From assembly GCA_022571985.1 (NCBI GenBank), contig JACZWU010000005.1, forward strand, positions 124,001 through 188,000: a DNA stretch of 64,000 nt, read 5' to 3'. A model generated the notes under the pieces. The model was not told the origin of the DNA. It saw only the letters and a program-made list of their open reading frames with translations, and searched no databases. How positions within the stretch are numbered: the first letter of the stretch is position 1; every line of letters starts with the position of its first letter. This stretch comes from Candidatus Zixiibacteriota bacterium (GTDB taxonomy: Bacteria; Zixibacteria; MSB-5A5; GN15; FEB-12). A program made the position numbers and the translations under genes. Shown here in pieces: positions 1 through 64,000 of this stretch.

Positions 1-465
1 GCCGGTTTGATAAAGCGTGAATTTGAAAACAGAAATATTGAGCTGATGAAAATAGATGAAAAATCTCAAGAAGTCGAGAGTGGATCAAGCGCCGTTCTTT
101 GTTTTTATTCCGACAGAAAGACCGAGACACAACTCGTCTGCCGCTTTTTTGAAGAGCTGGACTTTTTCGTGGCGCCGTCCCACGAGCGTACCAACTGGGC
201 TATGGGATTAGGCCTGCCAATGTTTATTTTAGAACCAGCCATCGGGCCGTTTTCGCCTTTGAACCGGGAAATTTTGCTGGAAGCTGGTGTCGCAGAAAGT
301 ATGAATTCAGCCGAAGATGCCAAGCGGTTTGGTGAAAAGTTCAATGAGTTGAAAAAGAGCCGGAAACTGCAGCAGATGTCCGAATCTGGCTGGGAAAAGC
401 ATCCCATTACTGGTTTTCAGACTATATGCGACTTTTTGGTTAACAAACAGACTCAATTTGCGTAA
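1..465 (+). CDS. Conserved hypothetical protein, possibly the C-terminal part of a GT-B-like protein (5'-truncated by window edge)
   Basis: Frame is open to window position 1. The stretch 'THERTNWAMGLGLPMFILEPAIGPFSPLNREILLEAGVA' type sequence resembles a nucleotide-sugar-binding half, but this is weak. Confidence 0.5.
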   Translation, partial: AGLIKREFENRNIELMKIDEKSQEVESGSSAVLCFYSDRKTETQLVCRFFEELDFFVAPSHERTNWAMGLGLPMFILEPAIGPFSPLNREILLEAGVAESMNSAEDAKRFGEKFNELKKSRKLQQMSESGWEKHPITGFQTICDFLVNKQTQFA

Positions 466-494
466 ATTATTTAGAATTAAGTAATATTATAAAT

Positions 495-2150
495 ATGCTA
501 AAATTAGTAGGTACAGACGGAAATCGCTATTACTCCTGGATTCTGGAACCGGGTAAGTATATAGTAGGTCGCAAAGAAGAGTGTGAATTTTTTCTGCCCG
601 ACAGAACTGTTTCACGGCGTCATGCTGAAATTGAAGTTGCCAACGGCAGCGATGAAATAATCATTCATGATTTGGGAAGTCACAACGGTACTTGTGTCAA
701 TGGCCGCAGATTTACCGGAAGTATAGCAGTTCGGCTGAACGATACTGTCATGTTCGGTCAGGTAGAGTTCCGAGTAACCTCGCTCGATGACCCGGCCAGA
801 CAAGCCAATAAAACGCCGACAACAACTCAGCTGGCGCAGTACGATCCGGAGAAATCGGTCGTTTTAGATATCAAAGAAGCGCTGCAACCGCTGCCCTCTA
901 AAATCACTGATATACCAGAGCTATGGAGTACGCTTTCAGATATGGCGCGAATGCTGGTTTTACCTGAGCCGAAAGAAGTCATGCTTCAGCGTTCTTTAAA
1001 GTTAGTATCAAAAGTAGTACCGGCAGACAGGCTGGCAGTGCTGTCGACTTCGCCGGACATGAAATCTGTTTATACCGATGCTGTGCTGCTGCCATCAGGC
1101 ATAGACCCGGGTACTTTTACTCTGTCCAAAACGATTATCAATGAAATATTGACCAACAAAACTTCTGTTTTGATAGGCGACTCAAGCAGCGATGAACGTT
1201 TTGCCCGGCAGGAGTCAATTGTAGCTTCGAATTTGAAGTCGGCCATGGCAGTACCTCTGTTTGATGAAGGTAAAGTGCTGGGAATTTTATACGCAGATAC
1301 GGCCAATCCACTGCACTGTTACAGCAACGATTATCTGCGGTTGTTCGCAACCTTCGGCAATATCATTGCATCCAGACTGGTCAACTATACTCTCATAAAC
1401 GAACGGCAGGAAAAACAACTGTTGGAAGCAGAGCTGGACAGGGCCGCACAAATTCAGGAAAATCTGCTGACCAAAAACATTCCAGAATTCCCCGGCTACG
1501 CCATTCATCCCTTTCAGGAGCAGTGCCAGGCAGTTGGCGGAGATTTGTATGATCTGGCGCTTCTTCCCGACGGCAAGCTGTTTTTCTTAGTCGCCGATGT
1601 CAGCGGCAAAGGCATGGGGGCGGCTCTTTTGATGTCAAATATTCTGGCATCCTTCAGGATCAAGTATAGTGATCCCAATTTTGAACTTGCCGCGGCGATT
1701 AAGCAGGTTTCAATTCAACTTCACAAATATACTGCTGCTCAGGATTTCGCTACCTTCTTTGGCGGTATTATCGACCCGGAAACGCACACTTTGAGTTTTG
1801 TAAATGCCGGACACAATCCGCCGCTGGTAGTGAGAAAGAACGGAGATTCAGAGTTTCTTGAAGCTTCGGGAGTAATGATTGGCGCTTTTGATTTCAGCGA
1901 ATGGCAGCTTGATCAAACGAAGTTTAACCCCGGGGATGTTTTATTTGTCTTCACTGACGGAGTATCTGAAGCTAACAACAGCAAAGATATGCAATACGGT
2001 GAAGAGCGCATAAAAGAAATGATAATTAAGAACCGAACCGACCAGCCGGATGAAATTGCCAGGAAACTTTTTGACGACATAATGGTATTTGTAGAAAATG
2101 AGCCGAGAGCAGATGATATTACGATGCTCATAGTAAAGAGAGGGAATTGA
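495..2150 (+). CDS. FHA domain + GAF domain + SpoIIE/PP2C-type serine phosphatase (RsbU-like)
   Basis: N-terminal FHA signature (GKYIVGRKEECEFFLPDRTVSRRHAEI…DLGSHNGTCVNG), GAF-like middle, C-terminal PP2C_SIIE motifs (VGGDLYDLALLPDGKLFFLVADVSGKGMGAALLMS; FVNAGHNPPL; LFVFTDGVSEA). Confidence 0.9.
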   Translation: MLKLVGTDGNRYYSWILEPGKYIVGRKEECEFFLPDRTVSRRHAEIEVANGSDEIIIHDLGSHNGTCVNGRRFTGSIAVRLNDTVMFGQVEFRVTSLDDPARQANKTPTTTQLAQYDPEKSVVLDIKEALQPLPSKITDIPELWSTLSDMARMLVLPEPKEVMLQRSLKLVSKVVPADRLAVLSTSPDMKSVYTDAVLLPSGIDPGTFTLSKTIINEILTNKTSVLIGDSSSDERFARQESIVASNLKSAMAVPLFDEGKVLGILYADTANPLHCYSNDYLRLFATFGNIIASRLVNYTLINERQEKQLLEAELDRAAQIQENLLTKNIPEFPGYAIHPFQEQCQAVGGDLYDLALLPDGKLFFLVADVSGKGMGAALLMSNILASFRIKYSDPNFELAAAIKQVSIQLHKYTAAQDFATFFGGIIDPETHTLSFVNAGHNPPLVVRKNGDSEFLEASGVMIGAFDFSEWQLDQTKFNPGDVLFVFTDGVSEANNSKDMQYGEERIKEMIIKNRTDQPDEIARKLFDDIMVFVENEPRADDITMLIVKRGN

Positions 2151-5143
2151 TGTTTGAAGTTGGTGACAAGTTTGCTCATTTTGAAATTCTGTCTAAAATC
2201 GGCGAAGGCGGCATGGGGGAAGTCTATCTCGCCAAAGATTTGAAACTCAATAGACGGGTAGCCATCAAAGTATTGCATCAAGAATCATCTGATGAGAAAG
2301 AACGCAAGGATCGCTTTATCAGAGAAGCACAGACGGCAGCACAAATCAACCATCCGAACGTAATGGGGATTTTTGATATTGGCAGTTCTGAAATAAATGG
2401 CAAAGAATTCAGTTACATCGTATCGGAATATATATCCGGCAGGCACTTGACAGATATCATAAGCAAAAGTAGTCACGACCTAAAAGAATTAGTACGAATA
2501 GCTGAGAGAATTGCGGCCGGTCTGGCAGCGGCACACCGCTTAAATATCGTGCACAGAGACATTAAGGCTGACAACATAATGATAGAGGAGGGTGGAGAAC
2601 CAAAGATTCTGGACTTTGGGCTGGCCAAAGCAGTTCAAGGGATGTTTTTTGATAAAGACAGCGAGACAACCAAGACGCTCTCTCAAGAATTGACTAAAGC
2701 CGGAAAAATTCTGGGCACAGTATCATATATGTCGCCGGAACAGGCCAGAGGCGAGAAAGTTGATATTCGCTCTGATATATTTTCGTTTGGAATTTTGCTT
2801 TATCGCATGGTTACAGGTGAATTTCCCTTTGAGGGTCCTACTCAGGTTTCTACACTGGCTAAAATACTTGAATCAAATCCCGAACCGCCCAGCGCCAGGA
2901 ACCAAAATATTCCTTTAGAGCTTGAGCGCATAATTGATAAATGTTTGCGCAAAGACGTAGCCGACCGCTATCAAGGCGCATCTGATCTGGTGGTGGATCT
3001 TCGCGGAGTCAGGCGCCAGTATAACAGAGGCGTTACCGATTCTGTTTCATCTATAAGTGTAATGGATAAAGAGATTGCCAAAGTTAAAGGATTCAAGTTT
3101 TTCCCCAAATTTGCAAACAGAATACTTATAATTGAAGCAGCAGCTGGCATAGCAGTGGTTATTGCCTTTCTTATTTTTTCAGATATGTTCTCCGCGGCAG
3201 AAAGCGGGAATACAGTGACGACGATTGAAAACAGCCTGGCAATAATAGGATTTGAAAACAAGACCGGCGATGAAAGCTATGACTGGCTTACAACAGGTTT
3301 ACCTGAGATCCTCTTAACAGATCTTTCTCAATTGTCTTCGCTGAAAATAATCAGCAGAGAGAGAATATTTGACTGCTTCCCGGATAAGAATGCTCCTCAT
3401 TCTCATGAAGCATGTGTCAAAGCTGCTCAGTCTCTGGGTGCTTCCAAAATTCTGACTGGCTCATTTTACCGCTTGGGTAAAGATATGATACGAATCGATG
3501 CCCGGCTTGAAGATGTCGCTACCGGAACTATCATACTTGCCGAAAAAGTTGTCGGCACTGATCCATTTTCTCTGGTCGATAGTTTAACCATGAAGTTGGC
3601 AGCGTCGCTGGGCATAGCTGACATAGAGGGCAAACAGACTGTTTCAATGTATATGACCTCTTCTGAGGAAGCATTCAGACACTATATAGCTGGTGTACAG
3701 AAGTTTGTGGGGCATAATTACGACGATGCCCGCGAATTGTTTAGTAAAGCGCTCGAAATTGACTCGACATTCGCTATGCCTTATCTGAGAATAGGCATGA
3801 GCTATGTTTTTCAGGGGCGGCCTCAACAGAGCAAAGAATATTTTAGAAAGGCGAACAGCTACCAGGACAAACTCCCGCAAAGAGATAGAAATTTGTTAGA
3901 TATATATTCTGATCTCTGGCTAAATCAAGAGTTTGACGACGCCTTTACCAAGTTAGAAGTCTTTGTGAAGAACTTTCCAAACGACAAAGAAGGCAGAGCA
4001 ATTTACGGAATATTGATATTCCAGTTTCAGCACGATACGACCAGGGCATTGGCACAAGTAGATACTGCTTTGCAGCTGGACCCCTTATTTTTGCTTGCTC
4101 ATAATTTCAACATGCTTATTTACGCAAGTAGCGGATACTATGATAAAGCAATTGAAACAGGAAAGCTGGTTAAGAAGATTAGCCCTGACTCCCCGCTTTC
4201 CTATGACGGACTGGCCGGAGTGTATAAAGAAACAGGCCAGCTCGACAGGGCATTAGATGAATATAAAGAGCTTGTTGAAAAATTCCCTTCCGAAAACTGG
4301 GCCTTGAGGAATATTAGCCAACTGTATATAATCAAGCGAAAATTCGACAGCGCCTATTATTATCTGGAAAAATTTAAGGCCAGCGCAAAAACCGATGCCT
4401 ACGATTTGCGACGATATTATAGAGGAATCGCGAATCTCAAGATTTGGCAGGGTGAATTCCGTGAGGCAACTAAGAACATCTTACGGGCCATTGAGTACTC
4501 TACCAAAACTAATGATAGTGTAATTGTACATTCAGACTATTCAAGTCTGGCACGGTACCATCACCGAAACGGAAACAGCGACAGCGCCATTCTTTACGCA
4601 GACTCAGGCAGGTTATGGGCTACTGCCTTAGACAAGATTGATTATTCGTTCCAGCTTCTGCAATTTGATTACTCCCGACGAGATGAAGCGCGAAAAATTT
4701 TCAAAAGTGAATGGTCAGGATTTAGAGCGAAATTGCCATCAGACTTTCTGGCCCTACTGGATGCCCTCGGGGATATTTTCGAGGCAAGATACAATGCAGA
4801 TACTGCTGCAATATTGGCTGGAAGTAAACTGATTGGAGAACTCCAAAACAATGACGCTACCTCTCAAAACAGATGGAATCTGGGAGTAATGCATGTACAG
4901 TTCCACGAGTATGAAGCAGGCATAAGAATTCTTCAGGAATTTGTCGATGCAGAAGACCAGTCGCATGCTGCCTACGTATATCTACTGGCCAAGTACTATC
5001 TCGGCGTGGCCAACCAGGCGCTCGGAAACAGTAACGAAGCGGTTGAAAACTTTACAGAAATGCTGACCTACTGGACTGATCCCGATATAGAAACAAAGGA
5101 AATCAAAGACGCCCATAAACGACTGGCAGAATTAATAAGCTGA
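2150..5143 (+). CDS. Membrane Ser/Thr protein kinase with TolB-like and TPR extracytoplasmic region
   Basis: Kinase motifs IGEGGMGEVYLAKD, VAIKVL, HRDIKADN, DFGLA, SYMSPEQARG; TM near residue 330; TPR array at C-terminus. ATG at 2150 overlaps the upstream stop by one base (TGATG); the ORF track start at 2147 is a TTG. Confidence 0.93.
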   Translation: MFEVGDKFAHFEILSKIGEGGMGEVYLAKDLKLNRRVAIKVLHQESSDEKERKDRFIREAQTAAQINHPNVMGIFDIGSSEINGKEFSYIVSEYISGRHLTDIISKSSHDLKELVRIAERIAAGLAAAHRLNIVHRDIKADNIMIEEGGEPKILDFGLAKAVQGMFFDKDSETTKTLSQELTKAGKILGTVSYMSPEQARGEKVDIRSDIFSFGILLYRMVTGEFPFEGPTQVSTLAKILESNPEPPSARNQNIPLELERIIDKCLRKDVADRYQGASDLVVDLRGVRRQYNRGVTDSVSSISVMDKEIAKVKGFKFFPKFANRILIIEAAAGIAVVIAFLIFSDMFSAAESGNTVTTIENSLAIIGFENKTGDESYDWLTTGLPEILLTDLSQLSSLKIISRERIFDCFPDKNAPHSHEACVKAAQSLGASKILTGSFYRLGKDMIRIDARLEDVATGTIILAEKVVGTDPFSLVDSLTMKLAASLGIADIEGKQTVSMYMTSSEEAFRHYIAGVQKFVGHNYDDARELFSKALEIDSTFAMPYLRIGMSYVFQGRPQQSKEYFRKANSYQDKLPQRDRNLLDIYSDLWLNQEFDDAFTKLEVFVKNFPNDKEGRAIYGILIFQFQHDTTRALAQVDTALQLDPLFLLAHNFNMLIYASSGYYDKAIETGKLVKKISPDSPLSYDGLAGVYKETGQLDRALDEYKELVEKFPSENWALRNISQLYIIKRKFDSAYYYLEKFKASAKTDAYDLRRYYRGIANLKIWQGEFREATKNILRAIEYSTKTNDSVIVHSDYSSLARYHHRNGNSDSAILYADSGRLWATALDKIDYSFQLLQFDYSRRDEARKIFKSEWSGFRAKLPSDFLALLDALGDIFEARYNADTAAILAGSKLIGELQNNDATSQNRWNLGVMHVQFHEYEAGIRILQEFVDAEDQSHAAYVYLLAKYYLGVANQALGNSNEAVENFTEMLTYWTDPDIETKEIKDAHKRLAELIS

Positions 5144-5188
5144 GAAATTATATTTCACCGAACTTATTTCACCTGATCCTTTTGTGAC

Positions 5189-5216
5189 TTGTCCCTATGG
5201 TGTCTGAGCTTATATT
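5189..5216 (+). promoter_or_regulatory. Putative sigma70-type promoter (TTGTCC-N16-TATATT) upstream of MFS gene
   Basis: ttgtcc ctatggtgtctgagct tatatt, 10 bp before the MFS start codon at 5226. Confidence 0.35.
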
Positions 5217-5225
5217 AGCGGGAAG

Positions 5226-6455
5226 ATGATAGCTCGTTTTTTTCGCTTTACCAGAAAATTTGATAAAAATCTCTGGGTCTTGTCAGCCGGATGGTTTGTC
5301 AGCGCTTTGGGCTTTGCTCTCTCAATTCCGTTTATCGCCATCTATTTTAATGCTAAGCTCGGTCTGACCATTACCGAAGTCGGCATATTTTTTGGAGTGA
5401 CGGCAATAGTACGCGCTATTTTTCAGGGGATCGGAGGGGAACTTTCAGACAGAATAGATCGCCGCTCGATTTTAATCTTCGCGCAGGCCGCACGGTCCGT
5501 TTCACTATTGATGATAGCAATTTCTATTGGTTTTGACTGGGGCTTCTGGGCTGTTTCCGGATTCCTGGTAGTCAGCTCGATATTTGGCGCTGTTTTTCAG
5601 CCAATTGCTAATGCCATGGTCTCGGATATCCTGCCGGAGCATTTAAGGCTGGACGGCTACTCTATAACCCGTTCTGCTATGAATCTCGGCTGGGCTGTCG
5701 GTCCTGCACTTGGCGGCTTGATGGCGTCAAAGTCGTACGCTGCTTTGTTTATAGCGGCATCAATAGTCACGCTGATTGCGTCGCTTCTGTTTTTGTTCTT
5801 TTTGAAACCTGTACCATATGAACGGGCCAAAGATAAATTCAAATTCAAAGATATAATCACAGTAAAAGACGACCCCAATTTTTTAACGCATTGTGCGCTG
5901 ACATTCATCCTATTTCTGGTGGTTGCTCAGTTAATAGCTCCGTTTTCGGTCTATGCGGTGCAGATAGTAGGCTTGAGTGAACTTGAGCTCGGTTATTTGT
6001 TTGCAGTTAACGGCCTGTTAGTGGGCTTGTGTCAGCTCCCTGTTACCAGATTATTATCTGGCATAAAAATGACAACCCAACTGGCGATTGGGGCAGTCCT
6101 TTATGCTATCGGCTACACCTTAGTCGGAGCAGTGAACGGCTTTTGGTTTCTTATGATGGCCCTGGTAGTTGTTACTATGGGCGAACTGGCGATATCACCG
6201 CCTTCAATTACCTTAACTTCGAGATTGGCACCCAAAGGCCAGATGGGTCGATACATGGGTATCTATGGTTTTATGATGGCTTCGGGCTGGTCGTTTGGTC
6301 CGCTCTATGGCGGAATTATTCTGGACAGACTAGCTTTCGATTCGCCGCTGCTGGCCTGGGCAGCTATTTCTTCATTGGCGGTAGTAGCAGCTGCAGGTTA
6401 TATGATGTTTCAGCGGAAAATAAGCGATGACATAAACAGGCCCAGAATTACTTAA
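5226..6455 (+). CDS. MFS transporter
   Basis: ~12 hydrophobic segments; MFS loop motif GGELSDRIDRRSILI between TM2 and TM3. Confidence 0.88.
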   Translation: MIARFFRFTRKFDKNLWVLSAGWFVSALGFALSIPFIAIYFNAKLGLTITEVGIFFGVTAIVRAIFQGIGGELSDRIDRRSILIFAQAARSVSLLMIAISIGFDWGFWAVSGFLVVSSIFGAVFQPIANAMVSDILPEHLRLDGYSITRSAMNLGWAVGPALGGLMASKSYAALFIAASIVTLIASLLFLFFLKPVPYERAKDKFKFKDIITVKDDPNFLTHCALTFILFLVVAQLIAPFSVYAVQIVGLSELELGYLFAVNGLLVGLCQLPVTRLLSGIKMTTQLAIGAVLYAIGYTLVGAVNGFWFLMMALVVVTMGELAISPPSITLTSRLAPKGQMGRYMGIYGFMMASGWSFGPLYGGIILDRLAFDSPLLAWAAISSLAVVAAAGYMMFQRKISDDINRPRIT

Positions 6456-9078
6456 CGATAACCAGCTTGCCCATCTGAGTTCTCGTATCAGATTCCACGA
6501 CCCAATAGTACAGGCCTGAGACGATAGATTGAGTATTCCTTGAAATGAGGTCCCAGGTGTCATGTGATGCAGAAGGTTCGGCCGGGTTCTTATCATGAAA
6601 AATTTCTTTGATCAGATCTCCATCCAGTGAATAGATTGAAATCTTGCATTTAGCAGGTAAATTCGCAAAATGAATTCGTTTCGCTCTGGACGATGCCAAA
6701 TTAGTACCAAGATTTTCAAAGCCGCGTTCTTCGTAATTTCTGTCGCTGCGGTAAGGATTGGGATAGACGAAAACATTTAATTCATTCTGAATGACTGAGT
6801 CCACCGTTTCCATCGGATATTCAATAATCATATTATTGAGTTTGTCAGTTTCTAAAGCCGGCAAGCCTGCTACGGGTGAGCCGAAATCAAAGGTGGTAAC
6901 TGATACGTAATAGGGGACGGTCGGCAGGAGATTTTCGATTTCAAATTCATATTCGTAATACATCGGCAGGGGCTCGCCATGCTCGAATGTAACTTCCGCC
7001 GGATCCCAGAGCGATGGGTCGGTGCCTGGTACTGTGGTTATATTGGGATAGGCTTTTCTAATGGTGCCGGACGCTCCTAATTCAGAAACATTAAAATCCT
7101 GAGGTGTGAAATAGTATAGCTCGCCTGCCCAGCTCAAGGGTGAGTTCGCCCGGAATATCATCGGGTCAAAATTAGGGTCGCCGTAAATGGCTCTGAGAGA
7201 ATCAAGCGTGAAAGGGATACCTTCCAGCACCCATTTATTAGACTGAGTTGATGTTGAGTTGTAGCGGTAGCGGTTAAAGTTTTCCCTGTCATATGATGTT
7301 ATCAGTGAAAAACTGGTTCGGCGGTCATCGCGGGATATATAAACGCGGTAGCCTTCAAAATCGATAAGCCCCGAAAAGATATCTTTACTATTTTCAGAAT
7401 AAAAGCCATTCCAGCGGACCAGCAGATTGCCTACAGTCGGAATTATATTCATTTTTGGGGCGGGTGGCGGACCGGCTCCTCGAAAGTCAGGAACGCCGTC
7501 GCCTTTGTACCAGAAAGTATCCGAGGCAGAATAGGTCCAATTTGTATCTATATCTATAATTATTGAATCTATAATTGTGGTGTCAATTGAAGTTATAAAC
7601 GAATCGGTGGCACAGACACGGTATTCGCCGGAATAACCGTCATCATCCGTATCTACTCCGGGATTATCATAAACCCAGGATGCCCAGCGGGCGTTAGTGG
7701 CCAGGTTATCAAAATTCAGTTTCTGAATATATCGATGAGGAGCCATCGGGTCAAAATCGTCAAAATCATTGGGGTTGACATGAAAGTCAGAACCGGCTAC
7801 CCAGGCAAATGAAATTGGTAGAGTTTCTCCCGGGTCGATATTAAACGGTCCGAACGAGAGTATATATCTGGTGTCGTAACCCGATGCATATACCAGGGCG
7901 TCGGCAGGGGGCCTGATATAACCTTCGCCGGTATGATCCAGAGCAACTGTCAACAGGTCATAATCAAACTCCTGGTGGCGAAGCACGTAGTATTTATTTT
8001 TGTCTCCAAGTGGCGTACCTAATCTCGCCCCAAAACTCCGGAAAGGGTCGTTGGGAGCCGGGAGTTTTCTCGGTCCGAAATCTGCGGCGGCGTTGCCATA
8101 GTTAGTAATCCACCAGTTAAAAGAATATTCGAGCGAATCAGATGGTGTTCTTACCACCATAGTTGCCAATACGCTTTTTACCGAGCGGCTGTCCCACAAA
8201 CCGCCATCTGGGTCACCATCGTTGTCTGCATGCCAGGCCATATTTAAAGTATCAACAAAGTTGCAGCCTTCGGGTGCCGGATGGGTTCTGTAAAAGCCGA
8301 CCATGTCATCGTTCCAGCCGGTGGGATCGTTTCTGGAAATGTGAAAAGCATCTCCGTCAACATATATACCCATATAGACCTGACGAAGTACATCTGTACC
8401 GATATTGGTAACCTTGTAGTCAAATAATACAAAGTCCTCGGCATAGGAATAACTCCAGGCCATAGAGCGCTGGTCAATGCGAAGCCCAAGCGGTTTGTGT
8501 CTGGTCTGATCGAACTGGTCTGGCGATATCAGGGCAGAATTTGTAACCGTATCGAAATATTGGCAGATAATGTCCTGCTCAGAAAAGCCGAGTCGCTCCG
8601 GGTCGTAGTAAATGCTGTTGATGTCCATCGAGCGGTACTCAAACTCGCCTAGCTGCCCCGGCAAAGCCCAAAATTCTAGATTTTCATAGTAATCTTCGTT
8701 GGCAGTAGAAACGAGTGTATCCCTGCCCACAATCGCTCCAATCCAGAGCGCCCCGACCCAGAGATAAACTAAGTCGCTGTTTTTGGGGTGAACACATGAG
8801 GGAATTGCCCCGCCGGTCAGCGGATCGGTGATGGTTTGTCCCAAGGTTCCAAAAGTACCGTTGTTGGCAATGGCCAGTTGAATATTTCCCCTGTTGTGCG
8901 CGGTATATTCAACTTTGGGAAGTTCCACACTGCGTTGTGAGTAAGTCATAAATTTCTTAGAATATTTTAATTTTGGATTGATAGTGTCTCTGGCTATGAC
9001 TGTCGCAGAATTGTATATAAATAAGAGAGCCGTCCCAAGAATTATAATGAGACGGCTTTTGTCCAAGAATGTTTTCAT
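6448..9078 (-). CDS. Secreted protein with C-terminal FlgD-like/T9SS-type sorting domain (paralog 1 of tandem array)
   Basis: Signal peptide; shared blocks FDYKVTNIG…VYMGIYVDGDA, GDGVPDFRGAGPPPAP, DFEGYRVYISRDDR, VYPNPYRSDRNYEERGFE, VVSGLYYWVVESDTRTQMGKLVIVK. Strongly similar to the next two ORFs. Confidence 0.8.
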   Translation of the reverse strand: MKTFLDKSRLIIILGTALLFIYNSATVIARDTINPKLKYSKKFMTYSQRSVELPKVEYTAHNRGNIQLAIANNGTFGTLGQTITDPLTGGAIPSCVHPKNSDLVYLWVGALWIGAIVGRDTLVSTANEDYYENLEFWALPGQLGEFEYRSMDINSIYYDPERLGFSEQDIICQYFDTVTNSALISPDQFDQTRHKPLGLRIDQRSMAWSYSYAEDFVLFDYKVTNIGTDVLRQVYMGIYVDGDAFHISRNDPTGWNDDMVGFYRTHPAPEGCNFVDTLNMAWHADNDGDPDGGLWDSRSVKSVLATMVVRTPSDSLEYSFNWWITNYGNAAADFGPRKLPAPNDPFRSFGARLGTPLGDKNKYYVLRHQEFDYDLLTVALDHTGEGYIRPPADALVYASGYDTRYILSFGPFNIDPGETLPISFAWVAGSDFHVNPNDFDDFDPMAPHRYIQKLNFDNLATNARWASWVYDNPGVDTDDDGYSGEYRVCATDSFITSIDTTIIDSIIIDIDTNWTYSASDTFWYKGDGVPDFRGAGPPPAPKMNIIPTVGNLLVRWNGFYSENSKDIFSGLIDFEGYRVYISRDDRRTSFSLITSYDRENFNRYRYNSTSTQSNKWVLEGIPFTLDSLRAIYGDPNFDPMIFRANSPLSWAGELYYFTPQDFNVSELGASGTIRKAYPNITTVPGTDPSLWDPAEVTFEHGEPLPMYYEYEFEIENLLPTVPYYVSVTTFDFGSPVAGLPALETDKLNNMIIEYPMETVDSVIQNELNVFVYPNPYRSDRNYEERGFENLGTNLASSRAKRIHFANLPAKCKISIYSLDGDLIKEIFHDKNPAEPSASHDTWDLISRNTQSIVSGLYYWVVESDTRTQMGKLVIVK

Positions 9079-9087
9079 AGAGTAAAG

Positions 9088-11718
9088 CTACATAATTATT
9101 ACAAGTTTGCCAATCTGAACATCGCCTGTTTCGCTGTTTTCTACAGTCCAATAATACAGGCCAGAGACTACTGACTGAGTGTTGCGAGTAATCAAATCCC
9201 AGGTTTCATGGGTGGAGTTAGGGTCAGCGGGGTCCCGGTCATGAATAATTTCTCGAACTAAGTCTCCGTCCAGAGAGTAAATGTTGATATTGCACTTTGG
9301 AGGAAGATTGGCAAAGTGAATTCGCCGGGTACGGTTGTCTGGTCTTTGTTCTCTTGAAAAGCGCTGACCTAATGTGTCCAGACCTTCAAAACCGCGGTCA
9401 CGGTAGTTCTGGTCAATACGATAGGGATTGGGATATACAAAGACTTCTAAATTCTGCTGGGCAACTCCGTCGGCTGTTTCAAGCGGATAGGCGTTAGCCG
9501 TATTAAACGTGACACTTGTTTCAAGCGACGGCAGCCCGGAACTTGGTGAGCCAAAATCAAAGGCCGTAACGCTAATCCAGTAAGGGACAGTAGGCAGCAG
9601 ATTTCTCACCGTATATTCATATTCGAAATAACGCGGGAAGCCATCCGGGGTTTTTTCTGCGTCAGGTAACGAGTCCAAAACCAGAGTGCTGGGATAGGCT
9701 TGAGAAGGATAAACTTTTCTGATACCATCAGGGTCAGTCAGGCTTGAAACGTTAAATCCCTGTGCCTCGAAGAAAAATAATGAGTCTATCGGAAATAAAG
9801 GATGGTTAAAGGGTCTGCTGCGAGTGTAATCCAGCGGATTAAAGGATGAGTCACCAAAGGCGTACAAGTTAAATAATTCGTCGTACGAAAATGGCTCATC
9901 TTTTAACTCAAAAGTAGGCGGCACAGCATTTTGATTAAACGTCCACTTGTTGAAGTTTTCGAGATCATATGAGACCAGTCGGCTGTAGCTGGTAGTCCGG
10001 TCGTCCCGCGCGATATAGATTCTATAACCTTCAAAGTCAATGGTGCGTGAGAAGGGGTCTTTGGTTGTTTCTGAGCGATAGCCATTGAAGCGGACTCTGA
10101 TTTCACCAATAGTTGGCTCAATGAAGAGAGCCGGCGCAGGCGGCGGCGAAGCGCCTCTGAAATCGGGGACTCCGTCACCGGATGCAAAAGTTGTGTCGAC
10201 TTTCAAGTAGGTATAAATAGTATCCCATGGCGTTAGGGAACTGTCTATCGATTCAATAGCGCTATCTAAAACACAGAATCGCATTTCGCCGGCATAACCA
10301 TTGCTATCAGTATCAACGCCCGGATTGTCATAAATCCAGCCAGCCCAGCGGGCATTTACCAGGAAATCTTTGAAGTTAAGGTTTTCGTAGTACTTGTCAG
10401 GGTCATCGGGAAGATTGTCATCGTTACCTATCTCAGTATGAAAGTTCAATCCGGCCACATAGGCAAAAGAAATGGGTAATTCCTGACCCGGATCAATATC
10501 AAAGGGACCGAAAGAAAGCAGATAACGAGTATCAAATCCGATTGGTATTATAACTTTCATAGTTGCATTGGGCGGCAGCCAGATAGAGTCGGTTTCCCGG
10601 ATTACACCGGTATATGCCTGATCATAATCGAATTCCTGATTGCGAAGCAGATAATATTTATTTCTGTCACCCTCTGGTGTACCCAAGCCACCGGTTCCAA
10701 AATCACGGAAAGATTCTTTTAATCTGCCTACATTTGGTCTTTCTCGAGGACCGAAGTCCAAAAAAGCATTTCCATTACTTACCCACCAGTTAAAAGAAAC
10801 CTGGAGAGATTCAGCCGGAGTTCTTACAATACGGGTACCTGTGACATGAGGCGCCGGTCCGGTTGAGCCGTCGAGGTCACCGTCGTTGTCTGAAATCCAG
10901 GCCAGATTGGTAACATCAACATATTCACAGGTCAGGTGAGTATCAATAAAACTTGGTGTAAAGCCGCACAGGTCGTCCATAAAAGCGCCCAAAGGGTCAG
11001 CGCCGACATCGGCATCAACATAAATTCCCATATAAACTTCGCGGATAGTTCTGGCAGATATATTTTTGATACCATAATCAAAGAGAACAAAATCCTCTGC
11101 ATACTCATATGACCAGGCATATGAACGCTGAGTGATTTCTATACCGATAGGCCTATGGGGTAAATTAGTAAAACCGTCTGCTGCTACGCCGTCTGTGGTA
11201 GTATCGGTATATACTGCAATAAAGTCTTCTTCAGAAATAGCATCTCGAAACAAGTCGTCATCTGTGGGATCAATAATCGATCTTTTCTTCATCTCTCCTT
11301 TTGGAAAGGGGTCAGGAAACATTTCACGGGTAAATGACCAGCCATCGGCGCCTACAGAAACCAGCGTATCACGTCCTACAACTGCGCCAATCCAGAATGC
11401 TGCGGCAAAAAGATATTCAACCCCACCGTTTTTGGGAACTTCGCAGCCAAAGGGTATGGGCCTACCCGTAAAATAATCATTGAGGGAAGTGGCCACAAAT
11501 CCATTGCCAAACGTCCCGTTGTTAGAGATACTCAGCGTCATATTACCGACTCGATGAGCGACAACGCCATGCGCGGGAGGCTCTGCCAGGCGCTGACTGT
11601 TGCTGAATTTATTCTGGTCCTTTTCGTCGAACTCGGCGCGGGCTGTGGCAGTTGAAGCAGTGCCAAGCATGGCTGTCAGGCAGAGAAAGACTATCGCAAT
11701 TGATTTGTTAAGAGACAT
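9088..11718 (-). CDS. Secreted protein with C-terminal FlgD-like/T9SS-type sorting domain (paralog 2)
   Basis: 876 aa, same block order as 6448-9078; very close to 11768-14407. Confidence 0.82.
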   Translation of the reverse strand: MSLNKSIAIVFLCLTAMLGTASTATARAEFDEKDQNKFSNSQRLAEPPAHGVVAHRVGNMTLSISNNGTFGNGFVATSLNDYFTGRPIPFGCEVPKNGGVEYLFAAAFWIGAVVGRDTLVSVGADGWSFTREMFPDPFPKGEMKKRSIIDPTDDDLFRDAISEEDFIAVYTDTTTDGVAADGFTNLPHRPIGIEITQRSYAWSYEYAEDFVLFDYGIKNISARTIREVYMGIYVDADVGADPLGAFMDDLCGFTPSFIDTHLTCEYVDVTNLAWISDNDGDLDGSTGPAPHVTGTRIVRTPAESLQVSFNWWVSNGNAFLDFGPRERPNVGRLKESFRDFGTGGLGTPEGDRNKYYLLRNQEFDYDQAYTGVIRETDSIWLPPNATMKVIIPIGFDTRYLLSFGPFDIDPGQELPISFAYVAGLNFHTEIGNDDNLPDDPDKYYENLNFKDFLVNARWAGWIYDNPGVDTDSNGYAGEMRFCVLDSAIESIDSSLTPWDTIYTYLKVDTTFASGDGVPDFRGASPPPAPALFIEPTIGEIRVRFNGYRSETTKDPFSRTIDFEGYRIYIARDDRTTSYSRLVSYDLENFNKWTFNQNAVPPTFELKDEPFSYDELFNLYAFGDSSFNPLDYTRSRPFNHPLFPIDSLFFFEAQGFNVSSLTDPDGIRKVYPSQAYPSTLVLDSLPDAEKTPDGFPRYFEYEYTVRNLLPTVPYWISVTAFDFGSPSSGLPSLETSVTFNTANAYPLETADGVAQQNLEVFVYPNPYRIDQNYRDRGFEGLDTLGQRFSREQRPDNRTRRIHFANLPPKCNINIYSLDGDLVREIIHDRDPADPNSTHETWDLITRNTQSVVSGLYYWTVENSETGDVQIGKLVIIM

Positions 11719-11767
11719 ATTTCTGTTTTCTTTTGCTTTAATTGTTTGGTCCTTTGAGCAATCTTAA

Positions 11768-14407
11768 TTAAAGAATAATTACCAGTTTGCCAATTTGCAC
11801 ATCGCCTGTTTCGGTGTTTTCCACGGTCCAATAATACAATCCGGAAACTACAGATTGAGTGTTGCGGGTTATGAGGTCCCAGGTGTCATGTGTAGAGTTG
11901 GGGTCAGAGATATCTTTGTCATGAATGATTTCCCGCACTAAATCACCGTCCAAAGAATAAATATTGATAGTGCATTTTGCCGGAAGATTGGCAAAGTGGA
12001 TACGACGGGCGCGAGTATCGGGTCTCTGTGACCTTGGCAGGCGCTGTCCCAGAGTATCCAGCCCTTCAAAACCACGGTCTCGATAATTCTGGTCGATTCG
12101 ATAGGGGTTCGGGTATACAAAAACCTGGAGATCCTGCTGAGCTACCCCAGCGGCAGTCTCAAGAGGGTAAGCGTTGGCTGTGTTAAATGTAACGCTGGTC
12201 TCCAGCGGGGGCAGACCCGAACTGGGAGAGCCAAAATCAAAAGCCGTCACGCTAATCCAGTAGGGCACAGTAGGCAGCAAATTGCGCACGGTAAATTCAT
12301 ATTCGAAGTAGCGGGGTAATCCCTCGGCAGTTTTCTCGGCATCAGGCAAAGAATCCAGATTCATAGTGCTTGGGAAGGCTTGAGAAGGATATGTTTTAAT
12401 AATACCGTCAGGGTCAGTCAAACTTGAAACGTTGAAACCCTGTGGCTCAAAAAAGAACTGGGAGTCAATCGGGAACAGAGGGTGCTTAAACGGTCTGCTG
12501 CGAGTGTAATCTAAGGGGTTAAAAGAGGAGTCACCAAAGGCGTACAAGTTAAACAGTTCGTCATAGGTGAAGGGATTGCTCAATAACTGAAAAGTGGGTG
12601 GTATAGCATTCGGGTTGTAAGTCCACTTATTGAAATCTTCTCTGTCATAAGATACCAGCCGGCTGTAGCTGGTAGTACGGTCGTCGCGGGCGATATAAAT
12701 TCTGTAGCCTTCAAAATCAATAATTCTTGAAAAAGGATCTTTGGTAGTCTCCGTACGATAGCCATTGAAACGAACCTTGATTTGCCCGACACTTGGCTCG
12801 ATAAAAAGAGCCGGTGCAGGCGGCGGGGAGGCTCCCCTAAAATCCGGTACACCGTCACCAGTAGCAAAGATAGTGTCCACTTTGGCGTAAAATGTATCCC
12901 AGGGAGTTACAGAACTGTCTATGCTTGAAATGGCACTGTCGATCACACAGAATCTCATCTCGCCAGCGTAACCATTGCTGTCAGTGTCTACGCCGGGATT
13001 ATCGTAGATCCAGCCGGCCCAGCGGGCGTTGACCAGAAAATCCTTGAAATTCAGTCCCTTGTAGTAAGCATTGGGATTATCGGGAAGGTTTTTGATGTTA
13101 TCAATATCAATATGGAAATTATCGCTGCTCACATAGGCAAAAGAAATAGGCAACTCTTCACCGGGGTCAATATCAAAAGGCCCAAAAGACAGCAAATATC
13201 TGGTGTCAAAGCCATCGGCAAAATCTTCAGCAAAACTTTGATTTGGCTGCAGCCAGATACTGTCTGAGGCCGTAATTGAGGCCGTATAAGCCTGATCGTA
13301 GTCGAATTCACCGTTGCTTAAAGCGTAGTATTTGTTTCTGTCTCCCTCAGGTGTACCTAAGCCTCCCGTGCCATAATCTCTGAATGGCTTATTTGCTGTT
13401 GGCCTTTTGCGGGGGCCAAAATCTCTGGAGGCGTCACCGTTGCCAATCCACCAGTTAAACGAAATTACAAGAGACTCTGCCGGGGTTCTGACAATTCTCG
13501 TTCCGGTAACCCCCGGGGCCGCCGGATACCCTTCGCCAAGGTCGCCGTTGTTATCTGTTATCCAGGCGATATTGGCGACATCGACATACTCACAGATAGC
13601 GTGTGTGTCCAGAAAAGATGGTGTAAAGCCACAAAGGTCATCGGTATGCGGTTCCTGCGGATTTGCACCAACATCAGCATCAACATAAACGCCCATAAAA
13701 ACATCGCGGATTGGTCTGCTGCCGATGTTTGTAATGCGATAATCAAAAAGTATAAAATTTTCGGCGTATTCATACGACCAGGCGAAAGATTTCTGGGTAA
13801 CTTCAATCCCGATTGGTCTGTGGCCAAAGGGATCAAGCCCGTCGTAGGTTCCGGAACCCCTGGCAGTATCAGTGTACCAGGCTATAAAATCTTCTTCTGA
13901 AATGGCATCCCTGAACAAGCTGTCAATAGTAGGGTCAATGATAGATCTTTTTTTCATTGCTTTGGGATTACCGGCAAAGGCTTCGTCCGGAGAAAATTCC
14001 TGGTTACTCTGCCAGCCATCATGTCCGACAGTAACCAGTGTGTCACGTCCGACAATAGCGCCAATCCAAAAAGCACCGCCGAACAGATATTCAATACCGC
14101 CATTTTTGGGGACCTCGCAGCCAAAAGCAATTCCCCTCGAAGCGAAACAGTCCACCGCAGCTGACTGGGAGTAATCGGTACCGAACGTGCCATTGTTTGA
14201 GATAGCCAATGTCATATTTCCGATTCTGTGTGAAGCCATACAATGGTCAGGATTTACAGCCAGCTGACCGCCGCCCTTGAACTTTCCTTCTTCATTTTTA
14301 AGATACAGGGTGCGGGGCTGTAATATGGGCGTCAGCAGCAAAACCAAAGCACACAAATATAAGACGATTGTTGCAAGAAATCTTTTTGACATAAATTTAG
14401 CACTCAC
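11768..14407 (-). CDS. Secreted protein with C-terminal FlgD-like/T9SS-type sorting domain (paralog 3)
   Basis: 879 aa; C-terminal two thirds nearly identical to paralog 2. Confidence 0.82.
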   Translation of the reverse strand: MSAKFMSKRFLATIVLYLCALVLLLTPILQPRTLYLKNEEGKFKGGGQLAVNPDHCMASHRIGNMTLAISNNGTFGTDYSQSAAVDCFASRGIAFGCEVPKNGGIEYLFGGAFWIGAIVGRDTLVTVGHDGWQSNQEFSPDEAFAGNPKAMKKRSIIDPTIDSLFRDAISEEDFIAWYTDTARGSGTYDGLDPFGHRPIGIEVTQKSFAWSYEYAENFILFDYRITNIGSRPIRDVFMGVYVDADVGANPQEPHTDDLCGFTPSFLDTHAICEYVDVANIAWITDNNGDLGEGYPAAPGVTGTRIVRTPAESLVISFNWWIGNGDASRDFGPRKRPTANKPFRDYGTGGLGTPEGDRNKYYALSNGEFDYDQAYTASITASDSIWLQPNQSFAEDFADGFDTRYLLSFGPFDIDPGEELPISFAYVSSDNFHIDIDNIKNLPDNPNAYYKGLNFKDFLVNARWAGWIYDNPGVDTDSNGYAGEMRFCVIDSAISSIDSSVTPWDTFYAKVDTIFATGDGVPDFRGASPPPAPALFIEPSVGQIKVRFNGYRTETTKDPFSRIIDFEGYRIYIARDDRTTSYSRLVSYDREDFNKWTYNPNAIPPTFQLLSNPFTYDELFNLYAFGDSSFNPLDYTRSRPFKHPLFPIDSQFFFEPQGFNVSSLTDPDGIIKTYPSQAFPSTMNLDSLPDAEKTAEGLPRYFEYEFTVRNLLPTVPYWISVTAFDFGSPSSGLPPLETSVTFNTANAYPLETAAGVAQQDLQVFVYPNPYRIDQNYRDRGFEGLDTLGQRLPRSQRPDTRARRIHFANLPAKCTINIYSLDGDLVREIIHDKDISDPNSTHDTWDLITRNTQSVVSGLYYWTVENTETGDVQIGKLVIIL

Positions 14408-14621
14408 TCATCTGGTTTAATTCTCAATCATTAACGAATCAGGGTCCAATTTAGTTTAATGAGCCCGGTAAAAATAAGGCTAACTCCAAGCTCTATTTTA
14501 ATATAAGTGAAGAAATTAGCAAAAAGGACCATGTCAATCAAGCATTTTCAACAGAAATTATTTTGACGCAAATGCTGCTTTACATTTTGCAAATAAAAGG
14601 ACAGCATACAGCTATCTGCAA

Positions 14622-14650
14622 AAAAAAGGCCGGTTTGACCCGGCCTTTTT
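14622..14650 (-). terminator. Intrinsic terminator of the M16 operon
   Basis: GGCCGG-tttgac-CCGGCC stem flanked by A/T runs, just beyond the stop of 14670-16814. Confidence 0.75.
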
Positions 14651-14669
14651 AATTCCTTGCAAGCCTAAG

Positions 14670-16814
14670 CTATTCAGTGGGTTTCTCGAATTGGTCAGCC
14701 GAAACGCTGGCGTTGACATCGAATTCGGAGATTTCCGTGTAATCGCATTTTTTGCCGTCTAAGTTTCTTAAAGTTTTAGAAGGAATCAGAATACCCTCAA
14801 CCTGGGTAAATTCTGTGTATCTTTCTTCAATGTTTCCCTCGCCGACCATAGTTGTCCCCCAAAATGACTTACCGGCCAGTTTGTGGGTTTGGGAGTCAAA
14901 GGCCAGTCTGCATATAGAAGTGCCGCTTTTGTCCAGCATTACTACAAAATCGACAGGACTTCCGTCAAACTCGCCGGAGCCGTCGAATACAAACTGAATT
15001 TCAGGAGAATCTATCTGCTGAAACATCTGGATTGTATTTCTCATGGCATCTATGTTTTTCTCAAGTATTTCTTCTTCGGAAAAGGCAACCAGTTCACCGG
15101 TGGGGCTTGTTCGCCAGCCGCTGACACCGTTTCTGATGATCAGCATAGTTCTGCCCATCATAGAAACTTCCTGTCTGGTTTTATCCGGGAATGCTTTGAG
15201 TTCATCAAATTGTATGGCGATTTCTCCCTGAGGCGTAATTATTGTAAGTGTTCCTTTGGTATGTAAAGAGCTCACTTTTTTGAATTTGGCCAGGCCGCCA
15301 TGTGCTTCGGCAGCCTGAGTCAGGACATTTTTCCCTTTTTCGAGATTTTCAGGTGTAACGGACAATTCAGTTTTTTCTTCACCGGAAGGTATCGATATAT
15401 TAATAGCCACAACCGGGCCGAGCGCCAGTTCCTCTAATGGCATATCAAAATCTTCACCTTTACCAACGACTACAACTTGCAGGGCATCGGGCCTGAGATT
15501 TTTCTTTGCCGCTGCGACGACATCTTCGGAAGTTACCTGCTCAACTTTTTCCTTTGTTTGCTGCAGGAAGTCTTCGGGAAGTCCATGGTAGTCGTATGAC
15601 ATCATTCTGGTTACTACTTCACCTTTAGTGTCAAAATTAAACACGAACGAATTCAAATAAGCATTTTTGGCTCTATCCATTTCTTCTTCGGTGGGTGGAT
15701 CGGTCTGCATGCTTTTGATTACTTTTATGACTTCTTTTATGGCTTTGGCAGTCGTTTCAGATTTTGTCCCGACATAGCCATAAAAGAATCCCGGATAAGA
15801 AATATTTGCGGTATAAGTAGCGCTGGTGCCGTATGCCAGACCTTCCTTGGAGCGTATCGTATTAAACATTCGATTCCCAAAACCGCCGCCGAGTATATTG
15901 TTCATTACAATTCTATCAGCATAGTCTTCGTCAGTAACTAAGCCGCCGATATGCCCCAGCAGAATGTTCGTCTGGGTAACATCATTTTTCTCAACATAAT
16001 TGACCTGCCGGACAAATTTGTAATCAACTTTGGGAAGTTTGGGGATTTCAGCCGTTCCTCTGGACCAATCGCCAAAAAGGCTCTTAATTTTTTTAACTAT
16101 CTTTTTCTCGTCAAAATCACCCCAGATTCCTATCTGGATTCTGTCTGGGGTGAAATATTTTTTGTGGAAAGCCACCAGATCATCGCGGGTTATGGCGTTG
16201 ATTGTCGCATACTCACTTTGGCGTGCATAGACAGATTCAGGTCCGTAGATTACTTTTCTGAATTCTCTAATGGCAATCTGTAGCGCTTCATCATTGCGTC
16301 TGGCGATAGCCGAGCGCTGCTGGACAATTTCCAGATCAATTTTATCCTGTTCAAAGACAGGATAACGGAGGACTTCGGCCAGTACCTCCAGTCCGAGGTC
16401 AGTGTATTCGCTTAAGACATTGATTCTGGCTGTACCGGTAGCAAGTCCCATGGAAGTTTCTACGCTGGCTCCGACAGCTTCCAGCATTTCATCTATTTCA
16501 TCGCCGCTCCATTTTTTGGTGCCGCCGGTTCTGAGAACCGAACTGGTCACATCGGCTAAGCCAATTTTGTCGGCTGGTTCCAGATAGGAACCGATATTTA
16601 TTCTGACCGAGGCTCTGAAAATGGGCAATGACTTGTCCTGTGACAGATAAAGTCGAAGGCCGTTTTCAAGCTCGATTTTCTTAACGTTTGGTATTTCCAG
16701 CGGATTGAGCTTCGGATATACGATTTTGCCGATGTCCTGCGCCGTGCTCATGGAACTAAGCGCAAACGCCAGAGTCATCAGAGCTACAAATGTAAATAAT
16801 GTGAACTTTTTCAT
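14670..16814 (-). CDS. M16-family (insulinase-like) subunit lacking HxxEH, with C-terminal LolA-like domain
   Basis: M16 fold signatures (LENGLRLYLSQDKSLPIFRASVRINIGS; GGGFGNRMFNTIRSKEGLAYGTSATY). The zinc motif region reads GLADVTSSVLRTGG. A ~200-aa C-terminal extension resembles lipoprotein-carrier-type domains. Confidence 0.85.
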   Translation of the reverse strand: MKKFTLFTFVALMTLAFALSSMSTAQDIGKIVYPKLNPLEIPNVKKIELENGLRLYLSQDKSLPIFRASVRINIGSYLEPADKIGLADVTSSVLRTGGTKKWSGDEIDEMLEAVGASVETSMGLATGTARINVLSEYTDLGLEVLAEVLRYPVFEQDKIDLEIVQQRSAIARRNDEALQIAIREFRKVIYGPESVYARQSEYATINAITRDDLVAFHKKYFTPDRIQIGIWGDFDEKKIVKKIKSLFGDWSRGTAEIPKLPKVDYKFVRQVNYVEKNDVTQTNILLGHIGGLVTDEDYADRIVMNNILGGGFGNRMFNTIRSKEGLAYGTSATYTANISYPGFFYGYVGTKSETTAKAIKEVIKVIKSMQTDPPTEEEMDRAKNAYLNSFVFNFDTKGEVVTRMMSYDYHGLPEDFLQQTKEKVEQVTSEDVVAAAKKNLRPDALQVVVVGKGEDFDMPLEELALGPVVAINISIPSGEEKTELSVTPENLEKGKNVLTQAAEAHGGLAKFKKVSSLHTKGTLTIITPQGEIAIQFDELKAFPDKTRQEVSMMGRTMLIIRNGVSGWRTSPTGELVAFSEEEILEKNIDAMRNTIQMFQQIDSPEIQFVFDGSGEFDGSPVDFVVMLDKSGTSICRLAFDSQTHKLAGKSFWGTTMVGEGNIEERYTEFTQVEGILIPSKTLRNLDGKKCDYTEISEFDVNASVSADQFEKPTE

Positions 16815-16832
16815 TTCATCTATCTCCTAATC

Positions 16833-18338
16833 TCAGCTTTCCACCGTGTTCATCATGATGACGGTTCTATTTTTTGATGTCAGGTATGTATTGGCGACAC
16901 GCTTGATGTCTTCGGCTGTAACAGCGTTAATGCGATTCAGTTCATTGAACATTTCTCTCCAGTCGCCCCAGTAAGTCTGATAAGCTGCCAGCTGAAAGCC
17001 GATTCCGGAATTACTGCTCAGGCCGTTTATAAAGTTAGCTTTGGCTCTGGCTTTGATTTTTTCAACTTCATCATCGGGAATAAGTTCTTCTTTCATTCTT
17101 TCTACTTCAGCCAAAATCTCAGTCTCGCAATCGGCATTGCTGATTTTTGGAGCAGGCAGTGCGTAGAGAAGAATCATGCCTGGATATTTTTCTCCCGGAT
17201 AACCGGTCAGCCCTGAGACCTGCGCCACCATTTTCTTCTCTTTTACTAATTTCTTGTAGAGCAGGGATGTTCTGCCAATGGTCAGGTAGTCCAGCAGGGC
17301 GTCGATAGCCGGACGGTCGGGGTGAGTGTTTTCGGGGATATGCCAGCCGGCCAGGTACCACGGCTGCGAGGGATCTTCGATTACCATTCGTCTTTCGCCC
17401 GTTTGCACCGGTTCAACGGTAGCGATTCTGGCAGGTTTTGGTCTGTAAGGAATGCGGTTCCAATATTTCTCAGCCATCTTAATCAATTCCTTGGTATTGA
17501 CATCACCGACGATTGATATCGTAAGATTGGCCGGAGAATAATATTTTTCAAAAAAAGCTCTGGCTTCTTTGCGAGAGTAATATTGTATATCAGACATATG
17601 CCCGATGCCAGATATACCGTAAGGGTGAGCAAGAAAGGACAATCCTAAGAACTGCTCTATCAAGCGTCCTATCGGGCTTGACTCTATTCGCATACGCCGT
17701 TCTTCGGCCACGACATCTCTTTCTTTGTACATTTCTCTCAAAACAGGATTTAAGAAACGTTCTGATTCGAGTGCCATCCATAACTCAACTTTATTGGAAG
17801 GCAGACTAATGAAGTAAACAGTGCGGTCGGCCCAGGTTCCGGCATTGAGATCGACACCGCCTTCGCGGCTGACAGTTTGTCCGTATTGATTGGGAATTAC
17901 CAGTTCATATGATGCCTCACGGGCAGCTTCATAGTCTTTCTCCAGTTTTTCTATTCTGGCAGAATCCGCCCAGAAACCTTTAGTGCGTTCAGCACGCAGC
18001 TCCATGAAAATAGAGTCTTCGATTTCTATCAGTTCTTTTTCTGCTTTATAATCTTTGGTTCCGAAAGTTGTAGTACCCTTAAAGGCCATATGCTCAAACA
18101 TATGAGCCAGCCCGGTGTAGCCTTTGGGGTCATCTACCGAACCGACATCGGCGTAAGTATTAAAAGAGACTACCGGGGCGTCGTGTCTTTCCAGAATTAT
18201 GAGCTTCAGGCCGTTTTCTAAGGTATGCTCCACAACCGAGTTCTCAAGTTTGGAAAAATCAAAACTGTAGGACGGCGTAGTCCCCAGCAGGATGGCTAAA
18301 ACTGCCAGTAATGGGAATACGGAATAATATTTTTTCAT
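16833..18338 (-). CDS. M16-family zinc peptidase (catalytic subunit)
   Basis: HMFEHMAFKGT (HxxEH) and downstream VAEERRMRIE; signal peptide; adjacent to the non-catalytic M16 ORF. Confidence 0.9.
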   Translation of the reverse strand: MKKYYSVFPLLAVLAILLGTTPSYSFDFSKLENSVVEHTLENGLKLIILERHDAPVVSFNTYADVGSVDDPKGYTGLAHMFEHMAFKGTTTFGTKDYKAEKELIEIEDSIFMELRAERTKGFWADSARIEKLEKDYEAAREASYELVIPNQYGQTVSREGGVDLNAGTWADRTVYFISLPSNKVELWMALESERFLNPVLREMYKERDVVAEERRMRIESSPIGRLIEQFLGLSFLAHPYGISGIGHMSDIQYYSRKEARAFFEKYYSPANLTISIVGDVNTKELIKMAEKYWNRIPYRPKPARIATVEPVQTGERRMVIEDPSQPWYLAGWHIPENTHPDRPAIDALLDYLTIGRTSLLYKKLVKEKKMVAQVSGLTGYPGEKYPGMILLYALPAPKISNADCETEILAEVERMKEELIPDDEVEKIKARAKANFINGLSSNSGIGFQLAAYQTYWGDWREMFNELNRINAVTAEDIKRVANTYLTSKNRTVIMMNTVES

Positions 18339-18489
18339 CAGCTCCTCCGTTTAGCTTATCTATTATTAACAAATTAACATTGAATTACAAATGACTGTCA
18401 AGCGAATAGTTCTTTAAGGCTAATGCCCAAATTGGAGATACTCATACATTGAGACTACGAATCAATTTTGGCAATGTTTCAGGCTAAGT

Positions 18490-21054
18490 TTACCACCATG
18501 ATATCATTTTTGGTCTGATTGTGTGAGGCAGACTTTCGTTGTTTGGCGTCACTCTGGCAGATATTCCGAATTTGCCGGATTCTGAGAGAGTAACTTCACC
18601 CTTAAACGAGTACGTACCTTTTTTGGGCTGCTTCCCGGAATTATTGGTGGAGAGCTGTATCGGCTTAAAATTCGTCAGCTCTTCATGGCTGGCAAGTCTG
18701 CCGGCAACAATTTCTATGTTAACATCGTCAGGGTCAATTTCACCGAGGAAAACTTCAATAGTTACCGGGATCGTCTGTCCCACAAAAAGTTCACCTTCCG
18801 GAATATTCATATCAACCGTCCGAATTTCAATGCTCTCCCAGTGTTCAGCCATTCTGTCTGTCCATTTCGAAACAGAGCGGGTCAATTCAAAATTGTTCTT
18901 AGACAGTTTACGTGAGGCTTCAAACGCCTTTAAGTAAAACTTGTCGGTATAATTCATCAGCATTCTTTGTGATGAGAACGATTCCCCGGCCGTCTTAATA
19001 GAATTTTTCATCCGCTCAATCCATTGTGCCGGCAGTCCTATTTCATTGAGCTCGTAAAACATCGGTACTACTTCATGCTCTAAGCAATTATAAAGCATAT
19101 CAGCATCAAATCTGTCCTGAGCTTCAACAGATTCGATCTCGTGTCCGCTGCCTATGGCAAAGCCATTTTTGCCGTCGTAGGCTTCGGCCCACCAGCCGTC
19201 TAAAATGGAAAGATGCAGGCAGCCGTTGAGGGCGGCTTTCATGCCCGAAGTTCCGCTGGCTTCCTGCGGTCGTCTGGGATTGTTAAGCCAGACGTCGACT
19301 CCCTGAACCAGAATTCGGGCAATATTAATATCATAATCCTCGATGAACATAATTCTGTCACAAAGTCTTTCATTAGAAGCGAATTTAATAATTTGTTTTA
19401 TAATCTCTTTTCCGGAATTATCCAGCGGGTGAGCTTTGCCGGATATGATAAGCTGCACAGGTCTGTCAATTCGATTTATGATGTTTTCTAATCGTTCGAT
19501 ATCGCTGAAAATCAGATTTCCTCTTTTATAACTGGAAAATCTCCGGGCAAAACCTATAGTCAGGGCTCTGGGGTCAAGGACTTTTCTGGCGCGCTGCTGG
19601 TCTGTCTGTGATGAACCGCGGCTGAACAATTGTTGCACCAGTCTCTTTCTTACAAACTCAACTAACTGTTCTCTTTTGCTGTTGCGGTAGCGCCAGAGGT
19701 CAGAGTCGGCGATGTCATAGACTTTTTTCCAGACTTCAGGCGCTCCGGGACGCTCGACATAGTCGGGACCGAATGTCGATTTAAATAATTTATTTAACTC
19801 CGGCGAAATCCATGAACCGGGATGAACTCCGTTACTGATGGCTTTAATGGGAATTTCCTCAAAGGGAACGTTCGGCCAGATCTGGCGCCACATTTCTCTG
19901 GCCGTCTGGCAGTGCAGTTCTGAGACTGCGTTATTAAAAGCCGAAGACTTTAGCGCTGCCGCAGTCATATTAAAGGGCTCAGTCTCATCTTCAGGAATAA
20001 CCCGGCCAATTTTAAGGAAGTCGTCCCAGCTGATGCCCATTTGTTTTATACTTTCGGCTAAATAACGATGAACTAATACGGGTTCAAACTTTTCGTTGCC
20101 GGCCGGGACAGGAGTATGAGTTGTAAAAACAGAAGTTGCCCAGAGATATTGATAAGCTTCTTTGAAGTTGAGCTGGTGCGATTCCATTAAATTTCTTAAC
20201 CGCTCCAGAACCAGAAACCAGGAATGGCCTTCATTAATATGGTAGACTTGCGGATTAATCTTGAGCGCCTCTAATGCTCTGACTCCGCCGACTCCAAGGA
20301 CAATCTCCTGTTTAATTCGCATTTCTTTGTCGCCGCCATAGAGGATCGAAGTAATGTCGCGCAAGGCCGCTGAATTATCGGAGATATTGGCATCTAAAAG
20401 ATAAAGCGGAATTTTGCCAACCTGCACCTGCCAGACCTGCAGCTGAACTTTTTCATTAGCCAGATCTATTGAAATTTGCAGTGGGTTTCCATCTTTACCT
20501 TTGACTCTTTGAATCGGCATGTGAAACCAGTCGTTTTCTTCATAGCGTTCCTGCTGCCAGCCGTCTTTAGACAAGGCCTGATGAAAATAGCCATAGCGGT
20601 AAAGGAGTCCGACAGCTACCATGGGAAGGCCCAGGTCTGAGGCCGCTTTAAGGGTGTCACCCGACAATATTCCCAGTCCGCCGGAATAGACAGGCAGGCC
20701 GGTGTCGAGCCCGTATTCAAGCGAGAAGTAGGCAACTTTCGAAGAAGCCTCTTCACTATACTTATGCTGAAACCAGAATTTCTTTTTAAGATAGGACTGA
20801 AAATCAGCGTAAATCTTATCCAGCCTGTCGGTGAATTCTTTGTTTTGTGCTGTTTCTGCTAACCTCTCCTGTGGCAGACGGGAGAGCAGCTCAACCGGAT
20901 TCTGATGTGTTTCTTCCCAGAGTTTACTGTCAAGATCCTTAAATAGTCCGGACAGTTCCGGGTTCCAGGAATACCAGAGGTTGTGGGCTAATTCCTGAAG
21001 ATTTTTAATACTATCAGGCAGATTGGGTAATACTAAGAGTTGTTTAATTTTCAT
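18490..21054 (-). CDS. glgP: Alpha-glucan (glycogen/maltodextrin) phosphorylase
   Basis: AYFSLEYGL, GLGILSGDTLKAASDLGLPMVAVGLLYRYGYF, HINEGHSWF, FTTHTPVPAGNE, NNPRRPQEASGTSGMKAALNGCLHLSILDGWW. Confidence 0.93.
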   Translation of the reverse strand: MKIKQLLVLPNLPDSIKNLQELAHNLWYSWNPELSGLFKDLDSKLWEETHQNPVELLSRLPQERLAETAQNKEFTDRLDKIYADFQSYLKKKFWFQHKYSEEASSKVAYFSLEYGLDTGLPVYSGGLGILSGDTLKAASDLGLPMVAVGLLYRYGYFHQALSKDGWQQERYEENDWFHMPIQRVKGKDGNPLQISIDLANEKVQLQVWQVQVGKIPLYLLDANISDNSAALRDITSILYGGDKEMRIKQEIVLGVGGVRALEALKINPQVYHINEGHSWFLVLERLRNLMESHQLNFKEAYQYLWATSVFTTHTPVPAGNEKFEPVLVHRYLAESIKQMGISWDDFLKIGRVIPEDETEPFNMTAAALKSSAFNNAVSELHCQTAREMWRQIWPNVPFEEIPIKAISNGVHPGSWISPELNKLFKSTFGPDYVERPGAPEVWKKVYDIADSDLWRYRNSKREQLVEFVRKRLVQQLFSRGSSQTDQQRARKVLDPRALTIGFARRFSSYKRGNLIFSDIERLENIINRIDRPVQLIISGKAHPLDNSGKEIIKQIIKFASNERLCDRIMFIEDYDINIARILVQGVDVWLNNPRRPQEASGTSGMKAALNGCLHLSILDGWWAEAYDGKNGFAIGSGHEIESVEAQDRFDADMLYNCLEHEVVPMFYELNEIGLPAQWIERMKNSIKTAGESFSSQRMLMNYTDKFYLKAFEASRKLSKNNFELTRSVSKWTDRMAEHWESIEIRTVDMNIPEGELFVGQTIPVTIEVFLGEIDPDDVNIEIVAGRLASHEELTNFKPIQLSTNNSGKQPKKGTYSFKGEVTLSESGKFGISARVTPNNESLPHTIRPKMISWW

Positions 21055-21144
21055 ATCAGCGTCAATTTACTAAAGGAAAATTTCAAATGCCAGTTTTAGA
21101 GAAGACTAAAGCAATCTTTAATGTCAATAACCAGGTTGAAAATT

Positions 21145-21277
21145 GCCTGAATTTGAGCTGTTTCAGGCTAAAATCGCGGGCTAATATCGGCCTCATATTA
21201 GCCTCATATAATGAGGGACTTTTCCGAAAATATAAGTGATTGAACAATAACAGTTTTTAATTTGTTTAAGTAAACAA
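21145..21277. promoter_or_regulatory. glgP/pfkA divergent control region with four inverted repeats and a TATAAT box
   Basis: GCCTGAA-N10-TTCAGGC (21145-21168); GGCTAATAT-N7-ATATTAGCC (21179-21203); CCTCAT-ATA-ATGAGG (21202-21216) containing TATAAT (21207-21212); TTGTTTA-AG-TAAACAA (21262-21277). Confidence 0.6.
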
Positions 21278-21296
21278 TACCGGTAGAATTTATATA

Positions 21297-22490
21297 ATGG
21301 CACGCAAAAAGAAAAGAATTGGCATATTAACCGGCGGCGGCGACTGTCCTGGTATGAATGCTGTAATACGGGCGGTGGTACGTACTGCTGAAGTGGAATT
21401 TGACATGGATGTGGTCGGATTTCGTGACGGCTTTGAAGGGCTGGTGCAGAACAAGTATTTTGAAATCACTTTGAGTCAGGCCTCGGGTCTGCTGGCCAGA
21501 GGCGGTACTATTTTGGGCACGTCGAATCGCTCCGACCCCTTTAATTACCCGGTACTTCAAGGTGACAATGAAGAGTATGTTTATTTAGACAGGTCCTCAC
21601 AGGCGGTAAGAAATTTTGAATCTCTCGGCCTGGATTGTCTGATAGCAATCGGCGGTGACGGTACTATGTCGGCCTCGGCCAGGCTGATCGAAAAGGGCAT
21701 TCCAATTATAGGTATTCCCAAGACAATTGATAATGACCTGGTTGGTACCGATGTTACTTTCGGGTTTGATTCTGCTTTAGTGACTGCTACCGATGCGATT
21801 GATAAGATTCATACGACCGCGCAGTCGCACCACCGGGCTATGATTATCGAAGTGATGGGGCGTTATACCGGCTGGCTGGCGCTGTCATCGGGATTGGCCG
21901 GCGGAGGTGACATAATTTTGCTGCCGGAGTTCCCCTATGACATAGAAGCAGTCTGCGAGCAGATCAGAGTCCGCAATGCCCGAGGGAAGACTTTTTCAAT
22001 AGTAGTTGTAGGCGAAGGCGCCAGGCAGCAGGGGGGAGAGCTGGTCTATAGAAATAAGCTTAAGCAATCTTCTGAAAATACCCGGCTGGGGGGGATATCA
22101 CATCAGGTTGCCGCTCAAATAGAAGGGCTGACCAATATCGAATGCCGCGTTACCATACTTGGACATTTGCTCAGAGGCGGCATTCCCAGCGCCTATGACA
22201 GAATCCTGGCCACACGTTTTGGAGTTGAAGCGGTTCATATGGCCGAACAGGGCAGTTTTGGCAGTATGGTAACTTTGCAGGGCAGTAAGCTGGGGACTAT
22301 ACCGATAAGCGAGGTAGCAGGCAAAATGCGGCCGCTTACAGTCGAAAATTCTTTAATCAAGACAGCGGTCTCATTAGGAATCTGTCTCGGCGTGCCGGTA
22401 GGCGAAGACTTAAACAAATATTATGAAAATCCGATTCCCGAAAATACTGCCAGCACAGCTTCTTTGGCGGCAGCCAACAGCTCAGAATAG
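21297..22490 (+). CDS. pfkA: 6-phosphofructokinase
   Basis: GILTGGGDCPGMNAVIRAVV, IGGDGTMSASARL, GIPKTIDNDL, GRYTGWLAL; shape of group III PFK. Confidence 0.93.
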   Translation: MARKKKRIGILTGGGDCPGMNAVIRAVVRTAEVEFDMDVVGFRDGFEGLVQNKYFEITLSQASGLLARGGTILGTSNRSDPFNYPVLQGDNEEYVYLDRSSQAVRNFESLGLDCLIAIGGDGTMSASARLIEKGIPIIGIPKTIDNDLVGTDVTFGFDSALVTATDAIDKIHTTAQSHHRAMIIEVMGRYTGWLALSSGLAGGGDIILLPEFPYDIEAVCEQIRVRNARGKTFSIVVVGEGARQQGGELVYRNKLKQSSENTRLGGISHQVAAQIEGLTNIECRVTILGHLLRGGIPSAYDRILATRFGVEAVHMAEQGSFGSMVTLQGSKLGTIPISEVAGKMRPLTVENSLIKTAVSLGICLGVPVGEDLNKYYENPIPENTASTASLAAANSSE

Positions 22491-22576
22491 AATTGGAAAC
22501 TTGATTTGTTGGCCGCCCTGACCGATATAGCTCACATACAATTGAATCTGATAAATAAGAACAAGGATGAGTTCTG

Positions 22577-23428
22577 ATGTCCAAGAATAATAAAACTAAA
22601 TTAATAAAGCAACTAACGCGCTCGCCCGCCTACAGAATAGCCTTTCATGACAAGGAATTTATGTCCGAGGAATTCAACCGTCCTGTCAGACTGCAGCTTG
22701 AACTCTTAAAAACGGAAATGCGGCTTAGAGAAGAAAAGATTGTTTCGACTATAGTTACCTTTGGAGGAACCAGAATACTTGAGCCTGTTAAAGCAAAAGC
22801 CAAAGTCAGACGGATAGAGCAAAGGCTAAAGAAGTCTCCTCAGGATAAGTCATTAAAACAGCTTCTTACAAGAGCAAAGAAAGTTGAAGTGAAATCTCGT
22901 TTTTATGACGAAGCCCGCGAATTCGCCCGGCTGGTTTCGTCTGAGTCGCAAAATCATCAGAGCCGCGAATTCGTCATGGTCACAGGCGGCGGTCCGGGCA
23001 TAATGGAAGCTTCCAATCGCGGCGCGCACGACGTTGGTGCCAAGTCCATCGGTTTAAATATTACCCTGCCGGAAGAGCAGGAACCGAACGCTTATATCTC
23101 CGAAGAACTGTGTTTTCAGTTTCATTATTTTGCACTGCGAAAGATGCACTTTTTACTCAGAGCCAAAGCACTGGTAGCTTTTCCCGGTGGTTTCGGGACT
23201 CTGGATGAACTTTTTGAAGCTCTGACGCTGCTGCAAACACGCAAGATAACCGATTTGCCTATCATTTTATTCGGTGAATCATACTGGAAGAAAGTTATAA
23301 ATTTTCGCTATCTGGTAGAGGAAGGCACTATCGACGAAAAGGATCTGAATCTGTTCGTTTTTGCAGACAAAGCTGCCGATGCCTGGAACTATATCAAATC
23401 TTACTACCAATCCCGGGGTGAAATTTAG
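22577..23428 (+). CDS. LOG-family protein (TIGR00730 / 'lysine decarboxylase-like')
   Basis: VTGGGPGIMEASNRGA and FPGGFGTLDELFE motifs. Confidence 0.88.
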   Translation: MSKNNKTKLIKQLTRSPAYRIAFHDKEFMSEEFNRPVRLQLELLKTEMRLREEKIVSTIVTFGGTRILEPVKAKAKVRRIEQRLKKSPQDKSLKQLLTRAKKVEVKSRFYDEAREFARLVSSESQNHQSREFVMVTGGGPGIMEASNRGAHDVGAKSIGLNITLPEEQEPNAYISEELCFQFHYFALRKMHFLLRAKALVAFPGGFGTLDELFEALTLLQTRKITDLPIILFGESYWKKVINFRYLVEEGTIDEKDLNLFVFADKAADAWNYIKSYYQSRGEI

Positions 23429-23434
23429 AAAATT

Positions 23435-23467
23435 AAAAAACCGGACTTTGCTCGAGTCCGGTTTTTA
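23435..23467. terminator. Bidirectional intrinsic terminator between convergent genes
   Basis: aaaaaCCGGACTttgctcgAGTCCGGttttt. Confidence 0.85.
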
Positions 23468-23486
23468 TTTCAACTAAATGAACAGC

Positions 23487-26138
23487 TTAGAATTTCGAGT
23501 ATTCTTTTTCTGAATTCTTGGCTGCTTTAATCTGTCTGAGAACTTCTTTGAAATGAGCTTTGCTCATATCGTTGATAGCGGTTGAATTGACAGCTTTTTT
23601 GACGGCGTTTTCCAGAATGTCAAGGTCATTGGCTGCCAGAGTGCGGGCATCTGAGGGATACATAAAACTGCCGCTCAAATAAATACGTACAATCCTGGTT
23701 AGATGAGACATCTGCAATTGACGTCTGTGACTGTTCACATTCGAGGGGCCGGTTATCTCACCCCAAATCGCACGGCGAGTTTCTCTGAACATATCATGCA
23801 TGGTGTAGCGCTCTTCGCCTTTTTTGTAACGGTCAAGATTATTAACCAGTCGTCCCAAAGTGGGCGGGTTATAAAGAATATTAAGCGCGGTATTTTGAAT
23901 AGACATTATATATTGATGCCAGGGGTAAGCTATAGGTGAAGAATATAAGGAAGTTCTGAAATCCTGCTTTCTGGTATGCTGCAGTCTGTTAAGAATTTCT
24001 GATGAAACGTCAAATGCGTTCGCTGCAAAGATTTTGTCACGCAGGAAATTCATTGCCCGCCTTTGCTCCGAAGCCGAAACCGGTGTGAAAGGAACTGTGC
24101 CGCCTTTGGCACCCACATAGTTCTTGTTATGAATCAACCCGCCTATAAATCTTGCTGCGTAAAGAGCGCTATATCTATAGTAGCGCATGCCTCTTGAGAA
24201 GACCCTGCGGATTTTTTCGTAACTGACTCCCGGCTTTTCAAATTTGCTTAAGGTATTGCTCCACAAATCCTGAATCAGCTTGACCTGATGTTCGCTGTAA
24301 GCCAGCGGGTCATCGCCCAGATCCCAGGTGTTGGCGTATGGGTCGACAGCATAGGCGTTGTATAAATCATAGTCCGTACAGTAGGCCAGGCCTTTTTCAG
24401 CCGAACGTGAAGCAATCTGTGTTAGCTGTTCGGTTTCATCTTCAGGATTTTCAGCCCCAAAATCAGAATAAGAATACTCTACAATCCAATTGTCATAAGG
24501 ACCCGGGGTAGAAGAATAAAACTCGCCCTGAGTTTGTCCTTTACCGGCAATATTGGCCGGTGCGTATTCCATTACGGTTCCCATAGTACCATTCTTGGTA
24601 GTAAATTCCCGGTCATTGATTTGATCGAGGCTGTAAATGGTCGAAGCCTTGTAGTTATGTCTGAACCCTAAAGTATGACCAACTTCGTGTGCTATTAATT
24701 CCACGAGATAAGCATGCACATATTCTTTTGTCAGCGAATCCTTATCTGCCATATCGCCTATATTTGAGTAGAGGTAAGACAGACCAAATCCGGCATGTTC
24801 AGCAAGTCCTGTGGCAAAAGTGCAGATTCTGTCAGACTCCTGTTCAAAAGGATTAAATTCTTCTTCTTTCATCAGGCGTCCGTCAAATGATATCGGTCCG
24901 ATATATTCATCCATATTGATAAACATGGCTCTGACAAAATCCGAAGAGACGCCAATGTCGGCATCATATATTTCCCCTGTAAAGGGATTGGCGCGACTGG
25001 GGCCGACCGCATAAACACGGGGGGAATAGATCCATCGGATTACACTATAACGAGTGTCGAGCGGGTCCCAGCTGGCAGTATCCGGCATCTGCCTGGCAAC
25101 CACAGCGTTCCTGAAACCGATCTTTTCAAAGGCCGGATTCCAGAACTCGATTCCTTCAGCAAGAGCGTCGCGATATTCAGGCGGCACCGTATTTTCAATC
25201 CAGTAAACGATTGGCGTGACCGGCTCGGAAATACGGGCATCGGGATTCTTTTTCTTTAAGTCCCAGCGATTAACATATCGAACGTAGGGCGATTGGCGGT
25301 CGAGCTCTGTATAATCCAGAAACTTTGTTTCGAAATTACCAATTCTGTCGTCAGCCAGCCTGGGAACGTAATCGGTTTCCGGAATAGCGGAAATCGAATA
25401 ATGGTATTGATGATAAAAACTTCTGCCACTCTGAAGTGTAACTCCGGAGTTGGGCCGGCTGGACTTATAGTGAAGCTTTACATCAATTTCGCTGTTGTCG
25501 GGGAAAGACTTTATCTGTTGGTAATAGCTGTTCTTACTGTCAAAGCTGAAGCCTTTCTTGGCCTTGCCCAGATAATAACCGGTATTATTGTAGTCAGTAA
25601 TAAACATTGCTGAGGGATCAACCAGGACAGCTTTGCTTGAGTCCTCAGGCTTAGACTTTATATCCAGCGAGGTAAAGAGATGGTCAGAAATACCAGCCGC
25701 GACAGCTTTGTGCATAGTGCTTGAAGTGTCTGCCCTGACCCGCAGGTTTTTTTCCATAACCAGAATTTTCTTGCCCACTTTTTTGAAGTAAAGTGGAAAA
25801 GTTCTGCTGGGGTAGCCGGCATCATAGAAAGTGCCGTCGCCAGATGAGCGTGCTGAACCAAAAAGATAAATCTGGCCAAAATGCTCCGGATTTATAGCCA
25901 TCAAAACAGAGTTGTCTACCGTGTCATGATAAAATGTAAACAGCCCCTCGATCTTTACTTTGTCTTTGGTAAGTTTTGCAAAGGGTTTTGCTTTAGACTT
26001 GCTCTTAGCGGAGTCTTTACCGTTTTCGTCATTCGACTTTTGTCCGGCGCCTTTAATACCTCTGGCCTCTACGCTCAGAGTAGAAAACGACATAAACAAA
26101 GCCAACACCAAAATTGTGGTTATAGTTCTGAGATTCAT
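23487..26138 (-). CDS. Secreted zinc-dependent metalloprotease (DUF5117/DUF4953-type)
   Basis: Signal peptide; HEVGHTLGFRHNYKAS zinc motif; overall length and layout typical of this family. Confidence 0.82.
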   Translation of the reverse strand: MNLRTITTILVLALFMSFSTLSVEARGIKGAGQKSNDENGKDSAKSKSKAKPFAKLTKDKVKIEGLFTFYHDTVDNSVLMAINPEHFGQIYLFGSARSSGDGTFYDAGYPSRTFPLYFKKVGKKILVMEKNLRVRADTSSTMHKAVAAGISDHLFTSLDIKSKPEDSSKAVLVDPSAMFITDYNNTGYYLGKAKKGFSFDSKNSYYQQIKSFPDNSEIDVKLHYKSSRPNSGVTLQSGRSFYHQYHYSISAIPETDYVPRLADDRIGNFETKFLDYTELDRQSPYVRYVNRWDLKKKNPDARISEPVTPIVYWIENTVPPEYRDALAEGIEFWNPAFEKIGFRNAVVARQMPDTASWDPLDTRYSVIRWIYSPRVYAVGPSRANPFTGEIYDADIGVSSDFVRAMFINMDEYIGPISFDGRLMKEEEFNPFEQESDRICTFATGLAEHAGFGLSYLYSNIGDMADKDSLTKEYVHAYLVELIAHEVGHTLGFRHNYKASTIYSLDQINDREFTTKNGTMGTVMEYAPANIAGKGQTQGEFYSSTPGPYDNWIVEYSYSDFGAENPEDETEQLTQIASRSAEKGLAYCTDYDLYNAYAVDPYANTWDLGDDPLAYSEHQVKLIQDLWSNTLSKFEKPGVSYEKIRRVFSRGMRYYRYSALYAARFIGGLIHNKNYVGAKGGTVPFTPVSASEQRRAMNFLRDKIFAANAFDVSSEILNRLQHTRKQDFRTSLYSSPIAYPWHQYIMSIQNTALNILYNPPTLGRLVNNLDRYKKGEERYTMHDMFRETRRAIWGEITGPSNVNSHRRQLQMSHLTRIVRIYLSGSFMYPSDARTLAANDLDILENAVKKAVNSTAINDMSKAHFKEVLRQIKAAKNSEKEYSKF

Positions 26139-26405
26139 ACTATCTCCTTATGGTTATTATTAACCGGTTAGTAATTTTCATATAAGCAGAAATAGAAACA
26201 TAACATTTTTTCATGGAATGACAATAGTTGTTTCGATTGTTAGCATGCAATGAGTGTTATTTATGTACATATCTATATCCCATATTGTACGGAAATGTGA
26301 GAAATTTGTTTGTTTTTTCTGCTGTAAATCCTTTAATTTTTGTTCATGTGTGAATCACGATCTGAGCTTTACTTTATGGCAAAATGACCAAGAAATGGAC
26401 AAGTT

Positions 26406-27578
26406 ATGCCTGAATACCTGATTTCAAGCAGCGCCGGAGTGGTAGCGGTGCTGGCCGCGGTGACATCGCTGTTTTTCTTCTTAGAGAAAAAAACCGGGTG
26501 GAAATTATTCAATTATTTTCCGCCTTTGATATTTATTTATCTGACTCCTGTGGTATTGTCAAATTTTGGCCTGATACCAACTAAGTCTGTGGTCTATGAT
26601 TTTATGGGTGAGAGCATCCTGCCTACTTTTCTGGTAATCATGCTGCTTCGGGTAGACCTGAAAATGACCGTGAAAGTTATGGGCAAAGGGATTTTCGTGA
26701 TGCTGGCAGGTACGATCGGAGTTGTTATCGGAGCTCCTATCGCGTTTTTTCTGGTAAAACATGGCCTTGATGCAGAGAGTTGGAAAGCCTTTGGGGCGCT
26801 GGCCGGAAGCTGGATAGGGGGCACCGGAAATATGCTGGCGGTGGGGCAGATGGTAGAGCTTGATGAAACTTCAGCCAATTTTGGCTATGCAGTCATAGCA
26901 GACAATGCTGTTTATCTCATCTGGCTGCCTATTATGCTGGCCTCCAAGAATCTGGCCGGCTGGTTCCATAAGTTTACCGGAGTGTCTGGTGACAGGCTAA
27001 GCAAGATGGAAGAGGCTGCTAAGGGCGCCACCGAAGTTAATGGAAAATTTGAGATGCGGCATTTTTTGTATCTGGCTTTCTTAGGTTTTGCCGCGACTAC
27101 CTTTGCCATTTGGTTTTCGGAAATATTGCCGGCTTTTCCGCCATATCTGACCGCCTCTACTTATAAGATTTTATTAGTTACCATAATAGGTATTTCTCTT
27201 TCATTTACGAAAGCAAGCAAGATTCCCGGTTCACATGAAATAGCTATGGCGCTGGTATATCTGTTTGTGGCACGAATGGGAGCGAAAGCAGATCTTTCTA
27301 ATGTGAGTATGTCGATTTTCTGGTTTCTGCTGGGAGCCTACATTTGGATTTTCATCCATGGCTTTTTCATAGTTGCTGCTGCCAGGCTTTTCAAAGTTGA
27401 TGTCCACACCGCTGCTATTGCCTCGGCGGCTAATATTGGCGGGGCAGCTTCGGCTCCGATTGTGGCAGCTTTTCACAAACCGGCTCTGGTGCCGGTCTCT
27501 ATCCTGATGGCGCTGCTGGGCTACGCTATTGGAAATCCTGCCGCTTATATTGCAGCGATACTGTGCAGTCTGGTTTAG
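26406..27578 (+). CDS. DUF819-family integral membrane protein
   Basis: Hydrophobic throughout; GSWIGGTGNMLAVGQMVELDE and ASAANIGGAASAPIVAAFH motifs. Confidence 0.8.
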   Translation: MPEYLISSSAGVVAVLAAVTSLFFFLEKKTGWKLFNYFPPLIFIYLTPVVLSNFGLIPTKSVVYDFMGESILPTFLVIMLLRVDLKMTVKVMGKGIFVMLAGTIGVVIGAPIAFFLVKHGLDAESWKAFGALAGSWIGGTGNMLAVGQMVELDETSANFGYAVIADNAVYLIWLPIMLASKNLAGWFHKFTGVSGDRLSKMEEAAKGATEVNGKFEMRHFLYLAFLGFAATTFAIWFSEILPAFPPYLTASTYKILLVTIIGISLSFTKASKIPGSHEIAMALVYLFVARMGAKADLSNVSMSIFWFLLGAYIWIFIHGFFIVAAARLFKVDVHTAAIASAANIGGAASAPIVAAFHKPALVPVSILMALLGYAIGNPAAYIAAILCSLV

Positions 27579-28234
27579 TTTTCGGTATTACCAAGCAGCG
27601 GTACAAACCGCACGGGATAGAGTGTTTCCTGCTTTAGTCCATCAACGGACTTTATGACTTTCACTAATTCCTGTTTATCAATTGTATCTCTGTCCAATGG
27701 TATAATCATTATGCCGTCTGCTCTGAGTTGCAGAGTTAGTATATCCGGAATCGTTTTTGCAGCGGCAGTGACTATTATAGCATCAAAGGGGGCTTTCTCA
27801 GTCCAGCCGTTTGAGCCATCAGCATGTTTTGTGAAAATATTGTCATAGCCAAGTAATTCAAACAGACGCTCTGCTTTTGGTATCAGTTCAGCTATGCGCT
27901 CTATGGTATAGACAGCTTTCGCAATTTCGGCAAGTATGGCGGTTTGATAGCCGGAACCGGTTCCAATTTCGAGCACCCGGCTCTCCTTATTCAAATTCAG
28001 GTGTGATGTCATCGAAGCTACCACATACGGCTGTGAGATAGTCTGGCCGGCACCGATAGACAGAGGTCCGTCCTCGTAAGCGTCATCAATGAATCTTTCA
28101 GGGACAAACAGGTGCCTGGGCAATTTGCTCATAGCCTGCAAGACAGAAGAGTCAGTAACACCTCTTTTCTTAATTTGTTGTGTTACCATTTTCCGTCGAC
28201 GCTGCTCGAATATGTTATCACTGAGGCTGCTCAT
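27575..28234 (-). CDS. pcm: Protein-L-isoaspartate O-methyltransferase
   Basis: VTDSSVLQAMSKLPRHLFVPE, GQTISQPYVVASMTSHL, VLEIGTGSGYQTAILAE. The Met at 28234 (MSSLSDNIFEQRRRKMV) is the better start; the ORF track extends to 28276. Confidence 0.92.
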   Translation of the reverse strand: MSSLSDNIFEQRRRKMVTQQIKKRGVTDSSVLQAMSKLPRHLFVPERFIDDAYEDGPLSIGAGQTISQPYVVASMTSHLNLNKESRVLEIGTGSGYQTAILAEIAKAVYTIERIAELIPKAERLFELLGYDNIFTKHADGSNGWTEKAPFDAIIVTAAAKTIPDILTLQLRADGIMIIPLDRDTIDKQELVKVIKSVDGLKQETLYPVRFVPLLGNTEN

Positions 28235-28279
28235 AACGTACAAAACTATAACTGTCTCGAAATCTGAAGTAAACAACAG

Positions 28280-28306
28280 AAAAAAGGCCGGCCTGAAAGA
28301 CCGGCC
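28280..28306 (-). terminator. Intrinsic terminator of the S8 peptidase gene
   Basis: GGCCGG-N9-CCGGCC followed on the minus strand by TTTTTT. Confidence 0.7.
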
Positions 28307-28327
28307 CGCAGAGTCTGCCCACTTTTC

Positions 28328-31300
28328 CTATAAACAACAGGCGGTCGGACCACCTCTGAATATGAAGTCTACCAGGTAGGTCAGGTCGAGTATGTTTGTA
28401 TTAGAGTCACAGTTAACGTCCCCGGCAACAAACGGGTGTGGCGCCAGACCTCCTCTGAATATAAAGTCTACAATGTAAGTGAGATCAAGAATGTTTGGTC
28501 CCGAATCGTCACCGGAAATATCACCACAGAGAAAGAGAGCATAGATAAAGCTAAATGGGTCTGATTGATACAGCGAGGAATGACCGGCTGAATCCTGTGC
28601 TTTAACTCTCCAGTAGAGCTTGGCATTTTCAATGAACAGCGTTGAAGGAAGTTTGAGGCTGTCACTAAAGGCCTGCTGGGTGTAGTAGATGCTGAAGAAA
28701 AGAGAATCGCTTGAGAACTGAATTCTGTAAAACTCCGGTGATATTTCATATGCCGGAGGTGCTGGTGAACTCCAGTGAAACAGAATAGTATCCCGGCCTT
28801 CACCCGCATTGTCTACAGGTAGTAACTGAACCGGAACCGGCGGAGTTTCTGAATCCATGACAAACGTCGCCGGGCTGGTGTAGCCGGAATTATTGCCGGC
28901 AGAGTCAACCAGCTCTACCTGCCAATACCAGCGTCCCTCATCAATAGTATCAGTGATGGTATAGACAAAGTCCGGAAGTGGTTCATAGGTAGTAATTCCG
29001 CCGCCAAAAACAGAATCCTGTGAAATTTGAATTCTTCCGAATTCAGGGGCCAGGCCTGAAGATTTTTCACCTCCTTGGTCTGTTTTCGAACCAAAGTCGT
29101 AAAAGAAGGAAAAAGTTTTAGCGGGCAAATACTTACCATTAATTGGCGATATCGGCGCCACAGTAGCCGGAGGCACATTGTCTATAACAAGTTTATGGGA
29201 AGTGGCCTGAAGCGAAGACGAGTCCGGACCGATAATTTGCCTGACAGCCCAGTAGTAGATGCCGTCTGGCAGAGAATCTGATACCGGCATAGTGAAAGTC
29301 TGGTCTGCGATACCAAAAAATTCATGTACTACATTTTGCATAGCGAAATCAATGGCTAATAATAGTGTATAACTGTCTCCGATGCCGCTCCAGGTGAAAG
29401 TTGGAAGACGGTTTTGGCTATAGGTAGGATTGGCCGGAGTCAGCAGGGCGGGGGGAGGAAATGGATTATTAACTGTGAGCTGAAATGTTATGGTGTCTCC
29501 TGATCCACCGTCACTGGGTCCATTAATAGTAATGTTATTTACTGCCAGATGAGTAACTTCTGCCGGTACGTTTATTGTAAAATTTAAGGTGTCTATTGTC
29601 AAAGGTGGAATAGATTGCGCCTTTGATGGGGGTTCAATGTTCCAGCCCAGATCATTATCAATAGTTACAACAACCCTGTCGTAGGCATTTCCCATATTAT
29701 CAACAATTACCAAAAAGGGGTAACTTGCCGGTGAACCGACTGTGTCATCCGGTATGTCAATAAGTGCCATTGAGTAAAGGGCACTGGCTATAACATCGAC
29801 AGAAGCCTGAGAAACCACCAGAGAATCTGACTTACTTACTGCGGAACAGGTAATAGTAGTCTTTTCAGTAGCCAGGGCAGAGGCAGGGATGACAGCGCTG
29901 ACGGCGAAAGCAACAGAGTCCCAGGTGGAAAGAACAATAACTGAATCTGTGGTGCTGACTATCAGCCAGCCGGCATCGTCTTCGATATGAACGTCGACAG
30001 AATCGGTTTCTGCTCCGACGTTGGAAACCCAGAACTGCACTTCAACCGTATCGCCCGGGTCCCGGGTGATGTCATCTACATCAAAGACAGCCAGGGCAGC
30101 CAGATTTCCGGGGGTATAAATGCTGTCAGGCGTAAATATCAGTGAATAGGACTGTGGTCCAGTTGGTATATTAAAGCCTGTTACGCGCGCTTTCCAGAGA
30201 CCCGGTGCGGGAGACTCTATTTCCACAGTCTCCACGTTGTTTAAGCGGTCAACTCCCTTGATGGCCCAATCAGCCGGGACAGCAGGGTTGAGGACCCAGG
30301 GAAGTTCGATGCTTGCTAAGGGGTCGACCAGTTCCAGATCGAGATCATTAACTAAATCTTTGCCGGCGATGCCCTGTCCACCCGGGTCAGACCAGACCAG
30401 AGTGACTTTTAGTCTTTCAGCGCCGCTTGGTACTGTCAGATCATATATGTGAACCGTTCCGGTCGTAGTCTGATTCTCGACATAGGATGGTTCACCTATT
30501 ACTATTTTATCGACAGCTTTAAGTCCGTCGACTTTGCCATGACCAAAGCTATAGTCCGGTCCGGTATTTCCGACATCTTTGGCGGTGTTTATCAGAATTC
30601 CTTTGATAGTAGAAGGCAGCACCGGCCAGGGCTGGCCGGAATTCATTAGTGCTTCCTGCAACAGAGCAATAGTTCCTGCTGTCGCAGGGCATGACATCGA
30701 AGTTCCGCAGGCATTCCAGTAGCCTCCGCCGTTAGCGCAGCTTCGCAGCACACAGCCGGGGCCGCAGACATCCGGTTTGAGACGTCCGTCATCGGTCGGG
30801 CCCCAGGACGAAAAACTGGTCATAGCATCTGAGCCTGAGGACATGGCTCCTACTGTAATGATATTTTTGGCTGTAGCCAGAGCGCCGATCGTACCATAGG
30901 TAAAACCCAATGAACCGCAAGATGTACTGCTGGTGCTGCGGCTGTTGCCGGCTGACCAGCAAATTGTAATCGGCTGACTCTGTGAACCCCTGACTATATT
31001 ATCAAGTGTTATATTTTCAGTATAATAATTACCCATTACAGCTTCACAGGCAGCGACATTAATAGAACTACCATATCCCCAGGAATTTGTTGCTACTTGC
31101 GCACCCATGAACTTAATTGCGTCATAATATTCGGTTTCCATTTCAGATATCGAAAGCCACCATAAATATGATGCCAGGAGCGCCTGTGGAGCCATCCCTG
31201 CATATAGCCCGCCTTGTTCGGTGCCGTCTCCCAAAATAGTACCTGCCACGTGCGTGGCATGATTGCTGGTGCCAGCTCCGTCACGGAGGGTAACCCTGCC

Positions 31301-32056
31301 TATCATATCCGCATGGACAGCATAGACAGAACCGCCATCCCACTCAGCAACCGTCACCCCGGCCCCTGTTAAATTGTAAGGAGCGGCCTGAAGTTCTTCG
31401 GCGCGAGTATCAACTCTGGCCACGTTGTTTAATTCCACCGGAGGCGGTGCAGCCTGCTCGATCCAAATTACCGCGTCAAGTTCTGATAATTGCAAGTAGG
31501 ATAGTTCAGGCACTATCAACTCGACTGTATTTATGCTGCGGGCCAGACCAACAATTTCAGCATTGAACCGGTTTTCAAATTCCTGAGCCCAATAGTCAAG
31601 ATTTTCATCGTCGTGCAGCACAATCTTAAACTCAACCAGATCGCCCCCGCGGCGAGCCCAGTCACCGATTCCAAGGTCGGTAATAATAGGGGATAGTTTG
31701 TCATCAGGATATATTTCTCCAAGCCATCTCAGTCCATGCTGAGTGGCAAAGGCCTCATCAATTTCAATTTCTAAATTTACGGTATAAGTAAAATTTGGAA
31801 TGTAACTTATCAGCTCCATGCCACCGGCGGCAAGAGACTGTCTGTCTGCATCTGTCAGCGGCCGGTCGAACTGCACCAGGACGTGTTTTCCCAATAGCAG
31901 CGATGATTCCTCTGCCAGAGTTTGCGCTTTGGCCGGAGCAGGCAGAAAATCCCTCTGCTTTAACTTCACGGCAAAATCAAGGTCGGCAGAATTTACTATA
32001 ATTGGTACTGCAAATATTATTAGCAGGAGGCAAGTGGCACCGGATGCTCTCATCAA
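28328..32056 (-). CDS. Secreted S8 (subtilisin-like) serine peptidase with CARDB-like region and C-terminal dockerin-like repeat
   Basis: Triad contexts VAEWDGG, NHATHVAGTILG, GTSMSCPATAGTIALL. C-terminus GDISGDDSGPNILDLTYIVDFIFRGG…GDVNCDSNTNILDLTYLVDFIFRGGP. Confidence 0.9.
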   Translation of the reverse strand: MMRASGATCLLLIIFAVPIIVNSADLDFAVKLKQRDFLPAPAKAQTLAEESSLLLGKHVLVQFDRPLTDADRQSLAAGGMELISYIPNFTYTVNLEIEIDEAFATQHGLRWLGEIYPDDKLSPIITDLGIGDWARRGGDLVEFKIVLHDDENLDYWAQEFENRFNAEIVGLARSINTVELIVPELSYLQLSELDAVIWIEQAAPPPVELNNVARVDTRAEELQAAPYNLTGAGVTVAEWDGGSVYAVHADMIGRVTLRDGAGTSNHATHVAGTILGDGTEQGGLYAGMAPQALLASYLWWLSISEMETEYYDAIKFMGAQVATNSWGYGSSINVAACEAVMGNYYTENITLDNIVRGSQSQPITICWSAGNSRSTSSTSCGSLGFTYGTIGALATAKNIITVGAMSSGSDAMTSFSSWGPTDDGRLKPDVCGPGCVLRSCANGGGYWNACGTSMSCPATAGTIALLQEALMNSGQPWPVLPSTIKGILINTAKDVGNTGPDYSFGHGKVDGLKAVDKIVIGEPSYVENQTTTGTVHIYDLTVPSGAERLKVTLVWSDPGGQGIAGKDLVNDLDLELVDPLASIELPWVLNPAVPADWAIKGVDRLNNVETVEIESPAPGLWKARVTGFNIPTGPQSYSLIFTPDSIYTPGNLAALAVFDVDDITRDPGDTVEVQFWVSNVGAETDSVDVHIEDDAGWLIVSTTDSVIVLSTWDSVAFAVSAVIPASALATEKTTITCSAVSKSDSLVVSQASVDVIASALYSMALIDIPDDTVGSPASYPFLVIVDNMGNAYDRVVVTIDNDLGWNIEPPSKAQSIPPLTIDTLNFTINVPAEVTHLAVNNITINGPSDGGSGDTITFQLTVNNPFPPPALLTPANPTYSQNRLPTFTWSGIGDSYTLLLAIDFAMQNVVHEFFGIADQTFTMPVSDSLPDGIYYWAVRQIIGPDSSSLQATSHKLVIDNVPPATVAPISPINGKYLPAKTFSFFYDFGSKTDQGGEKSSGLAPEFGRIQISQDSVFGGGITTYEPLPDFVYTITDTIDEGRWYWQVELVDSAGNNSGYTSPATFVMDSETPPVPVQLLPVDNAGEGRDTILFHWSSPAPPAYEISPEFYRIQFSSDSLFFSIYYTQQAFSDSLKLPSTLFIENAKLYWRVKAQDSAGHSSLYQSDPFSFIYALFLCGDISGDDSGPNILDLTYIVDFIFRGGLAPHPFVAGDVNCDSNTNILDLTYLVDFIFRGGPTACCL

Positions 32057-32159
32057 AATACTCCAATCCTGGTTTTGAGCGAGGTGATCTGTGGCTATCT
32101 TCAGGGCGGTGTTAAATTAAACTGGTACTTACATCATCCAAAACTTCAATACGGTGTCA

Positions 32160-32187
32160 AATATAACAACATTTCAATTACTGTCAA
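32160..32187 (-). promoter_or_regulatory. Sigma70-type promoter for the S8 gene
   Basis: Minus strand TTGACA-gtaattgaaatgttgt-TATATT (N16), ~100 nt upstream of the start codon. Confidence 0.7.
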
Positions 32188-32294
32188 CAAGTAAATCAAT
32201 GAGATGTTTCAAGTTGTGAGTAATATCAAACATAAAATATAGGTTGAAGGTTTTGAAATTCTGTTGCAGATTAAAATTACATTGAAAGGAGCGC

Positions 32295-32771
32295 ATGTCA
32301 GAAAATAATTGGTTATTTAAGGCCGATCCCAAAGATTACTCCATAGATGATCTGGCCAATGAACAACATCAGACCACCAGCTGGGACGGTATCAGAAATT
32401 ATATGGCCCGCAACTTACTCCGGGATGAAATTAAAAAGGGCGATAAAATTCTGCTTTATCATTCTAATGCAAATCCTAAAGGTCTAGTTGGGCTTGGCCA
32501 AGTCGTCAGGTCCGCTTATCCGGACGATACAGCTTTAGACCAGTCCAGCGTCTACTATGACCCCAAGTCCTCAAGGGATAATCCGATATGGTATATGGTC
32601 GATGTAAAACTTGTTAAGATATTTCCCGAAGTTATCGAGCTGAGAGAGCTGAAAGAGACCAAAGGTCTTGAAAAAATGATGCTGACACAGCGGGGAAGCA
32701 GGCTTTCTATCCAGCCTGTCAGGAAAAGTGAATGGAAAATAATCATGCAGTTGGTCTCGAAATTAAAGTAG
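32295..32771 (+). CDS. EVE-domain protein
   Basis: NNWLFKADPKDYSIDDL…TTSWDGIRNYMARNLLRDEIKKGDKILLYHSNANPKGLVGLGQVV is typical of the EVE/PUA-like (THYN1-type) fold. Confidence 0.9.
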   Translation: MSENNWLFKADPKDYSIDDLANEQHQTTSWDGIRNYMARNLLRDEIKKGDKILLYHSNANPKGLVGLGQVVRSAYPDDTALDQSSVYYDPKSSRDNPIWYMVDVKLVKIFPEVIELRELKETKGLEKMMLTQRGSRLSIQPVRKSEWKIIMQLVSKLK

Positions 32772-32793
32772 TCAGTCCTTGGCTCGAATAGCC

Positions 32794-32821
32794 TTGACTA
32801 TTTGCCTGATTTGGTTAATTT
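32794..32821 (+). promoter_or_regulatory. Putative promoter of tRNA-His
   Basis: TTGACT-N16-TAATTT, ending 12 bp before the tRNA. Confidence 0.45.
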
Positions 32822-32832
32822 TGGCGGACAAT

Positions 32833-32906
32833 GCTGGGGTAGTTCAGTTGGTTAGAACGCCTGGTTGTGGACCAGGAGGTCGGCAGTTCGAGTCTGCCCC
32901 CCAGTA
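32833..32906 (+). tRNA. tRNA-His (GTG)
   Basis: Full cloverleaf: acceptor GCTGGGG/CCCCAGT, D-stem GTTC/GAAC, anticodon stem CCTGG-TTGTGGA-CCAGG, T-arm GGCAG-TTCGAGT-CTGCC, discriminator A; CCA not encoded. Confidence 0.95.
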
Positions 32907-32921
32907 TTAAAAAGCTGCCAT

Positions 32922-32955
32922 AAAAAAACCCCGCAATTTTGCGGAGTTTTTTTTT
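32922..32955 (+). terminator. Intrinsic terminator after tRNA-His (also usable by the convergent 32987-37510 gene)
   Basis: aaaaaaaCCCCGCaattttGCGGaGttttttttt. Confidence 0.75.
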
Positions 32956-32986
32956 CTAACTTATCTGTTTACTCGAGAAACAAAGA

Positions 32987-35900
32987 TTACTTCAAGAGAA
33001 TCATCTTTTTTGTTTCAATATATCTGCCAGAGTTTGCTTTTAAGCGGTAGAAATAAACGCCACTGGCGACATCAACCGCCTGCCATTCCAGTTCAATTGT
33101 TCCGGCGGAATTTGCCATTCCTTCAAATGTTTTAACTACTTGACCGTTTAAGTTGAAAATAGTCAACGAGTACTCAGAGGCATTGGGCAATGTAAAACTA
33201 ATTACCGTAGTGGGGTTAAACGGGTTGGGGTAGTTTTGCATGAGTTCGTACGCAGTTGGCAGAGTGTTCAGGCTGACGGGTTGTCCTTCAGCGGTGGCCA
33301 GTTCAAAAGAAATCAGATCGGCATCAATTTGTAGGAAATCTCCGGTAAAACTGCTGCCGGATTCCGACCAAACCAGAATGCGAGTATTGGAACCGTCAAA
33401 GTGATATTTCATATCCATCTCTGAGGCCAGCAGTTTTGGTGTGATATTACCTTCGGCTACCACATAGGCAGCTCCAATAGCCGTTTTTTCTCCAACCGTC
33501 AAGCGGCCGTCTGAATAATGATAGAAATCAATATTTACTGAGGCGACCATTTTGCTGTATGGCAGGGCATCACCAAGAACTATTCTGACCAGATATACCA
33601 GATCAGCGACAGAAAGAACCGTGCCGTCGGCATTGACGTCTGATGCTGCAATCTGTCCTTCAAGGTTTATAGTGAAGACAGACAGACCGTAGATGAAGTA
33701 GTTACCAAGAAGTACGGCATCGGCAACTTCGTATGGTACACCATTTAAGTTGATATCCCCGCGGTCATCAATTGAATCAGCACAGACGATATCGATACCG
33801 CCATTGTAGAAACATACTGAGCGGATCGGATCCGGTTTGCCGTCGCCCAGGTCAACATCGCAAGTGTAGTTAGCGCCGTAAAGACTTGGGAACTCTGCCG
33901 AGATGTCTGTAATTTCGTTCCAAATTACACCGTCAAAGTAATTATAAACTGTCCGAGAAATATAGAGAGTGTCTCCAGCTTTTGATGATAAGGTATTATC
34001 TCCGCAGTCATACCAGCAGAAACGAATTGGCACATATTGGCATTCAAAGGTTCTGTCGTTGGTTACCAGGAACCTGAGCTTTGCTATTTCCGCTGGTGCG
34101 CCCTGGAAACAACTTGGATGATTGGCGCCATTATTTGTCTCTGCCAGAGAAAGAATACGGACTTTACCACTTGGGCAGGCGCTGGCGCCACAATTGCCTG
34201 CGGCGCCGTTTCTATAAGTAAAGTATTCCCAGCCACAGTTGGTGATGAACGAACCGGTAGCGATAGAGGACAGGCTGAGTGCAGAAGCGTCATACTCGAT
34301 GAGCAGGTCAAGACCGCCGATTTCGTAAGGAAGAGTGTCAATTGTAATCTTAACTTCTTCATATTGACCCTGAGGCGTGTCGTGTGTTTTTTCTATAGAA
34401 ATTACGGCACAACTGTCTCCGCAACGGGAGGGGTCAACCACCACATTTATCGTAAAGCTGCAACTTGAAGAGGCACCGCAGCTGTCGACACAGACCAGAG
34501 TAAAGTTGTTGGCCCCTTCAATTGGTATAAAACAGTAAGGACTCGAGGGGTTAAATGACTGACCGTTTAAGGTACAGCTTTCCAAGTTTCCATCGTCGTC
34601 AGAAACACTGAAGCCACTTATACAAATTGGGTCATCAAGAAAGCAGACTGTATCGGTTCTGCTGGCCGGGCAGGAAGCTACCGGCGGGGAATTCAGGTCT
34701 ATTGTTATGGTTACCGAACAGGTATCTGCTCCACATTCGTTTTCGGCTACCAGCTTTATCGTATTGCTGCCTTCAACAGGAGTAAAGCAAATTGTGTTTC
34801 CAGAAAGAGTGCCTCCGATTGCATATGATGTATCTGCGTTTTGAGTCGAGAATCCTGGAACGCAAATTTGGCTTAAGTCGCAGACAAATTGCGTAAAATT
34901 ACCCGGGCATGTTGCAACTGGCTGTTCTATAACGCAGACCGTTATAGTGTCTTCATCGAATGCTTCGCAGCCGTCCGTTGCTCTTAATACTATCTTATAG
35001 CAGCCGGAATCAGGCGCCACAAAGCAAACTGTGTTATTCAATGTGTCAATAACGGCATTTAACGGATTGGATCTTATTTCTTCAAGGACCAAGTTGTTGT
35101 TGGGGTCGGTTACATTATATTCAATACAAACGCTGTCACCGGCGCAGACGTTGACTACTTCGCGAGTCGATTCTTCTATCACCGGCGGGCCGTTAACAGT
35201 AACAAAGATGCACACCTCGGCAGTATCGGCCAACCCGCAGCTGTCGGTGATAATGACTGTACCGCAGTAAACACCGCCGGTGTCACCGGGGGCAAAGCAG
35301 GCAGTGCTGTCACCGAAGTCTATATTTCCAAGGCTGAAGGTTCCGGACAGACCGCTGCCCGGGTCGGTTATCTGAAGCGGAATGCAAATTGGATCGCCGA
35401 TAGTGCAGGTAAGGACGGTATCGAAGGCAGTTATGGAAATTTCCGGCGGCACGCCGGCTATTACTGTTATTGTAACCTCGCAAGTATCAGCAACGCCACA
35501 GGAATCGGTACAGATTATGCCGATTATATTGTCACCTTCAACCGGTGTGAAACAGATCTGAGTGCCGTTCAAACTGCCGCCAATAGCGGTGGCAGATGCG
35601 AAATTGCCGTCAGGGTCAGTGCAGCTAAAGCCATCAACACATATTTCACTCAAGTCACAGACAAAAATGGTATCGCTGGGGGGGCAGGCTGCCACTGGCG
35701 CCGAATTCAGTACAACATGAATTACAGTTTCACAGGTATCGGCTGCACCACAATCGTCTATACAAATAAGAGTTAAGACATTGTCTCCTTCAACAGGTGT
35801 AAAGCAGGCGGTATCACCGCTCAAGGTTCCGCCGAATAGCGTCGAAGAAGCCAGGTTGCCGTCAGGGTCGCTACAGGAAAATCCGGGCAGGCAAATCGGG

Positions 35901-37510
35901 CTGAGGTCACATACAAAGAGAGTATCTCCGGCCGGGCAAGAAGCAACTGGCGCCGAATTTAGAACTACATGAATTATCGTTTCACAGGTATCAGCAGCTC
36001 CGCACACATCAGTTGCTATCATGGTAATTACATTCTCACCCTGAACAGGCGTGAAGCAGACAGTGTCGCCGCTAAGCGAGCCGCCAGTTACATTGATTGA
36101 TGATATATTTCCATCGGGGTCACTCGATGTAAAGCCGGGCAGGCAAATTTGACTGAGGTCGCATACGAAAAGGGTATCTCCGGCCGGACAGGAAGCAACA
36201 GGGGCAGAATTCAGCACTATATGAATTGTTGTTTGGCAGGTATCGGCCGCGCCACACACATCTGTAACAATCATGGTAATTACATTATCACCCTGAACAG
36301 GTGTGAAGCAGACGGTGTCGCCGCTGAGTGAGCCGCCAGTTACATTGATTGATGATATATTTCCATCGGGGTCACTCGATGCAAAGCCGGGCAGGCAAAT
36401 TTGACTGAGGTCGCATACGAAAAGGGTATCTCCGGCCGGACAGGTTGCGACTGGCGCTGAATTCAGTACAACATGAATTATAGTTTCACAGGTATCAGCA
36501 GCTCCGCACTCGTCAACACAAATTAGCGTCAGGACATTGTCACCCTCAACCGGAGTGAAGCAGGCGGTATCGCCGCTCAGGGACCCGCCAGACAGCGTCG
36601 AAGAAACCAGGTTGCCGTCGGCGTCACTACATGAGAATCCGGGCAGGCAAATCTGACTCAAATCGCAGACAAACAAAGTATCGCTGGAGGGATAAGTAGC
36701 AGTTGGCGATGAATTTAGTACAATGTGAATAGTAGTCTCACAGGTATCGGCTGCATTGCAGGAATCTACGCAGATAAGAGTCAGCAAATTATCCCCAGCA
36801 ACAGGTGTGAAGCAGGCAGTATCACCACTTAAAGTGCCACCTAATAGAGTAGAGGAAGCCAGATTGCCGTCAGGATCACTGCAGTTGAAACCGGGCAGGC
36901 AGATTTGACTCAAATCACAAACAAATATAGTGTCAATAGAAGGGCAGGAGGCTGTCGGAGGTATGTTGTTATCGCATGGATCTCCAATTATATCGCAATC
37001 TGTCGATGGGCCACAAATAGTTGCAATATTGAAGTTGACGCCGGCCTTAGGTGCAAATTGCGAATGATCTGCTGCATACATTTGGTCTAATGTAAAACTG
37101 AAAATTATTGCAGTGTCGGCCGGGAAGTTTTCAATATTGTCCCATTTTATGCCGTAAAGTCCGGTAGAGCCGTCTTCGGCTATGACACCGTTGCTCGGAT
37201 CAGCTGAAATGAGATTGGAATTAGTAATTAGTGTGCACAATTCTATCGTGAAATGACTTAAGCTGGGAGCAGTGCCGTCCCAGGTAAGTTCATAATCCCA
37301 GGTTGATGTGCCGGCAATAGAGTCATATGTAACTTCTACAAATAGGAGAGAAAAGTTACCTATTAGTTTTGTAGTATCACAGGGTTCTTCTGCCTGGGTA
37401 GAGGCAGAAACAAAAAATGCCACAAATACAGTGGCAAATAAAATCAATATTGATTTTGAAATTTTGAACCCCGAACATCGAGTTCTTGCAATATCATTAC
37501 CCAATTTCAC
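32987..37510 (-). CDS. Large secreted Cys-rich repeat protein with dockerin-like region and T9SS-type C-terminal sorting domain
   Basis: Signal peptide; ~10 HYR/Ig-like units, the central ones ~84 aa (DTLFVCDLSQICLPGFSCSDPDGN…SGDTACFTPVEGDNVLTLICVDECGAADTCETIIHVVLNSAPVA). C-terminus YELMQNYPNPFNPTTVISFTL…GVYFYRLKANSGRYIETKKMILLK. GTG start preceded by GGAGG. Confidence 0.85.
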   Translation of the reverse strand: MKLGNDIARTRCSGFKISKSILILFATVFVAFFVSASTQAEEPCDTTKLIGNFSLLFVEVTYDSIAGTSTWDYELTWDGTAPSLSHFTIELCTLITNSNLISADPSNGVIAEDGSTGLYGIKWDNIENFPADTAIIFSFTLDQMYAADHSQFAPKAGVNFNIATICGPSTDCDIIGDPCDNNIPPTASCPSIDTIFVCDLSQICLPGFNCSDPDGNLASSTLLGGTLSGDTACFTPVAGDNLLTLICVDSCNAADTCETTIHIVLNSSPTATYPSSDTLFVCDLSQICLPGFSCSDADGNLVSSTLSGGSLSGDTACFTPVEGDNVLTLICVDECGAADTCETIIHVVLNSAPVATCPAGDTLFVCDLSQICLPGFASSDPDGNISSINVTGGSLSGDTVCFTPVQGDNVITMIVTDVCGAADTCQTTIHIVLNSAPVASCPAGDTLFVCDLSQICLPGFTSSDPDGNISSINVTGGSLSGDTVCFTPVQGENVITMIATDVCGAADTCETIIHVVLNSAPVASCPAGDTLFVCDLSPICLPGFSCSDPDGNLASSTLFGGTLSGDTACFTPVEGDNVLTLICIDDCGAADTCETVIHVVLNSAPVAACPPSDTIFVCDLSEICVDGFSCTDPDGNFASATAIGGSLNGTQICFTPVEGDNIIGIICTDSCGVADTCEVTITVIAGVPPEISITAFDTVLTCTIGDPICIPLQITDPGSGLSGTFSLGNIDFGDSTACFAPGDTGGVYCGTVIITDSCGLADTAEVCIFVTVNGPPVIEESTREVVNVCAGDSVCIEYNVTDPNNNLVLEEIRSNPLNAVIDTLNNTVCFVAPDSGCYKIVLRATDGCEAFDEDTITVCVIEQPVATCPGNFTQFVCDLSQICVPGFSTQNADTSYAIGGTLSGNTICFTPVEGSNTIKLVAENECGADTCSVTITIDLNSPPVASCPASRTDTVCFLDDPICISGFSVSDDDGNLESCTLNGQSFNPSSPYCFIPIEGANNFTLVCVDSCGASSSCSFTINVVVDPSRCGDSCAVISIEKTHDTPQGQYEEVKITIDTLPYEIGGLDLLIEYDASALSLSSIATGSFITNCGWEYFTYRNGAAGNCGASACPSGKVRILSLAETNNGANHPSCFQGAPAEIAKLRFLVTNDRTFECQYVPIRFCWYDCGDNTLSSKAGDTLYISRTVYNYFDGVIWNEITDISAEFPSLYGANYTCDVDLGDGKPDPIRSVCFYNGGIDIVCADSIDDRGDINLNGVPYEVADAVLLGNYFIYGLSVFTINLEGQIAASDVNADGTVLSVADLVYLVRIVLGDALPYSKMVASVNIDFYHYSDGRLTVGEKTAIGAAYVVAEGNITPKLLASEMDMKYHFDGSNTRILVWSESGSSFTGDFLQIDADLISFELATAEGQPVSLNTLPTAYELMQNYPNPFNPTTVISFTLPNASEYSLTIFNLNGQVVKTFEGMANSAGTIELEWQAVDVASGVYFYRLKANSGRYIETKKMILLK
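34430..36960 (-). repeat. Intragenic tandem repeat array (unit ~252 bp / 84 aa)
   Basis: E.g. 'gcatacgaaaagggtatctccggccggacagg' recurs at ~36161 and ~36413, exactly 252 bp apart. Flanking units are progressively more divergent. Confidence 0.85.
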
Positions 37511-37677
37511 GTCGTCCTCCAGACGAGATATATTCTCTTCGCCTCGTCATAACAAATCCTCTCAATCAAGAGAACTGTCAGCTTGAGAATATTAAAACTT
37601 CAATATCGTCTAACTCTGGCAAGTTCTGAGCAAGTAAGCTGAAGTAAAATATGAATAAACCCACCAGCCTTGCTTTC

Positions 37678-37705
37678 ATTATAGCATTTGAGGTTGTTCT
37701 GTCAA
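37678..37705 (-). promoter_or_regulatory. Consensus sigma70-type promoter for the repeat-protein gene
   Basis: Minus strand TTGACA-gaacaacctcaaatgc-TATAAT; both boxes match consensus. Confidence 0.8.
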
Positions 37706-37880
37706 GCAAAAAACGGACTATTAGCAGGCTTTTTGGCAATCCAAGGTCTTGAACAGCAGCCAGTTTAAGGCAATACAACCAAAAATGTCTACCGCTAAAC
37801 TATAAAATCAGATAAGCGGTGTAAGGAGTTGAACTACAACAAATTAATTATTGGCTAACTGTCCTTTGCTATAGCTCGGA

Positions 37881-38360
37881 TTATGCGATTCCAAAGGCCT
37901 GTTTGAGAACTTCTTCTGAAACCGAAGGACCCTCTTTGGTGCAATGTTTATCAAATTCAGCTTTGAGAGTTTCTGCAATCCCTTGAGCCGAAACACCTTC
38001 GATCTGGTGCCTTTCAAGCATGGCCACAACATTGCCGTCTTTGAAAAGTGTAATTGATGGCGATGATGGCGGGTAGCCTTTGATATATTCTCTGGCCCGG
38101 GCTGTTGCCTCGAGATCAACTCCTGCAAAAACAGTAGCTAAGTTATCAGGAATCAGTTTGTGCTGAAGGGCCATGGCTACTCCGGGTCGGGCATTTCCAG
38201 CAGCGCAACCGCAAACAGAATTGACCACCAAAAGAGTCGAACCTTCGGATTTGGTAAGAGTTTCGTCTACTTCATCAGGGGTGGTGAGAGGCCTGACCCC
38301 GATATTTTCAAGTTCCTGCCACATAGGCCTGGCCATTTCTCTGTCGTAATGTGACTGCAT
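37881..38360 (-). CDS. BrxA/BrxB-family bacilliredoxin
   Basis: VVNSVCGCAAGNARPGVAMALQ (CGC redox motif) and MWQELENIGVRPLTTPDEVDE. Confidence 0.88.
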   Translation of the reverse strand: MQSHYDREMARPMWQELENIGVRPLTTPDEVDETLTKSEGSTLLVVNSVCGCAAGNARPGVAMALQHKLIPDNLATVFAGVDLEATARAREYIKGYPPSSPSITLFKDGNVVAMLERHQIEGVSAQGIAETLKAEFDKHCTKEGPSVSEEVLKQAFGIA

Positions 38361-38439
38361 ATTCTTGTCTCCTTAATAGTTAACGTACATACTTCTATTT
38401 AGCAGAATTTGCGCAAATGTCAAACTCTAAGTTTTCGCC

Positions 38440-38467
38440 TTGACAGATTTTTAAGTTAATCTATTTT
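38440..38467 (+). promoter_or_regulatory. Putative promoter for 38513-39934
   Basis: TTGACA-gatttttaagttaatc-TATTTT (N16). Confidence 0.6.
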
Positions 38468-38512
38468 GTATTGTTACCTTGATTTCAAAATACAAATGTA
38501 GGCGGTTCTGTC

Positions 38513-39934
38513 ATGAATATAAAATCTGCAATATCTCTCAGTTGTCTCTTAGCTTCATTTCTTCTATTTGGAGCTGCGGATACAATAAAATCTGCCACGC
38601 CTCTTAAAACTGAGCTTTTTGCGGCCGGCTTGACTAAGCCATTACTGGTGACTTTTGCGCCGGGTGATAGTACCAGAGTCTTCATAGTTGAACAGGGTGG
38701 CAGAATTAAATTAGTCAAAAGCGACTCTCTTTTGCTGAACCCTTTTCTTAATATCAGCTCATTGTTGAGTAGTGGCAGCGAACGAGGACTCCTGGGATTG
38801 GCTTTTCATCCTGACTATCAATCAAATGGGCAGTTTTTTGTAAATTTCACCAACAGCTCCGGGAATACAGTTGTCAGAAGGTACAATGTCAGCGGAAACC
38901 CGGATTCAGCAGATGTTTCCAGTGGATTTGACATCATTACGATTAACCAGCCGTTCTCAAATCATAATGGGGGGATGATAGCTTTTGGACCTCTTGACGG
39001 CTATTTGTATATAGGAATGGGTGATGGCGGCTCTGCCAATGATCCCGGAAATCGTGCTCAGAACAAAAAGGAGCTTCTGGGGAAAATGCTGCGGTTGGAT
39101 GTCGACGGAGGTTCACCTTATGCAATTCCGGTTGATAATCCCTTCGTAAGTGACAGCAGTTACTCACCCGAAATATGGGCGCTTGGTCTTCGAAATCCCT
39201 GGCGGTTTTCATTCGACAGGGCTACCGGAGATATGTATATCGGGGATGTCGGGCAAAACCAAATTGAAGAAATAGATTATCAGCCCGACTCGAGCAGCGG
39301 CGGGGAAAACTATGGCTGGCGTTTAAAAGAAGGCAACAATTGTTTTATTCCTTCGACAGGCTGTGATACTTTGGCAGACATGACAGCCCCAATCACTCAG
39401 TATTTCCACGGCGGCATTCCCAACAAGTGCTCTGTAACCGGTGGATATGTATATCGCGGCTGCGCCATACCGGACCTTTACGGCACCTATTTCTACGGAG
39501 ATTTTTGCAGCGGCGTCAATTGGTCAATCAGGTATGACGGTGCAACTATAACGGATTCAACCGACAGGACAGCCGAACTCGGCCTTGGCACAGCAGCCAT
39601 TTCCTCATATGGAGAAGATTATTATGGAGAGTTGTACATTTGCACTTATTTTTCCGGAGCCGTTTACAAAATCGTACCTGATGGAATTCCCAGTCAGTGC
39701 GGCATCGCTCCTTGCTGCACAGGTATACGTGGTGATCTCAATGCAGATGGTGACGACGCTAACATTCTCGATTTGACATTTCTGGTAGATTTCATTTTCA
39801 GAGGGAGCGGCGATCCGGGGGCCTGCCCGGAAGAGAGTGATATAAACTCAGATGGCACTTCAGCCAATATTTTGGACCTGACTTATGTGGTAGATATTAT
39901 ATTTCGCGGTGGTCCGCAGCCACCGACATGTTAA
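38513..39934 (+). CDS. PQQ-dependent sugar dehydrogenase-like (glucose/sorbosone dehydrogenase) with C-terminal dockerin-like repeat
   Basis: VTFAPGDSTRVFIVEQGGRI, SERGLLGLAFHPDY, NHNGGMIAFGPLDGYLYIGMGDGG, EIWALGLRNPWRFSFD, NYGWRLKEGNNCF. Tail GDLNADGDDANILDLTFLVDFIFRG…DINSDGTSANILDLTYVVDIIFRGGPQP. Confidence 0.9.
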   Translation: MNIKSAISLSCLLASFLLFGAADTIKSATPLKTELFAAGLTKPLLVTFAPGDSTRVFIVEQGGRIKLVKSDSLLLNPFLNISSLLSSGSERGLLGLAFHPDYQSNGQFFVNFTNSSGNTVVRRYNVSGNPDSADVSSGFDIITINQPFSNHNGGMIAFGPLDGYLYIGMGDGGSANDPGNRAQNKKELLGKMLRLDVDGGSPYAIPVDNPFVSDSSYSPEIWALGLRNPWRFSFDRATGDMYIGDVGQNQIEEIDYQPDSSSGGENYGWRLKEGNNCFIPSTGCDTLADMTAPITQYFHGGIPNKCSVTGGYVYRGCAIPDLYGTYFYGDFCSGVNWSIRYDGATITDSTDRTAELGLGTAAISSYGEDYYGELYICTYFSGAVYKIVPDGIPSQCGIAPCCTGIRGDLNADGDDANILDLTFLVDFIFRGSGDPGACPEESDINSDGTSANILDLTYVVDIIFRGGPQPPTC

Positions 39935-39999
39935 ATTGCTCAATCTATTGTTATTCGTATTTAGTTGACCTAAGCAGCATATCTTAATTCATTTCACCA

Positions 40000-41484
40000 A
40001 TGAAGAAACTGCTTTTATCGCTGATATTTTTGTCTTTACTGCCGGTTGAGGGGAAATCTCAAAGAGTTGCTCCGGCTACGGCAAATATTACCGATTACCG
40101 GCAAGTCGGTGAAATGCGGGTCTGGACTTTTATTATCAAAGATTCCGCTATCGGTCAGCTGTTTTCTATTGTCAAAGATGAATTAAATTTTGCGGGAGTT
40201 CCGGCACTTGAGATACAGCAGGATCTGCAGCTTGATTACAACAAAATTGGTACTCCCAGAAAGCTGCAAATCAAGGGAAGCCAGTACATCACTAAACGCG
40301 GTGAGTATCTGGGCAGCAATCTGGAAATAATAGTCAACGGTCAGTCAGAAAAGATCGAGCTTGAGCGCGACGGCAACTTCATCAGAGGCTACATGACTCG
40401 TTCGGGGCAGAAAATTGACCAGGAAACAGAATTGCCAGCTACTATTTTTGCAGCAGACAGACAATTCCTTGACCAAATTGAAATGCTGCTGGCTACCAGA
40501 GATATCAAAGTCGGCGAGAGCATATACGACAGTTTTTTTGTGCCGCAGACAATGTTTATTGAGAAAATATCAGCGTTTGTAGAGAGTTTTGATTTTATTA
40601 CACTTTATAACGAAGTGCGTGATTCTGTATTCGTAATTCAATTCAGCCGGCCGCAGGAGATGGTTGTTTACTTTAGCGCCGACAAAAGACTACTTAAAGC
40701 CGAACTTCCCAATCAGGACACAAAAATTTATCTGGATATAATACGAACAATTCCCCGCGAATTATTAACCCAGCCGGCCTTTACGTTTGACAAATTTATG
40801 GGCCTGTTGCCGCTGTACCTGATTTATCTGCTGGTTGCTATGCTTGGTCTGGCATTTTTGACTGGCAGCGCCTTGCGCTGGCCCGGTCTTTATGTGGCCA
40901 TGGGTCTGGGACTGCTGGGATACATAGCAGCCATATTTACTCAGGTGCCGTTGCAGGAATACTTTGCCAATGATTACTTCTTTCCAAAAGTCCAGTCGGG
41001 GGAATCTATCTATTTGTGGGGCTTAGTTCCTGCTCTTCCGGCAGGAATAATTCAGGAAACAATCAAGCTCCTGTTAATTATGGCAGCCATCAAATATTTT
41101 CTATTGACACACCGGCGAATTTTGATTTCAGGTGCTGCTATCGGAGCAGGATTTGCGATACTTGAGGCCTGCTACATTGCCAGCAAATTACCTGCTGTAG
41201 AAATTTTCTCACTTAATCTGCTCGAAAAATCATTTTTGATATTGCTGCATATTGGCTCAGGCGTAATACTTGCCAAAGCGATAAACAGCAAGTCTGGAAA
41301 AGAAGGACTACTCTTGTTTATGGTAGTGGTGGCTGCCAACAGCTGGCTGCGCTACCTGCCGATTTTTGTTCAGCAGGGAGCAGTTAAGATTGAGTTGCTC
41401 TATATGATTCAGCCGCTTGTTCCTGTAATTATTTTATTGGTGGCTATCAGCCAGCTTAAGAAATTGAATACGGGCAGGTCTTAA
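40000..41484 (+). CDS. Secreted N-terminal domain + polytopic membrane domain with PrsW/YhfC-like motifs
   Basis: Signal peptide, ~250-aa soluble region, then ~7 TM. IIQETIKLLL, GAGFAILEA and LLHIGSGVIL are arranged like PrsW-type glutamic intramembrane proteases. Confidence 0.55.
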   Translation: MKKLLLSLIFLSLLPVEGKSQRVAPATANITDYRQVGEMRVWTFIIKDSAIGQLFSIVKDELNFAGVPALEIQQDLQLDYNKIGTPRKLQIKGSQYITKRGEYLGSNLEIIVNGQSEKIELERDGNFIRGYMTRSGQKIDQETELPATIFAADRQFLDQIEMLLATRDIKVGESIYDSFFVPQTMFIEKISAFVESFDFITLYNEVRDSVFVIQFSRPQEMVVYFSADKRLLKAELPNQDTKIYLDIIRTIPRELLTQPAFTFDKFMGLLPLYLIYLLVAMLGLAFLTGSALRWPGLYVAMGLGLLGYIAAIFTQVPLQEYFANDYFFPKVQSGESIYLWGLVPALPAGIIQETIKLLLIMAAIKYFLLTHRRILISGAAIGAGFAILEACYIASKLPAVEIFSLNLLEKSFLILLHIGSGVILAKAINSKSGKEGLLLFMVVVAANSWLRYLPIFVQQGAVKIELLYMIQPLVPVIILLVAISQLKKLNTGRS

Positions 41485-41562
41485 GTAAGATAGCGTTTGG
41501 TAGTACGTAGTACGATGAGCAGGGAAGCTCGTTGATAATTGGATAATGAAAGGATTATTTTT

Positions 41563-42834
41563 ATGGCCGTGAATATCTGCATTTATGAAGATACTCACTT
41601 CGATCAGTTTTATCCGTTAACATATTTCCGTCCGGTTTTTTTGCTTCGCCCGGGAATTTCACCATTGTTTGAGCGGACCAAGTCGGTTTTCTCAGACTGC
41701 ACCATAAGTTTCAGCTGCAGAACTATGATTTCATCATTAATCAGTGACGAGGCTCGTGATGTTCCCGTAAATATAATCAAAAAAGGTAGTGGAGATATTC
41801 TGTTCTTAAACGGCCGTATCAAAGATTTAGCGGACTTGCCGAAGTTAATCGAAGGCTGCCGACTCACTACCATTTTCAAAAACGGACAGGACATAATCGG
41901 AGTTTTGTTCAAAGATGAAGCATTGAATAAAGTTCCTGATTTGACCACTCCCGAAATATTTGGTGAAATTCTGCCCACCCAAAAGTCCGTCTCGGCCGAA
42001 TACGATACCAAAGCAACGTTATATAATTACCTCTGGGAATTGGTAGACGAGATACCGTCTGCTATAGCAGCAGACTTTGCACGGCTGAATGCCGAGCAGA
42101 CTTCGCAGAATAAAATAAAAGTGCATGACGGCGCTTACTTTATAAATGAAGACGACATTCACTTAAGCGACGAAGTGGAAATATTCCCCACTGCAGCGTT
42201 GGACGCCTCAAACGGACCAATATACATCGGACCGTTTACCACTATTCGTCCGCAGGCAACGATTGTCGGGCCCTGTTATATCGCCAATAATTGTACGCTG
42301 TATCGCGGCCTGATTGCGGGTTCTTCGATTGGTCCTAATTGCAGAGTGGGTGGCGAAGTAGAATCTTCGATTTTCCAGTCATACGTTAACAAATATCATG
42401 ACGGCTTTATAGGACACAGCTACGTCGGCTCCTGGGTAAATTTTGGCGCCATGACAACAAACTCTGATTTAAAAAACAACTATTCAAATATCCGTGTATC
42501 TCAAAACGGCCAGGAAATTGATACCGGTTCAATCAAAGTAGGTTCTTTCATCGGCGACTTCTGCCGTTTTGGAATTGGAACAATGCTAAATACCGGCATA
42601 AACATCGGGGTATCTTGTAACATATTTGGTGGTTCTTTAATTACCGACAAAGAAATTAAGCCATTCAGCTGGGGCAGCAGCGGCAGCTATCAACGCTATG
42701 ATATTGATAAAGCGATTGCTACCGCAGAAACTGTCTGCAGTCGCAGAGACTGCCTGCTGTCTGCGCAAACTTCCGAATTATTGCGGGCTATTTTTAATGG
42801 CGAATCGCTAAGCAAGGGAGCGCTGGATTTCTAA
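41563..42834 (+). CDS. GlmU-like putative sugar-nucleotidyltransferase/acetyltransferase with left-handed beta-helix
   Basis: NICIYEDTHFDQFYPLTYFRPVFLLRPG N-terminus; hexapeptide-type C-terminal half (GPFTTIRPQATIVGPCYIANNC…GSFIGDFCRFGIGTMLNTGINIGVSCNIFGGSLI). ATG at 41563 has a better-placed RBS than the 41539 start. Confidence 0.75.
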   Translation: MAVNICIYEDTHFDQFYPLTYFRPVFLLRPGISPLFERTKSVFSDCTISFSCRTMISSLISDEARDVPVNIIKKGSGDILFLNGRIKDLADLPKLIEGCRLTTIFKNGQDIIGVLFKDEALNKVPDLTTPEIFGEILPTQKSVSAEYDTKATLYNYLWELVDEIPSAIAADFARLNAEQTSQNKIKVHDGAYFINEDDIHLSDEVEIFPTAALDASNGPIYIGPFTTIRPQATIVGPCYIANNCTLYRGLIAGSSIGPNCRVGGEVESSIFQSYVNKYHDGFIGHSYVGSWVNFGAMTTNSDLKNNYSNIRVSQNGQEIDTGSIKVGSFIGDFCRFGIGTMLNTGINIGVSCNIFGGSLITDKEIKPFSWGSSGSYQRYDIDKAIATAETVCSRRDCLLSAQTSELLRAIFNGESLSKGALDF

Positions 42835-42910
42835 GCTCAAACAGCTTATATTCTTCAAAAGAAATCTAATTTTTGTTAAGTTTGTTTGATTCGCAAGTAG
42901 AATTGAGTTT

Positions 42911-44377
42911 ATGAAAATCCTGATCGCCGGTTCGGAAATGTCGCCACTGGTAAAAACCGGCGGACTGGGTGATGTACTGGGCTCGCTTCCTGAAGCTCTT
43001 CAAAAACTTGGCAACGATGTCAGAACGTTTCTGCCTTATTACAGAACAATCAATAAGCTAAAGCCCAAGACACAAACTGTTATCTCCGAGGCAAGTCTTA
43101 ATATGCCTGCCGGAAAAATTGACTATCAGGTCGAACTGTTACTGGATGAAAATTCTTCTGTTGGACAATTTCTGATAGTCAATGACATCTATTTTGGCAG
43201 AGAAGGAATTTACTTTGACCCGGCTACAAATTCTGAATACTCCGACAACGACGAACGCTATGCTTTTTTTTGTAGGGCAATTCTGGACTGCATTCAAAAA
43301 CTAAACTGGCAGCCGGACATAATTCATGTTAACGACTGGCATACCTCGCTGATTCCTGTTTACTTAAAAACAAACGAAAAGAACAACAAGTTTTTTGAAT
43401 CAACCCGAACGGTTCTGACTATCCATAACATGGCCTATCAGGGGAAGTTTGACAAAGAGAGATTTGAACTGCTCGGTCTGCCGGATGATTTAGTCCGGAA
43501 AGCAGGCAAAATGGAAAGTTTCGGACAAACTAACTTTTTAAAAGGCGGCATTTCATTCTCAGATAAAATAGTGACTGTTTCTCAAACCTATGCTAAAGAG
43601 ATACAGAACGATCAGGGCTGTGGACTGGAAAAGCTGCTAAAAAAACGAGCCAACGATTTGTGCGGAATCATAAACGGCGTCGACTATTCTGTCTGGGACC
43701 CGGCCAAAGACAAGCATATCTTTGCAAATTATCAAATTTCAAACTTGTCCGGAAAAAAAGTTAATAAGATTGATTTCTTAAACGAGATCGGGCTGTCGCC
43801 TAGAAGCGAAGTTCCTTTGATCGGCATGGTAACCAGGCTGGTCGAACAGAAGGGCATCGGTCTGATTCTGCAAAGTGCTCAAAAACTGTTTGAGAGAGAT
43901 ATTCAAATGGTCATTCTGGGGACTGGTGAGAAAAAGCTGGAACATGAACTGTCCACGCTTTCTGTTCGATACCCTGATAAACTTAAAACATTTTTCGAAT
44001 TCAATGAAGTTTTAGCTCACAAAATAGAAGCAGCTTCTGATATTTTTTTAATGCCGTCGAAGTTTGAGCCATGCGGATTAAACCAGATGTATTCTTTTAA
44101 ATATGGCACAGTGCCGGTAGTGCATAAAGTGGGAGGACTGGCTGATACAGTCACAGAATTTGATCCCGAAACGGGGGAAGGCAATGGATTTTTGTTTGAT
44201 AAGTTTAACAGCGGCTCGATGCTGGCGGCGCTGAATCGTGCTAGTCTGTTGTATCAAGAGAAGAGAAGCTGGATAAAATTAATGATAAATGGCATGAAAC
44301 TCGATTTGTCCTGGAATAAATCCGCCAGGTCATACCATGACCTTTTTATAAATCTGTTTAACGGTGGTGATAAATAA
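42911..44377 (+). CDS. glgA: Glycogen (starch) synthase
   Basis: EMSPLVKTGGLGDVLGSLPEAL, IIHVNDWHTSLIPVYLK, GMVTRLVEQKG, MPSKFEPCGLNQMYSFKYGTVPVVHKVGGLADTV. Confidence 0.94.
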   Translation: MKILIAGSEMSPLVKTGGLGDVLGSLPEALQKLGNDVRTFLPYYRTINKLKPKTQTVISEASLNMPAGKIDYQVELLLDENSSVGQFLIVNDIYFGREGIYFDPATNSEYSDNDERYAFFCRAILDCIQKLNWQPDIIHVNDWHTSLIPVYLKTNEKNNKFFESTRTVLTIHNMAYQGKFDKERFELLGLPDDLVRKAGKMESFGQTNFLKGGISFSDKIVTVSQTYAKEIQNDQGCGLEKLLKKRANDLCGIINGVDYSVWDPAKDKHIFANYQISNLSGKKVNKIDFLNEIGLSPRSEVPLIGMVTRLVEQKGIGLILQSAQKLFERDIQMVILGTGEKKLEHELSTLSVRYPDKLKTFFEFNEVLAHKIEAASDIFLMPSKFEPCGLNQMYSFKYGTVPVVHKVGGLADTVTEFDPETGEGNGFLFDKFNSGSMLAALNRASLLYQEKRSWIKLMINGMKLDLSWNKSARSYHDLFINLFNGGDK

Positions 44378-46260
44378 TGACCAGACTATTTAAAACCTAT
44401 TGGCCGCTCATACCGCCGCTATTGGTCTTTTCATACCTGGCTTACCATCTGAACTTTGTTCAGGATGACGCCTATATTTCCTATCGCTATGTTGCCAATT
44501 TTTTAGACGGACACGGGCTGGTTTTTAATATAGGTGAAAGAGTCGAAGGCTTCACCAATTTCGGCTGGGTCATATTTATGATTCTCTGGGGTGCTCTGGG
44601 CTTCGATTATATTTTAATTTCCCAGATAGCAGGATTTTTGTTTGGCGCCGGTATAGTTGTTTTGTCTTATAAAATAGCTCTTCAGGTTTTTGAAAAAGAA
44701 AAACTCCCGGCGATCCTGGCTGTCTTGCTGGTAGGTTTCAATTTGTCATTGGCCTATTGGTCTCCGGCCGGACTGGAAACTGCGGCTTTCTCCTTTTTTG
44801 CAATGTGGTCATTTTATGCCCTGATGAAAAACAGCCGCTGGTTAGTTTTTTCTGTTTTGATGGCTGTCTGGATTCGACCCGATGGCGCGGTCGTAGCGGC
44901 TGTCATAATGATTGCAGAGGCTATCGTGTACAAAAGATTCCCGCGCTTTTCATTTAGCTGCATAGCTGTGGCGTTTGTGCTGTCACTGCCATTTGTAGTT
45001 TTCAAAATTATTTATTTCGGGTCGATTTTTCCGAATCCGTTTTTTGCCAAGACTGGCTTTAATATAGAACAAATTCAGAGCGGCCTTGAGTACACCGGAA
45101 GATACCTTTCGCATTATGGATTTTATGGCGTGGGACTATTAGTGCCATTGCTTCTTTATAAACGACTATGCGCTAAGGCCAGATTGATTTGGCTGGTAAC
45201 GGTGCTTTATTTCGGGTATGTGCTGCTGATAGGTGGCGATGTCCTCAAAGTTCATCGCTTCTTTTTGCCGGTTTTGGGCACCATGTCAATCCTATCGTCT
45301 CTTTCATTATGGAAAGCGCTCAGCAGGTCAGCCCATAAGACCAGACAGAGTTTCTTTGTTTTGATCGGTGCAGCTATGATAGTGCTGACAGTTTATCTGC
45401 CTATTGATTTTGTAATGTATTACAACAATTACGAACGAAAGTTTGTTAACAAAATGCAGGTCAAGGCGCACAAAATGCTGGCTGCCGACAGCAGTAACTT
45501 TTCAGTAGCGCTGCCGACGATTGGCGTATTCGGTTATGAGCTTCTTGGACATAATATTATTGACATGGTCGGTTTGACCGACACTACCATCGCCAGACAT
45601 TCCGAGCCGCCCGTAAAAGGCATGGAGACCACCTGGAAAGAAACCAAGCATAATTCAAAATACTTACTGTCCAGCTCGCCTGACTATATAATTTTTTCAA
45701 CTGATATGAAACCGTCGGCACCGGCTGAACGGGCCCTGATGTTGTTTCCACAGTTTCTGGAATGTTACAGAACTATCGGCTGGTTCTATCAGTCTGATAC
45801 GACAAAAGAATTTGGTGTCCTGATAGTAGCTTTCAAAAGAGTCAAAGAGATTACCGGAGAACTTGTTCCGACCTATCCGGTAGAATGGGTCGAAAACTAT
45901 AAGCTTGGTCTGGATGAATACACCAGAGGAAATTACCGATTGTCCAACAAGTATCTTGAGAGGGCTATCAAAGTTTCACCCAAACCTTATTACCCCTATC
46001 CCATTTATCAAATGGCCTATAACCATATGCAGTTAGGCAATCACGACCGGGCGGTCAAGCTCCATGAACTGGTTTTAGAGATGGATTCGACAATTTTTGA
46101 AAGCCACAAAGACCTCTATATTTACATGAGATATAACCAGAAATTTGAGCGGGCTGAGCTTCATAAGAGATGGCTCCAGAAGCTGGTGCCCTGGTACTGG
46201 CCCCGTTTGCAAGCCAAAGTTGAGCAACAGATTAGAGAGGCGGGTAGAGCCGGCCGATAA
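44377..46260 (+). CDS. GT-C-type membrane glycosyltransferase (AftB-like) with C-terminal TPR
   Basis: FVQDDAYISYRYVANFLDGHGLVFNIGERVEGFTNFGWV and AGLETAAFSFFAMW; multiple TM; 1-bp overlap (TAATG) with glgA. Confidence 0.72.
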   Translation: MTRLFKTYWPLIPPLLVFSYLAYHLNFVQDDAYISYRYVANFLDGHGLVFNIGERVEGFTNFGWVIFMILWGALGFDYILISQIAGFLFGAGIVVLSYKIALQVFEKEKLPAILAVLLVGFNLSLAYWSPAGLETAAFSFFAMWSFYALMKNSRWLVFSVLMAVWIRPDGAVVAAVIMIAEAIVYKRFPRFSFSCIAVAFVLSLPFVVFKIIYFGSIFPNPFFAKTGFNIEQIQSGLEYTGRYLSHYGFYGVGLLVPLLLYKRLCAKARLIWLVTVLYFGYVLLIGGDVLKVHRFFLPVLGTMSILSSLSLWKALSRSAHKTRQSFFVLIGAAMIVLTVYLPIDFVMYYNNYERKFVNKMQVKAHKMLAADSSNFSVALPTIGVFGYELLGHNIIDMVGLTDTTIARHSEPPVKGMETTWKETKHNSKYLLSSSPDYIIFSTDMKPSAPAERALMLFPQFLECYRTIGWFYQSDTTKEFGVLIVAFKRVKEITGELVPTYPVEWVENYKLGLDEYTRGNYRLSNKYLERAIKVSPKPYYPYPIYQMAYNHMQLGNHDRAVKLHELVLEMDSTIFESHKDLYIYMRYNQKFERAELHKRWLQKLVPWYWPRLQAKVEQQIREAGRAGR

Positions 46261-46280
46261 TAACATTTCAGCAAAAGATA

Positions 46281-46308
46281 TTGACATAGGCTCATAAGCT
46301 CATATATT
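46281..46308 (+). promoter_or_regulatory. Promoter of the tRNA-Gly/tRNA-Cys unit
   Basis: TTGACA-taggctcataagctca-TATATT (N16), 36 bp upstream of tRNA-Gly. Confidence 0.75.
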
Positions 46309-46344
46309 GAGATGACTTGACCGAAAAACCGGTTAATTTGTTAA

Positions 46345-46422
<78 letters not shown>

Positions 46423-46428
46423 TGTTCG

Positions 46429-46500
<72 letters not shown>

Positions 46501-46560
46501 TTTTTATTTCTGAACACTCTTATTCTCTTCAGGACAAACGCCAAGCAGATCGATGGAAAT

Positions 46561-46622
46561 GGGCCACGGCCCCTTGACGCTTTGCGCGAATGGTCCGCGG
46601 ACCTGCGACGCTCTGCGCGTTT
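46561..46622. repeat. Two tandem 31-bp palindrome-headed repeats
   Basis: GGGCCACGGCCCCTTGACGCTTTGCGCGAAT (46561-46591) and GGTCCGCGGACCTGCGACGCTCTGCGCGTTT (46592-46622). Confidence 0.75.
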
Positions 46623-46978
46623 GGGTTCGTTTTGTCATATTTAACTTTCCCCCTATCAAAAGTTGTTGTTTTTTTGTTCGGGTCGCAATGGCAATCAGAC
46701 GTAGTTCTAACCGCTTTATTTTAGGGTGGCGGCAATATTTTGCATTGATATTAGAGTGATTTTGCTTAAAGCATTAAGCGCGGTTGACACTCTTGGATTT
46801 CGCACCCCTCACAGGAACTCACCTAAAAGGTGGGCCACCCCGCCGCTTATTCCGTCATTCTTGCGCATGCGAGAATCCAGCCAGTAATATAAGCTCAAAA
46901 TTATCGAGCTATATTTTCTTATCCCTCATGATCCAACACCGAGCGGACGATGTCCCGTGGGGTGGCGCACCCGAATCA

Positions 46979-47065
46979 GTCATTGCGAGGAGCAAAGCGA
47001 CGCGGCAATCTCAGTAGTCTAAAGCCAGATTGCCACAGCCCGATTTCATCGGGCTTCGCAATGAC
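46979..47065. repeat. MITE/REP-like palindromic element
   Basis: Imperfect terminal inverted repeats GTCATTGCGAGG…CTTCGCAATGAC (11/12); internal GGCAATCT/AGATTGCC and AGCCCGAT-ttc-ATCGGGCT hairpins. Confidence 0.75.
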
Positions 47066-47077
47066 AAAACCGTAGCT

Positions 47078-47161
47078 CTTGTAGGTCAGGAGTCTTGCAC
47101 TCCTGACACTCGAGGTTGAAGCGTCAGGACCACGCCAAGGAGGCGGGTCCTGACCTACAAG
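47078..47161. repeat. 84-bp element with perfect 14-bp terminal inverted repeats and two internal hairpins
   Basis: CTTGTAGGTCAGGA…TCCTGACCTACAAG; internal GTCAGGAGT-cttgc-ACTCCTGAC and GTCAGGACC…GGTCCTGAC. Confidence 0.85.
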
Positions 47162-47343
47162 GAACTGCCTATCTGTCATTCCTGCTTTAGTCCCGTGTAT
47201 TCACGGGGAGTGCCGTTGTCGGGAATCCATCTTCCATTCGTTATGATCCCACAGCAAGCTGTGGGCGACCCTTAGGGGATAATAAAAATTGGAGGAAAAG
47301 AGGTTATCATACGTTATATTGTACATTAGGGTTTGGATTGATT

Positions 47344-49962
47344 ATGTCAAATATCGTTTCAAAATGCTTATTGATGGTCTTTTTGTCTACTGTCGTTCTG
47401 TCAGCTGAAAAAGCTAAGGGCCAATTTATCATTCCAAGAAACGCCTGGGAGCTTCCTGTTCCCTGTGTTTCGTCCCATGACGTCGGCAAATTCGTATTGG
47501 GTATATCCAACAAAGGCTACTTTGGGAATGGCGTAAATCCTAACTATTATGACTGCCTGGTGGGAAGCAAGCATCTACGAGGGAGTGAGTATCCAGCCGG
47601 GTCTGGCATTAAATATATGAGATATGGTGCAATTTGGGTCGGAGGCGTTACGGGACAGGACACGCTGGTTACAGAAGGCTTCTACGGCGGATTTTTTGAG
47701 CCGTCGGATTTTCATAATCACCCTCCTTATTCAGAATTTAATCCGGATGATCTTCCATTAGAGGGGCTTCAAAGAAAATCAAGCATCAGAGGGTCGCCGT
47801 ATTTTGAAGAGGATGCTGTCTCCGAGCAGGATGTGATTGCTGTCTATACTGATACCATCGTGATAAAGTTTAACCCATTTGACGGTCATGAGGGCGTAAG
47901 AGATTTTCTGGATTTTCGGCATCATCAGCCACTATTTATTGAAGTAACCCAGCGTTCATATGCCTGGTCGTTATCCTATGCCGAAGATATTGTTCTGTTT
48001 GATCTGTCTATTAAAAATATAGGAGAGCAGCCAATTCGAAGTTTTGCAATCGGTTTACATCATGCCGTAGTTGCTGGCTATCTGCCCGCTGAGCGAAACG
48101 CTCGTGGCCTTTCTGAAATGACCGGATTTGTCAGACACTTCCGAGCAGAAAGTGAGTGTGAGTTTCTTGATACTTTTAATCTGATGTGGATGGCAGACAA
48201 CGATGGCGACCCGATAAACGGTAATTTTACCGAAGTGCCGTTACCCGATACTGCCGGACTTCTTACTAAATCTGTCAGGGATGTATTAGGTGTTTCTTTT
48301 ATTTCTCGGCCAAATGAACGAAAAGTGAATTTTAACTGGTGGACGTTCCTGCCGGATATTGGTCCCACAATGCGTGGAAATTTCCGCGATTTTTAAACCG
48401 AAGGTTGGGGCGGGCCGAAAGGAGACAGAAGTAAATACTTCCAGATGACAAATGGTGAAGTAGACTACGAAACCGCCCAGGCCAAAAAGATAACACCCTA
48501 CAACTTAAACTGGATATATCCCGATCAAACCTGGGCGACAGATGTGGCAGATGGGGCATGGGCATTACAATGTTTACTTTCTCTTTCTGATGGATCAGTT
48601 GGTCCCGGCGGCACTTACCGGGTTGTCTTTGCCATGACCATGGGTGAAAACTTTCACACCACTCCTGATAATCTAAAAAACCTGCCTGATGACCCCGACG
48701 CCTACTATGCCAATCTCGATTTTTCTGATTTAATAAAAAACGCCCAATGGGCCAGATGGATTTACGACAACCCCGGTATCGACACCGACAACGATGGCTA
48801 CGCCGGGGAGTTTCGGGTCTGTGTTTTTGATTCGGTGCTTGATGCCAATAACAACTGGATAGCTACTGTAGCTGAGACAACCTGGTACAAAGGTGACGGC
48901 GTGCCCGATTGGCGGGCGGCTCTGCCGCCGCCGGCGCCAAAGATGTGGGTTACGCCGACTTTCAAAGGCATAAATATCAGGTTTAACGGACAGGAGTCAG
49001 AAAATACTCCTGATATTTTCACCAAGTTAATAGACTTTGAAGGCTATCGCATTTACCTGGCCCGCGATGACCGCGAGACAAGTTATTCGTTTATTGCGTC
49101 CTATGATATTGAAAATTTTGACAAGTATGTATACAACTACGAGAAACAGCCCTTTGCAGGCTGGGATTTACTCGATTTTCCGATGACCCTGCGGGAAATC
49201 AGATGTGCTTATGGGGCAGGCTGTGATGATAGTCTGTTTGACGTTTTTCAGTATAGACCAAGTTCCCCCTACGCTCACAGGAATTACCCTGAGTCACTTT
49301 TTTACTTTGAAAAGCACGAAGGCAATTCTTCAGAGTTTGGCGTTACCACTCCAATCACCAAACGATTCCCCAATGCCCCCGACCCGCGCGGACTTCCGGC
49401 AGATTCAATCACCGCAGACTTCTACACAGATGACGGTTATCTTAAATTTTTTGAGTATGAGTTTACCATCGAAAATATCATTCCGACTGTGGCTTATTAT
49501 GTCAGCGTGACGGCCATTGATTTTGGCTGGCCGAAATCTAATCTTGAGCCGCTGGAGACCTCGATAACAGAGAACGCCCAGCAAGTCTACGCTAGTATAG
49601 TTGACCCGGCAGTCGGCGCCGATAGTTTACGGATAGTCGTCTATCCTAATCCGTACCGTATCGATGCAAATTATCGCAGCAGAGGCTTCGAAGGTTTAAA
49701 TCAGGATGACCGCTGGAGCGAAAGAGTACGTCGGATTCATTTTGCCAATATACCGCCCAAGTGCACCATCAGCATATTTTCACTTGATGGCGATTTGGTC
49801 AGGGAGATTCGTCACGACAAAGACCCCGGCGACCCGACCGCCAGACATGCCGAGTGGGGACTAATCAGCCGCAATGGATTACGCGTAGTTTCGGGCTTGT
49901 ACTACTGGGTGGTGGAGTCGGACAGCCGGACAGAGATGGGGAAGCTGGTAATAATTATGTAG
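47344..49962 (+). pseudogene. Fourth paralog of the 6448-14407 family, interrupted by one in-frame TAA at 48394-48396
   Basis: ORFs 47338-48396 and 48445-49962 share a frame. Reading through gives …MRGNFRDF*TEGWGGPKGDRSKYFQMTNGEVDYETAQ…, matching …SFRDFGTGGLGTPEGDRNKYYLLRNQEFDYDQAY… of paralogs. Total length ~873 codons. Confidence 0.8.
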
Positions 49963-50210
49963 GGGCTGAATATATTCAGCCCAAAACAAGGGGCAGATGA
50001 GGACCAGTCTTGCGCTGGCCGCCCACGGAGTCTGAATTTCAAAGAAATCAAACATATTTGTCGAACTTTAGATACCTGTCGCACAAAAAACAACTTGGAA
50101 TAAAACTAAGAAAAGTTACCTTTCATTATATAAATTGATTCCAAGAATCAATTCCTCACCGCCGCGCTTACCATAGTGTGAATTATGTTTCTTAAAGGAG
50201 AGGTAATCCG

Positions 50211-52166
50211 ATGAAACAGTTAAAGATTCTAACAACTTCTATTGTTATTGCAATTACATCAACGATGTCAGTTCAATCTGTAGATTTAGGCAAAGTATTA
50301 ATCTTTGACATGCCCTTGGAGCAGCAGGCGAAAATGGGCGCTGTGCTGCCGGGGTCGGAGCTTTCTCGTGATGAGAAAGTCAAAATGGCAACATATCAAT
50401 TCGAGGCTGACACCTTAAAAGTTCTGGCAATTCCGGTTGATTGGTCTGACAGGCCACATGTTATCTCCAGAGAAACTCTGGACAGCATGCTTTTTTCAGT
50501 CGGAGTCTGGCCGGGCGGGTCAATGGCAGATTACTATAAAGAGATTTCGTATGGCAAGATGACAATAGTCGGAGATGTCCTGGATTGGTTCAATGCCGGC
50601 TCATATCCCGGCGGCAATTTTTACGACTTTGAATCATACCTGCCCGCGATAGACGCTCTGGTAGATTTTTCGCAATATGACGGTGATAATGACGGCAATG
50701 TCGATGCCGTAGTTTTCGTTCGCTCCGGAATGGGTGAAGAAGATACCCGAAATCCTGACGATATCTGGTCATTCGCTTTTATCTATCCTTTGGGCGGCGG
50801 TCCCGGACCTTATGACGGCATGCGAATCCCCAGGTGGAACTGTTCGCCGGAGCTCAAACCTCTGCGTGATTCAACAGATCCGAGATACTTTTCCGGATAT
50901 TCAGAAATTAACGGTGTCCGCGTATATGCTCATGAACTGGGACACAATCTCGGCCTGCCTGATTTGTACGATTATGATTCAAAGCTTGACAGCATAACTT
51001 ACAGAACGCCCAATGACGCCAATGATCATCCTTTGATGGATTGGTGCTCTATGGGTTATTATGGCTACGGAATTTTTGCCATAGGTGCGACCTATAACTC
51101 TACACATTTTTGCGGCTGGAGCAAACTGCAGCTGGGCTGGGTAGAGCCGATAATTCTTGTGGGCGAATACAATGACCTGGTGATATATGACATTGAAACT
51201 CATCCTGAGAGTTCTCTTTACAAAATCCCTATCGATCCCGCTACCGGAGAGTATTTCTTGTTAGAGTACCGCAACCCGAATGCTGCCGGCATTTTTGACA
51301 AACTTGATGCCGATTTCAGCTGCTTTTTCTGGTCGGATCTCACTTACGGCAATGACCCTCTCAAGCGAGGACTGCTCATTACTCACATTGATGATTCTGT
51401 TTCCATATGGTATAATAACGGCCGGCCTAACTACAAAGTGATAGTCGAAGATGCCGGTTACAATCCGGCCATAGATCAGTTTTCTAATCCGGAAGGTCAC
51501 GTTACCGACAGCGCCGAATGGTGGTATCCCTGGGAAACTCGCAAAGGGGCTCCGTTTACTTCCGAAGTTGCCGGCAAAGAAACATTTGGTCCGTCTACCA
51601 CGCCCAACAGTAACAGCTATTCCGGACCGACAGGCATTACCGTCACGGTTGACTCGATTGTAGGCGATAAACTTTATGCCTCGGTCAATAACCCCCTTAA
51701 TTTTGACGCCGATGGGGACAGCATTCTTGACTGGAACGATAATTGCCCTGACGATTATAACCCTCTTCAGACTGATATAGATGCTGATGCGGTTGGTGAT
51801 TCTTGCGATAATTGCCCTGCTCTGGCTAATTCAGACCAGAGCGATTCTGATTTTGACGGCATTGGTTCGGCATGCGACAATTGTCCGCTGGTAAGCAATG
51901 CGGACCAGGCGGATGCTGATAGCGACGGTATCGGCGATGTCTGCTGTTGCGTAGGAAATACAGGCGACCTGAATATCGATGGTGCTGATGCCAATATTCT
52001 GGACCTCACTTATCTGGTTGATTTTATCTTCCGTTTCGGTCCGAATACTAACTGTCCCGGTGAAGGAGACGCAAACGGCGACGGTATTCCAATGAATATC
52101 CTTGACCTGACTTATATTGTAGATTTTATATTCAGAAGCGGCCCGTCAGTTCCGGGCTGCTTATAA
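50211..52166 (+). CDS. Secreted M6-family (immune inhibitor A-like) metalloprotease with TSP3 repeats and dockerin-like tail
   Basis: YAHELGHNLGLPDLYDYD; DADGDSILDWNDNCPDDYNPLQTDIDADAVGDSCDNCP repeats; GDLNIDGADANILDLTYLVDFIFR… tail. Confidence 0.9.
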   Translation: MKQLKILTTSIVIAITSTMSVQSVDLGKVLIFDMPLEQQAKMGAVLPGSELSRDEKVKMATYQFEADTLKVLAIPVDWSDRPHVISRETLDSMLFSVGVWPGGSMADYYKEISYGKMTIVGDVLDWFNAGSYPGGNFYDFESYLPAIDALVDFSQYDGDNDGNVDAVVFVRSGMGEEDTRNPDDIWSFAFIYPLGGGPGPYDGMRIPRWNCSPELKPLRDSTDPRYFSGYSEINGVRVYAHELGHNLGLPDLYDYDSKLDSITYRTPNDANDHPLMDWCSMGYYGYGIFAIGATYNSTHFCGWSKLQLGWVEPIILVGEYNDLVIYDIETHPESSLYKIPIDPATGEYFLLEYRNPNAAGIFDKLDADFSCFFWSDLTYGNDPLKRGLLITHIDDSVSIWYNNGRPNYKVIVEDAGYNPAIDQFSNPEGHVTDSAEWWYPWETRKGAPFTSEVAGKETFGPSTTPNSNSYSGPTGITVTVDSIVGDKLYASVNNPLNFDADGDSILDWNDNCPDDYNPLQTDIDADAVGDSCDNCPALANSDQSDSDFDGIGSACDNCPLVSNADQADADSDGIGDVCCCVGNTGDLNIDGADANILDLTYLVDFIFRFGPNTNCPGEGDANGDGIPMNILDLTYIVDFIFRSGPSVPGCL

Positions 52167-52512
52167 GCAGATGCTTAGAGATGAACTAAAATTAGCTTGA
52201 CAGGTGTGCCTGCGTGTCCATATTTTAGGATAGTTAGGCTTTTGGGGAGCGGATACTATTTTAGCTCTCTGAATTTGACTTATAATCCAGAGAGCTTAGC
52301 TCAACAAATTCAATTCTTAAACGCGTCCCATAAGTATACATTACAATCAATTAACTTCTGACTCTGTTTGTGGGAACAGGATCAGGTAAGGCTATTGAAT
52401 TGAAAAATATCATCAGAAAGTTTTCCCCCAGGAATTTCGTAGAAGCGTTCTGTATGCTTCTATGAGCAATAGTTCCAGGGCTTTTGAGGCTTAAAATAAT
52501 TGGAGGATTAAA

Positions 52513-52992
52513 ATGCACCATGCCCCTAAAATGATAATCACAATAGTGTTGTCTTTTTGCCTTTGCATTTTAGGAATTACGGCCAAGGCGGTTACGATAC
52601 CCCAATCTACAGAGCAGCTGGTTGAAAATTCCAGCGACGTAATTAGAGGCAAAGTTCTAAGCCAGATTTCTCAATGGGATGAAACTCATACTTATATTTA
52701 TACTGCCGTTTCGATTGAGATTACTGAGATTCTGTTGGGCTCTGCTACTAAGGGAGCAACTATATCGGTTTACGTTCCCGGTGGAGTAGTAAATGACACC
52801 GGGCTCAGAGTTGAGCATGCTCCGGAATTCAAAGATGGTGAAGATGTCATACTGTTTCTGACTGAACTTGACAATCTCTACAGCGTGACCAGCTGGGAAA
52901 TGGGAAAATTCAGAATTGAAAATGCCAATGTTGTTGAGAAGAAACTGCCGGTGTCAGAATTTATTTCTGAAATTAAAGCGGCTAAACGTTAA
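52513..52992 (+). CDS. Small secreted hypothetical protein
   Basis: Signal peptide, RBS (ggagg) upstream; co-directional with and 23 bp before 53016. Confidence 0.75.
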   Translation: MHHAPKMIITIVLSFCLCILGITAKAVTIPQSTEQLVENSSDVIRGKVLSQISQWDETHTYIYTAVSIEITEILLGSATKGATISVYVPGGVVNDTGLRVEHAPEFKDGEDVILFLTELDNLYSVTSWEMGKFRIENANVVEKKLPVSEFISEIKAAKR

Positions 52993-53015
52993 CCCTAAAC
53001 TGTAAGGAGAATACG

Positions 53016-55724
53016 ATGAAAACAAAAAGATTTTGTCTCCTGGCAGCGGCTGGGTTAATTTTGCTCGGCCTGCTGACTGTAAGCTCTACCCAGGCATTCG
53101 ATTATACTGGCGCTGCCTGGTGCTGTGAGAATGAAATTATCTATTGTATAAACCCTCAAGAACCCGATACGGTCTGCGGACCCAACCCCCGAAGTATCAT
53201 AGATGTAGTCAATGCTGCCGCAGCTGCCTGGAATGCACAGGGTACGGCTTTTCAGCTGAGCTATGGCGGAACTACCACCAATCGCGGCTGTGTACCGGAT
53301 GCGTCACCGGATGGATTTTGTATCAGCCCGATGGATGGGCAAAACGTAGTTTCAATGGCAGCTTGTAAGATGCCGCCGGGTGTCCTGGCAACTGCTTTCT
53401 GGTGGTTTGTTACAACTCCGGGCGAGACCGAATGCTGTATAATTGAAGCTGACATCTGTTTCTCGCAGGACTTTTCCTGGTTTAAGGATCAGGATTCGTT
53501 AGCCTGTCCGGATAGCTGCTACGATATGCAAAGTGTGGCCACACATGAGTTCGGCCACTGGGCCTCTCTGGGTCATGAAGAACATGTGCCACCAGCGTTG
53601 CCAACACCGGTTATGTTTTCATCTTTCGCATTCTGTGAAGCCCGCAGGTCAATTACGGCTGATGACGCCGCCGGACTGGACTTTATTTACGATGCTACTG
53701 GTGTCATCGTTTCTTCATTGCGTTGTGTTCTATTTCATGACCACCCGGCTTACACAGGTTCTCCGAAGACCCCGATGTTCATGAACTGTTCATCCACCGC
53801 CTGTGAAGGTGGCGGCGAATGCCCTGCGGGTAAACCGTTCTGTGACAGCACAACATACGATCCCTGTCTGCTGATTTGTCCTCAGTCTGATGTGGTTTTC
53901 CGGGTCACAGTCAAAGACAGCTGCGGTAACCCCATCTGTGATTCTCTTGGAACATTCTTAGATTTCAGTGGTTGTCCGCTGGCAATCCCATGCCCCGGTG
54001 AAGAGCCCGACTGGCCGCTTGTTTTCCCGGATTCATGTGATCCCGCTTCTGGCACACACTTTTTTACTGTAGATGCAAGTATTAAAGATTGCGATATATG
54101 CGAGGCGGCTCTGTTTATTGACAGTCAGTTTTGCGTAACTGTTCCAACCCGCTTCCTGGACAACGATGGCGACTTGTGCGTAACGAATGCTGACTTTGAT
54201 GGCGGTAGAATCTGTGATGATTTAAACTGCAACTTCGGTAGTGATCCTGAGGACCAAATCATTTGGGCTGCACACGAAGGGCACTGCTGTCCAGACGTTA
54301 CTCCCGACAGTTGCTGTGAGTACCACAAGTCCCCATACCTTGATTACGCACCCAACGGCATGCCCGACTTTGACCAGAAAGCGGCAGCTCACTGGGTAGA
54401 CGTAGGTGGCCATTGGTCGCATTGCGGCCCTGTTGCGGTTGCAAATTGTCTGTGGTGGTTTGATTCTAAATTTGAACCGAATCCGGTTGACCCAAGACCG
54501 TTTGGGACTACCCCGCCAAATGACGGTTATGATTTAGTTACGACTTATGCAGGGACTCTGGATGACCATGATACAAGTACGGTAGTACCTTTGGTAGATG
54601 AACTTGCGGCATTTATGAATACCAACAATCCGGCAATCGGTCGAGGTACTAACATAGACAGCCTCGTTTCGGGTACAAGACAGTATATTGCTTCTAAAGG
54701 ATTGTCTGCTGAGTATAAAGATACTTTAGCAGCCTGGCCGAGTTATTCATACATAAGAGATGAAGTATTAAAGAGTTGTGATGTAATTCTGCTTCTGGGG
54801 ATTTACTCGGATCTCGGCGGAGGCAACTGCTGTCGCATCGGCGGTCACTATGTAACCGTCGCGGGTGTTTGTACTACTGACTTCAAAATATGTATCTCCG
54901 ACCCGTTCTTTGATGAACTGGAAGGCGAACCGCCGGCAGGTTCCGCCCATGGGGCCACAGTTCACAATGATGCTTTTAACGTCAGCGGTCCGCATGGACA
55001 AATTCAGCATGACCAGTATGGTCTTGCTGCAGCCGGATTCGGCTGTATTGACGGGGGAGTAACAGCTGAAATAGTCAGCGGCTATCCTGTATCGTCAGAC
55101 CTGGCCAATTTTGAAAACCAAAACGGAGAGGCAGCTTGTGGCTTTGACCAGCCGTTTGTCGTAATTGAATACGCTTACGTAATCTGCCCGGATACTACGA
55201 CCTGCCCGGATGCTGACAACGATGGCGTTTGTGACCCAGATGACAACTGCCCGAATGTGTTTAACCCGGGTCAAGTTGATTCTGATGGCGACGGTGTTGG
55301 TGATAGCTGCGATATCTGTCCGGGTGGAGATGATAATATTGACTCAGACGGCGACACCGTACCGGATTTCTGTGACCGTTGTCCTGGCTTTGATGATTTG
55401 CAAGATGGCGATGGTGACGGTGTACCTGACAGTTGCGACAATTGTCCGGTAAACTTTAATCCCGGACAGGAAGACCTCGATAATGACGGCGTTGGAGATG
55501 CTTGTTGCTGCATTGGCATACGAGGAGATTTGAATGGTGATGGAACGCCAAGTAATATTCTCGACTTGACCTTTGCAGTGGACAGGATTTTCCGAGGAGG
55601 TCCGCCTGCTGATTGTCCGAATGAAGGAGACGTAAACGCGGATGGCTCTACTTCAAACATTCTTGATTTGACGTATCTTGTTGACAGGATATTCAGAGGA
55701 GGGCCGCTACCTCCGCCATGCTGA
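53016..55724 (+). CDS. Secreted dual-protease protein: matrixin-like metalloprotease + C39-like cysteine peptidase domain + TSP3 repeats + dockerin-like tail
   Basis: HEFGHWASLGHEE (HExxHxxxxxH); GHWSHCGPVAVANCLWWF…CRIGGHYVTVAGVC…ISDPFFDE; DxDxDGVxDxxDNCP repeats; GDLNGDGTPSNILDLTFAVDRIFRGGP… tail. Confidence 0.85.
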   Translation: MKTKRFCLLAAAGLILLGLLTVSSTQAFDYTGAAWCCENEIIYCINPQEPDTVCGPNPRSIIDVVNAAAAAWNAQGTAFQLSYGGTTTNRGCVPDASPDGFCISPMDGQNVVSMAACKMPPGVLATAFWWFVTTPGETECCIIEADICFSQDFSWFKDQDSLACPDSCYDMQSVATHEFGHWASLGHEEHVPPALPTPVMFSSFAFCEARRSITADDAAGLDFIYDATGVIVSSLRCVLFHDHPAYTGSPKTPMFMNCSSTACEGGGECPAGKPFCDSTTYDPCLLICPQSDVVFRVTVKDSCGNPICDSLGTFLDFSGCPLAIPCPGEEPDWPLVFPDSCDPASGTHFFTVDASIKDCDICEAALFIDSQFCVTVPTRFLDNDGDLCVTNADFDGGRICDDLNCNFGSDPEDQIIWAAHEGHCCPDVTPDSCCEYHKSPYLDYAPNGMPDFDQKAAAHWVDVGGHWSHCGPVAVANCLWWFDSKFEPNPVDPRPFGTTPPNDGYDLVTTYAGTLDDHDTSTVVPLVDELAAFMNTNNPAIGRGTNIDSLVSGTRQYIASKGLSAEYKDTLAAWPSYSYIRDEVLKSCDVILLLGIYSDLGGGNCCRIGGHYVTVAGVCTTDFKICISDPFFDELEGEPPAGSAHGATVHNDAFNVSGPHGQIQHDQYGLAAAGFGCIDGGVTAEIVSGYPVSSDLANFENQNGEAACGFDQPFVVIEYAYVICPDTTTCPDADNDGVCDPDDNCPNVFNPGQVDSDGDGVGDSCDICPGGDDNIDSDGDTVPDFCDRCPGFDDLQDGDGDGVPDSCDNCPVNFNPGQEDLDNDGVGDACCCIGIRGDLNGDGTPSNILDLTFAVDRIFRGGPPADCPNEGDVNADGSTSNILDLTYLVDRIFRGGPLPPPC

Positions 55725-55754
55725 TAAGCTGAATGCTTTTCTTTTGAAATAGAC

Positions 55755-55795
55755 AACAGCCGCCTGACAACTAGAAAGTCAAGCGGCTGTTTTAT
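55755..55795 (+). terminator. Intrinsic terminator of the 52513-55724 operon
   Basis: AACAGCCGCcTGAC-aactagaaa-GTCAaGCGGCTGTTtta. Confidence 0.75.
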
Positions 55796-55821
55796 TAAAA
55801 GTCGTGCTATCAATGAACAAT

Positions 55822-55896
55822 AAAAAGAGGGTGCAGCTCTGGTTGGGCAGAGGGGGCTAGGAAACTACCCAGGGACAGCAGAGAGACACCCTCGAC
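55822..55896 (-). ncRNA. Candidate small structured RNA (~70-75 nt), unknown class
   Basis: Minus strand: TTGACA (55931-55926)-N16-TATATA (55909-55904), then GAGGGTG (55893-55887)…CACCCTC (55833-55827) closing stem, then TTTTT. Internal hairpins GGGTAG-TTTC-CTA(G)CCC and CTCTG-CCCAAC-CAGAG. Confidence 0.55.
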
Positions 55897-55947
55897 AATC
55901 TTTTATATACCAGATTCGATTATTTTGTCAAGATAGATTCCCCCAAA

Positions 55948-56661
55948 CTAAAACCGGGCAATTTTTACCGGAATTGTCAGGAAAGTCGCTTCTTCATTTT
56001 CTCCTGCAATCACTTTCAATGTGAAATTAGAAAGGTAAGTTCCTTTGCCTAATTTAGGATTAGGAGACAACGAAAGCTCCAGCGTTTCGCCCTTTTCAGC
56101 TTCGGCTTTGATAATTTCCACTGTAAAGCTGCTGTCGTACTGTCTTTCCAGCTCCAGACTTATCTTATCAAAAAATTTATTCGGAATCTTAACTGTTTTC
56201 TTTTTATGATTCGGTAAAAAGAAAACAGAAAAAGGATTAGGTTTTAAGCCATTCATCCATTGTCCGACATTCGCCAGATAAATCAGGCTGACAGTTTTTT
56301 TCTCAGGAACACTCATGTAAATTTTGAATTTTCTGTTAACCGGACCGTAAAAGTCTTTGGTGTCAAAGGTCAATACGAAATCAAGAGTATCACCTCTTTC
56401 CACCCATTCTTTTCCAAATCTGACCGCAGAACAGTCGCAGGGAACATTAACACTATCTATTCTGATTCGCTTTAAGCCGCTGTTGATCACTTTGAATTTG
56501 TGAAACAGCTTATACTCTATGCCTACATGACCAAAATCAAAATACTCTTCGACAACAGTTACCGCCTGAGCTGAGAGTAACTGACTTGTAATCGCTAAAG
56601 TAAAACCAATGGCCAGCAGCAATCTTAATTTTGAATTCTTAATTATTTTGTGCATTCTCAA
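55948..56661 (-). CDS. DUF1573-family secreted protein
   Basis: YFDFGHVGIEYKLFHKFKVINSGLKRIRIDSVNVPCDCSAV… typical DUF1573 layout. Confidence 0.75.
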   Translation of the reverse strand: MRMHKIIKNSKLRLLLAIGFTLAITSQLLSAQAVTVVEEYFDFGHVGIEYKLFHKFKVINSGLKRIRIDSVNVPCDCSAVRFGKEWVERGDTLDFVLTFDTKDFYGPVNRKFKIYMSVPEKKTVSLIYLANVGQWMNGLKPNPFSVFFLPNHKKKTVKIPNKFFDKISLELERQYDSSFTVEIIKAEAEKGETLELSLSPNPKLGKGTYLSNFTLKVIAGENEEATFLTIPVKIARF

Positions 56662-57626
56662 ATAAACCCCTGTTCTTTCATCCAGTCGTCATTGTAACAT
56701 TTGCTCAGATATCTGATGCCGGAGTCTGCAAATATACCTACCATAAAAGAATCTGGTTTTGCGCTTCGGGCAACTATTTCCATGGCACAGGCAACGGTTC
56801 CCGAAGATCCTCCGCATGAAATCCCCTCGGTTTTAGAAACAAGGCGGGCACGATTAAAAGAGTCTTTGTCTGAAACAGAAATCAGTTCATCTATGACATC
56901 TTTATCAAGCGCTCCGGTTATCACATCAGAACCGATACCTTCAAGCTGGTACAGCTCTCCTTCGATTATTTTCCCACTTTTAACATACTCCGCAAATATT
57001 GATCCTTCGGGGTCTACAGCGATAATTCTGACATCCGGGTTCTTCTCTTTTAAGTACCGGCCGGTTCCAGATAGTGTCCCGCCGGTGCCTATTCCGCAGA
57101 CAAAATGAGTTATTTTACCATCGGTGTCATGCCATAGTTCGGGACCGGTTGTCTGATAGTGGGCTTCTATATTTTCTTTATTGTCATATTGATTAAGGTC
57201 AAAGTAGCCGTGTTCTTCACAGAGTTTTCGGGCAATCATATAATGATTCTCCGGAGAATCATGAGGCGCTTCTGTAGGAGTTACTATAACTTTCGCCCCA
57301 AACGAACGAATAAGATCGGTTTTCTCCTGACTGGTTTTTTCCGGGGTGGTGATGATTGATTTTAGGCCCAGGACCGAGGCTGTCATAGCCAGCGAAGATC
57401 CGGTGTTGCCGGAACTATTATCCACAACCGTATCGCCCGGCTTCAGGCGTCCCTCAGAAATTGCTTTTTTAAGAATATAGGCTGTCATCCGGTCTTTTAC
57501 TGAACCGCTGGGGTTTAAAAATTCAAGTTTTGCGTAGGCTTTTGGACCGCCTTCGGGAATGCCAGTTTTGAGGCGCACAAGTGGCGTCTTACCAATCAAT
57601 TCCAAGATGTCTTCAAAAGTATTCAT
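56658..57626 (-). CDS. Cysteine synthase / PLP-dependent O-acetylserine sulfhydrylase-like
   Basis: IGKTPLVRL, LNPSGSVKDR (PLP Lys), DNSSGNTGSSLAM, GIGTGGTLSGTGRYLKEKNPDVRIIAVDPEGS. Confidence 0.9.
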   Translation of the reverse strand: MNTFEDILELIGKTPLVRLKTGIPEGGPKAYAKLEFLNPSGSVKDRMTAYILKKAISEGRLKPGDTVVDNSSGNTGSSLAMTASVLGLKSIITTPEKTSQEKTDLIRSFGAKVIVTPTEAPHDSPENHYMIARKLCEEHGYFDLNQYDNKENIEAHYQTTGPELWHDTDGKITHFVCGIGTGGTLSGTGRYLKEKNPDVRIIAVDPEGSIFAEYVKSGKIIEGELYQLEGIGSDVITGALDKDVIDELISVSDKDSFNRARLVSKTEGISCGGSSGTVACAMEIVARSAKPDSFMVGIFADSGIRYLSKCYNDDWMKEQGFI

Positions 57627-57716
57627 GTTGCTAAGTTTAAGAGTTAAAGTTTATACAATTCACTTTGGTTTTTCAACAACTTTATGTGTAAAACAAGAGC
57701 AGGTCTTTATAGTTGA

Positions 57717-57742
57717 CAATTTCCTGCGGCGCCGGGAAATTG
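57717..57742. promoter_or_regulatory. 26-bp inverted repeat in divergent intergenic region
   Basis: CAATTTCC-tg-CGGCGCCG-GGAAATTG; nested perfect palindrome CGGCGCCG, overlapping a TTGACA box (57713-57718). Confidence 0.55.
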
Positions 57743-57822
57743 CTCAAGCTTGCAGAACAAAGTATCTGATAATGATGACGATACATAGTTATTCTTAACT
57801 ATATCTGATTTTGGAGGATAAG

Positions 57823-58287
57823 ATGAAGATTGATAAAGCTTTAATGATATTAACAGTAACCGCCTTGCTGGCCTCAGGCTGCTCCGATAAGCAAAAAGAA
57901 TCAGAACAGATAGAGCAGGATATGACAGATTTAGCTGCTGAATCTGCTACGGTCGACACCTCTGAGTCTGTGCCGGATACCAGTATGGTTGAAGACGATT
58001 ATGAAGCCGCCGCTGAGGCAGCTCTTGACCTGCCTGATGCTCCGCAGGGAGATGGCTATGTTGTACAGGTCTCAAGTGCGACTGATGAATCATATGCGTT
58101 TTATCTGGTAGACCTCTGGAAAGAAAGAGGTTACGAGCCGTACGTGACAACAATCACTTATAATGATGAAACCCATTTCAGAGTCCGCATTGGGCTTTTT
58201 GATGCTCACAGTGAAGCTAAGAAGTTAGTGGCTGAACTTAAAGACAAATACTCAGCTGATGCCTGGATAGACCAGGTCTCATATTAG
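57823..58287 (+). CDS. SPOR-domain lipoprotein
   Basis: Lipobox ALLASGC; C-terminal GYVVQVSSATDESYAFYLVDLWKERGYEPYV…FRVRIGLFDAHSEAKKLV. ATG at 57823 follows GGAGG. Confidence 0.85.
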   Translation: MKIDKALMILTVTALLASGCSDKQKESEQIEQDMTDLAAESATVDTSESVPDTSMVEDDYEAAAEAALDLPDAPQGDGYVVQVSSATDESYAFYLVDLWKERGYEPYVTTITYNDETHFRVRIGLFDAHSEAKKLVAELKDKYSADAWIDQVSY

Positions 58288-58333
58288 AGAAGGGTAGTCT
58301 CAGGCTGCATTAGTCTCTTATCTACATTATATA

Positions 58334-58747
58334 ATGAAGAGCTACACTGAGTATTTGGTTTTTAATACCAAAAAGCGCCGGGAATACATTAATATTACAG
58401 GCAGGGTTGAAGACGCTCTCCAAAAAAGCAAAGTACAGGAAGGCTTTGTGCTGGTCTCGGCGATGCATATCACCGCCGGTGTTTATGTTAACGATGCCGA
58501 ACAGGGCTTAATTGAAGACATCGATGAATGGCTTGACAAACTCGCCCCCTACGGCCCTGACTACCGCCATCATAGAACCGGCGAAGACAACGGTGATGCC
58601 CATCTGAAAAATTTGATGATTGGTTCGCAGGTCTTTTTGCCTATTACCAAAGGACGGCTTGATTTTGGTCCCTGGCAGCAGGTTTACTATGCCGAGTTCG
58701 ACGGCCGCCGCAAAAAAAGAGTTATTATCAAAATAATAGGCGAGTGA
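58334..58747 (+). CDS. YjbQ/UPF0047 family protein (secondary thiamine-phosphate synthase-like)
   Basis: [23 protein letters not shown]…[60 protein letters not shown]. Confidence 0.92.
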
Positions 58748-58767
58748 AAAGTCACTCGCCTGTTTTT
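58738..58767 (+). terminator. Intrinsic terminator overlapping the YjbQ stop codon
   Basis: AGGCGAGTGA-aaag-TCACTCGCCTgttttta. Confidence 0.8.
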
Positions 58768-58798
58768 ATTTCAAGCAATTTAGAGTTGCTCAAGCCAT

Positions 58799-60718
58799 CT
58801 ATTTTAAATGCTTATCAAAAAATTCGACCTGCTTGCGGTATTCTGCAATAATATTAACACGCTTGGAAGCGCCGTGTCCCTCGTCCGGGAAAATCAGAGA
58901 ATCAACCACACCGCCGTTATTCTTAATCGCTGCAATAATCTGGCGGGCTTCTCCGACAGGAACTCGCGGATCGTTTTCGCCATGAATGACCAAAAGGGGT
59001 GTTTTAATCTGGTCGGCCTTGTGAATAGGGGAGATTGATTTCAAAAATTCAGGGTCGCTTAGTGGTCCGTACTCAGATTCACGCAAGGCTCTGCGGTAGG
59101 GTTTGGTATTTTCTAAAAATGTTTTGAAATTCACGATACCTACGATATTAATGGCTGCCGAGAACAAATCCGGATACTCAGTAATCATTCCCATCACCAC
59201 ATAGCCTCCGTAAGAACCGCCTCGAATGCCAATCATGCCTTTATTGGTGTAGCCATTCTCTACCAGATAATCTACTGCAGCTTTGTAATCTTTGAGTGAA
59301 AGCTTTCTATTCTTGTAGTTATCAAGTCCCATATAGTGGCTGCCGTAACCCGATGAGCCTCTGGGATTGGGGGCAATAATGCCGTATCCGTTGAGAATCA
59401 AATATTGGAAATTCCTGATGAAGCCGGGTGTGAACTGACTCTCCGGTCCGCCATGGGCGTGGACCACAAACGGTATTTGCTCACCCTTTTTGTAATCAGG
59501 AGGCAGGTACAGAAATGCCGGAATTTCCAAATCGTCGAAACTCTTATAGTGAATTAGTCTGGGCTCAGAGAAAATATCCCGGTCTATCCCGGCATAAATG
59601 GAAAACGTCAACTGTGTGAGTTCTTTTGATTGAGGGTTCCATTTCCAGACATCGGGTGCCCGGGTGGGTCCGTGAAAAGAAACTATGCAGGAGCCGTTTT
59701 CATCAAAATATCCGCCGCCCAGCTTGCCGTCCAGAGGCGGGCTCGGCAGCTCCTTTTTTGATTTAACTTCACGCAGTTTTAGTCTGGCATAGCCATCTTC
59801 GTTGACTTCGGCAGACATATATTTAAAGTCCCTGGAAAATTCAAGACCGTCAACTTCCCATTTTGGGTCGATCCAGCCATCGTCCACAAAATTGATCTCG
59901 GGCGAACCAACAGTCAAAGTTGCAATTCTCAAGATGCCATCTTCGTTATCATTGCAGGTCAGCCAGATTGTTTTGTTGTCCGGCATTAGCGTAGGGGAAT
60001 CATAAATAACATCGTGGTCATCGTCTGTAAGTTTAGAATACTCCAGACTGTTCAAATCCAGCAAATAGAGGTCGTCATTGGAGTTTGAAGTTATTTGAAA
60101 GATTACCATGAATTTGCCGTTAGAGCTAACACTAGCAATATAATTGTAGCCACGAACTCCGGCAGTATCTCCAAAAATTTTGACTGCCTCCCCGCTATTA
60201 ATGTCCATTTTATAGATGAAAAAGTCCTGGCCGTTCTCCTTGTTTGACCTGTAAAAAATATGTGAATCATCATGCGACCAGTTTACAGAACCATATTGAA
60301 TATCTATGCCGTCGGTCAGAGGCATAATCCGGCCACTTTTGGTGTCCATCAGATAAAGCTGAGACTGCTCCGAGCCGCCTGTTGAAGCTCCTACTATGCC
60401 CATAGTGGAGCTGTGAGAGAGCTCGAAGAAGTCTATGCCATCTTCGAAAGTAGTTAACTGGTAGGGCCAGCCTTCGGCTGTAAGCCTGTATATCTGAGAT
60501 ACGCCCGATGAAGAAGATCTGAAAAACAGCTGCTTGCCATCCCAGCTATATCCTGCCGGTGAATTACTGCCTACCTGCATGAAAGTACCGATGTCAGGTA
60601 TGTATTTGCCCTGATTGAGCATCGATCTTATTTCTTCGTTTCTCTGTGACTGGGCTAAATCTGTTGTCAGCAGGACAGTCAGCAGTACCAGCAAAGCTAT
60701 TGCTAAAATTCTTGGCAT
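58799..60718 (-). CDS. Secreted S9-family prolyl oligopeptidase-like peptidase
   Basis: WD40-like beta-propeller followed by HGGPESQ, GRGSxGYG-type NPRGSSGYG, GIRGGSYGGYVVMG (Ser), GENDPRVP (Asp), EGHG (His). Confidence 0.92.
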   Translation of the reverse strand: MPRILAIALLVLLTVLLTTDLAQSQRNEEIRSMLNQGKYIPDIGTFMQVGSNSPAGYSWDGKQLFFRSSSSGVSQIYRLTAEGWPYQLTTFEDGIDFFELSHSSTMGIVGASTGGSEQSQLYLMDTKSGRIMPLTDGIDIQYGSVNWSHDDSHIFYRSNKENGQDFFIYKMDINSGEAVKIFGDTAGVRGYNYIASVSSNGKFMVIFQITSNSNDDLYLLDLNSLEYSKLTDDDHDVIYDSPTLMPDNKTIWLTCNDNEDGILRIATLTVGSPEINFVDDGWIDPKWEVDGLEFSRDFKYMSAEVNEDGYARLKLREVKSKKELPSPPLDGKLGGGYFDENGSCIVSFHGPTRAPDVWKWNPQSKELTQLTFSIYAGIDRDIFSEPRLIHYKSFDDLEIPAFLYLPPDYKKGEQIPFVVHAHGGPESQFTPGFIRNFQYLILNGYGIIAPNPRGSSGYGSHYMGLDNYKNRKLSLKDYKAAVDYLVENGYTNKGMIGIRGGSYGGYVVMGMITEYPDLFSAAINIVGIVNFKTFLENTKPYRRALRESEYGPLSDPEFLKSISPIHKADQIKTPLLVIHGENDPRVPVGEARQIIAAIKNNGGVVDSLIFPDEGHGASKRVNIIAEYRKQVEFFDKHLK

Positions 60719-60830
60719 AGTATCTCCTTAAGATTATGCTGTTTGAATGTCTTTGAGATTATACATTCCAGAGAGATTGATAGCAACATTCTCTGTGTAT
60801 CTATTTGTGAATTCTAATGGATGCAGGCAC

Positions 60831-60860
60831 AAAAAAACCCGCCTAGGCAAGGCGGGTTTA
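60831..60860 (-). terminator. Intrinsic terminator of 60878-63022
   Basis: Minus strand: AACCCGCCttgcctaGGCGGGTTtttttg. Confidence 0.75.
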
Positions 60861-60877
60861 AGTCAGTTTTGTTTTTG

Positions 60878-63022
60878 TTATTGTGTTTGAGCAGCCTTAA
60901 TGGCAGCAGCATATCGTTTATTTCGGCGCATTTCACGCATTTGCTTTTCGCTGGCAACTGTCCGGAACTTCTCATAGGACTTCTTTACATCCTTAAACTT
61001 ATCAATCGCCATGTAGCTAAGCATCAGATATTGATAAACATAGGGATCGTTCTTATCTAAAGACCTGGCGTTTTTGAAATGACCTATGGCTTGTTTGTAA
61101 TACCCTTGATTAAAACGAGCCTGGCCAAGACCAAAATATCCCCGAAAATTTCTTCTGTCCACTCTGATAACGTTGTCGTAATCTGCCAGGGCTGCGATTT
61201 CTTCCCCTTTGGCCAGATATAATTCAGCTCGGCCGAGGTAAGCTGGTATTGATTTGTTATCAATTTCCAGAGATTTGCTATAGGATGTAATAGCTTTGCT
61301 AAAGAGTTTTTTGAATCTGTAAATTTCGGCTGACCTGATATAATCTTCGACGGCCTCTTCCTGCAGATATAGTTGCTGTTTGGTCATAGCTCTATTGAAA
61401 TAGGCTTGAGGATAGCTTGGCTCAATATTTATTGCTTCTGTGAAATCTGCAATGGCGTCTTCAAAATTGCCAGCTTTGTAAGCGTTCAGTCCTGACCGGA
61501 AAAAATCTTTAGCGCTATATGTTTTCTCTTTAACCGGGCTAGACAGAGGCAGCAGCGAGACAGAAAGGGTTCGTGTTTCCCCGGCTTTTAAGAAAACAGT
61601 ACCGCTTCTTGTTCCGTACCCATCAGCGGAGATTTCATATTTGTGGCTGCCGGGTTCAATATTTCTGTATTTAAGATTACCTGCTCCCAGGACTTTGCCA
61701 TCTATTTTAATTCTGGCGTCAGCGACGTTTGCAGCCAGCTTGATTGAAGCCGGTCCTCTTCGAGGGCTGGCTTTGCCAGTTGTAGCGCTGCTTTTTTTCG
61801 GTACAGAGGTTTGTTTCGAAGTCGGTGTTGCTTGTGCTACTTTTTTGCTGGTTTTGGAGCTGCTTGATTTAGAAGAAGATTTCTTGGCATACTTCTTTTT
61901 GCTCTTTTTGGCTGAACTTTTAATATTAGGTGACAGCGAAATCATCGAGATTTCGTCATTTACTACCGTAGCAAAGTCTGCACCTATCAACTTGTTCTTG
62001 ACGTAATACTCGATTTTGTGTGTACCCTCGGGAACACCAGTCGTGCTAAAATAACCTTCGGCATCTGACTCAACTTTAATCCCCAGATCCGGGAATACTA
62101 CCTCAGCGCCTTTAATGTAAGGTTTACCTTTTTTGTCTAATATCATGCCGGCGACTATTCCATCGCCGTTTCCAGGGCCGCTCAAAAACATCGATCCGAC
62201 AATAAAGAGAACTATCACAAATGCTCCGGCAATACTGCTGAAAAGAAGGGCCGAATTGAGCTTCTTAGGCTGAAGATGATATTCCTTGCCGTTTAATGTC
62301 AATTCATCATGTCGGGTCAGATGATGCCGCCCCAAAAGCTGAATATAGTTCTTGTAGAAATACGCCTTACCTTTGCTGCGAGATGTTTTGGGAGTCTCCC
62401 CAAGACCTTCCAGAAGAGGCTTTTTGTCAATTTTGGGGATATCGGAACTGGCTTCTTCAGGGTTTTCCTGACTATCCAGTTCATTGAGTTTATTCCGGAT
62501 TTTAGCTTTTTCTTCATCAGCAAGATGAACATTTTTACCGTACAAATTTTGCTCGATTTTCTTTAAATCTTCATCTGAAAGTTTATGGACTTTTTCGTCA
62601 ACTTCGTCCGGATTTTTTTCAGGTTTATCTGAGGCCGATTTTGAAAGCTCCAAAACAGGTTCTGGTTTAACTTCTTTGCCGGAGCTGGTTTCTTCGGAAT
62701 AGTCAGCTTCAGGGGGGAGGGTTGGTTCAGAGACGCCTATCGGATCATAGTCCATTAATTTATTGAGATCCCCTGTATGATCGTACGTCTCCTGGCTGGG
62801 GCCAGGCTGATCTTTGGAGTCCTCAAAACCAGGCTTATCTCCTCCCACAAATTCTCTATCATCTGCAGGAACTTCTGTTACAACAATATCAAGTTGACCT
62901 GTATCATCTGGCTCCTGGGAGCTGTCAGCCGGCAAGTTCTCCAGCGTGGTGCTGCATACAGAACAATTCCCTGTTTCTGTAATAATTTGCTCAGATTTGC
63001 ATCTGGGGCAATGCTTTAACAA
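60878..63022 (-). CDS. Membrane protein: zinc ribbon + TM + carboxypeptidase-regulatory-like + PEGA + TPR
   Basis: CPRCKSEQIITETGNCSVC; single TM (ALLFSSIAGAFVIVLFIVGSMFL); K/S-rich linker; RIKIDGKVLGAGNLKYRNIEPGSHKYEISADGYG (PEGA); TPR at C-terminus. Confidence 0.82.
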   Translation of the reverse strand: MLKHCPRCKSEQIITETGNCSVCSTTLENLPADSSQEPDDTGQLDIVVTEVPADDREFVGGDKPGFEDSKDQPGPSQETYDHTGDLNKLMDYDPIGVSEPTLPPEADYSEETSSGKEVKPEPVLELSKSASDKPEKNPDEVDEKVHKLSDEDLKKIEQNLYGKNVHLADEEKAKIRNKLNELDSQENPEEASSDIPKIDKKPLLEGLGETPKTSRSKGKAYFYKNYIQLLGRHHLTRHDELTLNGKEYHLQPKKLNSALLFSSIAGAFVIVLFIVGSMFLSGPGNGDGIVAGMILDKKGKPYIKGAEVVFPDLGIKVESDAEGYFSTTGVPEGTHKIEYYVKNKLIGADFATVVNDEISMISLSPNIKSSAKKSKKKYAKKSSSKSSSSKTSKKVAQATPTSKQTSVPKKSSATTGKASPRRGPASIKLAANVADARIKIDGKVLGAGNLKYRNIEPGSHKYEISADGYGTRSGTVFLKAGETRTLSVSLLPLSSPVKEKTYSAKDFFRSGLNAYKAGNFEDAIADFTEAINIEPSYPQAYFNRAMTKQQLYLQEEAVEDYIRSAEIYRFKKLFSKAITSYSKSLEIDNKSIPAYLGRAELYLAKGEEIAALADYDNVIRVDRRNFRGYFGLGQARFNQGYYKQAIGHFKNARSLDKNDPYVYQYLMLSYMAIDKFKDVKKSYEKFRTVASEKQMREMRRNKRYAAAIKAAQTQ

Positions 63023-63150
63023 TGTGCTGGCTCCTGACTTTTTTAGATTCTGTCACTTTATCGACCAAAATTTAAGTTTTCTTTAGATATTTGAAGCTCT
63101 CAAAGCGTCTGAATAAGATAGAGTTGTACAAAAAATGGGCTGTAAAGGGC

Positions 63151-63180
63151 TTGACACATGCTTAGCTTATAGCTTATCAT
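63151..63180 (+). promoter_or_regulatory. Putative promoter of 63248 ORF
   Basis: TTGACA-N18-TATCAT. Confidence 0.4.
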
Positions 63181-63247
63181 TTGTGCTTATATTTTGAACA
63201 GGAACTTGTACATATAGACCCCTAGTTATTGGGGAGGAAGACTTATA

Positions 63248-64000
63248 ATGTCGAAAAGAATTAGACGGTTACTGATAATGGCAGCTCTTGTGGTAGCTAC
63301 TACTGTTTATTGGGGCTGCTCACAGCCGGCCGATGTCCTGGCTCCGTTTTCAACAAGCGAGGTTACCCTTAACCCTCAGGTACTGCCTGCTAATTTCCCC
63401 GGTATGCATTATCAATTATGGGTAGCAAATTCTCAGGACACCGTTTCTTTAGGGAAGTTTGCTTACGATAATTTCGAAAAGAAATTTCTGGAATTGAACG
63501 GTTCGCCAAGGGCAGATTCCAATTTGTTTACCTTGGATGGCAACATCTTTGATTTTTCGGAACTTTTTGTTTCTATCGAAGAAGACAATGATCCTGCGCC
63601 ATTATCCCCGGGTCCGATAATGCTCATTGATGATGTAACATTGCCGTCAGAAATTTCTGTCGACCTGGTTTTTCCACTCAGCGACATTCTCTGGGAAGCT
63701 ACAGCCCGATATAATATGGAAACGACTTCCGACAGCGATAGATTCGCTCTGGACGGATACGGCCTCTGGTTTGCCAGCTATCAGCAGCTTTTCGACTCTA
63801 TCAGAGATACTCTAAGCCTCGATTCTTTCTGGGTAGATACTACCTATGAGATTTTCCCGAGGGACACAGTTATTCCAAACCTGATTGGTATCAGCAACAT
63901 TACAAGTGGAGATACAACCCGCATATTTGGAGTTGATTCTTTTAACCATGCCATTATTAGATTTGTCCAAGCCGTTCAGATTGATACAGCTGCGGCCGGA
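63248..64000 (+). CDS. Putative lipoprotein, truncated by window end (missed in ORF track because it has no stop)
   Basis: ATG at 63248 after GGGGAGGAAG. Translation MSKRIRRLLIMAALVVATTVYWGCSQPADVLAPF… is open for 251 codons to the window edge. Confidence 0.8.
   Translation, partial: MSKRIRRLLIMAALVVATTVYWGCSQPADVLAPFSTSEVTLNPQVLPANFPGMHYQLWVANSQDTVSLGKFAYDNFEKKFLELNGSPRADSNLFTLDGNIFDFSELFVSIEEDNDPAPLSPGPIMLIDDVTLPSEISVDLVFPLSDILWEATARYNMETTSDSDRFALDGYGLWFASYQQLFDSIRDTLSLDSFWVDTTYEIFPRDTVIPNLIGISNITSGDTTRIFGVDSFNHAIIRFVQAVQIDTAAAG

Follow-up and report, generated by a model that had tools for sequence, protein, structure and literature searches.

A conserved, self-terminating small RNA with a near-invariant C-rich loop in the candidate phylum Zixibacteria

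Introduction

Several bacterial small RNAs, among them CsrB/RsmY and 6S RNA, use a conserved structural motif to bind or titrate a protein. Others carry C-rich or CU-rich loops and pair with mRNA. The α-r14 RNAs of the alpha-proteobacteria (NfeR1, SmelA075) display an ultraconserved C-rich loop, CCUCCUCCC, which is a true anti-Shine-Dalgarno sequence; they have three or four hairpins per RNA, are Hfq-independent and use a sigma70-type promoter (PMC10746234, PMC3927594). RepG of Helicobacter pylori possesses an additional stem-loop at its 5′ end and targets homopolymeric G repeats in the leader of tlpB by base pairing (PMC8295292). LhrC of Listeria uses three short, redundant CU-rich sites and blocks the Shine-Dalgarno sequence (PMC4132741).

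The RNA described here lies in a 64,000-nucleotide stretch of a Zixibacteria genome of 2.93 Mb; the whole stretch analysed is referred to as the window. The RNA family it represents is new, but its general type is known: a self-terminating small RNA gene with its own promoter signal, a hairpin followed by a U-run, and a conserved, covarying fold. The family spans most of the candidate phylum, for which our literature search found no description of a small or noncoding RNA.

The resemblance is closest to α-r14, with which the Zixibacteria RNA shares the pattern of one C-rich loop kept identical on freely varying stems, a sigma70-type promoter, Hfq-independence and one link to a sigma54 activator. 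In contrast to α-r14, it consists of one hairpin with the 14-nt loop UUUCCUAGCCCCCU, belongs to another phylum and shows no enrichment of pairing at start regions. Membership of α-r14 was rejected: all listed members carry UUUCCUAGCCCCCU or a close variant rather than CCUCCUCCC, and each gene has one hairpin, not three or more. Like the abundant RepG, it is a conserved small RNA whose C/U-rich terminator loop appears to be the active part, but no common G-repeat target was found for it in 129 genomes. As in LhrC, there are sibling copies with CU-rich loops, the terminator loop included, although here a single long invariant loop takes the place of short redundant sites. Protein binding or titration, as in CsrB/RsmY and 6S RNA, is a proposal only for the Zixibacteria RNA, which has neither the GGA loop motif nor the large open bubble. 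By the tests run, it is a member of none of these groups.

Results and Discussion

Organization of the gene

On the minus strand, positions 55931–55822 read TTGACA-N16-TATATA, followed by a self-terminating hairpin and U5. The −35 hexamer TTGACA (55926–55931) and the −10 hexamer TATATA (55904–55909) are separated by a 16-nt spacer; an alternative −10, TATAAA (55907–55902), would give a spacer of 18 nt. The predicted transcript, on the same strand, is about 75 nt long (55822–55896), its 5′ end placed from the −10 spacing and its 3′ end from the U-run. The terminator U5 (55822–55826) follows directly 3′ of the basal helix, and most relatives retain a U-rich tail after the hairpin.

The initial annotation had described a compact gene for a small RNA, with a promoter and a terminator of its own, in the gap between two convergent operons. 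The description holds well: the promoter, the closing stem of GAGGGUG (55893–55887) and CACCCUC (55833–55827) and the U5 are exact to the base, and the flanking genes, DUF1573 on the minus strand and a dockerin-type gene on the plus strand, do converge on the element. Neither site of this gene is reported by a generic promoter and terminator scan: its rule requires T as the sixth base of the −10 hexamer, which TATATA lacks, and the terminator loop exceeds the limit of 8 nt. With up to three mismatches allowed, 52 of 67 family members have a TTGACA/TATAAT-like pair ahead of the hairpin, compared with a mean of 14.3 and a maximum of 22 in shuffled upstream regions, which makes it most likely that the RNA is an independent unit with its own predicted promoter, hairpin and terminator.

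Fold and covariation

The RNA folds as a single rod of three helices, capped by the 14-nt loop. The basal helix P1 pairs GAGGGUG with CACCCUC and shows two-sided changes at all seven pairs, with 97.1% of alignment cells paired. The middle helix P2 is formed by CUCUG (55879–55883) and CAGAG (55837–55841), with two-sided changes at 5/5 pairs and 89.7% of cells paired. In the apical helix P3, GGGUAG (55865–55870) pairs with CUGCCC (55845–55850), with 99.5% of cells paired, two-sided changes at four of six pairs and pair probabilities of 0.986–0.997 in the window; most relatives have CUACCC as the 3′ arm, and the window copy has a U-G wobble.

In the alignment of 69 sequences, which was fitted to a model having the same structure so that covariation counts lean towards that structure, 95.9% of cells are paired, two-sided changes occur at 16 of the 18 pairs, and 101 two-sided cells are counted as against 16.4 in shuffles; slid versions of the structure reach about 60% of cells paired or less in the same sequences. 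Compensatory changes are also visible directly, as in GGGUAG/CUACCC, GGGAAG/CUUCCC (locus L106), GGCAG/CUGCC (L037) and CUCAGAG/CUCUGAG (L095). The folding energy is better than that of dinucleotide shuffles (z −3.5 in the window copy, −4.8 and −5.3 in relatives). Each of the six members that were folded forms a single rod capped by a loop of roughly 14 nt (z −3.5 to −5.3), and the minimum-energy rod makes up 52–69% of the ensemble in the window copy and two close relatives.

A different fold had been proposed initially, in which two mutually exclusive helices make the RNA bistable. The letters of both alternatives exist in the window. The suggested hairpin GGGUAG-UUUC-CUA(G)CCC has a modelled probability of about 0.001, as opposed to 0.986–0.997 for the pairing of GGGUAG with CUGCCC, and covariation is found for the latter pairing only. 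The segment CAGAG had been assigned two partners; the first, at 55883–55879, is P2 and covaries, while the pair with the second CUCUG, at 55852–55848, is unsupported, this segment being CUCUA in most relatives, the pair broken in 58 of the 69 sequences and its probability 0 in the window. Nor is CCCAACC a loop, since its CCC is part of P3 on the 3′ side and its AAC lies in an internal loop. With neither alternative helix covarying, neither exceeding a probability of about 0.001 and one rod dominating, bistability as a conserved feature is refuted, and we attach next to no weight to it. A folding intermediate in which the 5′ GAGGG pairs with the loop CCCUC was likewise considered and rejected, as it shows no covariation.

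Distribution in the phylum

At E≤0.01, a covariance model built from 69 sequences (R2) detects the RNA in 105 of the 129 Zixibacteria genomes searched; of the 19 families, 17 have a match and two, f8 and f19, have none. This conservation is the strongest evidence that the RNA does not arise by chance. With an earlier model of 26 sequences (R1), 106 of 132 genomes have a match at E≤1, and the core of the window copy (55893–55824) scores 98 bits against that model. Searching with the region by blastn matched 50 of 60 genomes, mostly over the 70–75 nt of the hairpin alone, at about 85–94% identity. Conservation and covariation, the absence of which the initial annotation had named as refuting, are thus both strongly positive, and the element is almost certainly a genuine gene for a conserved, structured RNA.

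When 84,980 GTDB species genomes were searched for an exact 25-mer, 43 stretches matched, almost all of them from records under the title Zixibacteria; the few others bear the title Calditrichota, Ignavibacterium, FCB group or simply bacterium. The metagenome-assembled genomes deposited as Ignavibacterium or Calditrichota (L054, L069, L083) carry the Zixibacteria-specific RNA, and their deposited names are probably wrong.

At the gathering score, Rfam 15 recognizes only three tRNAs in the window, and relaxing the threshold adds nothing but matches on the opposite strand, with E values of at least 2.4. No Rfam class was matched, in keeping with the initial view that the element is not 6S, SRP, tmRNA or RNase P RNA.

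Genomic neighbourhood

In the window, the RNA sits between the end of the DUF1573 gene (55948–56661, minus strand; Pfam DUF1573, E 4.9e-14) and the end of the dockerin-type gene (55724, plus strand). The order cysK-DUF1573-RNA, on the same strand, is conserved in most families, and most main-copy loci have a DUF1573 homologue immediately upstream. At 14 loci (families f2, f4, f5, f7, f9 and f12) rtcB is the convergent gene, with archease next to it in several; examples are L059 (rtcB and archease at 3064–4518 and 2633–3067) and L183 (3159–4196). The rtcB neighbour apparently represents the ancestral arrangement, with the dockerin-type gene replacing it in the lineage of the window. The interval separating the RNA from the dockerin-type gene also contains an ordinary inverted repeat (55755–55791; 14-nt arms, 93% complementary, 9-nt loop), probably the terminator of the convergent gene.

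Three genomes (G010, G027 and G034) have cleanly lost the RNA and keep an intact DUF1573 homologue, and family f19 lacks it altogether; the RNA thus behaves as a self-contained module that a lineage can do without, and it has been passed on mainly by vertical descent. Its U-run and its location, with the hairpin starting 55 nt past the DUF1573 stop in the window, would also suit a cis-acting element, namely an intrinsic, perhaps regulated, terminator of the DUF1573 operon or, for the paralogs, an attenuator in a kinase leader. In line with this, a plain terminator-like hairpin takes the place of the RNA after DUF1573 at RNA-less loci, clearly so in G027 and G034, and some paralogs are found 156–290 nt upstream of a kinase–sigma54-activator gene, on the same strand. 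A terminator, however, has no need of an invariant 14-nt loop, and most members have a promoter-like pair of their own, located after the upstream gene and before the hairpin. Moreover, the upstream gene varies by family (DUF1573, response regulators), so that the RNA is not merely the terminator of one gene, and the downstream gene is convergent in many families. We consider a purely cis-acting role improbable.

Even less probable is an element that acts as DNA, either a cruciform protein-binding site or a mobile repeat. Its inverted-repeat shape and the additional copies in some genomes are what such an element would show, but promoter and U-run hold one orientation, the RNA is usually present in a single copy within a vertically conserved neighbourhood, and no match was found in the phages and plasmids searched. 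Viral contigs gave one match to the 18-nt loop segment described below, without the hairpin, which is taken as chance.

The invariant loop

The apical loop UUUCCUAGCCCCCU (55851–55864, minus strand) is the near-invariant core of the family, as judged from exact-match counts and paralogs. Together with the closing AG/CU it forms the 18-mer AGTTTCCTAGCCCCCTCT, which is found exactly, usually once, in 67 of 132 phylum genomes; its reversed control has no match in the same genomes. Ten paralogs or variants, whose stems are unrelated, carry this 18-mer unchanged. Distant families depart from the loop sequence only in length and in the C-run, giving UUCCUAGCCCCCCU and UUCCAGCCCCCCU. Being the sole part retained where the stems are replaced, the loop is, by strong inference from these comparisons, the active part of the small RNA.

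The pairs adjacent to the loop are also fixed (A-U in 69/69 sequences, G-C in 68/69), whereas the four outer pairs of the apical helix covary; one distant copy in G099 is an exception with different closing pairs. This suggests that a partner recognizes the shaped loop plus the end of the helix. The loop also retains CUAG despite a genome-wide avoidance of CTAG: 400 kb of the window's genome (L227–L246) contain 135 copies against about 1,560 expected, an approximately 12-fold under-representation. Stems that change freely around a fixed loop containing an avoided tetranucleotide point to a specific partner. Dimerization of two loops through the palindromic CUAG was considered and dropped, since the palindrome is lost in some distant families.

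Search for a partner

Because the loop is C-rich, the initial annotation saw in it a complement of Shine-Dalgarno sequences. The 16S rRNA ends in the usual tail, CACCUCCUUU, and the loop is not the complement of the organism's AGGAG-type Shine-Dalgarno sequences. Among 352 start regions of the window's genome, AGGGGG occurs in none and GGGGGC in one, and the loop finds 53 strong sites by energy as compared with a mean of 64.9 for permuted loops. Energies at these start regions being no better than those of permuted loops, an anti-Shine-Dalgarno action is not supported.

A rival reading is a base-pairing small RNA of the α-r14, RepG or LhrC type, in which the C-rich loop would pair with G-rich sites in a few mRNAs and the paralogs would be sibling RNAs with a common seed. 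There are published precedents with identical C-rich loops on variable stems; the constant AGCCCCC and the drift between C5 and C6 fit a seed; and the paralogs adjoin a sigma54-activator gene, while NfeR1 of α-r14 represses ntrBC. Against it, the window's own genome has no antisense site to the 18-mer with three or fewer mismatches, and across 129 genomes the complement AGGGGGCTAGG turns up just 17 times outside the RNA genes, at sites unrelated to one another; of the scattered sites of extended complementarity, one, in G099, is another copy of the RNA. Neighbouring genes show no excess complementarity to the loop, and pairing with rRNA is no better than for permuted loops (16S and the stretch downstream of 16S, used because a 23S search gave no match). 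These pairing tests cover one genome or use simple energies, and a few specific mRNA targets could be missed by them. Pairing with mRNA is a credible alternative, to which we give about one chance in three in our own estimate.

Hfq was found in none of 20 genomes, including the window's own, with the control genomes positive, and 6S RNA (RF00013) was found neither in the window nor in any of 20 genomes comprising the window's own and relatives; both are either truly missing or too diverged for the models. Bacterial Y RNAs are located beside rtc genes. As rtcB and archease are the ancestral neighbours here, the Ro60/TROVE protein was searched for as well, and none was detected in 12 genomes.

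The explanation that best accounts for these observations overall, which we put forward tentatively, is a trans-acting, Hfq-independent small RNA whose loop would be recognized by a conserved partner. Transcription would start at the sigma70-type promoter a few bases before the single hairpin, which would double as intrinsic terminator, so that the product of this free-standing gene would be little more than the hairpin itself. The three-helix stem, as the covariation indicates, would serve as a scaffold displaying the 14-nt loop, closed by A-U and G-C pairs, to a partner encoded elsewhere. Action in trans through the loop is, judging from the sequence comparisons, very likely.

As to the nature of the partner, we guess that the RNA binds or titrates a conserved RNA-binding protein, as decoy small RNAs do. 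We lean towards a protein since Hfq was not detected in the 20 relatives and the closing pairs are fixed along with the loop, and we favour it over mRNA because complementary sites are few and unrelated, CUAG is retained and no excess complementarity is seen; the preference is slight, as every published analogue with a C-rich loop acts by pairing to mRNA, and a protein is perhaps not quite an even bet. If the partner is a protein, the RNA would belong to a regulatory circuit built on RNA, in a phylum for which the searches detected neither Hfq nor 6S RNA.

Additional copies of the loop

Paralog hairpins at seven loci (L032, L033, L035, L130, L185, L193 and L198) lie upstream of the kinase–sigma54-activator gene, and one loop copy (L195) lies downstream of a sigma54-activator gene. 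The adjacent gene encodes a protein of about 1,390 aa with Pkinase, GAF and Sigma54_activat domains, usually also with TPR repeats and a Fis-type HTH. A broader reading, which we regard as rather unlikely, is a phylum-specific RNA-protein system in which the invariant-loop hairpin would be the common ligand of a putative RNA-binding protein and the loop would have been grafted onto other transcripts, covering those beside the kinase–sigma54-activator gene. At several loci, TGTCAG-type direct repeats are present between the paralog hairpin and this gene, and they could be activator-binding sites. Tandem copies of the RNA, about 210–290 nt apart, are found at L179 (G102), L183 (G101) and G119:C119.
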